From Idiomarina fontislapidosi (GTDB lineage Bacteria; Pseudomonadota; Gammaproteobacteria; Enterobacterales; Alteromonadaceae): a DNA stretch of 64,000 nucleotides. Below are positions 1-64,000 of this stretch, one piece after another. The notes beneath the pieces are model-generated. The model did not search any database, was not told the DNA's origin, and worked only from the letters and a program-made list of their open reading frames with translations. The position numbers and the translations under genes were made by a program. Numbering within the stretch: the stretch's first letter is position 1; each line of letters starts with the position of its first letter. Where the stretch lies: positions 1 through 64,000 of the forward strand of contig NZ_QJST01000006.1 in assembly GCF_003226255.1 (NCBI RefSeq), in the 5' to 3' direction.

Positions 1-334
1 CGATCACTTAGCGTAAAAAGAGGGTTATGAAAAAGAACGGCTAACAGGTGATCGGATAACTCCGGAATCGCTGTTCGGAATCACCGAAATACGCAATTAT
101 AAGAGCCTCCTGAAGAATGAATTGAGCTGTTCAGTTTTCCATGGATGCTACTGGCTCCTAAACTGAGACATCCTTAATTAGAGATTTCTTCAATTATTAA
201 TACAGTAAGTGACGATGAAAAAATCATGTTTTACTCCGATAATGTCGTACATCTAGTATCCTTATTGATGAATCCAACCAAGTCCGTATAGTAAAAAGTA
301 ACTTAAACGTATTTATCTACCAGCAAGTTAACCC
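1..334. other. Left-edge non-coding stretch with a hairpin
   Basis: No credible gene is seen here. The first 54 bases can fold into an imperfect hairpin: CGATCAC (1-7) pairs with GTGATCG (48-54) and TTAGC (8-12) with GCTAA (40-44), with a three-base bulge. GGTGAT (47-52) could instead pair with ATCACC (80-85). The rest is AT-rich and presumably carries the promoter of the gene starting at 335, but no convincing -35/-10 pair was found. The hairpin may be the end of a repeat or terminator belonging to sequence outside the window. Confidence 0.4.
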
Positions 335-631
335 ATGACTTATTACAACAAAAAAATCATCTTTACGGCTGCGAAGTTATCATTTATCAACCTGCTTTGG
401 TTAATGGTGGTGATCGGTATTCCTATGCTTGTGTTCGCCGATGGGTTAAATTACGTCGAGCGAATATTGCTTTTTGTTTTGTTCACGCTCACTTTTTGGT
501 CTTTGCTCTTCGGGTTCAGTCTTTTCTTCCACCGCTTGAGCCTCAGACATCCTAAGAATCGGCAGCTTTATTTAGCGCTAGGGGATGTCGATAAGGCAGA
601 AAGTATCATAAACCACCTCAAGGCTTTTTAA
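335..631 (+). CDS. Small membrane protein, unknown function
   Basis: A 98-residue protein with two strongly hydrophobic segments (about residues 13-35 and 42-65) and a basic, polar C-terminal tail, so probably a small inner-membrane protein with two membrane passes. No known motif was recognised. It ends two bases before the next gene, which suggests the two are translated together. The start has no strong ribosome binding site, so the first codon is uncertain. The length and hydrophobic pattern make a real gene likely, but the function is unknown. Confidence 0.6.
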   Translation: MTYYNKKIIFTAAKLSFINLLWLMVVIGIPMLVFADGLNYVERILLFVLFTLTFWSLLFGFSLFFHRLSLRHPKNRQLYLALGDVDKAESIINHLKAF

Positions 632-633
632 CC

Positions 634-930
634 ATGCCCCCAAAACACAAACACACCGAACGTGACATTATTCGTGTGCTGACCGAGGTCTGCGAGGATG
701 CCAAAGTTGGGCATGAGGGTTTCGTATGGCTCACACACGAGGTGAACTATCAGCGCTTTCCACAGAGCTTAGTAGTGACCTTGGTGTTTGATGAGTATGT
801 CAGTGAGTCGGCGATGTTGTCGGCTTTGGCCGCGTTAGTGCCCGAGGTGCAGCGCGCGTTGAAGCCCATCGTGGGTGTTGAGTTGCCTGCACGTCAGATA
901 GAGGCGCGCTACGAACACACAATGCATTAA
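634..930 (+). CDS. Small conserved protein, unknown function
   Basis: A 98-residue soluble protein. It contains the block LTEVCEDAK, followed by GFVWLTHEV and then FPQSLVVTLVFD. This pattern resembles a family of short uncharacterised proteins in Alteromonadales and Shewanella that databases sometimes label Fis family regulator, but no Fis-type helix-turn-helix is visible here and I would not use that name. It follows the small membrane protein gene after two bases and is probably cotranscribed with it. Function unknown. Confidence 0.65.
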   Translation: MPPKHKHTERDIIRVLTEVCEDAKVGHEGFVWLTHEVNYQRFPQSLVVTLVFDEYVSESAMLSALAALVPEVQRALKPIVGVELPARQIEARYEHTMH

Positions 931-977
931 AACCGACTATACTCATCCCGGTTGGTGCCGCCGCCAGCGCAGTTGCG

Positions 978-1006
978 TTGACACCTCCTATTGTAAAGGT
1001 TATTAA
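978..1006 (+). promoter_or_regulatory. Sigma70 promoter for the DUF885 lipoprotein gene
   Basis: TTGACA at 978-983 and TATTAA at 1001-1006 are separated by 17 bases, close to an ideal sigma70 promoter. The likely transcription start falls in a short inverted repeat (AAGTT/AACTT, 1005-1019). AAGGAG at 1020-1025 is the ribosome binding site of the gene at 1034. Confidence 0.7.
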
Positions 1007-1033
1007 GTTGTACAAACTTAAAGGAGAAAAACG

Positions 1034-2902
1034 ATGTTCGAATATAAAAAAATCGCCTTAGCGGTGTCGGTGGTATTGATGACCACTGCGTGTTCTGACA
1101 ACACAAATACCAGCACTCAGTCGACTTCGGCTGAGCAGCAAACGGCGTCGGCTGAATCGGCTCAACAAGAAACACAACAAACCGAGTCTGAAAAGGCGAA
1201 TCAGCTGTTTGAAGATATCTTTATGGCGAATGTCATGCGCAGCCCGATGTATCAGTCTTACTTGGGTATTAAAGATGACCAAGATAAGTGGGACGACATC
1301 TCAGAGGAGCAGGCGCAAGAGGACTTGGCGCTCAACAAAAAGCATTTAGAACAAGTCAAAGCGATTGATGAATCGAAGCTCGATGAACAGACTAAAATCA
1401 GCTGGATGCTCATGAAGCAGCAGCTTGAAAATGATATTGCTGATTTTAAATGGCGTCATCATAACTATCCGGTTAACCAGATGTTTGGTTTGCACTCGAG
1501 CGTAGCTTCGTTGCTGATCAACCAGCATGGTATTAGCTCAGTGGACGACGCTGAGGATTACATCGCGCGTTTAAATGGTCTGCCGGCGCTGTTTGAACAG
1601 TTGGCTGAGAACCTCGAATTGCGTGCAGACAAAGGCATCATTGCGCCTAAGTTTGTGTACCCTTATGTGATTAGCGATAGCAAAAACATTATTACTGGTG
1701 CGCCGTTTGATGACGGCGAGGCAAGTGCGCTTTGGGCTGACTTTAATAAGAAGGTTGAAGGCTTAGAGATTTCGGATGAAGAGCGCGACCAGTTAATTGC
1801 TTCGGCTAAAACGGCGTTTTTAGAATCGGTGAAGCCAGCCTACGAAAATTTAATTGTTAAGCTGGAAGGTATTGAAGAGCAAGCGACGACCAAAGATGGC
1901 GCATGGAAGTTTCCTGATGGCGAGGCGTTCTTTAATAATGCCTTGCAACGCACGACAACAACGGATCTCACCGCAGATGAAATTCATGAAATTGGTTTGA
2001 GTGAAGTTGAGCGAATTCATGACGAGATGCGCGGTATTATTGAAAAGGTCGGTTTTGACGGCAGCTTGCAGGAGTTCTTCGTACACATGCGTAACAATGA
2101 GGACTTTATTTATCCGGATACGGAAGAAGGTCGTCAACGTTACTTAAGCGAGGCAAAAGCCATTATCGATGATATGCGCGGTCGCTTAGATGAGCTCTTT
2201 ATTACTAAGCCAAAAGCCGATCTCATTGTTAAAGCGGTTGAACCGTTCCGCGAGAAATCGGCCGGTAAAGCGTTTTATCAACAGCCTTCGATGGATGGCT
2301 CGCGTCCGGGTACTTACTACGCGAACTTGTACGACATGGGCTCGATGCCAACGTATCAGATGGAGGCATTGGCTTACCACGAGGGGATTCCAGGCCACCA
2401 CATGCAAATTGCTATTCAGCAAGAGCTTCAGGGGATTCCGAAGTTCCGTCGTTTTGGTCGCTATACCGCGTACAGCGAGGGCTGGGGCTTATACACTGAG
2501 AAACTACCGAAGGAAATCGGCCTGTATAAAGACCCATACTCTGACTTTGGTCGTCTAGCGATGGAGTTATGGCGTGCAGTGCGTTTGGTCGTAGATACAG
2601 GTATTCATGCGAAGCAATGGACGCGTGAAGAGGGTATCGATTTTTACGTAAACAACACGCCAAACGCGAAAGCGGATGCGGTGAAGATGGTTGAGCGTCA
2701 TATTGTGATGCCAGGTCAGGCGACAGCGTACAAGATCGGCATGAACAAGATCTTGGAACTGCGTGAAAAAGCGAAGACCGAGCTAGGCGACAAGTTCGAT
2801 ATCCGTGAGTTTCACGATCGTGTACTCGGTAATGGTCCGGTGCCATTGAACGTGCTTGAACAGTTCATCAATGATTATATTGAAGAGAAGAAAAACGCTT
2901 AA
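1034..2902 (+). CDS. DUF885 family lipoprotein, putative zinc metallopeptidase
   Basis: A 622-residue exported lipoprotein. The first 19 residues form a signal peptide ending in a lipobox (LMTTAC), with Cys20 as the lipidation site, followed by a Ser/Thr/Gln/Glu-rich linker to about residue 55. The rest matches the DUF885 family. HEGIPGHH at residues 449-456 contains an HExxxH-type zinc motif typical of the family, and a conserved-looking AYSEGWGLYTE block follows. It probably acts on peptides at the envelope, which fits a lifestyle based on amino-acid catabolism. The start is fixed by AAGGAG eight bases upstream. The exact substrate is unknown. Confidence 0.88.
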   Translation: MFEYKKIALAVSVVLMTTACSDNTNTSTQSTSAEQQTASAESAQQETQQTESEKANQLFEDIFMANVMRSPMYQSYLGIKDDQDKWDDISEEQAQEDLALNKKHLEQVKAIDESKLDEQTKISWMLMKQQLENDIADFKWRHHNYPVNQMFGLHSSVASLLINQHGISSVDDAEDYIARLNGLPALFEQLAENLELRADKGIIAPKFVYPYVISDSKNIITGAPFDDGEASALWADFNKKVEGLEISDEERDQLIASAKTAFLESVKPAYENLIVKLEGIEEQATTKDGAWKFPDGEAFFNNALQRTTTTDLTADEIHEIGLSEVERIHDEMRGIIEKVGFDGSLQEFFVHMRNNEDFIYPDTEEGRQRYLSEAKAIIDDMRGRLDELFITKPKADLIVKAVEPFREKSAGKAFYQQPSMDGSRPGTYYANLYDMGSMPTYQMEALAYHEGIPGHHMQIAIQQELQGIPKFRRFGRYTAYSEGWGLYTEKLPKEIGLYKDPYSDFGRLAMELWRAVRLVVDTGIHAKQWTREEGIDFYVNNTPNAKADAVKMVERHIVMPGQATAYKIGMNKILELREKAKTELGDKFDIREFHDRVLGNGPVPLNVLEQFINDYIEEKKNA

Positions 2903-2916
2903 TTAAGCTCAATCAG

Positions 2917-2947
2917 CAGCGTTGCTGGCTATACAGCAACGCTGTTT
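2917..2947 (+). terminator. Intrinsic terminator after the DUF885 gene
   Basis: An 11-bp perfect stem (CAGCGTTGCTG at 2917-2927 with CAGCAACGCTG at 2934-2944) with a 6-base loop and a short T run. It overlaps the last codons of the convergent diguanylate cyclase gene, so the 3' end of that gene doubles as the terminator arm. Confidence 0.65.
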
Positions 2948-3825
2948 CCTCCCCGCCGTTTGGCGTTATACATGGCTTGATCGGCGTGATGTAGCAGTTG
3001 CTCAATGCTGTGACCGTGCTCGGGCCACATGGCGACGCCAATACTGGCGGTAATTGGCAGCGATACGTGTTTCATGGTGTGAGGCGTTCGCAGCGCCGCC
3101 TGAATTTTATTGACTACCTTATCAATAGCGCGGTCAAGATGACGGGTGTGCGAAGCGTCAACCAATACAACAAATTCATCCCCACCGATGCGTGCCGCGG
3201 TGTCAGTATTGCGTATTGCTGATTGAATGCGGTTAGCCACTGCCTTTAACAATTCATCGCCTGCCGCATGACCGTATTGATCGTTTATATATTTGAACTT
3301 ATCGAGGTCGATATACAGTACACCCAGTCCGCCGCCATCTCGTTCTGCACGCGCTTGAGCAGTACGAACACGATCATAAAACAACGCTCGGTTAGGTAGG
3401 TTTGTCAGTGAATCGGTGAGCGCCATATGCTCAAGGCGCTTAATGAGTGATTCGCGCTCGTGCTCTAAGGCACGTTGTGCGGTAATATCGCGTGCTACAC
3501 CAATACGCATTTTGTCGCGCGCTGACCAACGCGCTGTCCAATGTAGGTGGATTACTGATCCATCTTTATGAATATAGCGATTTTCAAAGTGCAATACGTC
3601 GACACCCCTGTTAACTTGTTCGGCGCGCGCAAGTGTTTCTTCATGATGGTCAGGGTGCATAAAATCAAACATTGAGCGGCCAATCATTTCTTCGGGTTCG
3701 TAGCCGAATACTCGTTTTGCGCCAGGGCTTAGATAACTAAAGCGATGAGCCGGATCGACAACACAAATGGCATCTAGGAGTAGATCCATGTACTCGGCTA
3801 GGGCCGCAAATGCAGGTTTGTTCAT
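2929..3825 (-). CDS. PAS-GGDEF diguanylate cyclase
   Basis: A 298-residue cytosolic protein: a PAS sensor domain (about residues 8-118) followed by a GGDEF domain (about 133-298). The active-site motif GGDEF is intact at 214-218, and an RxxD inhibitory site (RNTD, 205-208) lies five residues upstream, so c-di-GMP synthesis with product feedback is expected. There is no membrane segment and no EAL domain. The input signal is unknown; PAS domains of this kind may bind a small ligand or a cofactor. It is transcribed alone, convergent with the DUF885 gene. Confidence 0.92.
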   Translation of the reverse strand: MNKPAFAALAEYMDLLLDAICVVDPAHRFSYLSPGAKRVFGYEPEEMIGRSMFDFMHPDHHEETLARAEQVNRGVDVLHFENRYIHKDGSVIHLHWTARWSARDKMRIGVARDITAQRALEHERESLIKRLEHMALTDSLTNLPNRALFYDRVRTAQARAERDGGGLGVLYIDLDKFKYINDQYGHAAGDELLKAVANRIQSAIRNTDTAARIGGDEFVVLVDASHTRHLDRAIDKVVNKIQAALRTPHTMKHVSLPITASIGVAMWPEHGHSIEQLLHHADQAMYNAKRRGGNSVAV

Positions 3826-3932
3826 AAGCCGCCTTAGGTTTTGTTAGTATGATTACTCTAAAACCTTATGTTTGCTTAGATTAGCTCGCCTGTCTATGTT
3901 TTCCAGTTTTTATTAATGAGTGACAAACGTTT

Positions 3933-4382
3933 ATGAATATTTGGGTGGACGCCGATGCGTGTCCGACGGTAATAAAAGAGATTTTGTATCGCGCCGCTGA
4001 GCGCAAGCAGGTGCCGCTTATTTTGGTCGCTAACCAAGCGTTGCGCGTGCCGCCCTCTAAGTTCATTCGCTCAGTGCGCGTGGAGTCGGGTTTTGATGTG
4101 GCGGATAACGAAATTGCTGAACGCTGCGAGGCCGGTGATTTAGTGATCACCGCAGACATTCCGTTGGCTGCGGATGTGATCAAAAAGGGTGGGCAAGCGC
4201 TGAGCCCACGGGGCGAGCTTTACACCACAGAAAACATTGGCGGGCGTCTTAATATGCGTGATTTTATGGATACCATGCGCAGCAGTGGTGAACATACGGG
4301 AGGTCCTCCCCCTTTGCATGCCCGCGATAAAATGGCATTTGCGAATCAACTCGACCGGATTTTGACACAGCTCACTCGCTAA
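3933..4382 (+). CDS. yaiI: YaiI/YqxD family protein (UPF0178, DUF188)
   Basis: A 149-residue protein matching the UPF0178 family over its full length. It starts with the typical [11 protein letters not shown] acidic block, continues with VITADIPLA, and ends with the RDFMDTMR and [11 protein letters not shown] segments. The aspartates at the N-terminus recall PIN-like nuclease folds, but the cellular role of this family is not settled. It is a stand-alone gene on the plus strand between the diguanylate cyclase and nnrS. Identity of the family is firm; function is not. Confidence 0.9.
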
Positions 4383-4403
4383 TCTATTTCGACTGGCTTT
4401 AAA

Positions 4404-4420
4404 ATACATTTTAAATGTAT
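4404..4420. promoter_or_regulatory. NsrR-like operator upstream of nnrS
   Basis: ATACATTT-T-AAATGTAT is a perfect 8-1-8 palindrome, 43 bases before the nnrS start. It matches the known gammaproteobacterial NsrR site pattern (two ATGYATTT-like half sites around one base). nnrS is a classical member of the NsrR regulon, and an NsrR-like gene lies at 34186-34638, so nitric-oxide-responsive repression of nnrS is a well-supported inference. Confidence 0.75.
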
Positions 4421-4462
4421 GATTACTCTATGGGGCTTAAGTAGCCAAACAAGGAGTAATCC

Positions 4463-5689
4463 ATGCAAGTGACACACATGGAAGATGAAATGCGCCTAAC
4501 GCCTTTGCTTCGTCAGGCGTTTCGACCGTTCTTTCTACTCGGCGCTAGCTTCAGTATCATCGCCGTTGGCTTATGGGTCGCTATGCTCGGTGGCTGGTTA
4601 TCGCTTCCGGTCTACGGCAATATGTTATTTTGGCATGCACACGAAATGCTATTTGGCTTTGTCACGGCAATTATCCTCGGTTTTTTGCTAACCGCGGTGC
4701 AAAATTGGACGGGACAGCGAGCTACCCATGGTAAGACACTGTTGGTGCTCGTCATGCTTTGGAGTTTGGCGAGACTCGCGTTGCTGTTTGGTGCCTATTT
4801 GCCTGCACTTGCGGTCGTCATTATTGATTTAAGTGTATTGCCAGTAGCCGCACTGTTGTTTGCTCGTCTACTGCTTAAGGCGAATCAAACCCGTAATCTA
4901 TTCTTTGTACCCATTCTGCTGTTGCTGACCGCAACGAATGCGATGATGCACGCCGGACTGTGGTTTGAGCATTATGCATGGCAGGTACAGGGCGCTTATG
5001 CTGCGATCTTTCTAATCACCCTGTTGATGAGTGTGATCGGCGGTCGCGTCATACCCATGTTTACCGCTAGTGGTATAGGTACTGCCCGAGTGAATTCGCT
5101 GCTTTGGTTAGAGCGCGCAGCACTGGGTTGTACGTGGTGTATCGCAGCGGTGTTTTTGTTCAGCCTAGATACCGTATTGCCGGGTTCTGTGCTGACGTTA
5201 TTGTTTGCAGTCGCCTGTGTGTTCCACACTATCCGCTGGCTGCGCTGGCGCCCATGGATAACTTGGCGCGTGCCTCTGGTATGGTCTCTTCATGGAGCTT
5301 ATGCGTTTATTCCTATTGGGTTGGGGTTGCTTGCTATCTATTACGCGCAAAGTGCAGGTTTATTGGTGACTCATATGCTTGTGGCGAAGAGCACAGCGCT
5401 TCACGCCTTAACTGTTGGTGCGATGGGCGGCTTGATCTTGGCGATGATGGCGCGGATTTCTCTAGGTCATAGCGGACATCCTTTAAAACCTAAACCGATG
5501 ATGTCGCTTGCGTTCTTGGCGATTTTACTGGCTGCGTTAGCGCGTGTTGTTGGTATTGTATTGTTGCCTGAGGCAACGTTTAACTGGCTGCTCGTTGCGG
5601 CATTGGGGTGGGTGTTCAGCTATGGATTATTTGTGGGCGTTTATCAGAACATTTTACGAAGTCCCAGAGCGGATGGCCGCCCTGGGTAA
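4463..5689 (+). CDS. nnrS: NnrS family membrane protein
   Basis: A 408-residue polytopic membrane protein with about twelve hydrophobic helices. It has the family hallmarks RQAFRPFFLLG near the N-terminus, FWHAHEMLFGF around residue 55, a second HAGLWFE block and HALTVGAMGG near residue 310. NnrS proteins are haem- and copper-containing proteins that protect cells against nitric oxide stress. AAGGAG lies about eight bases before the start; a second in-frame Met at residue 6 could be used instead. The NsrR-like palindrome upstream supports regulation by nitric oxide. It is transcribed alone, convergent with ppiC. Confidence 0.9.
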   Translation: MQVTHMEDEMRLTPLLRQAFRPFFLLGASFSIIAVGLWVAMLGGWLSLPVYGNMLFWHAHEMLFGFVTAIILGFLLTAVQNWTGQRATHGKTLLVLVMLWSLARLALLFGAYLPALAVVIIDLSVLPVAALLFARLLLKANQTRNLFFVPILLLLTATNAMMHAGLWFEHYAWQVQGAYAAIFLITLLMSVIGGRVIPMFTASGIGTARVNSLLWLERAALGCTWCIAAVFLFSLDTVLPGSVLTLLFAVACVFHTIRWLRWRPWITWRVPLVWSLHGAYAFIPIGLGLLAIYYAQSAGLLVTHMLVAKSTALHALTVGAMGGLILAMMARISLGHSGHPLKPKPMMSLAFLAILLAALARVVGIVLLPEATFNWLLVAALGWVFSYGLFVGVYQNILRSPRADGRPG

Positions 5690-5708
5690 TCACTCTTAAT
5701 TGGCTTGT

Positions 5709-5987
5709 TTAGCCGCGCGAGAGTGTTTTAATGAGGTGGTAACCAAATGCGGTTTTAACGGGGCCATGTACCTCAAGTGTTGGTTGACCAAATACGACTT
5801 TGTCAAAGGCGGGAACCATCTCACCGCGGCGGAACTCGCCTAAGTCACCACCATTTTTGCCCGACGGACAAAGTGAATGTTTACGGGCCAAGTCCGCAAA
5901 CTTTGCACCGTTAGCGAGCTCTTTTTTTAGCCCCTCGGCTTCTGACTTTGTTTTAACCAAAATGTGTAATGCATGCGCGCGCGCCAT
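5709..5987 (-). CDS. ppiC: Parvulin-type peptidyl-prolyl isomerase PpiC
   Basis: A 92-residue single-domain parvulin, the usual size for PpiC. It shows the parvulin blocks [40 protein letters not shown] and the C-terminal TAFGYHLIK. No signal peptide is present, so it acts in the cytoplasm, speeding cis-trans isomerisation at prolyl bonds. A GAGGAG ribosome binding site lies just before the start. It begins 35 bases after the isoaspartyl dipeptidase stop on the same strand and could be the last gene of that operon. Confidence 0.93.
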
Positions 5988-6022
5988 GACTTTTCTCCTC
6001 TACTGATACTGTGATGAGTTTA

Positions 6023-7198
6023 TCACATCTCATCAAAGTAGCCGCGAATCTTCATTTTACCTTCTTGCATGGCTAATTTGCCTTGATACCAGACGTGGCT
6101 TAACGCCAGTGTATCGGGGCAGAGCAAGTTAAGATCAGCATCCTTGCCAACAGCGATTGTGCCTTTAGTGCTAAGTTTTAAACGCTGCGCCGCGTTTTGG
6201 CTAGCAGCCATCAATACCTGATCGACGTCAACACCGTCACGAATCGCCTCTTGCACTGACTCAAGTAAACTGACCGCTCTGCCCACCTTTAGGCCGCGTA
6301 GTTTTCCGTGGCTATCAAAATCAGGCAAACTGGCATTGGCGTCGGTGCTGAGACTAATTTGTGTGGCTTGTACACCTTCACTCAGTAATTGAGCTAAGCA
6401 TTTAGCTGCGGGAATCTCGCCCTCGGCAACTAATTCGGGGGTTGTCGAGCAGGTGAGATCGAGCATTAAACCGTGATTGGCGAGTTCAGCACCTTGTTCC
6501 ATCAATGATTGATGCCGGTTCATGTGGGTAGGGTAAAACTGGTTTAAGTCGACATCATGATCGCGGCAACACTGCTCGATGATATTGAGCTGACTCGCTT
6601 CATCACCTACATGTAAAAAGGTGATGCCAGCTTTGCCACTAATCAGTCCACCCACTTTGGCCTCACTTGCGACACGAGCGAGTTCTGCGGCATTGAGCTG
6701 TGAGCCTCGCTTATCAGCAATCGCGAGCTCTCCGATACCAATGAATTTATCGATTAGAATAATATCGTCGCGCACAGTTCCCGTGACTGTGCGCACAGGG
6801 TATTCGTATGAGCCGGTGTAACAATAGGTGCTCAGCCCAAGGTTGGATAAGCCTCGGGCATTGGCAAGCATATCGCTGAGAGAACGCGTAGAGGCGTCTG
6901 TCCCAAGTCCGGATACCATGGTAGAGATACCTGCTTGGATCGCATCGGTTATCGGCATCACCGGTGTACGGGTGTGAAAGCCGCCTTCTCCGCCGCCACC
7001 ATTGAAATGCGCGAGTGGATCGACAAAACCTGGCACTAACCAGCGTCCTTGAGCATCTATTTGGGTAACCGGTACAGCTCCAAATGAACCTTCGATCTGA
7101 GGTTCAATAGCGGCGATGCGTTTATCGGCTATTAGTACGTCACAGATGCCTAATTCTGATGGGCTCCATACGTGAGCGTTCTTTATCAACGTGAGCAT
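6023..7198 (-). CDS. iadA: Isoaspartyl dipeptidase (IadA-like), atypical metal site
   Basis: A 391-residue amidohydrolase of peptidase family M38, aligning end to end with E. coli IadA, which splits beta-aspartyl dipeptides. Substrate and catalytic residues are kept: GGGGE (Glu71), Tyr131, Arg164, PTHMNR (His225, Arg228), and STDANAS with Asp286; His196 is also kept. Two metal positions differ. The HxH motif reads D-P-L-A-H (Leu62 replaces the first His; codon at 7013-7015), and the carboxylated Lys of E. coli is replaced by Glu157. It is the last gene of the receptor-permease-dipeptidase operon, two bases after the permease. With a cyanophycinase next door, the likely substrate is beta-Asp-Arg. 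Glu can bridge metals in some relatives; loss of the His is harder to explain. Confidence 0.85.
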   Translation of the reverse strand: MLTLIKNAHVWSPSELGICDVLIADKRIAAIEPQIEGSFGAVPVTQIDAQGRWLVPGFVDPLAHFNGGGGEGGFHTRTPVMPITDAIQAGISTMVSGLGTDASTRSLSDMLANARGLSNLGLSTYCYTGSYEYPVRTVTGTVRDDIILIDKFIGIGELAIADKRGSQLNAAELARVASEAKVGGLISGKAGITFLHVGDEASQLNIIEQCCRDHDVDLNQFYPTHMNRHQSLMEQGAELANHGLMLDLTCSTTPELVAEGEIPAAKCLAQLLSEGVQATQISLSTDANASLPDFDSHGKLRGLKVGRAVSLLESVQEAIRDGVDVDQVLMAASQNAAQRLKLSTKGTIAVGKDADLNLLCPDTLALSHVWYQGKLAMQEGKMKIRGYFDEM

Positions 7199-7200
7199 GA

Positions 7201-8616
7201 TTAGTTAAATCCTATTGATACAGCGGTAATAACGGTGATGAGCGCCAGTGTCATTATGACCAGTTGGAAGCGCCAAATGATTTTAATCCACTCACTCCAG
7301 TCGAGTTTTACGGCACCTAAACAGCCGATTAATGAGGCTGACGTGGGAATGATGATGTTAGTTAATCCATCACCCAACTGAAAGGTGAGTACGGCGACTT
7401 GCCGGCTAACTTCGACCAGATCCGAGAGTGGCGCCATCAGTGGCATGGTAAGAGCCGCTTGACCCGAGCCAGACGCGATGAAGAAGTTAAATACTGACTG
7501 AAACAGCAGCATTAAGCTGGCGCTCGTTGCGGCAGAGGCATCACCAATGAGTTCACTGGCATGGTAAAGCAGAGTATTGAGCGTAGAGGCTTGGCTCGGG
7601 TCATCGCCACCTAATAGCAATACTAGACCTTTAGCAAATCCAACGATTAGAGCCGCTGGCAGCAGATCTTGTGAGCCCTGATTAAAGGCGCGAGCCACGC
7701 CATTGGCACTCAGACGTCCTGCAATAATGGCGATGATGCCGACGCAAATGCCAATAACAAAAAATTGTGCGGCAATTTCTGGGATATAGTAGGCGCGCGC
7801 GGTTACGCCCCAAATGACCCAAATTAAGCCGATAAAAAACACGGATAAAATCGCACTATCGGTTTTGCCAAACTTTGATTCGATTAACGCGGCCTCAGAC
7901 CGCGCTTGAGTATCTTTTGTGCGCTCAGCGTAGCGAAGCGTAAATATAAGCCCTACCAATGTGAAGATGAGCCAGGTGACCATGCGAAAGCTTGCCCCTG
8001 ACATCAATGGTACCTCGGCGATACCCTGTGCGATGGCAACGCTGAATGGATTCATCCATGACGTAGCAAAGCCAATTTGTGTTGCAACATAGGTAATTAA
8101 CACGGTTGTAGCGGCGTTATACCCGAGTGATCGCATCACCGGGTAGAGTACGAGGCAGAACGCGATGGCTTCTTCACCCATACCAAAGATAGCCCCCGCG
8201 AGGGAAAACATTAAAAACATCGTCACTAAAAACACGCGGTCAAAGCGTTGAGTTTTTTGTATTAAGTTAAGCACACCATGTTCGATAGCGGCTGTCTTTA
8301 GCACAATGCCAAAAGAACCACCAACGATTAAAATGAAGGCAATGACGCCAATTGCTGAGCCCCATTTAGTGCCCGAAACTAACCCTTCAAAAGCAACGTT
8401 TGCGAGACCGATTTCGCCCTTTTCAGCAAACAACGGAAGGTCTGTTTTCTCGCTTGTTTCATAACTAAAGCTGCCCGGTTCGATTGCTTGATTTTCGGGG
8501 TTTATCTGAAAACTCCCCGCAGGCACTAGCCATGCGGCTAGTGCTGCCAGTAAAGCGACGAAAAATAAGATGACCAAGGCATCGGGCATGGTCATCTTGA
8601 TACGACGGTTCGACAT
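7201..8616 (-). CDS. YfcC family permease, probable dipeptide or amino-acid carrier
   Basis: A 471-residue inner-membrane protein with about twelve hydrophobic helices. It matches the YfcC family (DcuC/ArsB-like carriers): start RIKMTMPDALVILFF, the LVPAGSF block at residues 30-36, and a GEEAIAF motif around 147. Family members have been linked to transport of arginine, other basic amino acids or dipeptides. It sits 11 bases after the TonB receptor and two bases before the isoaspartyl dipeptidase. The context suggests uptake of beta-Asp-Arg or of its products across the inner membrane, which is inference. Confidence 0.85.
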   Translation of the reverse strand: MSNRRIKMTMPDALVILFFVALLAALAAWLVPAGSFQINPENQAIEPGSFSYETSEKTDLPLFAEKGEIGLANVAFEGLVSGTKWGSAIGVIAFILIVGGSFGIVLKTAAIEHGVLNLIQKTQRFDRVFLVTMFLMFSLAGAIFGMGEEAIAFCLVLYPVMRSLGYNAATTVLITYVATQIGFATSWMNPFSVAIAQGIAEVPLMSGASFRMVTWLIFTLVGLIFTLRYAERTKDTQARSEAALIESKFGKTDSAILSVFFIGLIWVIWGVTARAYYIPEIAAQFFVIGICVGIIAIIAGRLSANGVARAFNQGSQDLLPAALIVGFAKGLVLLLGGDDPSQASTLNTLLYHASELIGDASAATSASLMLLFQSVFNFFIASGSGQAALTMPLMAPLSDLVEVSRQVAVLTFQLGDGLTNIIIPTSASLIGCLGAVKLDWSEWIKIIWRFQLVIMTLALITVITAVSIGFN

Positions 8617-8627
8617 AGTTTCGCCTA

Positions 8628-11213
8628 TTAAAAGCTAACGGTATAGCGTAAACCGACCTCACGTCCCATCCAGTCATGGATTGACGAGGCGTAGCCGTTA
8701 GTGGGTGATGAAGCATAAGGTGGCTCCTCATCCAACAAATTACTGACCGTTAATAATAGCTTGTGATTCTCCATGACTTGGTAACCAAAACTGGCGTTCC
8801 ATGTGAGCCATGAATCGACGGTATCGTTACCACCCCACTGAAAGTCGCCATCCCCCATACTGCTGACATAGTGACCGATCAGGCTGGCATCTATCGCGCC
8901 TTGATACCATTGAATGCCAAAGTCAGCGACAAAGTCGGGACGAGCGATTTCTGCGGCACCACTTAAGCGTCCTAGAAGATCTTCGGGCTCAGAGTCGGCA
9001 GTTGCCTTGCGCTCGTAGCTGAAGGTTTTGGTGGCGCTCACAAACAGCTTATACTGGCCCCAACGGTCGGTCTTTAGGTCGTAATCGGTGCTAATATCAA
9101 CGCCGTCAGTGGTTTGTTCGCCAACGTTAAAGTACCCGGTACGCATATAGAATATGTCGCCATCCGCATCAACAACACAGCCAAATGCACCATTCAGCGC
9201 TTCGATGCTGTTGACGACTGGCGCACTTCCATTCACACAGGCATCGAGCGTTGTATTCGCATCGATATCAACAATATCCTCGTGGTCATAGCGCCAATAG
9301 TCGGCAGTAAACTGCCAGTTGTCCGTGATATTCCACGATACGCCCGTGTTATACGCAGTGGAGTTTTCGGCTTTGAGATTTGGGTTACCAATGGTTTCTT
9401 GATCGAGTTCAAGTTCACCCAAGGCTGCGCCGTTATCGCCGCACAAACTGGCGTATTGCGAACCCGGTTCGCAGTCAACATAAGCTGCTGACAGTGATGT
9501 ACCTGCACCGAGCTGATTAAGCGATGGCGCTCTGAAACCGGTGCTCGCCGATGCTCTGAAAACGAGATCATCAGTTGCACGCCAGCGCACCGAGAGCTTC
9601 GGATTTACGTCGCCACCAAAGTCCGAGTAATGGTCATAGCGCAAGGCAAGGATAGTATCTATCGAGCTTGTGATAGGTACATGAAACTCACCATACACCG
9701 CATACTGATTACGATCGGCTTCGGCCTGACTTGCGCCGAGTGCGAAAACACCGTTGTTGGCGGCAATATCAGCAGGATTGTCGCTGATTTCCTCGGTACG
9801 GTATTCACCGCCGAATACAGACTTCACATAGCCAGCAGGCATTTCGAATAAGTCGCCGCTGAGGTTAAAGTCGATAGAAGCCAACGTCGATTCACCGCGG
9901 CGAGGTGCTAATGTGCGCAATGAAGCCAGTTGCTCTTCGCTATTATCGCGTCCTAGATTAAATGGATTGAACTGTCCCGCATTTGTCGCTGCTTCAACGG
10001 CCGCGACGGAATAAAATCCCGAGGTGTGTAAAATCTCATTCTCGGTTTTGCCGTAGGCTAAGGCTGTTTCCCACTGCCAATAACCGAGTTCACCACGCAA
10101 GCCTGTTAATACTCGATATGACTTGTCGGTGTAACTTTGAGTGCGTCTATCTGGGAAGCGAGAATCTACGTAAATTGGATCCGCGCTACCATCCTCTTGG
10201 TCTATTTCTTGTGCCCAAGCAGGAATCACCGATGAACCTGCCGGTACCGTTACGCTAAAGGCTGCGCCTGAATCATACGCATGGCCTTCGTTATGCTGAT
10301 ACATCGCTTCAGCAAAGAATTCTGTCATATCACCCAAGCGGTAGGTGTGGCTGACAGTCGCCCCCATATTATCGTAGTCGGGTTGAATCGCACGTTGGAT
10401 TACGTAGTCGTAATCGCAGCGTTCCCCCGCTAAAGCCTCTCCGCCGTTGCAATAAGGTTCGGCGTACTCGGTGCCGTCGATATCCACAAAAGTGTTGGAC
10501 TCATAAGTGACATCAATTGGTCTATCTGAATTGAATAATGCGTTTTGTTTTACCACGTCGAGAATGACAGTGGTGTTTGAGTTTTTGGTATTAAAGCCGC
10601 CGACATAGGTGGCGTTCACACGGCTAGCGTCTGAGCTTGCTGTGTCATCACCGTACATTAACGAGATTTCATGGCCCTCAAAATCATCACGTAAGATGAA
10701 GTTGATAACGCCGGCAATGGCATCAGAGCCGTAGATGCTTGATGCGCCGTCGGTAAGCACATCAACGCGCTCGATAGCAGCCATTGGAATATTGTTCACG
10801 TTAACAAATGAGTCTGAGCCATTGGCAAACGAACTGACGTTAACGCGACGACCGTTGACCAAGACCAGCGTTGAGCTGCTACCTAAGCCACGTAAACTCA
10901 CGCCGGCTGAACCGGCCGGGGCGCCATCGGCACCGCCGACGTTGCCATTTGTCGTGAATGTGCCTGCAGTGGCTGCCTGAGGCAGATCGCGTAGGAATGA
11001 GCCTATGGTCAAATGACCGCGGTCAATGATGTCTTCTTGACTGAACATTTGGACAGGGTTTGCACCCTCCATATCAACGCCTTTCAAACGCGAGCCAGTC
11101 ACTTCGATGGTTTCTAAATCTTGTTGTTCTGATTGCTGTGCCTGCTGCACAGCCGTAGCGACGGGTGATAGACAGAGTCCTGCACCGGCTAAGATTAAGC
11201 TCCACTTGGACAT
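8628..11213 (-). CDS. TonB-dependent outer-membrane receptor of the cyanophycin locus
   Basis: An 861-residue receptor. The signal peptide is at residues 1-21; a TonB-box-like segment (ETIEVTGS) is followed by the plug domain (about 45-170) with VLVNGRRVN and a long beta-barrel. The chain ends in RYTVSF, with the terminal Phe typical of barrel proteins. This subclass is common in marine proteobacteria that feed on peptides. It is the first gene of an operon with the YfcC permease and isoaspartyl dipeptidase, and it is divergent from a secreted cyanophycinase. The likely cargo is a cyanophycin fragment such as beta-Asp-Arg. AAGGAG precedes the start. Confidence 0.9.
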   Translation of the reverse strand: MSKWSLILAGAGLCLSPVATAVQQAQQSEQQDLETIEVTGSRLKGVDMEGANPVQMFSQEDIIDRGHLTIGSFLRDLPQAATAGTFTTNGNVGGADGAPAGSAGVSLRGLGSSSTLVLVNGRRVNVSSFANGSDSFVNVNNIPMAAIERVDVLTDGASSIYGSDAIAGVINFILRDDFEGHEISLMYGDDTASSDASRVNATYVGGFNTKNSNTTVILDVVKQNALFNSDRPIDVTYESNTFVDIDGTEYAEPYCNGGEALAGERCDYDYVIQRAIQPDYDNMGATVSHTYRLGDMTEFFAEAMYQHNEGHAYDSGAAFSVTVPAGSSVIPAWAQEIDQEDGSADPIYVDSRFPDRRTQSYTDKSYRVLTGLRGELGYWQWETALAYGKTENEILHTSGFYSVAAVEAATNAGQFNPFNLGRDNSEEQLASLRTLAPRRGESTLASIDFNLSGDLFEMPAGYVKSVFGGEYRTEEISDNPADIAANNGVFALGASQAEADRNQYAVYGEFHVPITSSIDTILALRYDHYSDFGGDVNPKLSVRWRATDDLVFRASASTGFRAPSLNQLGAGTSLSAAYVDCEPGSQYASLCGDNGAALGELELDQETIGNPNLKAENSTAYNTGVSWNITDNWQFTADYWRYDHEDIVDIDANTTLDACVNGSAPVVNSIEALNGAFGCVVDADGDIFYMRTGYFNVGEQTTDGVDISTDYDLKTDRWGQYKLFVSATKTFSYERKATADSEPEDLLGRLSGAAEIARPDFVADFGIQWYQGAIDASLIGHYVSSMGDGDFQWGGNDTVDSWLTWNASFGYQVMENHKLLLTVSNLLDEEPPYASSPTNGYASSIHDWMGREVGLRYTVSF

Positions 11214-11610
11214 AAGAATCTCCTTTGTGGTTTTAATTATTGTTTTAGCCTGCCTGTTAGGCAGAAGAAATTTATGTCACGAGACCTGTCGATTGGACAG
11301 ACTGCGGCTCATGAATAAGTTTACAGGGACCTTGAGTTAAGGTCAGATACGGAGGAGGTGATTTGACACACGCTCGCCGCAGTAACCGCTGGGGCTACCG
11401 TGGCCTACTCGTCAAACCATTCTGATAGGTAGAAACTATCGTAGTGATAGCTTGCTAGTTGATATGCTTTCTTTAACATAGTATTTATTATTTAGTCTTT
11501 TGTCGCAGTTGACGTTTACAGGGATAGCACCCGCAATCAGCGCTGTCAATTTTGCTAATTGTCATAGTGACTGTTCCAGAACGAGCTCATTATCTTATCG
11601 AGGCTGTGAC
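11214..11610. promoter_or_regulatory. Divergent control region between receptor operon and cyanophycinase
   Basis: About 400 bases without a convincing gene, lying between the receptor start (minus strand) and the cyanophycinase start (plus strand), so both promoters must lie here. It is rich in inverted repeats: CTGTC/GACAG (11286-11300), GACCTT/AAGGTC (11328-11344), ACTGCGGC (11301-11308) with GCCGCAGT (11376-11383), and TTTGAC (11362-11367) with GTCAAA (11411-11416). They could form a folded leader RNA or serve as operators. I could not match it to a known riboswitch. No regulator gene sits beside it. Confidence 0.5.
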
Positions 11611-12786
11611 ATGAAGTTATCCAAGGCTTGCTTAAATTATCTCATAATCACTACGCTGACTGCGCTTTCTCTAAGTGGTTATGCAAGTGAAAAAAACGAC
11701 GATTATCGCCATCTTCTACTGGCGGGTGGGGCGTTAAAAATTTGCTCCAATTATAGCCCTTCCAACTGCAAAGAAACCGACTGGATCGATACTCTTAGCA
11801 ACAATAACCTGAAAGATGGCCGCGAGGTTGTGCGTGTTGATTTATCTAAAAGCGCGCAGTCGGTGGCGATATTTCAGCGTTTTATTACGATGGCGAAACA
11901 AACACATAATGCAGGTGAACAACCACTTATTTTATTTTCAACATCGGCTTCTGTTAACCCTTACGATGCCGTTATTTTTTACCAATCGGTCTTTCAACAA
12001 CTCGGCGCAAAAAGTATGTGGTTGCCGTTAGATGTTGCTGTGGTAAAAGCGCGTTCGGAGGGGCGCTGTGAAGATTTAAGTCAGGTACAGTCAGAACTAC
12101 TGAACAACAACGATCTTGATGAACGCTACCCCGAGTTATATCAGCAACAGGTCAATTTCTGTAAAAGTCCCCAACAAACCACTGATTTATTAGCGCAAGC
12201 TAATGGCCTATTTTTTAATGGCGGCGATCAAAATTTGACGCGCCAAGCTTGGGTTCGAGCTGATAATAGTCCTTCACATGCCTTAACTTTATTATCCGAA
12301 CGCGTAGCGAACCGACAAACCGTTGTTGGTGGTACGAGTGCAGGAACCGCTGTACAAAGTGCAGGGCCTATGATCTCGAATGGCAGTAGTAAAGCAGCCA
12401 TGCAGCAAGGGAGTTTTGCAGTAGAGCCTCCCCCGCGCGATTGTGATTTAAATAACCGTTGTCCGGCGGGTTTAAGTGTCGACTCACTGACTTACAATCC
12501 GGCCGGAGGCACCGGGTTATTTCGTTTTGGTACGCTCGATACGCATTTTTCTGAGCGTAGCCGGCAAGCGCGCTTGATGAGTTTAGCTGCGGATACATCG
12601 ACTGCTTTAGCGGTGGGTGTCGATGAAACGACCGCGTTGGTCGTTAATTTGGACAATGGGGCGTTTGATGTCATCGGCGAACATGGTGTGTTTATTGTGC
12701 GTGACGCAACAGTACAAGACGATGGCGTCGCCGCGCAGGTGTCTTATCTTTGGTCGGGTGCACATGGCGACTTTAACATGCGCTAG
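11611..12786 (+). CDS. cphE: Secreted cyanophycinase (CphE-like)
   Basis: A 391-residue exported serine hydrolase of the S51-like cyanophycinase family, which cuts cyanophycin to beta-Asp-Arg dipeptides. From the Met at 11611 it has a signal peptide (about residues 1-26, GYAS/E as cleavage site). Family motifs follow: FFNGGDQ (202-207), GGTSAG with nucleophile Ser243, THFSERSR with His312, and GVDETTA with Glu339. An insertion with two Cys (PPRDCDLNNRC) sits between the Ser and His motifs, as in extracellular members. An upstream ATG at 11500 would hide the signal peptide; the GAGG ten bases before 11611 supports the later start. It is divergent from the receptor-permease-dipeptidase operon. 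Confidence 0.9.
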   Translation: MKLSKACLNYLIITTLTALSLSGYASEKNDDYRHLLLAGGALKICSNYSPSNCKETDWIDTLSNNNLKDGREVVRVDLSKSAQSVAIFQRFITMAKQTHNAGEQPLILFSTSASVNPYDAVIFYQSVFQQLGAKSMWLPLDVAVVKARSEGRCEDLSQVQSELLNNNDLDERYPELYQQQVNFCKSPQQTTDLLAQANGLFFNGGDQNLTRQAWVRADNSPSHALTLLSERVANRQTVVGGTSAGTAVQSAGPMISNGSSKAAMQQGSFAVEPPPRDCDLNNRCPAGLSVDSLTYNPAGGTGLFRFGTLDTHFSERSRQARLMSLAADTSTALAVGVDETTALVVNLDNGAFDVIGEHGVFIVRDATVQDDGVAAQVSYLWSGAHGDFNMR

Positions 12787-12822
12787 CGAGCGGTTCGTTG
12801 CTTGTTACGGTTGAACAGTTGA

Positions 12823-12839
12823 GCGGGCGTAATGCCCGC
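12823..12839. terminator. Hairpin between cyanophycinase and upp
   Basis: GCGGGC (12823-12828) pairs with GCCCGC (12834-12839) over a 5-base loop between two convergent genes. There is no clear T run on either side, so it is a weak terminator at best. Confidence 0.4.
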
Positions 12840-12847
12840 ATGGCTAA

Positions 12848-13477
12848 TCAACGCGTACCAAAAATCTTATCACCCGCATCACCCAAGCCTGGGATGATAT
12901 AGCCGTGTTCGTTGAGCTTTTCGTCCAGCGAGGCGGTAAAAATGCGTACGTCGGGATGCTGTGCCAGCACTGCTTCAACACCCTCGGGGGCGGCAACTAA
13001 AACGAGTACGCGAATGTCCTTACAACCTTGTTGTTTAAGCATATCGAGAGTGGCGATCATACTACCGCCGGTGGCGAGCATTGGGTCAATGACCAGGGCA
13101 ATGCGCTGGTCGATGTCGTTAACGAATTTATCGAAATAGCTGACGGGCTCGAGCGTTTCCTCGTTGCGATATAAGCCGACAACACTGACTTTGGCACTGG
13201 GAATAAGTGTGGTAACCCCATCCAGCATACCCATGCCAGCCCGCAGAATCGGCACCACGGTCACCTTTTTACCGCGCAGTTGTTCCACTTCGATGGGTGT
13301 TTCGTTCCAACCCTCAATCGTATGGGATTCCAGCATAAAGTCGCTGGTGGCTTCGTAGGTAAGTAACGTACTTATTTCATTGGCGAGTTCGCGAAAACTT
13401 TTAGTTGAAATACCGTGCTTGCGCATTAACCCGAGTTTGTGTTGCACAAGCGGGTGCTTAATAACCTGTAATCCCAT
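12848..13477 (-). CDS. upp: Uracil phosphoribosyltransferase
   Basis: A 209-residue protein with the normal Upp length when started at the Met at 13477, which has AAGGGG just upstream; a longer reading from 13516 adds 13 residues without support. It makes UMP from uracil and PRPP in pyrimidine salvage. Clear blocks are [15 protein letters not shown] at the N-terminus, [11 protein letters not shown], the PRPP-binding [12 protein letters not shown], and [14 protein letters not shown] at the C-terminus, where the uracil is bound. It is a cytosolic enzyme, transcribed alone. Confidence 0.96.
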
Positions 13478-13534
13478 GGCGATGCCCCTTTGTTCATGTT
13501 CTTGGCGGCAAAGCATAGCAAATTTCGCTGTTTT

Positions 13535-13723
13535 TTACTTGCGGATATCAACCGCGTCGACAGGGCAAACGGCGTAACAACTCGGTTCTGGATAGAAGCC
13601 TTCGCATTCGACACACAGCGATTGATTAATTTGGTAATGCGCTTCACCCATGTCGATCGCCTCGACAGGGCATTCGGGCACGCACATGTCGCAATTAATA
13701 CAGTCTTCGTTAATGCTGATCAT
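13535..13723 (-). CDS. yfhL: YfhL-type 2[4Fe-4S] ferredoxin
   Basis: A 62-residue ferredoxin with two iron-sulfur cluster motifs: CINCDMCVPECP near the N-terminus and the longer CVECEGFYPEPSCYAVCP, in which the second cluster motif is stretched as in YfhL-type ferredoxins. It carries electrons in the cytosol. Its start overlaps the 3' end of trhP by 14 bases, so the two are translationally coupled. That suggests it feeds electrons to a reaction linked with TrhP. This partnership is inferred from position. Confidence 0.9.
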   Translation of the reverse strand: MISINEDCINCDMCVPECPVEAIDMGEAHYQINQSLCVECEGFYPEPSCYAVCPVDAVDIRK

Positions 13724-15005
13724 CTGAGCTCCTTTTTATTAGAAAGCACATCGGCTTATCCGCTGAATCGATAGTGACGTCTGCAGGGACATAAACTTGA
13801 TAGCCAGAGCCTGGCGCGCGCACAAGTGGCATACCTTGTTTATCCACAAGCTCGGTCACTTTAAGTGGATAATTTCCTTTGGGGGTTATCAGTAGCAACT
13901 CGTCGCCCACCGAAAACGCATTTTTAACATCGACAAGATAGGCATCTTGATGTTCGGTATCGAGTAATTGACCTACGAGTTGTTCTTGGCCTTCACTGTG
14001 CGCGCGTTCATAGTTTTGCAGTGACTGTGCACTGTGACGTTGCAAGAAGCCATGAGTAAAACCACGGTTTGCCATACCATCAAGCTCGTTAAGTAGTTTT
14101 GGGTTGAATGGCTTGCCCGCTACAGCATCATCAATGGCACGTCGATAGACTTGCGTTGTGCGAGCCACGTAATAGTCGGATTTGGTTCGGCCTTCAATCT
14201 TCAGTGAGTGAACTCCCATTTGCGTCAGTGGTTCGACTAAATCAACGGCACGGAGATCTTTGGAATTCATCAGATAACTGCCATGAATATCTTCATCCAG
14301 TAGCATGGGCTCATCGGGACGTTGTGGATCGGCGACTAAGATGGGGTCAGGAATATATTGTCCGACTTCGTCTTGCTGTGCAGGTTGTGTGTGGTACTTC
14401 CAGCGACATGCGTTGGTGCATGCGCCTTGGTTGGGATCACGTTTATTGGTGTAACCGGAGAGTAAACAGCGGCCCGAATAGGCCATACACAGTGCGCCGT
14501 GCACGAACACCTCAAGCTCCATATCAGGCACGTGCTCGCGCATTTCTTTGATCTCTTGCAAAGACAGTTCGCGTGAAAGGATAACCCGTTCGATACCTTG
14601 TTGTTGCCAAAACTTAAGCGCTGCCCAGTTAACGGTATTGGCTTGCACAGATAAGTGCAGTGCTTGCTTGGGGAAGTGCTGGCGCAGCAACATCACGATA
14701 CCTGGATCCGAGACAATGAGTGCATCGGGCTGCAGCGCGACAACCTGTGCCATATGCTCAACAAAATGTGCGAGCTTAGCGTTGTGCGGTGCGATGTTAA
14801 CCACGACGTAAAAGCGTTTACCCAACTGGTGGGCGTATTTGATAGACTCACCTAAATTTGCCAAGGTAAAGCTGTTGTTTCTTACCCGTAAGCTGTAGCG
14901 TGGCTCGCCCGCATAAACTGCATCTGCACCGTAAGCAAAAGCAATCTTCATGGCGGTGGGGTTACCGGCTGGCGCGAGTAGTTCGGGGCTTCTATACATC
15001 GACAT
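13710..15005 (-). CDS. trhP: U32-family tRNA hydroxylation protein TrhP (YegQ)
   Basis: A 431-residue U32-type protein. It shows SPELLAPAGN and AFAYGADAVYAGEPRYSLR at the N-terminus, the LEVFVHGALCMAYSGRCLLS signature in the middle, and a Cys pair in GACTNACRWKY; Cys residues of this kind bind an iron-sulfur cluster in the family. TrhP (formerly YegQ) is needed for prephenate-dependent hydroxylation of U34 in tRNA. The likely start is Met 15005 or Met 14999; a longer reading from 15074 adds an unrelated-looking leader. It overlaps the ferredoxin gene downstream by 14 bases. Confidence 0.9.
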   Translation of the reverse strand: MSMYRSPELLAPAGNPTAMKIAFAYGADAVYAGEPRYSLRVRNNSFTLANLGESIKYAHQLGKRFYVVVNIAPHNAKLAHFVEHMAQVVALQPDALIVSDPGIVMLLRQHFPKQALHLSVQANTVNWAALKFWQQQGIERVILSRELSLQEIKEMREHVPDMELEVFVHGALCMAYSGRCLLSGYTNKRDPNQGACTNACRWKYHTQPAQQDEVGQYIPDPILVADPQRPDEPMLLDEDIHGSYLMNSKDLRAVDLVEPLTQMGVHSLKIEGRTKSDYYVARTTQVYRRAIDDAVAGKPFNPKLLNELDGMANRGFTHGFLQRHSAQSLQNYERAHSEGQEQLVGQLLDTEHQDAYLVDVKNAFSVGDELLLITPKGNYPLKVTELVDKQGMPLVRAPGSGYQVYVPADVTIDSADKPMCFLIKRSSDDQH

Positions 15006-15235
15006 AATTGAAGGTTCTGGTCCAGTTGCATGCGGAGCTGAATGCTCGCAGGTTACTGCTAAACGGCTTATCACGCGTTGACGTGAATCAATAAACTGCC
15101 GATGTGAAGTGCTTGAGGTGGGTTCAAAAGAGTGCTAATGATAAACAAAATAAATAAACTTTGGTTATTTGTAATGAGACGTTTTGTTCCGTTCTTATTG
15201 GTTGGTGTTTCGACAAAAGCTATGTTGAAGTGAAT

Positions 15236-15257
15236 GTCGAGGGCTTATGCCCTCGAC
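15236..15257 (-). terminator. Hairpin after the SIMPL-domain gene
   Basis: A perfect 9-bp stem (GTCGAGGGC at 15236-15244 with GCCCTCGAC at 15249-15257) with a 4-base loop, 22 bases after the SIMPL gene stop. The T run is poor, so termination may be partial. Confidence 0.5.
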
Positions 15258-15279
15258 CTAACAACGCTGAAACTACCGA

Positions 15280-15993
15280 CTAATCCGATAGGTAATACTC
15301 GACCGTTGAAACAACGCGCACTTTTTTCAGGTGTGGGTTATGACGATCACGTTCTTGAATACTGAATAGGCCTTGGCTGGCGTCTTTTATTTTTCCTAGT
15401 TCGCTGTTGCTGTCTGCGGCAAATTTCTCAGCCACTTCGCGTGCATTCTTAGTGGCTTCTTCTATCATTTCGGGCTTCACATCGTTTAAGCGAGTGAATA
15501 GATACTCGGGTTGCGCTTGGTAATCATCCGTTGATAGCACGATACCTTGCTTGCCCAATTCAGATACAGAACTCATCATATCGCGTATGGCTTTGACCCG
15601 TGTTGAGTATACGGTGATGGTTTGGGTTGCGGTATAGCGAAACTCAGCCGGCTGTCCAGAACCATAGCGTTGCGCAGACTTATCGGTGATAGACGGGGCT
15701 GCAACCGAGATCTCATCAGCTTTAACGCCTTTTTCTTGCAAAAACGCCGTGACCTGTTGTTTGCCTTGCTCAATGGTTTGATAAATATCCGAAAGTTCAT
15801 TGCTGGCAGCGGTAAATTGAATCGGCCATATAACGGTGTCGGCAACATACTCGCGTTCAGAGAGCCCTTTCACAGTGACACTGCGATCCATCGACCGAAA
15901 GTCGGTTAAGCCTTTTGAAAAGAATGTTCCGAGTACCAAGCAACTGATGATCAGTCCGGTTGCGATGATAATACTATTCTTGGTCTGTGACAT
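15280..15993 (-). CDS. SIMPL-domain (DUF541) membrane-anchored protein
   Basis: A 237-residue protein of the SIMPL/DUF541 family: an N-terminal membrane anchor (about residues 7-28) followed by a periplasmic domain beginning SVTVKGLSEREYVADT and containing the repeat-like ITVYSTRVKAIRDMM segment. Family members form oligomeric envelope assemblies and have been tied to stress tolerance, but their biochemical role is unknown. The Met at 15993 is preferred because GGAGG lies right before it; the longer reading from 16020 lacks this. The start lies inside the end of the upstream diguanylate cyclase gene (43-base overlap), so the two are translationally coupled. Confidence 0.85.
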   Translation of the reverse strand: MSQTKNSIIIATGLIISCLVLGTFFSKGLTDFRSMDRSVTVKGLSEREYVADTVIWPIQFTAASNELSDIYQTIEQGKQQVTAFLQEKGVKADEISVAAPSITDKSAQRYGSGQPAEFRYTATQTITVYSTRVKAIRDMMSSVSELGKQGIVLSTDDYQAQPEYLFTRLNDVKPEMIEEATKNAREVAEKFAADSNSELGKIKDASQGLFSIQERDRHNPHLKKVRVVSTVEYYLSD

Positions 15994-17045
15994 GAAGCCT
16001 CCGATTCGAGTTCCACCCAATTTCTACCTGCTTCCTTGCCACGATAGAGTGCGTCATCCGCACGTTTTATTAAAGTATTGACCGAGTCATCGGGTTTGAG
16101 TTCACTAACGCCGATGCTTGTTGTTAAGCGAATCTTCTCATTAAGCACGGTATGCCAGGGATATTTTGCGATAGCTTTACGAATGCGCTCAGCAACTTGG
16201 GCTGCGTGATTTAAGTTTGTTCGTGGTAAAAACACCAAAAACTCCTCACCCCCCCAACGAGAAACTTTGTCATGGTCGCGTACGGTGTCGCGAAGAATGT
16301 CCGCAGCTGCTTTTAGTACGGTATCTCCTACTTCGTGCCCATAAGTGTCATTAATTGACTTAAAGTGGTCGAGATCGAGTAGTAATACCGAGACCAGTCG
16401 CTGTTCTTTTTGATAGCTCTCCACGGCACGTTTCAGTAATTCCGACATATGTCGGCGGTTACGCAAACGAGTTAGAGGATCGGTAGTGGCAAAAAATCGT
16501 AACTTATCGTGCGTGATGTTGACCTTATTAAGATAATAGAGCGCAAGGTAGGCAAACATTGCAAAAACGACGGTTAAGTTAAACAGGTGCACAAGTACCA
16601 GCGCATCGCCGTCTATTGGTTGGAGTGGGGGGTAATACCAACCAAAAAGATCCAGTCCTACGTAGTAACTCCACAATCCGACTAATGAGGCTATCGCAGG
16701 CTTTAAACTCATACTGACAAAAATCGCAGGTACAAACATCAGTAAAAAATAATGAAATCCGCTGTCCCAACCCAATAGCAGCGTGCCTAACGCCGAGTGA
16801 TAGAGTACTTCGGTCCAGATCAGGATGGTCGCTAGTTTATTCTTACGAGTTGAGTAGGCGACATAGGCGGTGAGGTACATCGCAATACTTAACAAATTCA
16901 CCCATGCCAATATGGGCGAATCAAGCACCATAAAAATTGCAAAGAACGCAACATCGATGATGGCTGCTAATATGCAACACCGCTTGGCGACCTGCCAAAA
17001 CTGTGGGCGCTTGGGTGAAAGCGCACTGAATGACGACAATTCCAT
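15951..17045 (-). CDS. Membrane-bound GGDEF diguanylate cyclase
   Basis: A 364-residue protein with about six hydrophobic helices (residues 22-172) and a C-terminal GGDEF domain (about 185-350). The active-site GGEEF is at 265-269 and an RxxD inhibitory site (RDHD) at 256-259, so the enzyme should make c-di-GMP with feedback control. The membrane part is not a named sensor domain that I recognise. The last part of the gene overlaps the start of the SIMPL-domain gene. It is read toward lower coordinates from an AT-rich promoter region at 17046-17282. Confidence 0.92.
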   Translation of the reverse strand: MELSSFSALSPKRPQFWQVAKRCCILAAIIDVAFFAIFMVLDSPILAWVNLLSIAMYLTAYVAYSTRKNKLATILIWTEVLYHSALGTLLLGWDSGFHYFLLMFVPAIFVSMSLKPAIASLVGLWSYYVGLDLFGWYYPPLQPIDGDALVLVHLFNLTVVFAMFAYLALYYLNKVNITHDKLRFFATTDPLTRLRNRRHMSELLKRAVESYQKEQRLVSVLLLDLDHFKSINDTYGHEVGDTVLKAAADILRDTVRDHDKVSRWGGEEFLVFLPRTNLNHAAQVAERIRKAIAKYPWHTVLNEKIRLTTSIGVSELKPDDSVNTLIKRADDALYRGKEAGRNWVELESEASCHRPRIVLSSQPD

Positions 17046-17244
17046 ATGTCGATCAACATCCTTTTATGCGTATGGTAATAATTTGATGTTTAATTATCTT
17101 AGTTGTAATAACATATTTCAATGCAAATTTTGTTATACATTATGTTGTCCAGCGCTTTAAATTAGCGCTCTATCGTAAAAACATCTGTTTATCGATGGTT
17201 ATATTAAAAACCTGATGATCCGCTTATTGGCTTACCGGTTTTAT

Positions 17245-17265
17245 GCTTTATAGTTTTTATAAAGC
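17245..17265. promoter_or_regulatory. AT-rich palindrome before the GNAT gene
   Basis: GCTTTATA-GTTTT-TATAAAGC is a perfect 8-5-8 inverted repeat ending 17 bases before the GNAT start. It could be an operator or a hairpin in the 5' untranslated region. No strong ribosome binding site is present between it and the start codon. Confidence 0.35.
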
Positions 17266-17282
17266 CATCATCTAGAACAACA

Positions 17283-17732
17283 ATGCTAAGAGCGATTTCA
17301 AAACAGGAATTTATAGCCATTTTTTCTTGGGCACAGACGGCCCAAGATCGCCTTTTTTGGCTTGGGCCTCATGTTAATGCAGATAGTCCAACCGAAGATG
17401 TGTGGGCACGCTTAAAAGGGGAGGAACGCCCCTCACTTGGCTTCTGGCATAACAACAAACTGGTGGGCTTTGCGCAATGTTATGAGAAGCATGAAGGGGC
17501 AAGGCATATTGCATGCTTAATTGTGAACCCAGAATGTCGTGGTCAAGGCATAGGGCGTCGTCTAGTAAATGCACTGTTAGAGCACGCATGGCAATATGAC
17601 GATGTTGCCTATGTTACATTAAATGTGTTGCCAGAAAATACGCGCGCGCTCAACCTGTATCGCAGTTTAGGCTTTGTGGAACAGTCGAATAATGACCCCA
17701 GTATGGTACCCATGACGTTGATGCGCGAGTAA
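17283..17732 (+). CDS. GNAT family N-acetyltransferase
   Basis: A 149-residue GNAT protein. The acetyl-CoA binding motif A is clear: CLIVNPECRGQGIGRRLV with the R/QxxGxG/A signature, around residues 78-96, and it is followed by LNVLPENTRALNLYRSLGF, the usual motif B. The substrate cannot be told from sequence. It is followed 25 bases later by the yjbQ gene on the same strand, and the two are probably cotranscribed. The start lacks a good ribosome binding site. Confidence 0.88.
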   Translation: MLRAISKQEFIAIFSWAQTAQDRLFWLGPHVNADSPTEDVWARLKGEERPSLGFWHNNKLVGFAQCYEKHEGARHIACLIVNPECRGQGIGRRLVNALLEHAWQYDDVAYVTLNVLPENTRALNLYRSLGFVEQSNNDPSMVPMTLMRE

Positions 17733-17757
17733 TCATTTATTAAACGCAGAGACGGAT

Positions 17758-18180
17758 ATGCATGTAGAACAATTTGAGTTAAACCTACCCGCGTTCACGC
17801 GTGGCTTTCATTTGATTACGGATCGTATTGAGCGCCTGCTCTCTGAGCGGTCTCAGTTAACGACAGGCTTAGTTCATGTGTTTATTCAACACACTTCTGC
17901 TTCGTTGACGTTAAACGAGAATGCTGACCCGACGGTACGTGGTGATTTCGAGCGGCATTTTAACGAAATGGTGCCTGAGAATGCGCCCTACTATGAGCAT
18001 ACCTATGAGGGGCCAGATGATATGCCAGCACACTTAAAATCGAGTATTTTAGGTGCTTCTGTGACTATTCCGCTGACTCACGGACGTTTAAATATGGGAA
18101 CTTGGCAGGGTCTTTACTTATGTGAGCACCGCGACCACGCGGGTGGTCGCAAATTGGTGCTCACTGTACAAGGTATTTAA
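17758..18180 (+). CDS. yjbQ: YjbQ family protein (UPF0047)
   Basis: A 140-residue protein matching the YjbQ/UPF0047 family over its full length, with HVFIQHTSASLTLNENADP, HFNEMVPEN, HLKSSILGASVTIPL and the C-terminal GTWQGLYLCEHRDH. Family members have a weak thiamine-phosphate synthase activity, hence the name secondary thiamine-phosphate synthase; the native role is uncertain. The His and acidic residues in the HTSAS and EHRDH blocks form the expected active site. A second gene after the GNAT acetyltransferase. Confidence 0.92.
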   Translation: MHVEQFELNLPAFTRGFHLITDRIERLLSERSQLTTGLVHVFIQHTSASLTLNENADPTVRGDFERHFNEMVPENAPYYEHTYEGPDDMPAHLKSSILGASVTIPLTHGRLNMGTWQGLYLCEHRDHAGGRKLVLTVQGI

Positions 18181-18195
18181 CGGCTACAACACGAT

Positions 18196-19284
18196 TTAGT
18201 AGCGCTCAAGCCAGTGCGCATAAGGTGCTGGTAATACCCAAGATGGCTTCTCAACACGCAACGCTTTAGCGGTATCGTAAGGCCAGTGTGGATTCGATAA
18301 ATGTGCACGTCCAACCATCACTAAGTCTAACTGACCTTGCGCGACGGTATGCTCTGCCAACTGCGGTAAATCGATTCCCCAAGCCGATGCGACTGGAATA
18401 TCGGCCGCGTTACGAATGCGCTCTGCGATAGGCGCCATAAAGCCCGGCCCCCATGGGATATTGGCCTGTGGGGTTGAGAAACTGATGCTGACGTTTAGAA
18501 AGTCCAACCCTTCGGCTTTGAGTAGTTCAGTTAATTTAATCGACTCTTGTAACTGCTCTTCGTCATTACCATCAAATTCGATAACGCCAAAACGCGCAGT
18601 TAACGGGAAGTTGTCTGGCCACACCGCTTTTACTGCGCGCACGGTTTCGACTAAAAAGCGTGCTCGGTTCTCGAATGACCCGCCGTATTCGTCGGTCCGT
18701 TGGTTAGCGTGCGGAGAAAAGAAACTTTGACCGAGGTAGCCATGAGCAAAGTGCAGTTCTAACCATTCAAACCCTAAGTCGCGAGCACGCTCTGCGGCAG
18801 CAACAAAGTCATTTTGCACACGCTGAATGTCGTCGAGAGTCATCTCTTTGGGCTGGCGCGGCAGATTAGCGCCGAACGCAATGGGTGATGGGGAAAGGGT
18901 TTCCCAGCCTCGGTCATCATCTTCGGCAATATGATCGTCACCGTCCCACGGACGATTAGCGCTGGCCTTGCGACCGGCATGACCAATTTGAATACCCGCT
19001 ACCGCACCTGCGGCTTTGATGTTGTCGACAATCGGTTGCATGGCTTGTGCTTGCTCGTCATTCCATAATCCGGTGCAGTTAGGGGTGATCCGCCCCTCCG
19101 GTGATACGGCGGTGGCTTCAACAATAACAAGGCCTGCACCACCACGTGCTAAGCTGGTGTAGTGGCTGAGGTGCCAATCGTTTACCACGCCTTCCTCTGC
19201 CATGTACTGGCACATCGGAGGTACGGCAATACGATTACGTAAACGAACATCTTTTAACTCAAATGGTTGAAATAAAGCTGACAC
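18196..19284 (-). CDS. Old Yellow Enzyme family NADH:flavin oxidoreductase (YqjM/XenA class)
   Basis: A 362-residue FMN-dependent ene-reductase. It has PPMCQYMAE (Cys25, the redox-tuning cysteine of the YqjM/XenA class), QIGHAGRKAS, ELHFAHGYL with the substrate-binding His residues, and RTDEYGGSFENRARF. Such enzymes reduce activated C=C bonds of electrophiles, or nitro compounds, with NAD(P)H. It is the second gene after the exported DJ-1/PfpI protein (19-base gap), and both are divergent from a LysR regulator, which points to an inducible response to reactive electrophiles. The natural substrate is unknown. Confidence 0.92.
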   Translation of the reverse strand: MSALFQPFELKDVRLRNRIAVPPMCQYMAEEGVVNDWHLSHYTSLARGGAGLVIVEATAVSPEGRITPNCTGLWNDEQAQAMQPIVDNIKAAGAVAGIQIGHAGRKASANRPWDGDDHIAEDDDRGWETLSPSPIAFGANLPRQPKEMTLDDIQRVQNDFVAAAERARDLGFEWLELHFAHGYLGQSFFSPHANQRTDEYGGSFENRARFLVETVRAVKAVWPDNFPLTARFGVIEFDGNDEEQLQESIKLTELLKAEGLDFLNVSISFSTPQANIPWGPGFMAPIAERIRNAADIPVASAWGIDLPQLAEHTVAQGQLDLVMVGRAHLSNPHWPYDTAKALRVEKPSWVLPAPYAHWLERY

Positions 19285-19303
19285 GCTAAGTACTCCTTGT
19301 TGA

Positions 19304-20158
19304 TTACTGCGCTTGTTCTAGTTGCTTGATTAACGCTTCTGCTAGAACTTTGTCGGAAAATGGGTTCTGACCGGTAATAAGTTCGCGGTCGACAACGACA
19401 TTGGGCTGCCACGCTTCGGCTTGTTCGAGATTCGCGCCCGCGGCCTGCATCGCAGCGGCTGGGTAGTAACGGATCTGTTTGCCATTAAGTGAGCCCTCGA
19501 AAACTTGCTCTTCTGGGGTCGAGAATATAGTCATCTGATAACCTTCGTAGATCCAGTCTTGCGCTTGTGATTGACCTTCTTGTGCAAACTGGTCAATAAA
19601 CTGTGCCGGCATTTGCTGTGGTGACAGCAGCGCAATAGGACCGTGGCAAATTGCAGCGGTAGGCTTTTGTTGGTTGTGGAAATAGGTCAGTAGCTCACCG
19701 ACTTCTGGATTACCGACCAAGTCAATCAGAGGTGCATGCCCGCCAGGTATGAATAGACCATCAAACTGGCTCAAATCACCTTTAAGTACGTCGGCTAATT
19801 TGTGGGTATCGTTGATACCATCGAGGTTAGCGATGACTTTTTGAATACGTTGCATTTCTTGCTCATCGCCGCCGAAATATTGTGTATCCACAGAACGTTG
19901 ATCGACCCGGGGCGCGTTTCCCTTTGGTGTTACCAGAACCAGCTCGTAGCCCGCCTGCTGCAGCGCATCAGCAGGTACACCAAACTCGTTTAAGTAGTAA
20001 CCGGTTGGATACTGACTGCCATCAGCAAGTTCCAGTTGTGTTTCACTGGAGAGTAAAACGAGCACCTTGCCCTTACTCGCAGCCGCTGCTTGGCTAAACA
20101 GCAATGCTGCGCCCAAGGTAGCGGTGATTATGAGTGACTTGATAAAACCTGTTGCCAT
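19304..20158 (-). CDS. Exported DJ-1/PfpI family protein
   Basis: A 284-residue protein with a signal peptide (residues 1-28, ending SQAAAAS) and a DJ-1/PfpI domain. The nucleophile elbow AAICHGPIALL carries Cys171 and His172, and Glu58 (YYLNEFGVP) is placed as the acid that activates the cysteine, as in Hsp31-like members. PGGHAPLIDL is the usual oxyanion loop. Relatives act as glyoxalases, deglycases or chaperones, normally in the cytosol; an exported version is less common. Cotranscribed with the Old Yellow Enzyme gene. Confidence 0.88.
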   Translation of the reverse strand: MATGFIKSLIITATLGAALLFSQAAAASKGKVLVLLSSETQLELADGSQYPTGYYLNEFGVPADALQQAGYELVLVTPKGNAPRVDQRSVDTQYFGGDEQEMQRIQKVIANLDGINDTHKLADVLKGDLSQFDGLFIPGGHAPLIDLVGNPEVGELLTYFHNQQKPTAAICHGPIALLSPQQMPAQFIDQFAQEGQSQAQDWIYEGYQMTIFSTPEEQVFEGSLNGKQIRYYPAAAMQAAGANLEQAEAWQPNVVVDRELITGQNPFSDKVLAEALIKQLEQAQ

Positions 20159-20194
20159 GAAGCCTCCAATTAAGGCGTAAATTTTGATGCGCTT

Positions 20195-20213
20195 ATAGTA
20201 GCGTGTGTACTAT
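20195..20213. promoter_or_regulatory. LysR-type operator candidate
   Basis: ATAGTA-N7-TACTAT is a perfect inverted repeat in the 107-base gap between the divergent DJ-1/PfpI and LysR genes. It fits the T-N11-A layout of LysR-type binding sites. Binding by the adjacent LysR protein is inferred. Confidence 0.6.
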
Positions 20214-20265
20214 CATTCGATAATAAGAAAAAATCTATTTAACCCATCGAAAAAATGAATAACAC

Positions 20266-21195
20266 ATGAATTTATACACTAAGGATATTAACCTTCTGTT
20301 GGTTTTTTATACACTGTATGAAGAGTTAAATGCTACTCGGGCGGCGCAACGCATGTCACTGAGTCAGCCCGCGCTAAGTCACAAGTTAAATAAACTTCGC
20401 CACGAGATGGGCGATTCATTGTTTGTGCGTGCCGCGCGAGGTTTGACAGCGACACCGCGTGCCCATGAACTTGCGCGTCAGATGCAGCCGCTTATTCATC
20501 AGCTTCGAAATTTCTATGAACAAACCGAAGGGCATGATTATCTGAGCAGAACAGAGTCGATACGGATATATACAACAGATTATATGGAGCAGGCGCTATT
20601 GCCTCATTTACTGCCTGTAATACGGCAAGCCGCACCTAATGTCACCTTAGTGACGCAAAATACGCGAGGTCGTCTGCCACGTAACGAATTGGAAACGGGC
20701 GAATGCGATATTGCTATCGCAGGCTTTTACAATGACTTGCCTGATACGTTGCGTCAGCAACGCTTAATTGAGGAACCATTTAAAGTATTAGCGGCTAAGG
20801 ATAACCCTCATATCATTGGCGGTTTGTCACTTGAAGATTATCTACAGTGTGAGCATTTACTTACAACCTTAACCGGCGATTTAAAAGGGTTGGTCGATCA
20901 AAAGCTGGCCGAGTTGGGACGTGAACGCAGTATCGTTGCAGGTTTATCCAGTTTTATTGTGCCAACTCGCTTATTAACGGGGACGCGGTGGTTGCTGACT
21001 TGTTTGCGATCAATAGCTGAGCAGGCGACCGCATTGGATGATAATTTAGTCATACTTGAACCACCGCTTGACCTTCCGCATGTGCAGGTGATGCAAATTT
21101 GGCATGAACGGACAGACGCTGATCCGTTGCGTCGATGGTTAAGAAACACAATACAAGAGGTACTCCAACGTGTCTGTAGAGAGCACTCAGGCTAA
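20266..21195 (+). CDS. LysR family transcriptional regulator
   Basis: A 309-residue LysR-type regulator. The winged helix-turn-helix occupies about residues 5-65 (DINLLLVFYTLYEELNATRA, then SLSQPALSHKLNKLR), followed by the effector-binding domain (about 92-300). The N-terminal pattern resembles the NodD/LeuO-like branch. It is divergent from the exported DJ-1/PfpI and Old Yellow Enzyme genes and an inverted repeat lies between, so it probably controls them in response to some electrophile. Its 3' end overlaps the DUF1543 gene by 26 bases. Confidence 0.92.
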   Translation: MNLYTKDINLLLVFYTLYEELNATRAAQRMSLSQPALSHKLNKLRHEMGDSLFVRAARGLTATPRAHELARQMQPLIHQLRNFYEQTEGHDYLSRTESIRIYTTDYMEQALLPHLLPVIRQAAPNVTLVTQNTRGRLPRNELETGECDIAIAGFYNDLPDTLRQQRLIEEPFKVLAAKDNPHIIGGLSLEDYLQCEHLLTTLTGDLKGLVDQKLAELGRERSIVAGLSSFIVPTRLLTGTRWLLTCLRSIAEQATALDDNLVILEPPLDLPHVQVMQIWHERTDADPLRRWLRNTIQEVLQRVCREHSG

Positions 21196-21709
21196 CCAAC
21201 TTTTTATGATTTATATTGGCGGCAGTGCGCCAGGCGCACATATCGAGCTGCATGATGTACGGTTTGTCGTCGCGCCAACGATTGAAGCCACTTTTCCGGC
21301 ACTACGACAGCAGTGGTTCGGTTCGCAGAAGGGTATCCATTTGGACAGTTACGTTGCCTTACATCACGTCGATGGGTATCGCATCTCATTGACTCAGCAG
21401 GCGGTCGATAACCAGGGGTTATCCCTGTATTTTGTCAACTTTGGGGGTTATTTCCCTGGTCGTTTGGCGGAGTTCCATGACTTTACTGTCGTGGTTGCCA
21501 AGTCTGCTGCTGATGCTAAGCAACGTGCACGGAGTCAGGTGTCTGCGCGAGGACTCGCGGGCGCGGAGCAATTACACAAGGATGATTTGCTCGCAGTCGA
21601 TGATTGTCTCAAGATTGATTTGCTTGATGGTTATGCAATTAAGCTCGATTACGATGGTATTAAGCAACCTTTAGCGCCCGACTGGATGGGCTATCACCCT
21701 TTACCTTAG
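21170..21709 (+). CDS. DUF1543 domain protein
   Basis: A 179-residue protein of the DUF1543 family. It seems to hold two copies of a small domain: MIYIGGSAPGAHIELHDVRF near the N-terminus and YFVNFGGYFPGRLAEFHDFT in the second half, each with a GG..PG...E.HD pattern. The function of the family is unknown. It starts inside the end of the LysR gene (26-base overlap) and is followed 9 bases later by the LOG-family gene, so it lies in one transcription unit with both. Confidence 0.85.
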   Translation: MSVESTQANQLFMIYIGGSAPGAHIELHDVRFVVAPTIEATFPALRQQWFGSQKGIHLDSYVALHHVDGYRISLTQQAVDNQGLSLYFVNFGGYFPGRLAEFHDFTVVVAKSAADAKQRARSQVSARGLAGAEQLHKDDLLAVDDCLKIDLLDGYAIKLDYDGIKQPLAPDWMGYHPLP

Positions 21710-21718
21710 GACTTTCCA

Positions 21719-22609
21719 ATGGCCGATAAACACCCTTTGCACCAACGACACCATGCTTCGGCTAAGCAGTCAGAAGAGGCGATCGCACGGTTGCAAAATA
21801 ATGACAGTTATAAACTAGCATTCGCTGACAATGACTTTTTGTTAGAGGACGATTTGCGTCATGTGCGGCTACAACTTGAGTATTTAAAGCCTGAGCGTGT
21901 GCTTGAGCAGCATCGTATTGATGCGACAGTGGTTGTGTTTGGCAGTGCCCGATTCTTATCACCCGAGCAAGCGCATTATAATCTAGATATTGCACAAGCT
22001 GAGCTGGATAAAAATCCCGAGGATGCAACCACCAAAGCGCACTGGATTAAGGCTAAGCGAGACTTAAAAAACAGTCGTTACTATGCTGAGGCGCAAAAAT
22101 TTGCCCACTTAGTTACTGAGCATAGTCAAAACTATCCAGAGCACCGTGTTGTGGTGATGTCGGGCGGAGGTCCTGGGGTCATGGAGGCAGCTAATCGCGG
22201 TGCAACGGAAGCGGGGGGGGACAGTATTGGTCTTAATATTGTGCTACCCAAAGAGCAGTATCCAAACCCCTACATAACGCCTGAGTTTTGCTTTCAGTTT
22301 CATTATTTTGCGATTCGCAAAATGCATTTTTTAATGCGCGCACGTGCGCTTGTCGCATTGCCTGGCGGATTCGGAACTCTGGACGAGTTGTTCGAAACCT
22401 TGACCTTAATCCAGACAAAGAAGATCGACCCTGTCCCTATCGTGCTAATTGGTAAAGGCTTTTGGTCCAAATTAATCAATTTTGACTTGTTGATTGAGGA
22501 AGGTTTGATTGCACCTGAGGATGTGAAGCTCTTTACCTTAGTGAACACCGCTGAAGAGGCGTGGGCGCATATTTGTCGCTTTTATGAGTTAAGCGAGGGA
22601 GGTGAATAA
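21719..22609 (+). CDS. LOG family protein (TIGR00730-like Rossmann fold)
   Basis: A 296-residue protein of the LOG (lonely guy) family. The signature blocks are VMSGGGPGVMEAANRGA (phosphoribosyl binding) and LVALPGGFGTLDELFE (catalytic PGGxGTxxE). Family members hydrolyse nucleoside 5'-monophosphates to free base and ribose 5-phosphate, in bacteria probably for nucleotide salvage or stress. The N-terminal extension of about 110 residues is longer than in minimal LOG proteins. Its stop overlaps the next start (TAATG, one shared base). Confidence 0.9.
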   Translation: MADKHPLHQRHHASAKQSEEAIARLQNNDSYKLAFADNDFLLEDDLRHVRLQLEYLKPERVLEQHRIDATVVVFGSARFLSPEQAHYNLDIAQAELDKNPEDATTKAHWIKAKRDLKNSRYYAEAQKFAHLVTEHSQNYPEHRVVVMSGGGPGVMEAANRGATEAGGDSIGLNIVLPKEQYPNPYITPEFCFQFHYFAIRKMHFLMRARALVALPGGFGTLDELFETLTLIQTKKIDPVPIVLIGKGFWSKLINFDLLIEEGLIAPEDVKLFTLVNTAEEAWAHICRFYELSEGGE

Positions 22610-23739
22610 TGCCATGGAATGCAATTGAGACTCCGTATCTACGTGTTGATCAGCCTCGGTTTGATAACAATATTCAGCGTTTAAATTGTCACTTAAACGC
22701 TCTCAATACGCCGTTACGACCGCACGTAAAGACGGTAAAGTCATTGCCCGCCGTGAAAGCGATTTTCAACGGTGGCACCGGACCTATCACGGTATCGACG
22801 CTTAAAGAGGCGGACTTCTTCGCGCAGCATGGGTTTGATGACCAGATATACGCGGTCGGTATTGCGGAGAATAAGTTGCCGCATGTAAAGCGGTTGATTG
22901 AACAAGGTATCGATTTAAAAATCATCTTAGAAAGCGAAACACAAGCGTGTAACGTGGTCGAATTTTGTCGTTTACATGACGTTGTAATCCCTACACTGGT
23001 TGAAGTGGATTGTGATGGCAGCCGAGCAGGCTTAACGCCTGATAGCCAAGCATTAATGGCTGTCAGTCAACTACTCGCTGATGCGCAGTTATTCAAAGGT
23101 GTATTGCTCCACGCTGGGGGCTCATACGGGTGTAGCACGCGAGCAGAAAAAGTGGCAGCGGCTGAAAATGAGCGTGCCACCGCTGTGCGCGTGAAGGATC
23201 AGCTCGCCGGCGTCGATATAGCGTGCCCAATTGTGAGTATTGGCTCTACGCCGACGGCACACTTCGCGCAAGATCTCTCGGGTGTGACAGAGGTGCGAGC
23301 GGGTGTCTATGTGTTTTTTGACTTGGTGATGGCGAACATCAACGTGTGCTCACTTGATGATATTGCCTTATCGGTCGTAACGACGGTGATTGGTGTTAAG
23401 CCTGAGAAGGGCTGGATTTTAATCGATGCTGGTTGGATGGCGCTTTCGCGTGATCGGGGGACCGCTCACCAAGCGATTGACTATGGTTACGGTATGGTAC
23501 TCGATGCTGCGGGACGTCCATTGGATGGCTGGGTTGTCGAGAGCACGAGTCAAGAGCATGGGATTATTAAGCATCGTGCTGGGCTAACCGATATTCCAAG
23601 CGATATACAGGTGGGTGATCAATTGCGGATTCTGCCAAACCATGCCTGTGCTACGGCATCGCAGTTTGATAAGTATTATGTCTCGAACGCAGAAGATGAG
23701 CTTATCGACGAGTGGCCGCGGTTTAACTATTGGACTTAA
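22609..23739 (+). CDS. DSD1-type PLP-dependent D-amino acid lyase (D-threonine aldolase / D-serine dehydratase fold)
   Basis: A 376-residue enzyme with an alanine-racemase-type barrel. TPYLRVDQPRFDNNIQRL opens the protein, the PLP lysine is in RPHVKTVKS near residue 40, LHAGGSYG and SIGSTPTA bind the phosphate, and PNHACAT carries the metal pair His345 and Cys347 expected for D-threonine aldolase and eukaryotic-type D-serine dehydratase. It should therefore act on a D-beta-hydroxy amino acid; which of the two reactions is used cannot be told. Last gene of the LysR-DUF1543-LOG run, and it ends at a strong terminator. Confidence 0.88.
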   Translation: MPWNAIETPYLRVDQPRFDNNIQRLNCHLNALNTPLRPHVKTVKSLPAVKAIFNGGTGPITVSTLKEADFFAQHGFDDQIYAVGIAENKLPHVKRLIEQGIDLKIILESETQACNVVEFCRLHDVVIPTLVEVDCDGSRAGLTPDSQALMAVSQLLADAQLFKGVLLHAGGSYGCSTRAEKVAAAENERATAVRVKDQLAGVDIACPIVSIGSTPTAHFAQDLSGVTEVRAGVYVFFDLVMANINVCSLDDIALSVVTTVIGVKPEKGWILIDAGWMALSRDRGTAHQAIDYGYGMVLDAAGRPLDGWVVESTSQEHGIIKHRAGLTDIPSDIQVGDQLRILPNHACATASQFDKYYVSNAEDELIDEWPRFNYWT

Positions 23740-23740
23740 T

Positions 23741-23770
23741 AAAAAAGGAGCCAGTTAGGCTCCTTTTTTT
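23741..23770. terminator. Bidirectional intrinsic terminator
   Basis: AAAAAAGGAGCC (23741-23752) and GGCTCCTTTTTTT (23758-23770) around a 5-base loop: a GC stem flanked by A and T runs, so it can stop transcripts from both the D-amino acid lyase gene and the pgs operon. Confidence 0.9.
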
Positions 23771-23783
23771 ACACCCATGCGGT

Positions 23784-24935
23784 TTATACCATCGGCTTGG
23801 TTCCTTTACCGCTGGTACTATCGCGACGCCAGAGGCTAGTGATACGCGCTGAGCGTACGATTAACCATGTGAGCCCGAATAGTGCCACAGCAAGCCCGAA
23901 AGCAAGCAACCGACTATAGGTGCTTGAGGAATAGATACCGCCATTACCGACAGGCACGGCCTCAAGTGGTGCTATGGGAAGACCGTAGCGCTCCGCCATG
24001 TTCTTGATGCCGATAAAATGGATGCCCGGGATATTCTCTTGAAGGAAGTATCCCATCACGGTATCCACCGCGTAGGCGCGCGACGGTGCATCGTACTGTA
24101 GGCCTGACTTAAACATATCGTCGATACCGGGAGGCCCCACGATCGTTGCACCACCGCCTACGTTGATGAAGGCTTTATAATTACGATCCGAGGCGTACTC
24201 GCGGAAAATCGCAATACGATCGGCGACGGCTTCTTGGTAGTTGGCGGGTTCGATGATCGGCAAACCAGCACGTTCAATGGTTTGACGAATCGATTGAATA
24301 CCCGCTTGTGGGATGCCAATGCCGCGGTCTTCGATACCACCAATTGAAGCGTATTTGGGTTCGAATGAAATCACATCGGCCTTTTCCAATGCTCGCGCCA
24401 TGTCCAACCACAAGAAGCCGGGTACATTTGCACCCCATTGCGAAGAAGAGGCTGAAGCGATAATAATCGGCTCCGCTTCCATGGCTTCTAATGCCGAGTA
24501 AACCGCTAGGTTCAATGCTGGGAATGAACCAGAAACGGTCACAGCCACTAAATCACCCTTTTCGACACCCGCTTTAGCTAATAGCTTTACCGCTACGGCT
24601 GCCCAGTTTGGGTTTACAGTGGTTTGTTTAGACTCACGTCCACCATGGTTGGTTGTAACGATACTGTTGTCGAGCCCGATAAAGCCAGAGCGTTGTGGAT
24701 CAAACTCAGGATTAATCGGTTCTTTCTCGGCGCGCAGTGGACGAATGACCTCCATACCTTGGCGCATGATTTTTGCCGCAGTCACCATGGTGGCATAGTT
24801 CTTATCCACGATAGGGTCGGTCTCTTTCACGTTCTCGGCGGCTAGTAAAGCCACTAACGCTGCGATAATCAGTACAATCAGTCCCCAGGCGGGCACACCT
24901 GAAGAACGCCAATAAATCTTAGTAAAACTACTCAT
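23784..24935 (-). CDS. pgsW: Poly-gamma-glutamate system protein PgsW
   Basis: A 383-residue protein with a membrane segment near each end (about residues 15-36 and 345-362) and a large soluble part between, containing AVTVSGSFPALNLAVYSALEAM, GGIEDRGIGIPQAG and INVGGGATIVGPPG. It resembles the PgsW-type proteins found beside PgsB and PgsC in some bacteria; their exact role in polymer synthesis or export is not established. It is the last gene of the pgsB-pgsC-pgsW operon, 12 bases after pgsC, and ends at a bidirectional terminator. The name is given on context as well as likeness. Confidence 0.8.
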   Translation of the reverse strand: MSSFTKIYWRSSGVPAWGLIVLIIAALVALLAAENVKETDPIVDKNYATMVTAAKIMRQGMEVIRPLRAEKEPINPEFDPQRSGFIGLDNSIVTTNHGGRESKQTTVNPNWAAVAVKLLAKAGVEKGDLVAVTVSGSFPALNLAVYSALEAMEAEPIIIASASSSQWGANVPGFLWLDMARALEKADVISFEPKYASIGGIEDRGIGIPQAGIQSIRQTIERAGLPIIEPANYQEAVADRIAIFREYASDRNYKAFINVGGGATIVGPPGIDDMFKSGLQYDAPSRAYAVDTVMGYFLQENIPGIHFIGIKNMAERYGLPIAPLEAVPVGNGGIYSSSTYSRLLAFGLAVALFGLTWLIVRSARITSLWRRDSTSGKGTKPMV

Positions 24936-24947
24936 TTGGAATTCTCC

Positions 24948-25523
24948 TTACCAGCCTGGCATTTGAAACGCGCTGCTTGCTTCGTACATTTGCAACGCTT
25001 CGGGCATGATGACGATAAGCGCGAGACGCACCAATACAGCGGTCACCGCTAAGCCACATAACGTCTGTAAAACGCCTTGGCGCTCAAACCAAATCGCTAT
25101 CAGTCCGGGGATGATATAGCCGATGATATTGCTCGACATCACGGCCATCATGAAGGATGACTCCAGTGTTGCGACTTGCGCTTGGGCGTCATCACCACCT
25201 GCCACCATTTGTAAGTCGACCCAGTTCACTAAGCTACCGAGGAACAAATCCATTAAGCCAGCGATAAGGTAACCCGTTAGGATCATAATGATGGTCTGGC
25301 GACGGCCATAGATAATAGCAAAGCTCGATATGATGCGGACGATCAAGAATGTGAGTAAGGCAGCCACCAACGTGATCACCAAGCTCATGGGATCGGTCAG
25401 TTGCAATGCTACGTAACCTGGCACAACCAAGCCGCCTGCGGCGAGTCCGAGTGTTTGTGTGAGCAATAGGGTAAAGAACAATCCGATGCCAATGGCAACG
25501 GCTAGAATATTTAAAGCGATCAC
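24948..25523 (-). CDS. pgsC: Poly-gamma-glutamate biosynthesis protein PgsC (CapC)
   Basis: A 191-residue integral membrane protein with about five hydrophobic helices. It has the PgsC features: an N-terminal helix, the GLAAGGLVVPGYVALQLTDP block near residues 26-45 and IIGYIIPGLIAIWFERQG near 135-150. PgsC works with the ligase PgsB in the membrane to polymerise glutamate through gamma-amide bonds. The start overlaps the pgsB stop by four bases, which indicates tight coupling. No pgsA/capA gene is present nearby. Confidence 0.87.
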   Translation of the reverse strand: MIALNILAVAIGIGLFFTLLLTQTLGLAAGGLVVPGYVALQLTDPMSLVITLVAALLTFLIVRIISSFAIIYGRRQTIIMILTGYLIAGLMDLFLGSLVNWVDLQMVAGGDDAQAQVATLESSFMMAVMSSNIIGYIIPGLIAIWFERQGVLQTLCGLAVTAVLVRLALIVIMPEALQMYEASSAFQMPGW

Positions 25524-26773
25524 AGGTCTTCCTCCTTCAAGGAACGGTTTTGGAAGAACCGAGCGACTTCTTCGCCGCCACCATGAATATTACACATGCC
25601 GACAACAAGTGCACTGTTGCCAGCTTCTTCCAGCAAGGTTTCGGTAATGTCAGTAATGGCAGCGTTTTCCATTACAAGAATTTTTTCTGGGTCGAGACCA
25701 TATTTAACGGCCGCGCGAACAAAGATAAAGGTGCCTGAACCCATCAAAATGTAGCGGTCTGCTTGGGTCCACTCGATCGCTGCCTCTGCCATTTGTTGAG
25801 AGCGATGCGGGCGGTCCGCACGACAGTTGATTAACACGATACGTTTGCGCTCTTTACCGTGCTTCTCCAACATGTTTTCCCAGATTTTGCCCGTTGACTC
25901 TGGGTCGTTGGCGGCAAATGCGTTTACGAAAACGATTTCGCGACGGAAATAGTTTACGTGGAGCACTTGCATCGCTCCCGCTTCGGGTTCAAGCCCTATC
26001 ATGCCTTGCAATGCCTGTTCGCGATCGACACCGAGGTGTTCGCACACTTTTAGTGCAAGGGCAACATTCTCGGCGTGTTCCGAGTACTTGAATTGTTTCA
26101 GAATATCATCACCGATCGCATCGACTTCCTCTTCAGTCACCCCATGCAATTGACTGTTGCGATCTTTGGTCGAGTGCTCGAAAACACCCAGTAGATCGCG
26201 TTCTGCGGTAAACAGGTTACCTTTTACAGGTGTACTACCCGCTAATGCGAGTGCTACATCCTCTTCACCGGGTCCCATCACATCGAGGTGGTCCGCACGG
26301 GCATTGGTAATAACACCCACGTTAGAGCGCACCATGCGAAGTTCACTGAGCGATTGATAATGCGGTTGCAGTGCCATGCATTCCATAACAACAATCTCGG
26401 GCTTGAGTGCAGCCATGCGCTTGAGCGTACGCATTTGCTCGATAATGTTGGCACCGCTAATGCGGTAGATAGGAAACTCTCTTCCTTGAGGGTCAGTGAT
26501 AGCGGCTGCAGAGCCGGTGGTTTTAGCGCAAATACGCTTGCCACCTGATCTTAAGCCCGCTGCGATAAGCCGGGTGACACTGGTTTTGCCGCGGGTCCCA
26601 TTAACGTGCACTCGTACTGGAATTTTATCGACCAGTAATTTGTGCCGGAACGCTTCAAACGCCGCAGCAATAACCAGTAAAAGCCAGATCGCAGCGACAA
26701 TTCCGAGCAGGGTAGGAATATCGTTCATCCAATATCCCTCGGCCCAATACTGTGACGAGAGTGTCTCTGCCAT
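25520..26773 (-). CDS. pgsB: Poly-gamma-glutamate synthase PgsB (CapB)
   Basis: A 417-residue Mur-ligase-like amide ligase. A membrane anchor lies at about residues 18-41, followed by VHVNGTRGKTSVTRL with the ATP-binding P-loop GTRGKTS at 59-65. Further blocks are NVGVITNARADHLDVMGPGEE and FVNAFAANDPEST, both typical of PgsB. It activates the growing chain with ATP and adds glutamate by gamma-linkage. First gene of the pgsB-pgsC-pgsW operon. The gap upstream carries an inverted repeat (26800-26825) that may be an operator. Confidence 0.9.
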   Translation of the reverse strand: MAETLSSQYWAEGYWMNDIPTLLGIVAAIWLLLVIAAAFEAFRHKLLVDKIPVRVHVNGTRGKTSVTRLIAAGLRSGGKRICAKTTGSAAAITDPQGREFPIYRISGANIIEQMRTLKRMAALKPEIVVMECMALQPHYQSLSELRMVRSNVGVITNARADHLDVMGPGEEDVALALAGSTPVKGNLFTAERDLLGVFEHSTKDRNSQLHGVTEEEVDAIGDDILKQFKYSEHAENVALALKVCEHLGVDREQALQGMIGLEPEAGAMQVLHVNYFRREIVFVNAFAANDPESTGKIWENMLEKHGKERKRIVLINCRADRPHRSQQMAEAAIEWTQADRYILMGSGTFIFVRAAVKYGLDPEKILVMENAAITDITETLLEEAGNSALVVGMCNIHGGGEEVARFFQNRSLKEEDL

Positions 26774-26799
26774 AATTTAAATAGCCTTTTAGGTTATGA

Positions 26800-26825
26800 A
26801 TATACATACGAACGTGCATGTATAT
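26800..26825. promoter_or_regulatory. Inverted repeat upstream of pgsB
   Basis: ATATACAT-N10-ATGTATAT, an 8-10-8 perfect inverted repeat, 26 bases before the pgsB start in an AT-rich gap. The position fits an operator or an activator site. The protein that would bind it is unknown. Confidence 0.4.
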
Positions 26826-26913
26826 ATTTAGCGAACTGCAAAGAAAAATACCAAGTATTTTAGTAATCTTTACAATTCGCTCGGCTATTTAAAACAGATC
26901 ACTCGAAGGCGAA

Positions 26914-28134
26914 TTAATTATTTAAAATAGGTTTTAAAACAGCTATTTCGCCATCAATTTTGGTCATTAATTTAAGATCTAAAATATCCGCCATTAGTGG
27001 ATATATGTGAATATTTTCAAACCGATCGATAGTCATCCCGTTTTTAAACGCTGGACCCACTGCGATAAATAAACCGTCCATGTCACGATTGTTGTAATAG
27101 CCGTGCGTGCCACCGTCGGAGCGCTCTTCGATAGGTCGAGTTGCGAAACTCACCGGTGCATCCGTTGAGAGCACGATGGCGGGCTTACGTGGGCCATCAC
27201 TGACATGTAATTGTTTAAGCTTGTCATCGGTTTCAACGCGATAGCCAAGGTCGCTACTGTCCTCTAGTTTTGTTCGAAGTGCCGCAATATCATCAGCGCT
27301 GGTGTCTTCGTTAGCATAAATGAGATAGCGTGTTTGCGAATTTACGGTGGTAAACTTTTCTTCATCAATGGCTAAGTCATCTGCGTCGATCATGGCATCT
27401 GCTTTAATCGGCGCCATGCCGTGATCGGAAACCACAATTAAGTTAACTGAACCTTCGGTTTCGTCCTGAATACGCTGCCACAGTTGTCCTATAAGCTTAT
27501 CGACTGCTTGAACTGCGCCTTTCGTTTGCTTCGCATCCGGACCAAATCGGTGGCCCATCGAGTCAACAATTGAAAAGTAACCGGTGATCATCCGAGGGCG
27601 ACTTTGTTCCGGTAGCTGCAGCCATTGAATAATTTGGTCAACACGCTGTTGATTGGGCGCAAAGTGGCTATAGGGATAATAATAGGTCGGTGTGCGACCG
27701 TTGATACGGGCGCTGGATTCAGGCCAAAAGAAGGTCGCTGACTTTACCCCTTGAAACTCAGCTAAATTCCAAATGGGTAAGGTATGTAACCAGGTACTAT
27801 CTTCTGTGCCATCGGCCATTTTGTAATGTTCATTGCGCTCGGTATCGTAAAAGTTGTTATCAACGATACCGTGGTGTGACGGATATTGACCGGTCACAAT
27901 CGACAAATGGTTCGGGAATGTTTTAGAAGGGTAAACAGGCATTAGACCTTTGGCGCGCACTCCGTGTTCGGCGATTTTTTTAAGATGTTCGGCTTGGTGT
28001 TGCTCGATATAGTTGTAACGAAAACCATCGATAGAAATCAGCACGATAGTTTGCTGTTCAGTCTTTGCGTGGGCTGACGTTGCGGCTACTAAACTGCTCA
28101 AAACCAATAGCAGAGAGGCAAGAAAACGTTGCAT
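26914..28134 (-). CDS. Ectonucleotide pyrophosphatase/phosphodiesterase family protein
   Basis: A 406-residue exported enzyme of the alkaline phosphatase superfamily. A signal peptide (residues 1-23, ending SAHA) is followed by ISIDGFRYNY (metal Asp), VYPSKTFPNHLSIVTG with the nucleophile Thr, VDSMGHRFGP and VVSDHGMAPI (metal ligands). This is the NPP signature: two zinc ions, Thr nucleophile, cleavage of nucleotides or other phosphodiesters to release a nucleoside monophosphate. It probably scavenges phosphate or nucleotides in the periplasm. Located between the PhnA-like gene and the pgs operon. Confidence 0.93.
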   Translation of the reverse strand: MQRFLASLLLVLSSLVAATSAHAKTEQQTIVLISIDGFRYNYIEQHQAEHLKKIAEHGVRAKGLMPVYPSKTFPNHLSIVTGQYPSHHGIVDNNFYDTERNEHYKMADGTEDSTWLHTLPIWNLAEFQGVKSATFFWPESSARINGRTPTYYYPYSHFAPNQQRVDQIIQWLQLPEQSRPRMITGYFSIVDSMGHRFGPDAKQTKGAVQAVDKLIGQLWQRIQDETEGSVNLIVVSDHGMAPIKADAMIDADDLAIDEEKFTTVNSQTRYLIYANEDTSADDIAALRTKLEDSSDLGYRVETDDKLKQLHVSDGPRKPAIVLSTDAPVSFATRPIEERSDGGTHGYYNNRDMDGLFIAVGPAFKNGMTIDRFENIHIYPLMADILDLKLMTKIDGEIAVLKPILNN

Positions 28135-28157
28135 GGAAGATTCCTTTGTACGGTTTA

Positions 28158-28493
28158 TCAGACCTTTTTAACAAACTCAGATTTCAATTTCATTGCGCCT
28201 ACACCATCAATCTTGCAATCGATATCATGATCGCCATCGACTAGACGAATGTTTTTAACTTTTGTGCCGACCTTAACAACTAACGAAGATCCCTTTACTT
28301 TTAAGTCTTTAATAACGGTCACGGTATCGCCATCGTTGAGCTCATTGCCATTCGCATCGCGAATCACTTGACTGTCTTCATTGCTCTCGTCATGTGGTGA
28401 CCACTCATGCCCGCATTCAGGGCAGATTAATACGTTACCGTCTTCGTATGCGTATTCGGACGAGCATTGGGGGCAAGCAGGCAATTGATCCAT
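28158..28493 (-). CDS. PhnA-like zinc-ribbon protein (YjdM)
   Basis: A 111-residue protein matching the PhnA/YjdM family over its full length. The N-terminus is a zinc ribbon (CPQC near residue 8 and CPEC near residue 24), followed by the C-terminal PhnA domain with [19 protein letters not shown]. Despite the old name it is not part of the phosphonate C-P lyase pathway, and its role is unknown. It lies 23 bases upstream of the nucleotide pyrophosphatase gene, on the same strand, possibly cotranscribed. Confidence 0.92.
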
Positions 28494-28554
28494 CGAGAGA
28501 CTCCTGTCTAAAAAGCGCTAAGTTTACCTGAGTTTGCTTACCAGAACATTTGAT

Positions 28555-29919
28555 TTAGACCAAAACCATGACAATTGCGGTCGTTACAAAGGCGAGCAAG
28601 ATATTCAGCACAACCCCGGTGCGAGCCATGTCACGAATGGTGATGCGGTTGGATGCAAAAACAATCGAGTTGGGCGGTGTGGCTACGGGCATACAAAACG
28701 CACAGCTACATGCAATCACGGCTGGAATCATCAAAATCTCGATGGGCTGATTAATCGCTTGCGCGGTCGCCGCTAAAATAGGCATAAGCAATGTGGCGGT
28801 GGCGGTGTTTGAGGTAAATTCGGTCATAAATGAAACTGACAGTGTAAGTATCAGTATTAACAACCAAAGCGGCCACTCACCTAAAATTGTCAGTGATTCA
28901 CCCATTAACGTCCCAAGACCACTTGCCATCACGCCCTTAGCTAAGCATATACCGCCCGCAAAGAGCAGCAGAATCCCCCAGGGGATATCCTTGGCGAGCG
29001 ACCAATCCAGTAATGTGGGTTGTTGCTTTTGCCCGCTCGGTATAACAAACATCGCTAATGCACCGGCGAGTGCGACGGTCGCATCATTAAGTGCGGGTAG
29101 CCCGAGCAGCCCCGTCCAGCCACCCAAAGGGGTTGTGCGTGTTACCCAGAGTAATACAACCATGCCAAACACCATTAATACGCGCTTTTCATACGCTGAC
29201 ATTTGGTCCTGTGCAGGTAGTTGCAATGGCATGCTGAGCTGAATATTGCGTGTAAGGTACCAAGCCATTAACGGAATACTGATAACCATCATGGGTATAC
29301 CAATCCCCAACCAGCGCGTGAAGTCGAAGCTTTGCCCAGAAATATTCTCGTATATGGACGCAAAAATAAGGTTGGGTGGGGTACCGACCAAGGTAGCGAT
29401 GCCGCCGACCGAACCCGAGTAGGCAAGGCCGAGTAAGAGTGCTTTTTGAAAGGGTTTGTTATCTGTTGCGTCGGCGAGCGCCAAAGCAACGGGCAATAAA
29501 GCAAGCACGCTGGCGGTATTGGATATCCACATCGAAAGAAAAGCAGTGGCGCACATAAAGGCAATCACAATGCGACGACCACTGTCGGGACCGATAAACG
29601 CAATTAACGACAACGCCAGCCGCTTATGCACCCCGCTCGCTTCAATCGCTTTTGCCATCATAAAGGCAGCCATAAACAGTAGGATAATATTGTCACCGAG
29701 TGCAGTGGCGGCCTCATTGGGACTGAGCACCCCAATCAACGGCAATAAAATAAAGGGTAGTAACGCGGTCATTGCCAGTGGAATGCACTCCGAAACCCAC
29801 CACCAAGCGACCCAGACGACGGTTGCCAAGGTGAGCGCCGCATCCAACGGCATGCCCAAATTTCGTGTTACTATAGCGCTTAATAGGGCGGCAATCGGGC
29901 CGAGAATTTTATGGGACAT
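28555..29919 (-). CDS. SLC13/DASS family sodium:anion symporter
   Basis: A 454-residue carrier with about eleven membrane helices. Both sodium-binding Ser-Asn-Thr motifs of the DASS family are present: WISNTASVLALLP in the first half and FTSNTATATLLMPI in the second, together with LVGTPPNLIF. It likely takes up di- or tricarboxylates, or sulfate, with sodium. The Met at 29919 is preferred (GAGAAG upstream); a TTG two codons earlier is the alternative. The gene is divergent from the ATP-grasp gene with only 45 bases between starts. Confidence 0.9.
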   Translation of the reverse strand: MSHKILGPIAALLSAIVTRNLGMPLDAALTLATVVWVAWWWVSECIPLAMTALLPFILLPLIGVLSPNEAATALGDNIILLFMAAFMMAKAIEASGVHKRLALSLIAFIGPDSGRRIVIAFMCATAFLSMWISNTASVLALLPVALALADATDNKPFQKALLLGLAYSGSVGGIATLVGTPPNLIFASIYENISGQSFDFTRWLGIGIPMMVISIPLMAWYLTRNIQLSMPLQLPAQDQMSAYEKRVLMVFGMVVLLWVTRTTPLGGWTGLLGLPALNDATVALAGALAMFVIPSGQKQQPTLLDWSLAKDIPWGILLLFAGGICLAKGVMASGLGTLMGESLTILGEWPLWLLILILTLSVSFMTEFTSNTATATLLMPILAATAQAINQPIEILMIPAVIACSCAFCMPVATPPNSIVFASNRITIRDMARTGVVLNILLAFVTTAIVMVLV

Positions 29920-29964
29920 GAGCAATCTTCTCGTCGTGTTCTTGTGATTTTAAGGAAGTGTAGC

Positions 29965-30864
29965 ATGCGCGATATCGTAATCTTACACGAAAATGAAGAG
30001 TGGTTGAAGCCCCTTTATCAAGCATTTGAAGAGCGGGGTGTGACGCCTAAAAGTTGGTTTTTAGATGAGGGGGTTGTGCCTTTTCATAATCAACCGGATG
30101 ATGCGGTTTACTATAACCGTATGAGCGCATCATCACACACGCGTGGTCATCGTTTTGCGCCTGAGCTCACTAAATTGGCTCTGACATGGCTAGAGAGTCA
30201 GAACCGTACTGTCGTTAATGGCTCACAAGTACTTGCGCTCGAAATATGTAAGTTATCGCAATACGCAGCCTTACAACGTTCTGGTCTGGCTGTGCCACGT
30301 ACTTTTGCAGCGGTTGGTAAAGCACAACTTATCGAGGCGGCGAAGCAGTTTAATGATTGGCCGTTGATCGTTAAACCGAATCGCGGTGGTAAAGGTTTGG
30401 GTGTGCAAAAGTTCGATGATGTTGACGAACTCACTGCTTACACTGAAGGCGACGAGTATGAGGAGCCCTTAGATGGTACCTGGCTGGTGCAACAGTATAT
30501 TAAGGCGAAGTCGCCTTGTATAACGCGCGCCGAGTTCGTGGGGCAAAAATTTGTTTACGCGGTGCAGGTGAATACCGAACAAGGCTTTGAACTATGCCCT
30601 GCGGATGCTTGCGAGATTGCGGAAAAGTTTAAAGTAACGACCCGTTTCAATGATCATCCGATCATTCGCCAACTGGAAACCTTCTTACGCAGCAATGATA
30701 TCGATGTCGCGGGCATTGAATTTATCGAGAATAGTCAGGGTGAATTGTTTGTCTACGATGTGAACACCAACACGAATTACAACCAAGATGCTGAGCAACG
30801 GGCAGATGTCGAGCGCACAGGTATGGGGGCACTCGCTGATTATTTAATCGCCTTGGCAGGCTAA
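29965..30864 (+). CDS. RimK-like ATP-grasp ligase, unknown substrate
   Basis: A 299-residue ATP-grasp protein. The N-terminal part (MRDIVILHENEEWLKPLY) has the RimK/glutathione-synthase type pre-grasp fold, WPLIVKPNRGGKGLGVQKF is the nucleotide-binding glycine loop, and VAGIEFIEN and YDVNTNTNYN provide the metal ligands near the C-terminus. It should ligate an amino group to an acyl phosphate intermediate, but the substrates are unknown. The Met at 29965 is preferred because of AAGGAAG upstream; the reading from 29911 adds 18 residues. Divergent from the SLC13 carrier; no biosynthetic partner lies beside it. Confidence 0.85.
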   Translation: MRDIVILHENEEWLKPLYQAFEERGVTPKSWFLDEGVVPFHNQPDDAVYYNRMSASSHTRGHRFAPELTKLALTWLESQNRTVVNGSQVLALEICKLSQYAALQRSGLAVPRTFAAVGKAQLIEAAKQFNDWPLIVKPNRGGKGLGVQKFDDVDELTAYTEGDEYEEPLDGTWLVQQYIKAKSPCITRAEFVGQKFVYAVQVNTEQGFELCPADACEIAEKFKVTTRFNDHPIIRQLETFLRSNDIDVAGIEFIENSQGELFVYDVNTNTNYNQDAEQRADVERTGMGALADYLIALAG

Positions 30865-30873
30865 ACTAAAAAA

Positions 30874-30903
30874 ACCGGGCTCGATGTGAGCCCGGTCCGT
30901 TTT
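30874..30903 (+). terminator. Intrinsic terminator after the ATP-grasp gene
   Basis: ACCGGGCTC (30874-30882) pairs with GAGCCCGGT (30888-30896) over a 5-base loop, followed by CCGTTTT. An A run precedes it, so it may also act on the convergent receptor gene. Confidence 0.85.
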
Positions 30904-30912
30904 ACCTGATGA

Positions 30913-33045
30913 CTAGAATTTATAGTCGATACCCATCCATACCGTCTGTGGCTTGTTCGGGCGAGCGCCATCTGGCGTACGAGCAACAATTGCTTGCTGG
31001 TCGAAAATGTTCTCAACTTTCACATACACCGACGTTTGTGTGTTGAGTTCATAACGGCTGACCGCATCGGTAACGAACAATGACTCGGTTTCGTCAAAAG
31101 CGGCTGAGCTGTTGTTACAACCGACATTCACGCACATCGAGTCAATGTACTTGAAGTTTAGGTAGTTAATCCAACCCGCGTTGTTGTCGAGACTAATACG
31201 GACGTTAGCCGTGTGCTCTGGAATATCGTTCAAACGGTCACCATCCATCAACCCAGACACGGCGTTGTCTTTACTGATCTCACCTTGTGTATAAGTGTAT
31301 GCGATATCCACAGGAATCAAGAATTTGCCCGCAGCAAACGTGTGTTGTGCTTGGAGTTCTAAACCTTGTACAACCGACTCACCGAGAACATAGGTGCCGG
31401 ATTCCGCGCCATTGTCGCAAGGTGTAGCGATCGAGCACAATTGAGTGGTGTCGCTGAAGTCACTATAGAACGCAATCGCCTCAACAAAGGTATTTTGTTG
31501 CTGATAACGCAGGCCAGCCTCGTAATTGATACTGGTTTCAGGTTCTTGGTTCTCGGTTGCGCCACCACCGAGTGGTGAGAAGCCTTTATGAACACCTGCG
31601 AGCACCTGCCACGCATCGTTTAAGTTATAGGTAAAGGATGCGCCCGGTAGCCACTCATCACTTGAGTTTGAACGAAATGCTGGGGTGCTGGTACGTGCTG
31701 CTTCGCTGTACTGGTTACGGAACGAGGATACATCCTCGTAGCGCAATGCCAAATTCACTTTAAGCGCTTCGTTTACTTGCCAGTTATCAGTAATCCAGAG
31801 GCTGGTTGCATCAGCGCCTTCAATACGGTTATCGCCACCTGAAGGGCTTACCGTCGATTGATACACTAAACTTCCATTCACCTGGTCAAAAATTTCTACT
31901 GGTTGAAAGCGGTCCATCTCGTCCGTGTGGTCACGACCACCGAACTCAAGCGCATGTGCACCCAGTTGCCACTGAGCACTTAATTCAAGTCCGTAGCTTT
32001 CGTAAGCACGGCTGTTATGCTTATAGGCAAGACCTTGAGCATCTTGGGTACCATCTAGGATCCCTTGTGCTTGCAGATCGCCTTGGTTCGCTGCGCTGAC
32101 TAAAGAGCCTCCGCCACTGAGCTTAAACCAGTCACGTTTGAATTCGTTGCGATAAGCGACAGCGTTTAACTTAATATCATCACTTACATCAAAGCCGTAA
32201 GCTAAGCTAAAGCCATTGTGGCTGTTATCCATCTGGTCAATGGACGAGATGCCGTAACGACGGTTCGAAGCCTCAGCAAAATCTGCATCAGTCAAACCCA
32301 GATAGGTTTCGTTTGAGATTTCCTCTGAGTATTGCGCCTTAAATAAAACGTGATGTGGTCCTTGGTCAAAACTCAGCTTTGCTGTGTAGTCTTGAATGTC
32401 ATAGCCGCTATCACGGTTACTGCGGTCAATCTCTTTAAAGCCGTTGCTCTCACGTTGCACGGTCTCGAGTAAAAAGCCCCAAGCACCTTGTGTGCCGCCG
32501 ACGTAGGCATGGATATCGTTGCTGCTGAACTCGCCCCACTGTGCCAATACCTGGCCTGAGACGGCCTGTTCAGGAATTGGTGTTGATACTAGGTTGAGCA
32601 CGCCGCCTGTTGTTTGAGGGCCATAGCGCAATAATGGCGCGCCTTTGAGTACCTCAATCGATGACATGCGCATGGTGGTTGGGAAGTAGTACGCAGCAGG
32701 GTTTGAATAGGGCGCCGGTGCCATCATGACACCATCCTCTAGCAATGTTACCTTGCTTACACGACCCGCGTTCGCCGCACGAATACCAATGTTAGGGCGT
32801 AGACCAAAGCCGTCTTCTTCAAGCACATAAACGCCAGGGAGCGTTTTCATCAACTGGTTGATGTCGGTGGGTACTTCCACACGCATTTGCTCTTCATCGA
32901 TTAGCGCCGATGAGCCTGCAACTTGGCGTGCCTCTTCGGTGGAACCAATGATTTTAATGGTTTCGATATCTGTATTATTTTCTGCTGCCACTACCGGGCT
33001 GCTAAGAAAGCTTGCGATGGCTAATGCGATCGGTGCTTTTTTCAT
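30913..33045 (-). CDS. TonB-dependent receptor, FecA-like
   Basis: A 710-residue outer-membrane receptor. A signal peptide (residues 1-21, ending VVAA) is followed by the plug (ETIKIIGSTEEARQ onward; LMKTLPGVYVLEEDGFGLRPN is typical of ferric dicitrate type receptors) and a barrel ending in MGIDYKF. The absence of an extra N-terminal signalling domain means it does not drive a FecI/FecR cascade. A Fur-like box lies just upstream, so an iron-chelate cargo is likely. The Met at 33045 has GGAG upstream and starts the signal peptide; a reading from 33105 adds 20 unrelated residues. Confidence 0.9.
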   Translation of the reverse strand: MKKAPIALAIASFLSSPVVAAENNTDIETIKIIGSTEEARQVAGSSALIDEEQMRVEVPTDINQLMKTLPGVYVLEEDGFGLRPNIGIRAANAGRVSKVTLLEDGVMMAPAPYSNPAAYYFPTTMRMSSIEVLKGAPLLRYGPQTTGGVLNLVSTPIPEQAVSGQVLAQWGEFSSNDIHAYVGGTQGAWGFLLETVQRESNGFKEIDRSNRDSGYDIQDYTAKLSFDQGPHHVLFKAQYSEEISNETYLGLTDADFAEASNRRYGISSIDQMDNSHNGFSLAYGFDVSDDIKLNAVAYRNEFKRDWFKLSGGGSLVSAANQGDLQAQGILDGTQDAQGLAYKHNSRAYESYGLELSAQWQLGAHALEFGGRDHTDEMDRFQPVEIFDQVNGSLVYQSTVSPSGGDNRIEGADATSLWITDNWQVNEALKVNLALRYEDVSSFRNQYSEAARTSTPAFRSNSSDEWLPGASFTYNLNDAWQVLAGVHKGFSPLGGGATENQEPETSINYEAGLRYQQQNTFVEAIAFYSDFSDTTQLCSIATPCDNGAESGTYVLGESVVQGLELQAQHTFAAGKFLIPVDIAYTYTQGEISKDNAVSGLMDGDRLNDIPEHTANVRISLDNNAGWINYLNFKYIDSMCVNVGCNNSSAAFDETESLFVTDAVSRYELNTQTSVYVKVENIFDQQAIVARTPDGARPNKPQTVWMGIDYKF

Positions 33046-33087
33046 GGTTTTTCTCCAGGTGATTTTAGTGTGCCAGATAGTAATTAA

Positions 33088-33106
33088 AATGATAACAATT
33101 CGCAAT
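33088..33106 (-). promoter_or_regulatory. Fur-like box upstream of the FecA-type receptor
   Basis: AATGATAACAATTCGCAAT matches 15 of 19 positions of the Fur pattern AATGATAATnATTATCATT by hand count. It lies 43 bases before the receptor start. Iron repression is inferred. Confidence 0.6.
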
Positions 33107-33175
33107 TAAAAATTAAGGTTTTATGAATAGTTTTTTAAGCAAAGGGTGAGGTACTGTAAACGCTCGTTTAATTGC

Positions 33176-33203
33176 TTGAGCTTTTGATGAGTGGCGGTAT
33201 GCT
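33176..33203 (+). promoter_or_regulatory. Promoter of the META-domain lipoprotein gene
   Basis: TTGAGC (33176-33181) and TATGCT (33198-33203) with a 16-base spacer, 38 bases before the lipoprotein start. A plausible sigma70 promoter. Confidence 0.45.
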
Positions 33204-33241
33204 GAAACTTAAAGGCGTGTATTCATCAAATTAGGTGACTT

Positions 33242-34177
33242 ATGTTTAGATTAGGTTGTGTTGTACTGCTCGTAAGTTTGGTCGTTGTTGGCTGTTCATC
33301 GTTGCCATCGCAACGCGATATGAGTAAAGAGCAGGTATTTATTTGTGGTGCCTACACGGTTAAAACCGAGTTTAAAAATGAACAACTCGTCGTGCGGTTT
33401 GACGACCGCCAGGATACCTTAAATCAGCAACCGGTCGCATCGGGTGCTAAATTTGTGTCTGAAGATGGCGAGAGCACATTTTGGAATAAAGGCGATACGG
33501 CGAACTTTATTTGGCGCGGAGAATCTTTGCCCGATTGTCGAGCGGCGGACTCGTTACCCAAAGCTTTTTCGGCATCGGGTAATGAGCCGTTTTGGGCTTT
33601 GTCGATGAACGCTCAGCAGGTTGAAGTGAGCACACCTGAAAAAGAGTGGATGGCTACGGTAACTGAGATTGAATCGGTCGGTGATGATAGCAGTGTGCCA
33701 AGCTGGCGAGTGAATACTGCTAATGGCGATCAACTGGATATTCGCGCGAAGGTTTGCCGAGATTCCATGAGTGGCATGATTTATCCCTTTACGGTGAATT
33801 ACTCGGGCGACTTCAATGCCACAGGGTGTGGTGGTGAAACCATTGATCTTTTACAAGGACCTAAGTGGATTTTGACTGAGGCTAATGCATCAATGACACC
33901 GTCGTCTAACATGTACATTCAGTTTTTAGCGGACGGCAAGCTGGTGGGGTCAGACGGCTGTAATCAGCGCTTTGGCCAATATCAGTTTGGTAGTGAAATG
34001 GTGCACTTAAAGTGGATGGGGAGTACACGCCGTGCCTGCTCAGCGACAGTGATGGAGGACGCTCGCAGCTTTGCCGAGGCAGTCAATAACGTCAGAGCCA
34101 TTGATTTCGACCAGAATACACTCATTATAGAAAGCCGTACTGGAACCCGATTAAAATTAAAGCATGAGAAAACCTAG
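33242..34177 (+). CDS. META-domain lipoprotein
   Basis: A 311-residue lipoprotein with a signal peptide ending in a lipobox (VVVGC, Cys18). The C-terminal third (about residues 205-308) is a META/HslJ domain, with GSDGCNQRFGQY and MGSTRRACSA. The middle part (about 105-200) contains SGNEPFWAL and resembles COG3650-type envelope proteins; the N-terminal part resembles an MliC-like module (VFICGAYTVKTEF). Such proteins are envelope stress or lysozyme-inhibitor related, but the function here is unproven. It ends 8 bases before nsrR and may be cotranscribed with it. Confidence 0.85.
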   Translation: MFRLGCVVLLVSLVVVGCSSLPSQRDMSKEQVFICGAYTVKTEFKNEQLVVRFDDRQDTLNQQPVASGAKFVSEDGESTFWNKGDTANFIWRGESLPDCRAADSLPKAFSASGNEPFWALSMNAQQVEVSTPEKEWMATVTEIESVGDDSSVPSWRVNTANGDQLDIRAKVCRDSMSGMIYPFTVNYSGDFNATGCGGETIDLLQGPKWILTEANASMTPSSNMYIQFLADGKLVGSDGCNQRFGQYQFGSEMVHLKWMGSTRRACSATVMEDARSFAEAVNNVRAIDFDQNTLIIESRTGTRLKLKHEKT

Positions 34178-34185
34178 GAACCCGC

Positions 34186-34638
34186 GTGCAATTAAAGAAA
34201 TATACAGATTATGGTCTAAGAGTACTTATCTACCTCGCTGCATCGGACCGCGATAAGCGCGCAACGATTAATGATTTGAGTGATGTATTTTCGGTGCCAA
34301 AGAATCATCTAAATAAAGTGGTGCATCATCTGGGAAAGTTAGGCTTTATTGAAACGTGGCGTGGCAAAGGTGGTGGCTTTTCACTTGCGGTTGATGCAAG
34401 TGACATGCGGCTTGATAACGTCATCCGACAGTTGGAAGGTGATGAAGACTGGATTGATTGTTTGAACCCAAAGTGTAAGATTTATCCAGTATGTGGTTTA
34501 AAAGGAATTATCCACGCAGGTAAAGAGCAGTTTTATAGTTACCTCGCTGAATACACCATAGCTTCGTTGGTTGAACGACCGGAAGCGATTCAAGTGCTTT
34601 GGCACATAAATACCCAGGAGTTGAATAATGAAACATAA
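34186..34638 (+). CDS. nsrR: Nitric-oxide-sensing repressor NsrR (Rrf2 family)
   Basis: A 150-residue Rrf2-family protein, starting at a GTG. It opens with [18 protein letters not shown], as in NsrR, has the winged helix around residues 25-65 ([10 protein letters not shown]), and carries the three cluster cysteines Cys92, Cys97 and Cys103 with the same spacing as E. coli NsrR. The iron-sulfur cluster reacts with nitric oxide and releases DNA. A perfect NsrR-type palindrome lies before nnrS at 4404-4420. The stop overlaps the secreted amidohydrolase gene by 11 bases. IscR is excluded by the cysteine spacing and sequence. Confidence 0.88.
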
Positions 34639-35893
34639 AATAGCTCTTAGTTTGGTGTTGGCGGTCTGTAGTTCTGCAGCTCAAGCAGAAGGCTGGTTAC
34701 ATTGCGGAAATGTATTTGATAGTGAACGCGGTGAGCTGATCGGTGCACGTTATATTCAGTTCGATAATGACAAAATTATTGATGTGACTTCAGAGCAGCC
34801 CAATGCCGATGTTGTCGATCTGAGCGATAAGACCTGTCTTCCCGGATTAACAGATTTGCACGTCCATTTAGATGGTCAATCGGGTCCTGCGGCTTACCTC
34901 AATCGTTTCACCGAGGGACCTGCTGATCTTGCTTACACCGCGCACAACTACGGTATGAAAACGTTGTTAGCCGGTTTCACTACTGTGCGTAACCCGGGAG
35001 ATTCCTACAATGTGACGCTCGCATTGAGAGATGCGATTAAGGCGGGCAAAGTCAGTGGTCCACGTATTTATAGTGCCGGTAAATCACTTGCTACCACGGG
35101 TGGACATGCCGATCCAACCAACGGTGTGCGCCCAGACTTGATGGGTGAACCCGGTCCCAAGCAAGGCGTGGTAAACAGCCCCGCTGACGTTAAGGAAGCC
35201 ATTCGTCAACATTACAAAGACGGTGCCGATTTTATTAAAATTACTGCGACAGGCGGTGTGTTGAGCATGGCATCAAGTGGTGAAAATCCACAATTTACTG
35301 ATGATGAGCTCAAAGCACTGGTGGCGATCGCCGACGACTATAATTTTCACATTGCGGCCCATGCCCATGGGAAAAGTGGCATGTTACGGGCTGTGAATGC
35401 GGGCATTGATACGATTGAGCATGGCACGTACATGGACGACGAAGTGATTGCTGCAATGAAGTCGAATGGTACGTACCTCGTACCGACAATCATGGCAGGC
35501 AAGTTTGTTGCTGAGAAGGCGAAAATAGACGGTTATTTTCCCGCGGTTGTGAAGCCTAAGGCGTTGGCTATCGGTCCTAAAATCCAAGATACGTTCGCCA
35601 CCGCTTATAAAGCGGGGGTAAAAATTGGTTTCGGGACAGATAGCGGTGTCTCAGCGCATGGCGACAATGCGAAAGAGTTCGAGTTTATGGTTGAAGCGGG
35701 AATGCCTGCAGTCGAGGCGATCCAAGCGGCAACTATCGCTGCCTCAGATATTTTACGAGACCCGCGTCTAGGACGCATCGAGCGTGGCGCCTATGCCGAT
35801 GTAATTGCAGTAGATGGCAATCCGCTGCAAGACATTACTGAATTACAGCGGGTCACTTTTGTTATGAAAGACGGTGAAATCCACAAGCAATAA
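34628..35893 (+). CDS. Exported amidohydrolase (M38-type, Xaa-Pro dipeptidase / imidazolonepropionase-like)
   Basis: A 421-residue amidohydrolase with a signal peptide (residues 1-20, ending AAQA). The binuclear metal site is complete: TDLHVHLDG (His78 and His80), [10 protein letters not shown] with the bridging Lys, AAHAHGKSG and TIEHGTY (His ligands), and GFGTDSGV (Asp). Relatives in marine bacteria hydrolyse dipeptides such as Xaa-Pro or Xaa-Lys/Arg in the periplasm, so a peptidase role is likely. It starts within the end of nsrR (11-base overlap) and so is coupled to a nitric-oxide regulator, which is unexpected for a peptidase. Confidence 0.88.
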
Positions 35894-35903
35894 CAACCAA
35901 CAA

Positions 35904-36788
35904 CTACGAAGGGAAACGGATTTTCCCTTCGAGTTGTACTTGAGTATTGTCGTTGTTTCGCACTTCATAGCCTTCTGGCGATTCTGTATTACGCCATAGC
36001 CGTATGCGCGCGGGTAAAATCACCGGACGCTTAAAGGTGACGTCGATATAGTTAGCGCTTTGCCCCTCGATTCGCTCAATATCGGCCTGCGCGCGTGCCA
36101 TCATGTACATGCCGTGAATAATGGGTTTGTTAAAGCCAAACCAACGCGATGTATAGGGATGAAGGTGGATGGGGTTAAAATCACCCGACACACGTGCGTA
36201 GCGTCGGCCTAAACCCGAGCCGAGCTGCCAGTGATGTAAATATGTCCAGTTTGGCTTTTCAATTTTAGACTCTGGTTTCTTCGCTCGTGGCGCTTCGTTA
36301 CCTTGGGCTTTCATCACTTGATATGTGCTGACACAGCGCACGACTTCCTTGTTATCTTGATAAAAACTCACTTCAAACTTGGGTCGTAATCGACGCGGAG
36401 ACACTTGGGGACCGCGCGCGGGAACACTCACAGATGCTTTAATATAAAACGGTTGATCGGGTTGAATGCGCTCTAGTTGCTCGAGGCGGTTGTTTAAGTG
36501 AACCAATCCTGGAGCAGGCCAAGGAAAGCGTTTATCCAACATCTGTGCAAGATGAGTACGTTGCGCAAGGCAATAAAACAACGACAAGGGTATGTCACTG
36601 ACAAAGCCACCAAACATGTTTTTGTAGGCGGCAATACGTTTCTCAGAGAGGGCTTCTAGACTATATTCGTGCTCTATCTTTTCAGCGTCGGCTTCGCTTT
36701 CGTCGTTACGCAAAAGCGTGAGTAACGAGCGTGCGAGCATGCCTGGCATTGCTGGAAGCGTTGTTGGTGAATGCATGACACCATCCAT
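35904..36788 (-). CDS. MaoC-like hot-dog fold dehydratase
   Basis: A 294-residue protein with a C-terminal MaoC-type hydratase domain (about residues 185-285) carrying the hydratase signature YARVSGDFNPIHLH, with the catalytic Asp and His, and IIHGMYMMA. The N-terminal half looks like a degenerate second hot-dog domain. It probably hydrates or dehydrates an acyl-CoA or acyl-ACP. The start is not certain: a Met at residue 5 is an alternative. It begins one base after sbcC on the same strand and may be transcribed with sbcDC, without an obvious functional link. Confidence 0.82.
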   Translation of the reverse strand: MDGVMHSPTTLPAMPGMLARSLLTLLRNDESEADAEKIEHEYSLEALSEKRIAAYKNMFGGFVSDIPLSLFYCLAQRTHLAQMLDKRFPWPAPGLVHLNNRLEQLERIQPDQPFYIKASVSVPARGPQVSPRRLRPKFEVSFYQDNKEVVRCVSTYQVMKAQGNEAPRAKKPESKIEKPNWTYLHHWQLGSGLGRRYARVSGDFNPIHLHPYTSRWFGFNKPIIHGMYMMARAQADIERIEGQSANYIDVTFKRPVILPARIRLWRNTESPEGYEVRNNDNTQVQLEGKIRFPS

Positions 36789-36789
36789 A

Positions 36790-39700
36790 TTAGTTATTTA
36801 CCCTCGTAGTGATGTGACTACCGTGTTGACCCTTATGAACATCAATGCGCGTATCAATGCGCTCTTTTAATTCTCGCACATGGGAGATGATTCCAACACT
36901 CCGACCACTGGCACGCAGGTTTGCAAGGACATCAATGGCCGCATCAAGCGCTTGTTCGTCTAGGCTGCCGAAGCCCTCATCAACAAATAGCATATCTAAC
37001 TTAATACCACCCGAGTATTGCTGAACCACTTCTGATAAGCCGAGCGCTAATGCGAGCGCAGCTTGAAAGCTCTCGCCGCCGGATAGTGTCTTGGTTGAAC
37101 GTTGAATTCCCGTGTAAGCATCAGTAACCGCGAGGTTCAATCCACTTGCTGAGCGCGCGTCGCTGACTTCATTTTCGCGTACCAACTGATAGCGATGGTG
37201 CGTCATCTTACCTAGATGTTGCGATGCAACAATTAGTATATCATCTAGTAGAACACTTAATATAAAACGGTGCAAACTTAAACGTTGGGGATTTTGCCCT
37301 GTGGCGAGGTGAGCCAGTGTACCAATATTGGCGTATTTCGCCTCAAGCTCCTGGTTCTGTATAGCGAGCTGCTGCAGGCGTTGCGCGGATTTTTCGCTGT
37401 TAAACAACACACTTTGCTGTTGGTTAAACAGGGTCTGTTCTGACTCATGCTCTTTACGTATCTTTTCAAGTGTAAGCGTCAACTGCTCGGTATTGGCTGG
37501 CGAGATGTCATCGACCTGTCGTTTCAGCTCGGTGATCGTTGAGCGCAGTTCAATAGACCGTTGGTTATATTCTGTGACCACTTGGTTTAGGCGTTCGAGG
37601 TCTGCTTCAGCGATCTGTGCCGACTTAAAGTCGTCAACTGTCTCAAAATTACTCGCTGCAAGCTGTCGCGCCCAGTCCTCATGCGCTTGCTTTAAGCTGT
37701 TGGCGAGGCGCTCGCCTTCTTCAATCTCAGAGTCTAACTGAGTCTGTGTCGCATAGAACTGCTCCGACTGCTTTTGTGCAGCTTTTTGTGCCTGTTCGAG
37801 CTGGGTTTCAAAGTGCGTTAACTGGTGTTTCAGTTGTTCTATTCGAGGTTTTACCTCATCAACTTGGATATCGCTTTGCTGCCAGCGAGCTTGCAGATGT
37901 TCTAATTCAGTTTGCGTACTGGCGTGCTTAGCCTTTAGTTCGGAGTATTGTGTACGACAGTGTTCGAGCTGCTGCTCAAGCTGTTCACGCTGTTGGTCAG
38001 CGCGCTCAAGTTGCTGTTGGAACGCGTCGCGACGGCTTAAGAGGGTATTGCGCAGATTTCTGTCATCGTTGAGGCGAGCCTCTTGCTGTTCAATTGCTTG
38101 TTGCGAGAGAGGGTTGAGTTCAGCTAATTGTTCGGTTAATTGGCGGTGTTGCTCGTTAGTTTTCGCTAATGAGGTTTGCTCATTATAAAACGCCTGCTCG
38201 GCATGGCGGTAACTGTCGCGTGCGCGCTCAAGTTCGTGTTGCTCAACCAGTGTTTCAGTGTCGGGCTGAGCGGGACTCGGGTGCTCCGTACTACCGCATA
38301 CTGGACAGGGTTGTGCGGGTTGAAGTTGGCTTGCAAGTAAAGGCGCTTGGCTAGCGAGCCAGCGCTGCTCAAGCTCAGTCGCTTGATTGTAGGCGTGCTG
38401 CTTGTGTTGTAGTTTTGTCTCGAGTGAGCGTTGCAGCCGCGCTTGGTCACCTTGTAATGCAATCGCCTGTTGCTCTAACTGCTGCTTTTTGGTGAGTTGT
38501 TTACGTTGTTCTGCAAGGGCTAGCGAGCGGCTCTCTAACTCTGGTAGCTCATCTATTCGCGTTTGGACCTGACGTTGCTCAGTAAGGAGTGCTTGAATGT
38601 CCGACTGCGTTTTATCATAGGTGGCTCTGAGTTGTTTGCCCTCTTTTTCTTGTTGCTCAACTGAAGCTTTCTCTTGTTTGGTTTGCTTTGATAGCTGTTC
38701 AAGCTGCTCAACCGTGGGTAATAAGTCCTCGAGTTTCTGAAGCGTGGTTCTGAGGTGTTTGTTTTGCTCCAGATTGGCGCGCGCTGTATCGAGCTTAGCC
38801 TCAAGTGCTTTAAGCGCTGTCGCTTGCTGCTGTTTAGTCTCGGCAAGCTGATGCTGCTTTTGCTGGCTGAGTTGCAACTGCTTCTCGGTTTGTTGCCATT
38901 GATTAAACGCCGGTACCAAGCGTATGGCCGCTTGAGCGTCTTTAATCTGTTGCTGTTTGCGGTCGATCTCTGCCTGCTGTTCAGAGAGCGCGCTTTGTTG
39001 TTTTTTGGCGTTGTCGAGCTCGCTCAGTTTAGCGTCGCGCGTAAGCTGTTGCTTTAGCTGATAATCGGTGTCGTGAATCTGTTGCGCGAGTTGTTGTAAG
39101 CGCTGACGTTTAGTATCTAACTGCGGCTTAAGTTCACTCATATGTTGTTCAAGCTGTTCGAGACTTTCAGATTCGGTACCTTCGAGGATATGCGCTTTTT
39201 GTTGCTCCAGTTGCTCAAATGCTTTCTTCAGTTCACTCGCCTGTTGCTTGAACAATTCCTCGTAACGCTTAAACCGTTGTGTTTGAAAGAGTTGTGAGAG
39301 GATATTTTCACGTTCGTTGGCATCGGCGTTGAGTAGTTCGCGGAACTTACCTTGCGGCAATACGACGACCTGACGAAATTGCTCAGCTCGCAAGCCAATG
39401 AGTGTTTCTATGAACTTGTTGACCTCAGTCACTTTACGCGTCTCGATGGGCTGCCAATCCATCGCATCCAACGCTTGCGCGTTTTGCCACTCACTGCGTA
39501 ACTGGTAAAGCGAGGCGGTGGTACGACGTTCTACAGTTGTATGTCCTCGTTGTCCGAGCACATGTTGTGTCGGTTGACGCGAAACACGATAGATTTTAGA
39601 GCCAATGGCAAAAACAAACTCAACCTCAGTAGCACAGTCATCCGCCGCGTGATCACAGCGCATTTGCTTACCTGCGCGGTCTTGTCCGGTGGTTTCGCCG

Positions 39701-39858
39701 TATAGGGCAAAACTTATCGCATCGAGCAGCGTTGTTTTGCCTGCGCCCGTTGCGCCATTAATCAAGAACAAGGGGTGTTCGCCTAATAACGTGAAGTTAA
39801 TTGACTGTTGCGTAGGAAAAGGACCAAACGCCTGCATGTTGAGCACGAGTGGTTTCAC
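36790..39858 (-). CDS. sbcC: Exonuclease SbcCD, SMC-like subunit SbcC
   Basis: A 1022-residue SMC-like ATPase of normal SbcC length. The Walker A motif NGATGAGKTT is at residues 34-43. Two long Gln/Glu-rich coiled coils flank the zinc hook CPVC at 518-521 (with QPAQPCPVCGSTEHP). Near the C-terminus are the ABC signature TLSGGESFQ and Walker B LFVDEGFGSLDE. With SbcD it forms the nuclease that removes hairpins and protein-blocked DNA ends. The start overlaps the sbcD stop by four bases, so the two subunits are coupled. Confidence 0.97.
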   Translation of the reverse strand: MKPLVLNMQAFGPFPTQQSINFTLLGEHPLFLINGATGAGKTTLLDAISFALYGETTGQDRAGKQMRCDHAADDCATEVEFVFAIGSKIYRVSRQPTQHVLGQRGHTTVERRTTASLYQLRSEWQNAQALDAMDWQPIETRKVTEVNKFIETLIGLRAEQFRQVVVLPQGKFRELLNADANERENILSQLFQTQRFKRYEELFKQQASELKKAFEQLEQQKAHILEGTESESLEQLEQHMSELKPQLDTKRQRLQQLAQQIHDTDYQLKQQLTRDAKLSELDNAKKQQSALSEQQAEIDRKQQQIKDAQAAIRLVPAFNQWQQTEKQLQLSQQKQHQLAETKQQQATALKALEAKLDTARANLEQNKHLRTTLQKLEDLLPTVEQLEQLSKQTKQEKASVEQQEKEGKQLRATYDKTQSDIQALLTEQRQVQTRIDELPELESRSLALAEQRKQLTKKQQLEQQAIALQGDQARLQRSLETKLQHKQHAYNQATELEQRWLASQAPLLASQLQPAQPCPVCGSTEHPSPAQPDTETLVEQHELERARDSYRHAEQAFYNEQTSLAKTNEQHRQLTEQLAELNPLSQQAIEQQEARLNDDRNLRNTLLSRRDAFQQQLERADQQREQLEQQLEHCRTQYSELKAKHASTQTELEHLQARWQQSDIQVDEVKPRIEQLKHQLTHFETQLEQAQKAAQKQSEQFYATQTQLDSEIEEGERLANSLKQAHEDWARQLAASNFETVDDFKSAQIAEADLERLNQVVTEYNQRSIELRSTITELKRQVDDISPANTEQLTLTLEKIRKEHESEQTLFNQQQSVLFNSEKSAQRLQQLAIQNQELEAKYANIGTLAHLATGQNPQRLSLHRFILSVLLDDILIVASQHLGKMTHHRYQLVRENEVSDARSASGLNLAVTDAYTGIQRSTKTLSGGESFQAALALALGLSEVVQQYSGGIKLDMLFVDEGFGSLDEQALDAAIDVLANLRASGRSVGIISHVRELKERIDTRIDVHKGQHGSHITTRVNN

Positions 39859-41003
39859 GATTCTGACTCCTCTTGTTCAATCCGTTGAATAACCTGCGCA
39901 ATGGCTGTTTTTTGGTCGTCAGTGAGCGGTTCGCCATGTACTTCCGAAAAGAAGTCTTGGATAAGTTCGCTGTCCGCTTTTTTAAGGTGCTCCTGAGCGT
40001 GTGCACCCGGTGCCGCGTTGTTTTGCTCCAACTGCTCTTTACGAAGCTGCATCAGATTGGGGTAATAGGCTCGTAATTTTGCCATGGGATGGAGTATGGC
40101 TTGCTTGTCCGTCAGTATCGCCTGAATAAAATCACTGCAGTGGGGATCGTTTTTAGCCTGTTCAATCAGCTCGGTTAACTGACCTTTAATAACGCGCATA
40201 TCCTGATCAGGTTTGAGTGCTATTTGGGTAATATGCTTCAAACCGGTGTTATCGATATCCAGAAGTGTCACTGACTTCCGTTGATTTGCCTCAGAAAAGC
40301 TATATTTCATTAACGAACCACTGTAACGAATATGCTCCAAACCTTTGTACTGTGGTTGATGCAGATGACCGAGCGCGGCATAGTCGAAATCTGCAAACAT
40401 CTGCCAATCCACCCGATCCGCGCCGCCAATAGATAGTGGCCGCTCTGATTCTGACTCAGACGCGCCATCTAAATAACAGTGGCTTACGATGATATTGCGG
40501 CGTGCTCCGTTACGCTCGGCGTTAATACGGTCAACAATTAATTGATGAGCTGTATTAAAATCTTTACATTCACTATTGAGCCAATGATTTACCTGCAAAG
40601 GATCGTGGAAAGGCACACACCAAACATTCACCTCGGTTTCTGAATCACGCAGCACGACGGGCTCGGTGCACTCTGGTAAGTCGGTGATTAAGTGTAGCTT
40701 CGCTTGTTTGAGAAGGTTCGTCGCGAACCCAAGACGCTCAGCGCCATCGTGATTGCCTGAGATCGCTACGATGGGTCGTTGACGCTGAACAGCCACTTGG
40801 TCAACAAAATCACTGAATGCTTTCACAGCGGCCGAAGGGGGCACTGAGCGATCATAGATGTCACCTGCGATAATGACCGCATCAACGGCGTGTTCGTCAA
40901 TAACATCGACCAGCTGTTGGAGTAATGTCTGTTGCTGTTCAAGCAGCGACTGTTGGTGAAACAAACGGCCAAGGTGCCAATCTGAGGTGTGCAAAATCTT
41001 CAT
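39855..41003 (-). CDS. sbcD: Exonuclease SbcCD, nuclease subunit SbcD
   Basis: A 382-residue Mre11-type phosphoesterase. The metal-binding motifs are all present: MKILHTSDWHLGR at the start, IIAGDIYDRSVPPS, AISGNHDGAERL, VSHCYLDGA and LGHLHQPQ. The Met at 41003 gives the canonical N-terminus; a reading from 41027 adds eight residues. It forms a complex with SbcC, whose gene overlaps by four bases. It is the first gene of the operon, 76 bases after the BCCT gene's end and separated from it by a strong terminator. Confidence 0.96.
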   Translation of the reverse strand: MKILHTSDWHLGRLFHQQSLLEQQQTLLQQLVDVIDEHAVDAVIIAGDIYDRSVPPSAAVKAFSDFVDQVAVQRQRPIVAISGNHDGAERLGFATNLLKQAKLHLITDLPECTEPVVLRDSETEVNVWCVPFHDPLQVNHWLNSECKDFNTAHQLIVDRINAERNGARRNIIVSHCYLDGASESESERPLSIGGADRVDWQMFADFDYAALGHLHQPQYKGLEHIRYSGSLMKYSFSEANQRKSVTLLDIDNTGLKHITQIALKPDQDMRVIKGQLTELIEQAKNDPHCSDFIQAILTDKQAILHPMAKLRAYYPNLMQLRKEQLEQNNAAPGAHAQEHLKKADSELIQDFFSEVHGEPLTDDQKTAIAQVIQRIEQEESES

Positions 41004-41044
41004 GATGGTTATCTGAACGCCAAACAAAAAACCAGTATATCAGA

Positions 41045-41072
41045 TAAAAAAAGCCCCCATGACTGGGGGCTT
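41045..41072 (-). terminator. Intrinsic terminator after the BCCT gene
   Basis: AAGCCCCC (41051-41058) pairs with GGGGGCTT (41065-41072) over a 6-base loop. Read on the minus strand, the stem is followed by a T run of seven. It separates the transporter gene from sbcDC. Confidence 0.9.
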
Positions 41073-41079
41073 GAATTGT

Positions 41080-43119
41080 TTACTTATTGGTTTCGATGTC
41101 TTGTAAATCTTCGTCGTGCTTTTCCATCTCCCACGGCAAGACGCCGGGGCTGTGGTGTCTGAAGTGCAAGTAATTCTCGAACTGATTAATGACATCGTTG
41201 ATGATGTCGGTCATTTCGTAGCCATAAAGGTCGTAAGATTGACCACCTTGACGTAAGAATAACTCAGCACGATAGTACGACTCGTTGACATGACTCGGGC
41301 GCAATACGAACTGAGGCATCGAGTACTCTCGTAAGCGAATCTCGTAGGCAAAGTCGAGGTCACCCTCACGTTCCACGGTCAGCATAATACGGTCATGCTC
41401 TTCGTCTTTGGTAAATTGCGCGGGCCAGTCTTGAGATTGCAGCTCAGATTTCACTTTCTCTAGCGCCTCACTCGCGCGTCCGTAGATAAATTCCTTAACT
41501 TCATTTTGCTGCGGGAATTTGACGAGTCCGCGCAGGCGCTTCTTCCAATAGTCAGGACCTTCATTGACGCCACGACGGTGCGACTGACGGTGGCTTTTAA
41601 GGCTTGAGTACTGGTGGCCCTCGATAACTAACGCGCGCCACATACCGACCGCGGCAATCAAAATAATGATTGAGAACGGTAAGGCGCTTGTAATTGCTGC
41701 GGTTTGCAGCGCATTGAGTCCGCCTGCAACCAGCAAGACTGCGGCGATAAGCCCCTCGATTGACGCCCAAAAAACACGCTGCCATACCGGTGTTTCACCC
41801 ACGCCGCCTGAGGCTAACGAATCGACGACCAAGGAACCGGAATCCGACGAGGTAACGAAGAATGTAATAATCAGAAGCACTGTTGCGAAACTCAGCACAT
41901 TGGTGAGTGGTAAGTTTTCGAACAGTTTGAATAGCGCAATCGCCTGATTATTTTGTACTTCAGCTATCAGCGAGGTATAGCCTTCGTTCATGATCATATT
42001 CAGAGCGGTATCACCAAATACCGCAAACCAGAAGAAGGTAAAGAAAGTTGGTACCAACATAACACCCAGTACAAATTGGCGAATCGTGCGGCCACGGCTA
42101 ATCTTGGCAATAAACAGACCGACGAACGGCGCCCAAGCGATGGTCCAGCCAAAGATAAAGAGTGTCCAGTTACCTATCCAGTCACTGCGAGTGTACGCTT
42201 GCAGATTAAAGGTACGTTCGACGATGCCACTTAGGTAGGCGCCTGTGTTCTGCAAGTAAGTTTCAAGGATATGTACTGTCGGACCCACTGCAAATACAAA
42301 GATGAGTAGAAACATCACCAGCGTCATATTGAGCAGTGACAGTCGTTTAATCCCTTTGTCCATGCCGGCAACGACCGAAGCAATCGCTGCTAAAGTAATC
42401 ACGGCAATGGCGATGACTTGCACGGTGGTATCCACTGGAATGTCTTCCCACAGGTAGTTTAATCCCGTGTTAATTTGGATGACTGAGAGCCCCAGAGTGG
42501 TTGCGATACCAAACAACGTACTCAGGATAGCAAAGGTATCGATGGTATGGCCTGCAGGCCCGTGGATCCGATCACCGATAAGTGGATACAAGGTTGAACG
42601 CATCGATAGCGGTAAGCCGTGTCGGAATGAGAAGTACGCGAGTACTAGACCGACAAGCCCGTAAATGGCCCAAATGTGGAAGCCCCAGTGGAAGTATGCA
42701 ATTTGCATGGCTTGCTTAGCGGCATCGACCGTTTCAGCTGCTCCAACGGGCGGTTCGGCAAAGTGCAATACCGGTTCGGCGACGCCGAAAAACAGTAATG
42801 CGATGCCGTAACCGGCAGAAAACAACATGGCAAACCACGATGTAAAACTGTACTCGGGTTCACAGTGGTCGGGACCTAACTTAATCCGCCCCCAGCGGGA
42901 CAAAGCAACTCCGACAATAAAAATCAAGAATAATGCGACAGCCAGCATGTAGAACCAACCGAAGTGCTCGGTGATTCCGGCTAGAGTTGCACTAAAAAGG
43001 TTGCCAGCTAGCTCCGGTGCGCTTAAAGTGCCTATTACCAACAAGGCTATTACAATCACAGCAGGGAGGAAGACGGGAACCAAAATGGCATTGCGCCAAT
43101 TTCCTTTGGCGTTGGACAT
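41080..43119 (-). CDS. betT: BCCT family choline/betaine transporter (BetT-like)
   Basis: A 679-residue transporter with twelve membrane helices (about residues 10-500) and a long C-terminal cytosolic tail of about 170 residues rich in charge, as in BetT-type carriers where the tail senses osmotic strength. Family blocks include FGWFYMLAV, FSAGYGIALLFFGVAEP, GMDKGIKRLS and FIFGWTIAWAPFVGLF. It imports choline or glycine betaine for osmoprotection, which suits a marine cell. An AGGAGC ribosome binding site precedes it. Divergent from the TetR gene; no bet catabolic genes are adjacent, so the substrate is not certain. Confidence 0.88.
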   Translation of the reverse strand: MSNAKGNWRNAILVPVFLPAVIVIALLVIGTLSAPELAGNLFSATLAGITEHFGWFYMLAVALFLIFIVGVALSRWGRIKLGPDHCEPEYSFTSWFAMLFSAGYGIALLFFGVAEPVLHFAEPPVGAAETVDAAKQAMQIAYFHWGFHIWAIYGLVGLVLAYFSFRHGLPLSMRSTLYPLIGDRIHGPAGHTIDTFAILSTLFGIATTLGLSVIQINTGLNYLWEDIPVDTTVQVIAIAVITLAAIASVVAGMDKGIKRLSLLNMTLVMFLLIFVFAVGPTVHILETYLQNTGAYLSGIVERTFNLQAYTRSDWIGNWTLFIFGWTIAWAPFVGLFIAKISRGRTIRQFVLGVMLVPTFFTFFWFAVFGDTALNMIMNEGYTSLIAEVQNNQAIALFKLFENLPLTNVLSFATVLLIITFFVTSSDSGSLVVDSLASGGVGETPVWQRVFWASIEGLIAAVLLVAGGLNALQTAAITSALPFSIIILIAAVGMWRALVIEGHQYSSLKSHRQSHRRGVNEGPDYWKKRLRGLVKFPQQNEVKEFIYGRASEALEKVKSELQSQDWPAQFTKDEEHDRIMLTVEREGDLDFAYEIRLREYSMPQFVLRPSHVNESYYRAELFLRQGGQSYDLYGYEMTDIINDVINQFENYLHFRHHSPGVLPWEMEKHDEDLQDIETNK

Positions 43120-43242
43120 AAAATGCTCCTGTTCTCTATAATTCTTGTTCGATTATATATAGCCTACTGTGTCTTTATGGAAAAAGCTCACAATTGGTGA
43201 TTACAGTTTAATGGCAAATGAAATCATTCTTAGGGAAGGAAA

Positions 43243-43833
43243 ATGGCTAGAACACCACAATTTGATAGGGATATTGCACTCAACAATGCCATGCTTTTGT
43301 TTTGGAAACAGGGATACCACGCAACATCAATGAAGGATATTGAATATGCGTTGGATATGCGTCCAGGTTCAATTTATGCAGCTTTTGGAAACAAAGAAGC
43401 TTTGTTTAACGAGGCTTTAAGAACTTACGGAGAGCGGCTCATCGACCAGTACACTGAACTATTGTTTGAAGGCTCCGACGTAATGGACGGCTTCCGCCAA
43501 GTCATGATTACTATGGTGGGCGAATGTGGTCAGGACAAGCCAAGCATGGCTTGCATGATCGTGAAAAGCTTGCTTGAGTTGCACACGCTGGATGACGCAG
43601 ATGCGTCGACTGCGATTAATTATATCGATCGGTTCGAGAACCTGTTTAAAGAAGCATTTTTGCTAGCTAAAGAGCGTGGTCAGTTGAACGCTTCAGCTGA
43701 TCCTGAACGCTTGGCGTTGTTATTCCAAGCAACGCTCGTAGGGGTTACGACATATGCTCATCGCGGTCTGGATAAGACAACGCTTGATCAATTAGTCGAA
43801 GATGCTTTGGCTCGCATCTTACCGCTTAACTGA
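43243..43833 (+). CDS. TetR family transcriptional regulator
   Basis: A 196-residue TetR-type repressor. The helix-turn-helix is at about residues 8-55 (ALNNAMLLFWKQGYHATSMKD, then GSIYAAFGNKEALF). The C-terminal ligand domain includes MACMIVKSLLEL. It does not look like BetI in its C-terminal half. It is divergent from the BCCT transporter across a 123-base gap in which no clear palindrome was found, so control of the transporter is only possible. Its 3' end overlaps the convergent MFS gene by 15 bases. Confidence 0.9.
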   Translation: MARTPQFDRDIALNNAMLLFWKQGYHATSMKDIEYALDMRPGSIYAAFGNKEALFNEALRTYGERLIDQYTELLFEGSDVMDGFRQVMITMVGECGQDKPSMACMIVKSLLELHTLDDADASTAINYIDRFENLFKEAFLLAKERGQLNASADPERLALLFQATLVGVTTYAHRGLDKTTLDQLVEDALARILPLN

Positions 43834-45012
43834 GAAAGCGGAACGGTATTTTGCCGGACTAAAGCGCGTCGTCATTAGCAAAATGGCGACGCCTACCACA
43901 ATATGAAAAGCCCATCCAAACTGATACTCACCACTTAAGTCTCTAAAAGCGCCGGTAACAAGCGGCATAATGCTGGCAAAGATGAAACCGATACCTTGCA
44001 TAAACGAAACAAGCCTGCCCGATTGTACCGGATCATCAATGTGATCCAGTGCCATTACAATACACAATGGGAATGCGCCACCTAAGCCAAAGCCGCATAG
44101 TGCTGACCATAGCCAAGGTGCTTGTTCGGGTAACCAGCATAAGCCGGCAAAGCCGGCCATTTGTGTCACGACCGCGAGCGCTAACCAGGGTCGCCTATCC
44201 ATGCTACGAGACAGTGTGGGTAGAATCAGTGCGCCCATCACTTGCACTAATGAGAACAATGCGAGTAAATTACCTGCCTGTTGTGTTGTCCAACCAAACT
44301 CACCATAAAAGGGCGCTATCCAAGCGATAAACCCTGCGTACCCTGCGTTGACCAATGCAAAGTAGGCTCCGAGTAACCAACTGCGACGAAATTTGAACGC
44401 TTTAAGCAGCTCATGACGGGGTGGAATATCAGCATGAGGCACTCGGTTGGCGGGAAGCAGCCAGAGACTCAGTGTCATGACGGCAAGCACCGACCAGCTG
44501 GCGAGTGCGATTGAATGCGAGCTAAATTGTGCATCAAGCCAAGGGGTTAAGACGGCACCGAGCGCGGCTCCACCCATCAGTGCAGCTGACCATAGTCCGG
44601 TCATCGCACCTAATCGATGTCGAAATTGTTGCTTGGTCAGTTCGGGAATGATGATGTGCAGTAACGCAATACCAAAGCCACCCACTACGGCACTTGTCAG
44701 GAGTGTTACTGTTGACGCAGGCCACGCTCTGATCGCCAAGCCGCCAATCAATACCAGCAAGCCGACGGCAATACCTCGTCGATAGCCGAGAGCGCGCGTC
44801 ATGCGTCCAGCAAATAGCGCCAGAATGCCTATCATCATGATAGGGATCGTGGTGAGCAGGGAGAAGCTACTGTAAGGCATCCCAGAAGCCTCTTGAAGCG
44901 CTTGGGTAAGCGGACCTATTGAGGTAAGCAGTGGGCGTAAGTTAAGCCCGAGTAATATCAGTAGTAGTGTTGCAAACCATACTCGTGTGTTGCCCTGCTG
45001 GGTGATGCTCAT
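43819..45012 (-). CDS. MFS transporter, CynX/NimT type
   Basis: A 397-residue major facilitator protein with twelve predicted helices. The N-terminus LLLILLGLNLRPLLTSIGPL is the signature of the CynX/NimT (cyanate and 2-nitroimidazole) group, and MMIGILALFAGRMTRALGYRRG is the loop between helices 2 and 3. The substrate is unknown. The Met at 45012 has AAGGA just before it and is preferred over the reading from 45042. Convergent with the TetR gene (15-base overlap at 3' ends), and divergent from gmk. Confidence 0.87.
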   Translation of the reverse strand: MSITQQGNTRVWFATLLLILLGLNLRPLLTSIGPLTQALQEASGMPYSSFSLLTTIPIMMIGILALFAGRMTRALGYRRGIAVGLLVLIGGLAIRAWPASTVTLLTSAVVGGFGIALLHIIIPELTKQQFRHRLGAMTGLWSAALMGGAALGAVLTPWLDAQFSSHSIALASWSVLAVMTLSLWLLPANRVPHADIPPRHELLKAFKFRRSWLLGAYFALVNAGYAGFIAWIAPFYGEFGWTTQQAGNLLALFSLVQVMGALILPTLSRSMDRRPWLALAVVTQMAGFAGLCWLPEQAPWLWSALCGFGLGGAFPLCIVMALDHIDDPVQSGRLVSFMQGIGFIFASIMPLVTGAFRDLSGEYQFGWAFHIVVGVAILLMTTRFSPAKYRSAFSVKR

Positions 45013-45141
45013 AGCGTCCTTGGCATTGCCTAAAAAGGTCATGATACTGATTTACCCACAAAGAGTGAATGTTAACTTTTTCCAAAACCCGTCGCGCGTG
45101 TTATTCTTGCTACCCATATAAAGCAAGGTACCGTGTTTTCT

Positions 45142-45768
45142 ATGGCAAATCACACTGGCAATTTATTTATCATTGCGGCTCCGAGTGGGGCAGGCAAATC
45201 GAGCCTTATTGGCGCATTGTTGAACAAATATAATGACGGCTCGATGCAGGTTTCTGTTTCTTGTACCACCCGTGCACCACGCCCAGGTGAGCATGACGGT
45301 GTTCATTACCACTTCCTGTCGGTCGAAGGGTTTGAAGAGCGGATCGAGAAAGGCGAGTTTTACGAGTGGGCAAAAGTTTTCGATAATTATTACGGCACAT
45401 CTAAAAAAGTGATCGAAGAAGGCTTAGCTGCCGGGATCGATATCTTCCTTGATATTGACTGGCAAGGTGCGCAGCAAGTGCGTGAACACCACCCAGATAC
45501 CTGTTCGATTTTTATTATGCCCCCTTGTTTGGCGACATTAGAACAGCGGCTCAGACGCCGCGGACAAGACAGTGATGAAGTGATTAGTAAGCGAATGGCG
45601 AAAGCCCAAGCGGAAATGTCGCATTATCATGAGTTTGATTACTTGCTGGTGAATGATAATTTTGACGATTCGCTCGCACAGCTCGAACACATTGTTTTAG
45701 CGCAACGAAATGCCATAGCGGTACAACAAGAACGCCATAAAGCGGTGATTAACGAATTACTTGGCTAA
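45142..45768 (+). CDS. gmk: Guanylate kinase
   Basis: A 208-residue kinase, normal Gmk size, phosphorylating GMP to GDP with ATP. The Walker A motif SAGKSS-like block reads APSGAGKSSLIGALL at residues 13-27; GMP-binding blocks are SCTTRAPRPGE and VHYHFLS, and DIDWQGAQQVREH follows. The ATG at 45142 is chosen over a GTG at 45133: it gives the usual short N-terminus (MANHTGNLF) and a better distance to AAGGTA. First gene of the gmk-rpoZ-spoT-ridA set. Confidence 0.97.
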   Translation: MANHTGNLFIIAAPSGAGKSSLIGALLNKYNDGSMQVSVSCTTRAPRPGEHDGVHYHFLSVEGFEERIEKGEFYEWAKVFDNYYGTSKKVIEEGLAAGIDIFLDIDWQGAQQVREHHPDTCSIFIMPPCLATLEQRLRRRGQDSDEVISKRMAKAQAEMSHYHEFDYLLVNDNFDDSLAQLEHIVLAQRNAIAVQQERHKAVINELLG

Positions 45769-45789
45769 TTGCGCTTATTTCCGTATAAT
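45761..45789 (+). promoter_or_regulatory. Promoter of rpoZ
   Basis: TTGGCT (45761-45766) and TATAAT (45784-45789) with a 17-base spacer. The -35 lies in the last codons of gmk and the start codon of rpoZ is 47 bases downstream of the -10. This gives rpoZ its own promoter beside any read-through from gmk. Confidence 0.75.
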
Positions 45790-45836
45790 TATTAGCCTTT
45801 CAAAAAATTTCACTCAGGTTGGATGGAGAGTAGAGC

Positions 45837-46109
45837 ATGGCTCGCGTAACTGTAGAAGACGCTGTTGACCGCGTAGGTAACCGTTTTGATTTGATCTTGC
45901 TTGCTGCACGCCGAGCGCGTCAGCTGTCAGTCCAAGGCAAAGATCCATTGGTTGAAACTAAAAACGAGAAGCCCACGGTTATCGCTTTACGCGAGATCGA
46001 GCAGGGTAAAATTGATGCTGATCGCTTAGACGCCGAGGAGCGTGTGGCGCAGCAAGAAGCAGACGCAGAAGAAATGCGCGCAGTTGATGCGCTGCGTCGC
46101 GTTGAATAA
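45837..46109 (+). CDS. rpoZ: RNA polymerase omega subunit
   Basis: A 90-residue protein with the full RpoZ pattern: [30 protein letters not shown] (shown in parts: the VEDA start, [16 protein letters not shown]), then [15 protein letters not shown]. It helps assemble RNA polymerase and is needed for the response to ppGpp. Located between gmk and spoT as in other gammaproteobacteria; followed by a strong terminator, so spoT probably has its own promoter or depends on read-through. Confidence 0.98.
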
Positions 46110-46165
46110 ATTTATTAACAGCTAAAGGGGTGACCCTTTAAGTTGCATGAGCTCGCACTCATACT

Positions 46166-46197
46166 AAAAGCCAACGGTGTATTCCGTTGGCTTTTTT
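46166..46197 (+). terminator. Intrinsic terminator after rpoZ
   Basis: CCAACGG (46171-46177) pairs with CCGTTGG (46184-46190), extended by AAAAG/CTTTT, over a 6-base loop, ending in a T run. It separates rpoZ from spoT. Confidence 0.9.
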
Positions 46198-46282
46198 GTC
46201 TTTTGCTCTTATGCTGTCAGAAAGCGTCGGTATTTTAACGCAGTAAACACGTTACCTAGTCGCCCACAAATGGAGTCATTCG

Positions 46283-48388
46283 GTGTATTTATTTGAAGGC
46301 CTGAAGAATCAAATAAGTGAGTACTTGCCAAGCGATCAAGTGGATCGTGTTGAACACGCCTTTAAAGTGGCCAAGGATGCCCACAGTAGCCAAAAGCGCA
46401 GTAGCGGTGAGCCCTATATAACGCACCCTGTTGCTGTTGCCAGTTTACTTGCGGATATGCGTCTTGATCACGAAACTTTGATGGCGGCATTGCTACACGA
46501 TGTGATCGAAGATACTGAGATCAAAGAGGAAGACCTGGCCGAAATGTTTGGGTCCACGGTGGCTTCGTTGGTCGAAGGCGTCTCGAAACTGGATAAATTG
46601 CAGTTTAACTCAAAAGAAGAAGCGCAAGCTGAAAACTATCGCAAAATGATTATGGCGATGACGCAGGATATCCGCGTCATTCTTATCAAACTGGCCGATC
46701 GTACACACAACATGCGCACTATCCAGCATTTACGTCCCGACAAACGGCGTCGAATTGCTCGCGAGACGTTAGAGATATATGCGCCATTGGCTCATCGTTT
46801 GGGTATCCATGATGTAAAAAATGAGTTGGAGCGACTTGGGTTTTGGGCTTTGTTTCCTTGGCGTGCTCAGTTACTCGAATCTGAGGTTAAAAAAGCGCGC
46901 GGTAATCGCCGTGAGTTTATGGACCGTGTTCAACAAGAGATCCATGCGCGACTTGAGGGTAATCAAATCAGCGCGCGCGTGATGGGTCGTGAGAAGCATC
47001 TGCACAGTATTTATCGCAAGATGTTGAACAAAGAGCTGCGCTTTAATCAAGTCATGGATATTTACGCCTTTCGTGTGATTGTTGACTCCGTTGATACTTG
47101 TTATCGGGTACTTGGGGCGCTGCATAACTTGTATAAGCCGATTGAAACTCGATTTAAAGATTATATCGCTATCCCTAAGTCGAACGGTTACCAGTCATTG
47201 CACACGTCTTTAAAGGGGCCACACGGTGTACCGGTTGAGATTCAGATTCGTACAGAAGAGATGGATTTGATGGCGGATCGCGGTGTTGCAGCGCATTGGT
47301 TATACAAGAATAATGATGATTCGGGTACGACCGCGCAAGTGCGTGCGCGTAAGTGGATGCAAAGTTTATTGGAGCTGCAGCAAAGTGCTGGAAGCTCGTT
47401 TGAATTCATCGAAAATGTGAAGTCAGACTTATTTCCGGATGAGATTTACGTGTTTACTCCGGACGGACGCATTGTGGAGTTACCGCAAGGTGCCACCGCC
47501 GTCGACTTTGCTTATGCGGTGCATACTGATGTGGGTAATACCTGTGTTGGTGCGCGTGTTAATCATCGTACATATTCGCTCAGTAAACCGTTAGAGACAG
47601 GGCAAACCGTTGAAATTAAAACCGTACCTGGCTCACGTCCTAATATTGCTTGGCTGAACTTTGTGGTCACAGGTAAAGCACGCGCTAAGATCCGGCAGTT
47701 TTTGAAAGGTCAGCAAGCGTCAGAAGCAGAGCATTTAGGTGAACGTCTATTGCGCTCGGCATTGGGCTCGTTGAGCTATGATGAAATCCCTAATGCGGAA
47801 TTTGAGCGGGTCATAGCCGAACTCAAACTCGAAACTCGTGCCGAGCTATTAAAGCAGATTGGTCTGGGCAACCTAATGTCCTTGGCGGTCGCTAAGCGCT
47901 TAATGGGTGAACTGCAGCCGTTAAAAGATGAGAGCTTAAGTCGTAAGAGCCTATCCATTAAAGGTGCTGAAGGGCTGCTAGTAAGTTTTGCCAAGTGCTG
48001 TCGCCCGATTCCAGGTGATGACATTATTGCGCATGTGAGTCCAGGTAAAGGTTTGGTCATTCATCGCCGTGAATGTAAGAACGTACGAGGTCACGAAGAT
48101 GAGCCGGGTCGTTATTTCCCTGTCGAGTGGGACAACAACCCAGAAGCTGAATTTATTTCGGAGATTAGAATCGAGATTATTAACCACCAAGGCGCATTAG
48201 CGAAGCTGACTTCAGCTATTGCGACCACAGGGTGTAATATCGACGGTCTCAAAACTGAAGAAATCGATGCCAACATTTATTTTATTGATGTGGCACTGAC
48301 CATTAAAAATAGAAAGCATCTCGCTGATGTGATTCGTCATATCCGTAAGATGCCTGATGTACAGCGCGTGACGCGCTTAAGGAAGTAA
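46283..48388 (+). CDS. spoT: Bifunctional (p)ppGpp synthetase/hydrolase SpoT
   Basis: A 701-residue protein aligning with E. coli SpoT from the first residue ([16 protein letters not shown]), read from a GTG start with TGGAG upstream. The hydrolase domain is intact ([10 protein letters not shown] near residue 72). The synthetase region contains [20 protein letters not shown] and [14 protein letters not shown] ([19 protein letters not shown]) and C-terminal ACT domains follow. It balances synthesis and breakdown of ppGpp during starvation. Next to rpoZ and directly upstream of ridA (one base apart). Confidence 0.97.
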
Positions 48389-48389
48389 A

Positions 48390-48782
48390 ATGTCTAAGGT
48401 AATTATTGCAACAGATAAAGCGCCTGCGGCCATTGGCACCTATTCGCAAGCGGTAAAAATTGGCACCACTGTTTATCTTTCCGGCCAAATCCCACTTGAC
48501 CCAGAAACAATGGAACTGGTGTCAGAAGACTTTGAGCAGCAAGCTGAGCAAGTGTTTAAAAACCTAGCGGCTGTGTGTGAGGCTGCTGGCGGTGAGCTTC
48601 AAGATATGGTGAAAGTACAAATCTACTTAACGGATTTGGGCGAATTTGCCATTGTTAATGAAGTCATGGCTCGCCACTTTAGCAAGCCATACCCCGCGCG
48701 CGCAGCGATTGGTGTTAAACAATTGCCTAAAGGTGCGCAGATTGAGATTGATGGTATTCTCGAGCTGCCTAGCACCAATTAG
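48390..48782 (+). CDS. ridA: 2-iminobutanoate/2-iminopropanoate deaminase RidA
   Basis: A 130-residue RidA protein. Typical blocks are [12 protein letters not shown] near residue 13, [10 protein letters not shown] near 31, and [21 protein letters not shown], in which the conserved Arg binds the carboxylate of the imine and the Glu positions water. It destroys reactive 2-aminoacrylate-derived imines formed by PLP enzymes. It begins one base after spoT and is probably cotranscribed with it. A terminator follows. Confidence 0.97.
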
Positions 48783-48790
48783 TTCTCGAT

Positions 48791-48822
48791 AGAAGCGGTC
48801 TAAGTGACCGCTTCTGTTTGTT
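48791..48822. terminator. Bidirectional terminator between ridA and the NhaC-type gene
   Basis: AGAAGCGGTC (48791-48800) pairs with GACCGCTTCT (48806-48815) over a 5-base loop, followed by GTTTGTT. The right arm lies in the last codons of the convergent antiporter gene. Confidence 0.75.
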
Positions 48823-50149
48823 CTGGCACGCGATCCTCAAGTGGTCTACGCCAGATAATAATCGCCAAGGCAACGGCTCCCAGAATAAAACAGTAACCGG
48901 TATGGATGCTGACCGATAAAGGCGAGATACCAAAGCTCGCGCCCATCAATAATGCCTGTGCGCCATACGGCAACGCACCTTGAACAACACATGCGAAGAT
49001 ATCCAATAAGCTGGCGCTTTGGCGCGCGGCAAGGTTACCTTTTTTAGCTAAACGTGAACTGACCTCGCCTGCTAAAAGAATGCTTACCGTGTTATTGGCA
49101 ACGCACAAGTTCGTTAATGACGTAAGACCCGCAACCCCAAAGGCAGAAGACCGCTGCTTATGCTTGCTAATACGGCTCGTCACCGCTTCAACAGCTTTAG
49201 CGAGAAACGCTAAGCCACCTTGTTGGCGAATGAGGCCTGATAAGCCACCAATCAGTAACGAAAGCAAGAAGATTTCCTGCATCGACGAGAAACCATCATA
49301 AATATCTTGGCTGAACTTAACCCACTCGTAATCCACTGCAACCATGCCAAACGCCGCCGCGAGCACAATGCCTAAACCCAGTACCGCAAATACATTCAGT
49401 CCCATGACAGCGAGTACGATAATGGCAAAGTAAGGAATACACAGCCAAAGATTGGCTTCAGGGATATTCAGTGGCGCATTACTCGTGTCATAGCTGATTA
49501 ACCAAATCAGAGTGATGACAGCGGCAGGAATCGCAATTTTTAAGTTTGCCTTAAACTTGTCTCGCATACTGCACCCTTGGGTGCGCGTAGCGGCAATGGT
49601 GGTGTCGGAAATAATAGAAAGGTTATCACCAAACATCGCGCCGCTGACCAACACGCCAGCTAATAACGGTAAGCTTATGTCGGTTGCCTCGCCGATACCG
49701 AGTGCGACCGGTGCAAGCGCGGCAAGCGTCCCCATTGAGGTACCCATGGCGGTCGAGATTACGCCTGCGATGATGAACAGACCGGGCAACAAAAATGAGG
49801 CGGGAATAATACCTAACCCCAGTGCGACCATGGCATCAACACCGCCTGTCGCCTCGGCAACAGTCGAGAATGCACCCGCCAGCAGGTAGATCATACACAT
49901 GGTGACAATGTTACTGTCGCCGACACCGGCTACGAATGTCGCAATGCGTTCTTCAAATGCTTGTTTACTCAGCAGAATACCCAAAGCAATCGCGGGTAAG
50001 ATGGCTACCGGGCTCGGTAACTGATAAAACGCGTACTCAACACCTTCCGACTGAAAGTAAATACCAGTTCCTAAAAATAGCGCGAGGAACAAGGCAAGCG
50101 GCAATAATGCCTTAGCGCTAGCAGGTTGCGCGGGAATTTGTGACGACAT
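48800..50149 (-). CDS. NhaC family Na+/H+ antiporter-like protein
   Basis: A 449-residue membrane protein with about twelve helices. The conserved blocks of the NhaC group are present: STAMGTSMGTLAALAPVALGIG near residue 130, GAMFGDNLSIISDTTIAATRTQGC around 170-193, and LTSLTNLCVANNTVSILLAG near 345. Some members (MleN) exchange malate and lactate with sodium and protons, so the transported organic solute, if any, is open. Sodium export suits a marine cell. It interrupts the otherwise ancestral spoT-trmH-recG order. Confidence 0.88.
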   Translation of the reverse strand: MSSQIPAQPASAKALLPLALFLALFLGTGIYFQSEGVEYAFYQLPSPVAILPAIALGILLSKQAFEERIATFVAGVGDSNIVTMCMIYLLAGAFSTVAEATGGVDAMVALGLGIIPASFLLPGLFIIAGVISTAMGTSMGTLAALAPVALGIGEATDISLPLLAGVLVSGAMFGDNLSIISDTTIAATRTQGCSMRDKFKANLKIAIPAAVITLIWLISYDTSNAPLNIPEANLWLCIPYFAIIVLAVMGLNVFAVLGLGIVLAAAFGMVAVDYEWVKFSQDIYDGFSSMQEIFLLSLLIGGLSGLIRQQGGLAFLAKAVEAVTSRISKHKQRSSAFGVAGLTSLTNLCVANNTVSILLAGEVSSRLAKKGNLAARQSASLLDIFACVVQGALPYGAQALLMGASFGISPLSVSIHTGYCFILGAVALAIIIWRRPLEDRVPEQTEAVT

Positions 50150-50279
50150 AAGTGACCTTTAAGGTAATTCAATTGTTTTGTTTAGACGTCCAGAAGTTTA
50201 TATAGCTAATTGATGTGATGCAACCTTTATTAAAAACCGTGTACACTACTCGTATAGTAATTGGCGTAAAGAGGCAAGT

Positions 50280-51809
50280 ATGAGCCCAGAAGAATTGCAT
50301 CTGCAAATACGTAATCTCCGATTAGATGATTACGAGCAGTTAAAAGAGTTAATGGATGCCATCTACACCGATATCGGTGGTGCGTGGAGTCGTTTTACCA
50401 TCGAGAAGTTAATTAAAGACTTCGCGGAGGGACAGTTTTGCCTCGAAGATAATGGTCGCATCATTGGTGTCGCGTTGACCGTTAAAGTGGCTTATAACAA
50501 GTTCTCGAACCCGCATACCTATGATGATCTGATTGGTCATCGCGAGGCGATCCTGAATGATAAAAAAGGCGATGCTTTGTATGGTTTGGATGTATTGATT
50601 CATCCTGACTACCGTGGCTATCGTTTAGGTCGTCGGTTGTATGACGCGCGTAAAGAACTGTGTCGTCAGAAAAACCTGCGCGCGATATTGGCGGGTGGGC
50701 GTATCGTGAACTATCACAAGTATTCGAACGACTTGTCGCCGTCACAGTATTTAGACAAAGTACAACGTCGCGAAATTTATGATCCTATCCTTACCTTCCA
50801 ACTCGCAAACGACTTTAGTGTGAAGCGTTTACTGGGTAAATATTTGCCTGAGGACGAGCGCTCGCGTGGTTTTGCGACATTGTTGGAGTGGAACAACTTT
50901 TTATACGATCCCTCAACCAATATGCTGAACACGCGCGTCCAGAATGTGCGTGTGGGTGCAGTTCAGTGGCAAATGCGTTCGGTTGAGTCGGTGGATGAGT
51001 TGTTGCAGCAGGTCGAGTACTTTGTCGATGCCTTGTCGAGCTATCAAAGTGACTTTGCTGTGTTGCCGGAATTCTTTAATGCGCCACTCATGGGGCTTAC
51101 GGATCAAAGCCAGCAAATGAATGCGATTCGCTTCTTAGCGGGCTTCACCGAGCGGTTTAAGCGCGAAATGTCGCAAATGGCAGTCAGTTATAACGTGAAC
51201 ATCATTACGGGCTCGATGCCACTGCAAGAGGGGGATAGTATCTATAACGTATCTTACCTCTGTCGTCGCGATGGTTCTGTCGAAGAACAGCGTAAACTGC
51301 ATATTACTCCGCACGAAAAGCGCGACTGGGTCATCGAAGGTGGTGACGATGTGCGTGTGTTCGACACGGATGCCGGACGTGTCGGTATTTTGATTTGTTA
51401 TGATGTAGAGTTCCCTGAGCTGGGTCGCATCATGGCTGAAGAAGGTCTTGAGATCCTGTTCGTGCCGTTCTGGACAGACACGCGTAATGCATACCTGCGT
51501 GTTCGCCATTGTGCTCAAGCACGTGCGGTTGAGAATGAGTGTTACGTGGTTATCTGCGGTAGCGTAGGCAACTTGCCAGAAGTCGAAAGCTTAGACGTAC
51601 AGTATGCTCAGTCAGCGGTATTCTCGCCATCAGATTTCGCTTTCCCGCATGATGCGGTGATGTCTGAGACCACACCAAACACTGAAATGTTGATGTTCTC
51701 GGATTTGAACTTGGACGAGCTGCGCTATCTGCATCATGAGGGCTCGGTGACCAACAAGAAAGATCGTCGTACTGATATTTACGACGTGGTTCGAAAGCAT
51801 AGAAGTTAA
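50280..51809 (+). CDS. GNAT acetyltransferase-carbon-nitrogen hydrolase fusion
   Basis: A 509-residue protein joining two enzymes. The N-terminal GNAT domain (about residues 8-205) has LDVLIHPDYRGYRLGRRLYD with the acetyl-CoA loop. The C-terminal nitrilase-superfamily domain (about 225-490) has the full triad: Glu in FAVLPEFFN, Lys in RKLHITPHEK and Cys373 in ILICYDVEFPE. Fused proteins like this are known in several bacterial groups, but their substrate is not known. Followed 9 bases later by trmH, so it forms the first gene of a trmH-recG unit here. Confidence 0.92.
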   Translation: MSPEELHLQIRNLRLDDYEQLKELMDAIYTDIGGAWSRFTIEKLIKDFAEGQFCLEDNGRIIGVALTVKVAYNKFSNPHTYDDLIGHREAILNDKKGDALYGLDVLIHPDYRGYRLGRRLYDARKELCRQKNLRAILAGGRIVNYHKYSNDLSPSQYLDKVQRREIYDPILTFQLANDFSVKRLLGKYLPEDERSRGFATLLEWNNFLYDPSTNMLNTRVQNVRVGAVQWQMRSVESVDELLQQVEYFVDALSSYQSDFAVLPEFFNAPLMGLTDQSQQMNAIRFLAGFTERFKREMSQMAVSYNVNIITGSMPLQEGDSIYNVSYLCRRDGSVEEQRKLHITPHEKRDWVIEGGDDVRVFDTDAGRVGILICYDVEFPELGRIMAEEGLEILFVPFWTDTRNAYLRVRHCAQARAVENECYVVICGSVGNLPEVESLDVQYAQSAVFSPSDFAFPHDAVMSETTPNTEMLMFSDLNLDELRYLHHEGSVTNKKDRRTDIYDVVRKHRS

Positions 51810-51818
51810 AGGCTATCG

Positions 51819-52511
51819 ATGAGTCCAAAACGTTATCAACGTATTACAGAGATGCTGGCGCTTCGCCAGCCTGATCTAACGGTCATCATGGAAGGTGTGC
51901 ACAAACAGCATAATTTGTCGGCTGTGGTGCGCACGGCGGATGCGGTTGGTGTACACGAAATGCATGCCATTTGGCTGAGTAGCAAAATGCGTATCTCAGG
52001 TGGCACCGCGTTAGGGAGTCAAAATTGGGTTAATGTTCACCATCATAGCCAGCTTACACCCGCAATTGAGCAAATTAAGCAACAGGGCATGCAAGTGGTG
52101 GTGACGCACCTGTCTGACCAGGCTGTGGACTTCAGAGAAGTGGATTATACCCAGCCGACGGCGATTTTGTTGGGTCAGGAAAAACATGGAGCAACTGAAG
52201 AGGCGCTGCAGGTTGCTGATCATCATGTAAAAATTCCGATGGTGGGTATGGTGCAGTCATTGAACGTATCGGTGGCAGGCGCTGTGATGCTGTATGAGGC
52301 ACAACGACAGCGTCAGCAAGCGGGTATGTATGACGCGATGCGACTCAGTGATACTGAGCGGCACCGTGTTCTGTTCGAGGGCGGTCACCCGATTTACGCT
52401 AAAGCGTGCAAACGTAAAGGTCTGCCTTATCCGCCGTTAGATGATCAGGGTCAAATCATTGCGGATGATGAGTGGTGGCTTGCCATGCGTGCAGCAAAAA
52501 AGCGAGCGTAA
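51819..52511 (+). CDS. trmH: tRNA (guanosine-18-2'-O)-methyltransferase TrmH
   Basis: A 230-residue SpoU-type methyltransferase of normal TrmH length. The three SPOUT motifs are NLSAVVRTADAVGVHE (motif 1, catalytic Arg), ILLGQEKHGATEEAL (motif 2) and IPMVGMVQSLNVSVAGAVML (motif 3), which form the knotted SAM site. It methylates the ribose of G18 in the tRNA D-loop. It lies between the GNAT-nitrilase gene and recG, 3 bases before recG, in the ancestral trmH-recG pair. Confidence 0.95.
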   Translation: MSPKRYQRITEMLALRQPDLTVIMEGVHKQHNLSAVVRTADAVGVHEMHAIWLSSKMRISGGTALGSQNWVNVHHHSQLTPAIEQIKQQGMQVVVTHLSDQAVDFREVDYTQPTAILLGQEKHGATEEALQVADHHVKIPMVGMVQSLNVSVAGAVMLYEAQRQRQQAGMYDAMRLSDTERHRVLFEGGHPIYAKACKRKGLPYPPLDDQGQIIADDEWWLAMRAAKKRA

Positions 52512-52514
52512 CCG

Positions 52515-54590
52515 ATGCAGCCTCTCAGCAAAATTCCGCTCACCACGCTTAAAGGCGTTGGCGAAAAAGTCGCCAAAAAGTTGGAAAAGCTGGGTTTAGT
52601 AACGGTCAATGATGCGATCTTTCATTTACCTGCACGGTATGAAGATCGCACGCAAATTTATCGTATTGCACATGTACGCCCTGGTATTTCTGGCCACTTT
52701 CAGGTCACTGTAGACAACGCCGATATTAAGTACGGGCGTAAACGCATGTTGGTCTGCCGTGTACGTGATGAAACAGGCACCATGACGTTGCGCTTCTTTC
52801 AGTTCAGTGCGGCGCAGTTAAAGCAGTTTAGTGCCGGCACCTCGCTATTGGTATTTGGTGAGTTACGTGCTGGACTTAGCGGGTTTGAGATTATTCACCC
52901 GGAGTACCGGGTATTGTCCTCATCGGATGCGATTGAGTTACCTGATACGTTGACGCCTATTTACCCGACCACGGAAGGCGTCTATCAAGCATCACTTCGT
53001 AAGATTATCGATCAGGCGCTATCATACGTTACGACGCAGGCATTACCTGAGTTGCTGCCTGAAGCCCTGCAACCCCATGATTTATCATTAGTGGAAGCGC
53101 TAAGAACCTTACATCATCCGCCTAAAGATGTTGGTTTGGCACAGTTAGAGCAAGGCTCCCATCCAGCGCAGCAGCGGCTCGCGATGGAAGAATTGATTGC
53201 CCACCAAGTGAGCTTGTTGCAGTTGCGCGAAAAACGACAGAGTGAGCGTGCCTATGCATTAACTGCCGACCCTACACTGCGACAGGCATTTTTAAAACAA
53301 TTGCCGTTCTCGCCGACGAACGCGCAACAACGTGTTTTAAGTGAAATCCATGCCGATTTGGCAAAGCCCCAGCCGATGATGCGTTTAGTTCAAGGTGATG
53401 TGGGTTCGGGGAAAACACTGGTGGCTGCGCTCGCGTCATTAGCGGCAATTGAGCAAGGTTATCAGGTCGCGATAATGGCACCGACCGAAATATTATCCGA
53501 ACAGCACGCGCTGACGTTTGAGCAATGGTTTGCACCGCTTGGTATTGAAGTGGCTTGGCTCAGCGGGCGTAGCAAAGGCAAAGCGCGACAGCAGACCCTG
53601 GAACGACTCGCAAACGGCACAGTGCAACTCATTGTGGGAACACACGCATTATTTCAAGCGGATGTACATTACCATTCGTTGGCACTTGTGATTATTGACG
53701 AACAGCACCGTTTTGGTGTGCATCAACGATTACAATTACGCGAGAAGGGCGTACAAGCGGGATTTCAACCGCATCAGTTGATTATGACGGCTACGCCGAT
53801 TCCGCGTACCTTAGCGATGACCGCCTATGCTGACTTGGCGACCTCAGTGATTGATGAGTTACCGCCAGGGCGCACACCGATTACCACCGTCGCCATTCCC
53901 GATACGCGTCGGGAGCAGGTGATTGAGCGGGTACGTGAAGTCTGTACTCGCGAGGGGCGACAGGCGTACTGGGTATGCACATTGATCGAAGAGTCGGAGG
54001 TACTCGAGTGCCAAGCAGCAGAAGATACCGCGACCGAATTACAAGAACAGTTACAAGGTCTCAGTGTTGGATTAGTGCATGGACGGATGAAGGCTGACCA
54101 AAAGGAAGCGGTGATGTCACGCTTTAAAAGTGGTGAGGTCGATTTATTGGTCGCCACAACGGTGATTGAGGTGGGCGTTGATGTGCCCAACGCATCCTTG
54201 ATGATTATTGAGAACCCAGAGCGGCTTGGATTAGCCCAGTTGCATCAATTACGGGGACGAGTCGGACGGGGTTCGGTCGCCAGTCATTGCGTTTTATTAT
54301 ACAAAACGCCGTTATCGAAAACCGCAACAGAGCGTTTATCCGTACTTAGAGACAGTAATGATGGTTTTGTTATCGCACAGCGTGATATGGAGATCCGCGG
54401 ATATGGCGAATTACTTGGGCAGCGTCAAACCGGACTGACTCAGATGAAAGTCGCCGACATTGAACGTGATGAAGTATTGATCCCCGAAGCGCAGGCAGTT
54501 GCCGAGTCGCTCATAACAGACTATCCGAATACCGTAGATGCGCTGATTGCGCGCTGGTTACCGCGGCGAGATCATTACGCTCAGGTGTAG
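52515..54590 (+). CDS. recG: ATP-dependent DNA helicase RecG
   Basis: A 691-residue helicase of normal RecG length. The N-terminal wedge/OB domain (about residues 1-150) contains FHLPARYEDRT. The helicase core has Walker A QGDVGSGKTLVAAL near residue 295, the DEQH box IIDEQHRFGVHQR, TATPIPRTLAM and the C-terminal motif RGRVGRGS near 575. It reverses stalled forks and resolves Holliday junctions. Transcribed after trmH with a 3-base gap. Confidence 0.97.
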   Translation: MQPLSKIPLTTLKGVGEKVAKKLEKLGLVTVNDAIFHLPARYEDRTQIYRIAHVRPGISGHFQVTVDNADIKYGRKRMLVCRVRDETGTMTLRFFQFSAAQLKQFSAGTSLLVFGELRAGLSGFEIIHPEYRVLSSSDAIELPDTLTPIYPTTEGVYQASLRKIIDQALSYVTTQALPELLPEALQPHDLSLVEALRTLHHPPKDVGLAQLEQGSHPAQQRLAMEELIAHQVSLLQLREKRQSERAYALTADPTLRQAFLKQLPFSPTNAQQRVLSEIHADLAKPQPMMRLVQGDVGSGKTLVAALASLAAIEQGYQVAIMAPTEILSEQHALTFEQWFAPLGIEVAWLSGRSKGKARQQTLERLANGTVQLIVGTHALFQADVHYHSLALVIIDEQHRFGVHQRLQLREKGVQAGFQPHQLIMTATPIPRTLAMTAYADLATSVIDELPPGRTPITTVAIPDTRREQVIERVREVCTREGRQAYWVCTLIEESEVLECQAAEDTATELQEQLQGLSVGLVHGRMKADQKEAVMSRFKSGEVDLLVATTVIEVGVDVPNASLMIIENPERLGLAQLHQLRGRVGRGSVASHCVLLYKTPLSKTATERLSVLRDSNDGFVIAQRDMEIRGYGELLGQRQTGLTQMKVADIERDEVLIPEAQAVAESLITDYPNTVDALIARWLPRRDHYAQV

Positions 54591-54642
54591 TATTACAGCA
54601 TTGACGCCCGTACAATAGGGTAAAAAGTAGTTAGGAAACATT

Positions 54643-55398
54643 ATGTCAGATAAGCACGAAGATGGAATCGATTTTGGCTACCAGCGTGTGCCGAAAGATG
54701 CAAAAAAAGGCCTCGTTGCCAATGTCTTTAACTCAGTGGCAGCCAAGTATGACGTGATGAATGATCTCATGTCGATGGGTATTCACCGTGTTTGGAAACG
54801 TTACACGATTGACTGCAGTGGCGTGCGCAAAGGCATGAAGGTGCTGGATATTGCGGGTGGAACGGGCGATCTGACCGCACAGTTTTCGCGCCGTGTCGGT
54901 GATACCGGTGAAGTGGTGCTGGCGGATATCAATGACGCGATGCTTAAAGTGGGTCGTGATAAGCTGCGTGACAAAGGCATCGTGGGTAACGTGAATTGTG
55001 TACAAGCAGATGCTGAAAACTTACCGTTTGCGGATAATAGCTTTGATATCGTCACAATTGCGTTTGGTTTGCGGAATGTGACGGATAAGCCGGCAGCGTT
55101 ACGCTCGATGCTACGTGTACTAAAGCCAGGTGGTCGTCTACTGATATTAGAGTTCTCGAAGCCCACCACCGCAACGCTGAATCAACTTTACGATTTTTAT
55201 TCGTTTAATATTCTGCCGAAAATGGGGCAATTGGTGGCAAATGATGCCGACAGCTACCAGTATTTGGCCGAGTCTATTCGTATGCACCCCGATCAAGAGA
55301 CACTGAAAAATATGATGGTCGAAGCGGGCTATGAAAACGTCGATTATCAAAACTTGACGGGTGGTATTGTCGCACTTCATCGAGGATACAAATTTTAA
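54643..55398 (+). CDS. ubiE: Demethylmenaquinone/2-methoxybenzoquinol methyltransferase UbiE
   Basis: A 251-residue SAM-dependent methyltransferase with the typical UbiE signature. The SAM motif I is [15 protein letters not shown] near residue 68; other blocks are [47 protein letters not shown] and the C-terminal [12 protein letters not shown]. It carries out C-methylation in ubiquinone and menaquinone biosynthesis. The stop shares one base with the ubiJ start (TAATG), and the operon continues to ubiB and the tat genes. Confidence 0.97.
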
Positions 55399-55991
55399 TG
55401 ATTTGGCACTTGATTCCGTGGATGGTGCTTGAACGCACTGTCAACGCATTATTGCAGCACGATCCGAACTCATCAGAGCGGTTACAGCAATTGGCTGGGA
55501 AGCACTTTCGATTCAGCTTTAAAGAGCTTCCTTTCGATATTAATATTGCTGTACATACCGATGGCATTGCCCTGAGCTCTGTCGACGATGGCGGTCCGTT
55601 AGACTGTCATGTGCGAACGGAACTCGGTGTATTGCCAGAACTCAGCGACACGGCCAATCTCACCCGTTTAATTAAAGCTGACCAGCTTGATATTGATGGC
55701 GACCCGATGCTGGCGCAGCAGTTGGTTAACCTATTTAAAGCGCTTGATATTGATTGGGAAGCCAAACTGGCAGAAAAACTGGGCGATGGAATGGCGCACC
55801 GTGTCAGTACTCTGTTTAAACAAAGCCGCGAGCGCTTCAAGCAACACAGTGAAGTGCGTCAGCGTTGGCTCAAGGGCGTACTGACCGAAGAAAAACAAGT
55901 GCTGCCAAACCGCCTTGAATTTGAGTTATTTAAAGACGATGTGCAGGCTTTGCGTGCGCAAATCGAGCGACTTCAGCGAAAACTTAAGTAG
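55398..55991 (+). CDS. ubiJ: Ubiquinone biosynthesis accessory factor UbiJ
   Basis: A 197-residue protein with a SCP2-like lipid-binding domain (about residues 10-105) and a C-terminal coiled coil with LRAQIERLQRKLK at the very end. UbiJ holds isoprenoid quinone intermediates in the soluble Ubi complex. Sequence identity within the family is low; the place between ubiE and ubiB is the strongest evidence and is the classical order. The start overlaps ubiE by one base. The next gene, ubiB, starts 9 bases after the stop. Confidence 0.9.
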   Translation: MIWHLIPWMVLERTVNALLQHDPNSSERLQQLAGKHFRFSFKELPFDINIAVHTDGIALSSVDDGGPLDCHVRTELGVLPELSDTANLTRLIKADQLDIDGDPMLAQQLVNLFKALDIDWEAKLAEKLGDGMAHRVSTLFKQSRERFKQHSEVRQRWLKGVLTEEKQVLPNRLEFELFKDDVQALRAQIERLQRKLK

Positions 55992-56000
55992 AGACCCAGC

Positions 56001-57653
56001 ATGCGCAGTCAACGTATTTATCGCATTGCAAAAACCTTTTTAAATTACGGTTTGGATGATCTGATTCCAACGCGTTGGTTACCTTGGTATCTGCGTTTTG
56101 GGCGTCATATGATGTTTTGGTGGCCGAATCAGCATAAAGACAAGCCGGCCGGTGAGCGTTTACGCTTAGCGCTAGAAGCGTTGGGCCCTGTTTGGGTTAA
56201 GTTTGGTCAAATGCTATCGACGCGTCGTGACTTATTGCCGCCCGACATTGCGCTGGAACTTGCCTATTTACAAGATCGTGTCGCGCCGTTCGATGGTCAT
56301 GCGGCACAGCGTATTATAGAGAAGTCGCTCGAGATTGAGCATATTGATCATCTATTCCAAGACTTTGCCGTTAAGCCGCTGGCGTCAGCCTCGATTGCAC
56401 AGGTACACACCGCCAAACTTAAACAGAAAGACGGTGAGTTAAAGGATATTGTCATTAAGGTGATTCGTCCTGACATACGTGCCACCATTAACGCTGACCT
56501 GGAGCTAATGGAATCCTTGGCCTCGGTGCTAGCGCGTCATCTGCCCGATGGTCGCCGATTAAAGCCGAAAGAAGTGGTACGGGAATACCGTAAGACATTA
56601 TTAGACGAGTTGGACTTGTTGCGCGAAGCAGCAAACGCCATTCAGTTAAAGCGTAACTTCGAGAATTCTGAACTGCTTTACATTCCGACGGTTTACAGCG
56701 ACTTAAGCCGTAAAAATGTCATGGTGATGGAGCGGATTGATGGTATCCCTGTCAGCGAAGTGGAGATGCTTAAAGCGCGTGGCGTGGATATGCAGAAGTT
56801 GGCTGAGCGCGGTGTTGAGGTGTTTTTCACACAAGTGTTCCGCGATAGCTTTTTTCACGCGGATATGCACCCGGGCAATATATTTGTCGCGAAGGATGAC
56901 CCGACCTACCCTCGCTACATCGGCATTGATTTTGGTATCGTCGGTACCCTTAATCGCGAAGATAAGCGTTACCTAGCCGAGAACTTTCTTGCGTTCTTTA
57001 ATCGCGACTATCGTAAAGTGGCGGAGCTTCATGTGGATTCGGGTTGGGTCCCGCGTGAAACCAATATCGAAGAGTTTGAATCAGCGATTCGGACGGTATG
57101 CGAACCTATATTTGAAAAGCCGCTTGCTGAAATTTCGTTTGGCCATGTGTTAGTTAATTTGTTTAACACAGCCCGTCGCTTTCAGATGGAAGTACAACCG
57201 CAGTTGGTCTTATTACAAAAAACCTTACTGTATATCGAGGGCTTAGGTCGCCAGTTGTATCCAGAGTTGGATCTATGGAAAACAGCCAAGCCGTTTTTAG
57301 AACGCTGGATGAACGAGCAACTGGGCTGGCGAGCGGTGGTGCGATCGGTGAAAGAAAACGCACCGTATTGGGCCGAGAAACTGCCCGAACTACCGAATTT
57401 GTTGTACGATGGTCTGCGCTCGCAACAACGTATCCAAGAGCAGCTCGAGCGGCATCGTGTGGAGCAGTTGATGACACAACAGCAGGCCGCTACCAGTCAA
57501 TTTTGGACTATTTTAACGGCAAGCGGCGTTGTCAGTTCGGTCTGGCTATTTAGCCAAGGTGATACTGCGTGGGCGCTTGGTTCTGGTATACTGACAGTGT
57601 TGATCGGATTAAAAGCGTGGCGTGCGCGTCCTCAAGCTAAGATAAAGGAATAG
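56001..57653 (+). CDS. ubiB: Ubiquinone biosynthesis kinase-like protein UbiB
   Basis: A 550-residue ADCK/ABC1-type protein of full length. The KxGQ motif is in [18 protein letters not shown] near residue 72; [15 protein letters not shown] is the Ala-rich nucleotide loop, and [10 protein letters not shown] and [12 protein letters not shown] carry the catalytic Asp residues. Two C-terminal membrane helices (about 500-540) anchor it. It is an ATPase that supports extraction of quinone precursors from the membrane. Followed 7 bases later by tatA. Confidence 0.96.
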
Positions 57654-57660
57654 GTGAGAT

Positions 57661-57900
57661 ATGAGTCCAGGTCCATGGCAATTGCTGATTTTATTACTCA
57701 TTATCGTACTGCTGTTTGGCAGCAAACGTCTGCGTAACCTCGGTTCAGACGTAGGTAGCGCGGTGCGCGGATTTAAAAAATCAGTCAGTGATGACCCGAA
57801 AAAGGATGAAGATGATTCAGAAGAGACACCTAAGAATCTGAATCAAAACAACCATGCGGAAAGCACAAAAAGCGAATCCGAGAAAGACAAGAACGCTTAA
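57661..57900 (+). CDS. tatA: Sec-independent translocase subunit TatA
   Basis: A 79-residue protein. Features are a single membrane helix (about residues 5-20, [16 protein letters not shown]), an amphipathic helix with [14 protein letters not shown] and FKKSVSDD, and a charged tail. TatA forms the size-variable pore for folded proteins. The N-terminal SPGPWQLL fits the TatA type rather than TatB (the Glu of TatB is missing at that position). Six bases before tatB, all in one operon after ubiB. Confidence 0.95.
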
Positions 57901-57906
57901 CCCTGT

Positions 57907-58245
57907 ATGTTCGATATCGGTTTTTGGGAGTTGCTGGTCATTATTGTGGTCGGCCTATTAGTGCTTGGACCTGAGCGGCTGCCGTCTGCTTTGCGCGGCA
58001 TTCAGCGCGGTATGGCAAAAGTGAAGTCCTTCTCTCAGAACGTACAAAATGAACTCGATCACGAACTTCGAGTAAAAGAGCTACACGAACACCTGCGTAA
58101 ATTCGAACAGGAAGGTAAAGACTTCCACGAGTTGAGTCCTGAATTACAGCGTTCTATCGTCGAGCTACAAAATGCAGCGGCCGAAGTTCAGCGGCCCTAT
58201 CAAGCGTCGAAGGAAGTTGACCCCGAGCCTAAAAAGCATGACTGA
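57907..58245 (+). CDS. tatB: Sec-independent translocase subunit TatB
   Basis: A 112-residue protein with the typical TatB start: [20 protein letters not shown] with Glu8 in the membrane helix, then [10 protein letters not shown] and an amphipathic helix and long coiled tail with [17 protein letters not shown]. TatB works with TatC in signal-peptide recognition. Its 3' end overlaps tatC by 8 bases. Confidence 0.95.
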
Positions 58246-58960
58246 TTCGCCACTTCTTAGTCACCTCATTGAACTACGCAAACGATTACTCAGAGCGGTT
58301 ATCGCCGTTGTCGGCGTCTTTGCTGCGCTGGCGTATTTTGCTAACGATCTTTATCGTCTGCTCGCGGACCCCTTGATACGTTATTTGCCCGAAGGTTCGC
58401 AAATGATCGCGACTAATGTGGCGGCGCCCTTCTTTACACCGTTTAAGCTGACCTTTGTGGTTGCCTTTGCGCTGGCGATACCTATCATTCTCTGGCAAAT
58501 ATGGGCATTTATTGCGCCTGGGTTATACAAAAAAGAAAAACGCGTTGTGGTGCCGCTGTTAGCCAGCAGTACGTTGCTGTTTTACCTCGGTGTGGCGTTT
58601 GCCTATTTTGTTGTATTACCTTTGGCAATGAGCTTTTTTATGGCGGCGGCGCCTGATGACATTCAAGTGGCAACAGATATTTCGAACTACTTGGACTTTG
58701 TTTTAGCAATATTCGTCGCGTTTGGTATTGCGTTTGAGACACCTGTCGCTATTGTGCTCCTGATCTGGTCCGGGGTGACTACTCCGGCCAGCTTACGCAA
58801 GAAGCGACCTTATGTGATTGTAGCCGCATTTACCATTGGCATGTTGTTGACACCTCCGGATGTTATTTCGCAAACATTAATGGCAATTCCAATGTGGCTA
58901 TTATTTGAGCTTGGTCTTATCATAGGTAGTTGGTATAAACCCAAATTGAATAATAACTAA
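58238..58960 (+). CDS. tatC: Sec-independent translocase subunit TatC
   Basis: A 240-residue protein with six membrane helices. The TatC signature is clear: [18 protein letters not shown] at the N-terminus, then [31 protein letters not shown] and [14 protein letters not shown], with Glu in the family position. The ATG at 58238 gives the normal length; an upstream in-frame ATG at 58172 would overlap tatB much more. TatC is the receptor for twin-arginine signal peptides. Confidence 0.96.
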
Positions 58961-58976
58961 AAATAAAGCGGGCTTT

Positions 58977-59773
58977 ATGGAATGGTTTGATGCGGGTGTG
59001 AATTTGACGCACACTCGACTTAATCGCCAACTTGAATCGGTCATTGAACGAGCGCAAGCCGCTGGGGTTCGTAACCAGCTTGTGATCGCCACGAATCTAT
59101 CAGAAGCACAATCAGCACTCGAGCTATGCCAACGGTTTCCTGATACGTTACATATGACAGTGGGCGTTCATCCCCACGATGCAGATAACGCTCCCAGTGA
59201 TTTACAGCAACAACTCTTCGATCTCGCGCAGTCGCCCTTTGTTAAGGCAATCGGTGAGTGTGGTTTAGATTTTAATCGCAATTTTTCAAGCGCTGATAAC
59301 CAGAAGCGTGTTTTCATTGAGCAAGTCGAAGTCGCAAATGAATTGTGCTTGCCGCTCTACTTACATGAGCGCGAGGCGCTCGCAGAACAACTCGATATAC
59401 TCGATCGGTTTGCTCACCCGGACGTACCTCGTTTAACCCATTGTTTCACTGGCGGGCGCACTGCTGCCGACGCCTACAATGAGCGCGCGCATTGGTTCGG
59501 TCTCACAGGCTGGCTGTGTGACGAACGGAGAAATCACGAGCTGTTGACAGCTTTACCGGTGCTTCCTCAACAACGTACGGTACTTGAGACCGACGCGCCT
59601 TTCTTGTTACCCCGTAATATTCGCCCGCGGCCGCGCGATAATGAGCCTGCATTCGTGCCTCACATCGGTGAGGTGTTAGCTCAATATTGGCATATGAGCG
59701 TAGACGAAGTAGCTGCATTGACGACCACAAATGCCAAGCGATTGTTTGATCGTGAACTGATGTCGGGTAACGT

Positions 59774-59777
<4 letters not shown>
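58977..59777 (+). CDS. tatD: TatD family DNase TatD
   Basis: A 266-residue metal-dependent hydrolase. Blocks typical of TatD are MEWFDAGVNLTHTRL, TVGVHPHDAD, AIGECGLDFNRNFS, LTHCFTGG, GLTGWLCDERR, ETDAPFLLPRNI and the C-terminal EPAFVPHIGEV. The N-terminal HxH of the TatD/YcfH relatives is absent, as in E. coli TatD itself. It acts as a 3'-5' exonuclease and is not part of the translocase. Its stop overlaps the start of the next gene by four bases. Confidence 0.94.
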
Positions 59778-63489
<3,712 letters not shown>

Positions 63490-63490
63490 G

Positions 63491-64000
63491 TTAGTTCTTT
63501 GGACCTCTATGCTTGTTGTTATTGCGACTCCGATTACGGTTATTCGGATGAGGACCGCGGCGGCGTCTATGCTGATTTCGAGGGCGCTTTAAATCCGTCA
63601 AAATAGCGGTCTCATCATATTTTGTGACCGGAATCGTATGGCCAATATAATCTTCGATAGCCGGCAGATTATAAACGTACTCTTCGCAGGCCAAGCTAAT
63701 TGCTGCGCCGCTTGCCCCAGCACGGCCGGTACGACCAATGCGGTGAACATAATCTTCACAGTCATCAGGTAAGTCAAAGTTATAGACGTGCGTGACTTCT
63801 GGAATATGAAGACCGCGGGCGGCTACATCCGTCGCAACTAAGATATCGAGGTGACCTTCGGCAAAGTCATCGAGAATCTTCAAGCGCTTTTTCTGTGGCA
63901 CATCGCCAGTGAGCAAACCAACACGGTGACCATTGATCTCAAGCCATTGATGAACTTTGTCGCAGCCATGTTTAGTGTTCGCGAACACGATAGCGCGATC
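63491..64000 (-). CDS. rhlB: ATP-dependent RNA helicase RhlB, C-terminal part (partial)
   Basis: The 3' end of the DEAD-box helicase RhlB; the 5' part lies beyond the window. At the edge the reading frame continues upstream of a GTG at 63988 ([13 protein letters not shown]), so this codon is not the start. Helicase motifs [31 protein letters not shown] and [10 protein letters not shown] are followed by a basic tail rich in Arg, Asn and His. RhlB unwinds RNA in the degradosome. The order rhlB-ppx/gppA is conserved. Confidence 0.95.

Follow-up and report, generated by a model that had tools for sequence, protein, structure and literature searches.

The Locus and Its Gene Content

Cyanophycin is a nitrogen store of cyanobacteria, and its scavenging represents a flow of nitrogen from cyanobacteria to heterotrophs. 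Does the locus at 6023-12786 of this Idiomarina fontislapidosi contig serve such scavenging, and how would it be switched on? A sequence-only reading of the window, that is, the whole stretch of 64,000 nucleotides analysed here, had proposed a divergent set of four genes for feeding on extracellular cyanophycin. All four genes were recovered in that region, with the S51 gene facing the receptor-YfcC-IadA operon on the opposite strand (Table 1). The extent of the cassette was taken from comparison with G009, a relative free of the cassette, in which about 420 bp lie between nnrS and upp at the corresponding site. Three features had not been noticed before: the leader ORF, the shortened form of the S51 protein and, in the dipeptidase, an L-x-H metal motif.

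Table 1. Coordinates of the cassette and its predicted features in the window
Feature	Position	Strand	Basis
Cassette, against a relative without it	6031..12849		Comparison with G009
IadA-type isoaspartyl dipeptidase	6023..7198	-	TIGR01975 over cut-off; metal-site residues aligned
YfcC-type inner-membrane permease (DcuC family), proposed beta-Asp-Arg carrier	7201..8616	-	NF008611; CphE linkage
TonB-dependent receptor, proposed outer-membrane carrier	8628..11213	-	PF00593 and PF07715 over cut-off
C-rich, G-poor stretch, rut-like in composition	11310..11369	-	C>G counts
Predicted hairpin directly after leader stop codon	11376..11404	-	Folding energy; shuffles
24-codon leader ORF (MLKKAYQLASYHYDSFYLSEWFDE)	11405..11479	-	Profile matches, intact ORFs, dN/dS
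Exported S51 CphE-type cyanophycinase-like protein, short form	11611..12786	+	Triad and pocket residues, profiles, Foldseek

Clustered genes for a cyanophycinase-like protein, an isoaspartyl dipeptidase and transporters were present together with the absence of cphA. The claimed lack of cyanophycin synthetase extended from the window to the whole genome, where the best score, 105.8 bits, was below the cut-off of 850. As judged from the sequence, the locus is probably a cyanophycin scavenging set.

The CphE-Type S51 Protein

The ORF listing of the S51 protein begins at TTG 11500, and its likely start is ATG 11611, giving 391 amino acids. When numbered from this ATG, the S243, H312 and E339 of the sequence-only reading fell exactly on the triad positions, and its signal peptide was recognised by inspection as an N-terminus of Sec type. 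A nine-residue signature, consisting of the Ser-His-Glu triad and six pocket positions (Q, D, T, R, R, R), was taken from the available part of PMC3235067. All nine published CphE residues, including the CphE-type Thr, were found in the window protein as Q207 S243 D310 T311 H312 R316 R318 R321 E339 (QSDTHRRRE).

In profile searches the protein scored below the cut-offs of both the TIGR02069 cyanophycinase model (93.9 against 126.6 bits) and Pfam S51 (21 against 23.9), and six homologues were likewise under the TIGR02069 cut-off (66-110 bits); we therefore claim CphE-type residues and not TIGR02069 membership. The homologues are mostly 550-650 amino acids long, and the window protein is shorter by some 80-100 residues following position 62 and by a further 100 or so at its C-terminal end. 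Since the AlphaFold2 model (7 rows) reached a pLDDT of 55, too poor for geometry, the Foldseek ranking alone was used: the top seven matches were cyanophycinase or pseudo-CphB chains, closely followed by dipeptidase E structures (ranks 8 and 10, E 1.3e-8 and 5.8e-8). From its residues and family, the CphE-type protein is predicted to be a cyanophycinase, which after export would cut the cyanophycin of other cells into beta-Asp-Arg.

Conservation of the Gene Set in Relatives

According to the sequence-only reading, separation of the four genes in related genomes would speak against a scavenging locus. The genes proved to be kept together. Among 147 relatives, 31 of the 35 close YfcC genes lie beside CphE, the TonB receptor is located between CphE and YfcC in 28 of these 31 sets, and IadA adjoins YfcC in 29, the other two being without it there. 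YfcC also adjoins CphE in the sets that lack the receptor or IadA. At the family level, 108 of the 133 listed YfcC genes were found within 10 kb of one of the 150 listed CphE genes; in 23 of the 108 linked pairs CphE and YfcC are too close together to accommodate a receptor gene, and this counts against the proposed set. IadA over the cut-off was detected in all 29 set-bearing genomes, against 45 of the 147 overall. By profile search, cphA over the cut-off was absent from 28 of the 29 set-bearing genomes; together with its absence here, this supports foraging rather than recycling, as had been suggested.

The nine-residue signature was intact in 96/96 operon-linked CphE genes scored, all with the CphE-type Thr, against 11/40 unlinked genes. 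This difference suggests that a catalytic enzyme is reliably retained at loci that provide for uptake of its products, and the 11 unlinked genes with the signature indicate that the predicted activity is not strictly dependent on the operon. A tree test of linkage against intact signature was not significant for the first 57 CphE rows (median p 0.125), and became significant with the enlarged CphE set only. Many of the unlinked CphE genes look like secreted pseudoenzymes maintained by selection; such exported derivatives of cyanophycinase would form a group retained for some function.

The same conservation bears on whether the locus might serve another beta-aspartyl polymer, or isoaspartyl peptides of damaged protein, in place of cyanophycin. 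The profile scores under the cyanophycinase cut-off would agree with such a substrate, as would the term promiscuous applied to isoaspartyl dipeptidases in the title of PMC10206079, but retention of the triad and the six pocket positions in their CphE form in every linked gene scored makes it improbable.

In an even sample of the class, long CphE was found in 3 of 369 genomes, the own genome included, indicating rarity beyond the host family and its neighbourhood. A recent exchange of the entire cassette between G000 and G013 was not supported, as dS of IadA, YfcC and the receptor (0.42-0.66) was within the range of the flanking genes (0.32-1.70). CphE alone was unusually close between these two genomes (dS 0.079).

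The IadA-Type Dipeptidase

The window IadA scored 401.8 bits with TIGR01975 (cut-off 331.25) and, being without a signal peptide by inspection, reads as cytosolic. Judging from its family, it would split beta-Asp-Arg into Asp and Arg, with a metal site that is atypical: the motif is L62-x-H64 instead of H-x-H, and thus one metal-ligand His is missing. All other metal and substrate residues tested were conserved. L-x-H was observed in all 28 scorable set-linked IadAs (the 29th was too short), in none of the eight beside cphA or an intracellular cyanophycinase, and in six of ten other scorable IadAs (an eleventh was too short).

Proposed Uptake across the Two Membranes

The TonB receptor would take up cyanophycin oligomers or the dipeptide through the outer membrane. 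Porins should already admit a dipeptide, and a TonB receptor is more plausible for cargo above dipeptide size; oligomers are therefore likelier. Such cargo would also suit digestion inside the cell envelope, with the receptor importing cyanophycin chains or oligomers, CphE acting in the periplasm and only the dipeptide crossing the inner membrane. This arrangement, for which the presence of a Sec signal only on CphE and the frequency of the receptor (28/31 sets) also speak, is a serious but less likely alternative: the genome encodes GspD of type II secretion, some sets are without a linked receptor, and the characterised Pseudomonas CphE enzymes are extracellular according to the accessible portion of PMC3235067.

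For the inner membrane, YfcC (628.8 bits with NF008611, cut-off 500) is the candidate carrier of beta-Asp-Arg, perhaps with a basic amino acid moving the opposite way. The NCBIfam name of its family, putative basic amino acid antiporter, would equally fit an arginine/ornithine or Asp exchanger for the products, with beta-Asp-Arg entering by another carrier. Elsewhere (L087), an L-x-H IadA adjoins an ABC transporter; the binding protein of this transporter resembles the Lys/Arg/Orn subfamily most, but scores under the cut-off of that model. We consider such an exchanger unlikely, because YfcC stays beside CphE even without receptor or IadA, because the apparently cytosolic IadA requires that the dipeptide cross the inner membrane, and because two unlinked YfcC relatives (L076, L078) adjoin AstE/AspA-type deacylases, again a carrier with a hydrolase. 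With YfcC as the dipeptide carrier, the locus would give defined candidates for each of the two membrane steps, outer and inner, in cyanophycin scavenging.

A Conserved Leader ORF before the Import Operon

The receptor-YfcC-IadA operon is headed by a 24-codon ORF, the stop codon of which is located 191 nt before the receptor gene. Matches to its profile were found at 87/96 linked CphE loci and at 0/40 unlinked loci, and 85 intact 24-codon ORFs were obtained. The median dN/dS was 0.18 in frame, compared with out-of-frame values of 1.06 and 1.31. Such a conserved coding ORF ahead of the operon is one mark of a TnaC-like nascent-peptide attenuator. The conserved C-terminus, LSEW(F/W)(D/N)E-stop, recurs before a relocated receptor and before a second secreted S51 gene.

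For the 45 nt immediately after the stop codon, the predicted folding energy is -17.6 kcal/mol. The hairpin directly after the stop was more stable than shuffles across 82 loci, and the claim is one of stability against shuffles only, since the sequences after the stop could not be aligned across genera, which precludes alignment-based covariation. Between 35 and 95 nt past the stop, C exceeded G in 77/84 loci, compared with 52% of 437 control leaders, a likeness to rut in composition only. An intrinsic terminator after the leader was rejected as a general mechanism, terminator-like sites being found in only 18/85. An Rfam scan of 11150-11680 gave a single chance match (E 7.3) and nothing usable.

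We propose, with confidence just short of even, that the nascent leader peptide senses a product of cyanophycin breakdown, whether beta-Asp-Arg, Arg or Asp, and that ORFs with the same C-terminus define a cyanophycin regulon. Attenuation would operate as follows: on sensing the product the nascent leader would switch the import operon on, the ribosome stalling at LSEW(F/W)(D/N)E-stop so that the hairpin and the rut-like stretch are kept from shutting the operon. The regulon would include the receptor operon, the relocated receptor and the second secreted S51 enzyme. The ORF might instead encode a working small protein, for instance a partner of YfcC, as its strong amino-acid conservation and its presence at a locus without the receptor (L060) would allow. 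We regard this as doubtful, given that its C-terminus alone is shared with the short ORFs preceding the second S51 gene, that a hairpin directly follows the stop codon, and that the peptide is not membrane-like by inspection. If the leader is indeed a sensor, it would represent a new peptide that senses a ligand and controls a catabolic regulon, and its sequence could be used to trace further members.

Comparison with Known Systems

TnaC of the tryptophanase operon is a 24-residue leader with a rut-like stretch after its stop. The window leader has the same length and is followed by a stretch that resembles rut in composition, but differs from TnaC in its sequence and in the hairpin after the stop. 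The window IadA has the family profile in common with solved IadA structures (e.g. 8dqn, 1onw), whereas it carries Leu in place of the first His of H-x-H, a motif found in all five solved sequences with listed alignments (5 of 9). For Pseudomonas CphE, GenBank JN620418, the available text of PMC3235067 gives a Sec signal, the triad, the pocket residues and a Thr before the catalytic His; likened by published residue positions, all of these are common to the window protein.

In Citromicrobium JLT1363, a TonB receptor beside a cyanophycinase was predicted to take a cyanophycin-derived substrate (PMC3400609). Receptor and cyanophycinase are what the excerpt of that paper mentions, and to these the window locus adds the permease, the dipeptidase and the leader. 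A cyanophycin utilization locus of strain L21-Spi-D4 (Ben Hania et al., cited in PMC10206079) has cyanophycinase, iadA and a transporter clustered for a scavenging role, as here; with respect to what is cited there, the window locus differs in its TonB receptor, YfcC, divergent layout, L-x-H IadA and leader ORF. Cyanophycin utilization loci are already in print, as the parts available of PMC10206079 and PMC3400609 indicate, and the window locus is a variant of them.

A four-gene set with a likely cyanophycin function

In the source genome (G000, Idiomarina-type, 2.86 Mb in 45 contigs), the divergent four-gene locus described by the sequence-only reading was recovered with gene order and strands as claimed (see table; G and L numbers denote genomes and loci). 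Both IadA and YfcC of the window passed the NCBIfam cut-offs. The S51 protein, CphE, matched the cyanophycinase model TIGR02069 with E 1e-26, under the cut-off of that model, which was likewise missed by six scanned homologues (66-110 bits); among named records of the genome scan, the closest was the Idiomarinaceae MAG CPC14, with 97% identity over this protein. The cyanophycin function proposed for the set is likely, and loci of this utilization kind are already known. Excerpts of published accounts describe a cyanophycin utilization locus, with cyanophycinase plus dipeptidase but no cphA1 in 52 RefSeq genomes, 45 of which had the genes clustered, often with amino acid transporters (PMC10206079), a TonB receptor near the cyanophycinase of Citromicrobium (PMC3400609), a putative secreted cyanophycinase of Pseudoalteromonas tunicata (PMC2536512), and a cyanophycinase gene of Thalassotalea, for which use of extracellular polymer was proposed (PMC7564069). 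What looks new is the leader, the tie of the intact active site to the operon, and the subtype of IadA; among the open-access matches listed, no paper dealt with a leader of this type or with cyanophycinase pseudoenzymes.

Locations of the features in the window and in related loci
Feature	Location	Strand
IadA-type dipeptidase, YfcC permease and TonB receptor (-), divergent S51 protein (+)	window 6023-12786	-/+
CphE, exported S51 protein	window 11611-12786	+
Leader ORF heading the receptor-YfcC-IadA import operon	window 11405-11479	-
Stretch absent from G009 (the set)	window 6031-12849	
Segment compared with L141 of G013	window 10601-12600	
DUF885 lipoprotein-like protein (Pfam, 644.6 bits), cassette flank outside the set	window 1034-2902	
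Unlinked CphE of the source genome	L079:10755-12452 (G000:C18)	
Second S51 protein with upstream short ORF	L226, L227, L228, L230, L231, L233, L234, L236	

The sequence-only reading had named togetherness of the four genes and absence of cphA in related genomes as checks on its proposal, and both were borne out. Among 147 relatives, YfcC was counted at 420 bits or more (n=35, including that of G017, found as two lower-scoring pieces), and 31 of the 35 genes adjoined CphE. The TonB receptor lay between CphE and YfcC in 28 of these 31 linked loci, IadA adjoined YfcC in 29, and all four genes stood in divergent layout in 26. The exceptions were a set without receptor (L060), two co-directional sets (L071 and L072), two loci with no IadA adjoining YfcC (L057 and L063), and a split receptor (L064). 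The linked loci were spread over 29 genomes, all with IadA above cut-off (45/147 overall); cphA above cut-off was absent from 28 of the 29 and present in 10/147 overall. In a family sample of 395 genomes, with long CphE in 199 and YfcC in 123 at the thresholds used, at least 108 of 133 listed YfcC genes were within 10 kb of one of 150 listed CphE genes, with room for a receptor in 85 of these 108 pairs. The receptor slot holds two unlike types, with 57-98% or about 29-37% identity to that of the window (best segment); L053 (G062:C6) carries both, one on either side of CphE. In L047 (G017), YfcC and IadA are each split between frames, and CphE and the leader ORF are intact. Of the YfcC relatives unlinked to CphE, L076 and L078 adjoin an AstE/AspA-type deacylase, and the scanned neighbour in L077 is a sodium:solute symporter.

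The set occupies the nnrS-upp gap. This gap is about 420 bp in G009, holds about 6.6 kb of other DNA at the place of the set in G018, and contains the set with further genes in G013; in G004 and G017 the set is found instead at the site of the orphan (unlinked) CphE. CphE of G000 and G013 are unusually close (dS 0.079), with dN/dS of 0.157 over 386 codons, or 0.259 when the unlike last codons are included. Identity to L141 (G013) was 95-98% per 200-nt bin in the compared segment, and a varied 77-99% elsewhere in the set. Given these identities and the differing last CphE codons, recombination of this segment is possible.

Active site of CphE and linkage to the operon

The CphB/CphE pocket, as given in an excerpt of its description, consists of Gln, Asp, Gln (Thr in CphE) and three Arg residues, plus the Ser-His-Glu triad (PMC3235067). 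All nine are present in the CphE form in the window protein (Q207, S243, D310, T311, H312, R316, R318, R321, E339), in agreement with the earlier assignment of Ser243/His312/Glu339 and a signal peptide; by inspection, its N-terminus is a signal peptide of the Sec type. The same genome encodes a GspD of type II secretion above cut-off. Aligned with long homologues (511-661 aa in the scored set), the window protein is shorter by about 80-100 residues past position 62 and, at the C-terminus, by about 100; the S51 core is kept in the alignment. Its AlphaFold2 model was poor (pLDDT 55); the top seven Foldseek matches were cyanophycinase or pseudo-CphB chains, followed closely by two structures of dipeptidase E and one of another peptidase.

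The nine residues were scored in 136 CphE genes: 31 linked (YfcC nearby) and 26 unlinked in the first round, then, from above the cut of the family list, 20 listed as unlinked and 60 of 82 further linked. Five loci missed by the YfcC search (L147, L149, L150, L151, L158) were moved to the linked class after region reading, and L160 (contig end) and L003 (duplicate of L046) were left out. All nine residues were intact in 96/96 linked versus 11/40 unlinked genes; one of these 11 (L154) lies near a distant YfcC-like gene (30%). In a CphE tree built without the scored columns, supported branches gave 12 independent pairs; intactness went with linkage in 7.2 of them on average and never in reverse (sign test, median p 0.016, range 0.008-0.031), and the first 57 rows by themselves gave p 0.125.

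Unlinked CphE genes of Idiomarina have the same neighbours across the genomes read, and the unlinked copy of the source genome is degenerate (signature AGDSENRRK). The dN/dS values of degenerate clades A-C (0.018-0.081) and intact orphans (0.035-0.060) were alike; other degenerate groups gave 0.05-0.22 (usable dS), and linked genes of one genus 0.035-0.145. The low dN/dS of the open degenerate frames argues for purifying selection on exported proteins that are probably non-catalytic. Candidate exported pseudoenzymes among the unlinked long CphE genes, with degenerate signatures and open frames, low dN/dS being seen in measurable pairs, are L079, L081, L083, L113, L115-L123, L126, L128, L130-L132, L145, L146, L148, L153, L155, L156, L159 and L161-L164. 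L126 differs from the signature solely at Q207, with the triad kept.

Metal motif of IadA

The window IadA retains every tested metal and substrate position but one: Leu stands in place of the first His of H-x-H. This L-x-H form was found in 28/28 scorable set-linked IadAs (the 29th was too short), in 0/8 others (seven beside cphA, and L099, which adjoins an intracellular-type cyanophycinase at a contig end), and in 6/10 remaining scorable IadAs (the eleventh was too short). Of nine solved IadA sequences found, the five with alignments shown all carry H-x-H. Our guess is that the L-x-H site would hold one metal. Among the other L-x-H genes, L087, L089 and L090 have a common gene order; of these three, L087 was scanned, and it lies next to an ABC ATPase and a binding protein nearest to the Lys/Arg/Orn subfamily, under the model cut-off.

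A 24-codon leader ORF

Alignment of the divergent intergenic stretch revealed an unexpectedly conserved block, which proved to be a 75-nt ORF in the same orientation as the import operon. Its profile, searched in 700 nt upstream of CphE (500 nt where less was fetched), matched 87/96 linked versus 0/40 unlinked CphE genes; in all nine linked loci without it, CphE and YfcC are co-stranded. Eighty-five leaders are intact, each exactly 24 codons long and starting with ATG, and M1, Y11, L18, S19, E20 and W21 are invariant among them. All six codons are in use for Leu18, Ser19 is TCN and once AGT, and the stop is TAG or TAA. In frame, median dN/dS was 0.18 (383 pairs usable out of 1500 sampled), versus 1.06 and 1.31 when read out of frame. 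This synonymous codon variety and low in-frame dN/dS show that the leader is coding. It had no match in NCBIfam and one in Pfam under the cut-off (E 0.056). By inspection, a Shine-Dalgarno sequence is unclear within 20 nt before most leaders, which speaks against strong translation.

The 45 nt past the leader stop folded at a mean of -13.5 kcal/mol versus -8.9 for shuffled sequences (82 unique sequences; z < -1 in 73%), with no clear excess in 45-nt windows starting 45, 90 and 130 nt further on. The predicted hairpin differs in sequence between genera, and the case for it is the excess stability over shuffles. At positions 35-95 past the stop, C exceeds G in 77/84 loci (median C/G 1.75), compared with 52% of 437 control leaders (C/G 1.08). 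Terminator-like sites are rare after the leader (18/85).

Candidate regulon sharing the leader C-terminus

A degenerate DNA pattern for E-W-(F/W)-(D/N)-E-stop matched 38 places in 29 of the 147 genomes, versus five for the reversed control. Twenty-seven matches were at the set; the pattern missed G101 and G144, in which the leader ends in N. In the fetched regions, eight of the 11 others precede, by 47-166 nt, the gene for a second S51 protein with motifs GGDQ, GTSAG and DTHFxxRDRMGR, a PPC domain in 4/4 scanned, and 63-77 bits to TIGR02069, under its cut-off (6/6 scanned). A further match lies ahead of a TonB receptor of G050, a genome with no receptor in its set, and the last two appear to be chance. 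Ahead of the second S51 gene, the short ORFs have only the C-terminus in common with the leader, that of L230 is without an ATG start, and neither hairpin nor C-excess was clear behind them. A C-terminus conserved at the stop before functionally related genes would have the look of a nascent-peptide sensor, for which TnaC is presumably the nearest model.
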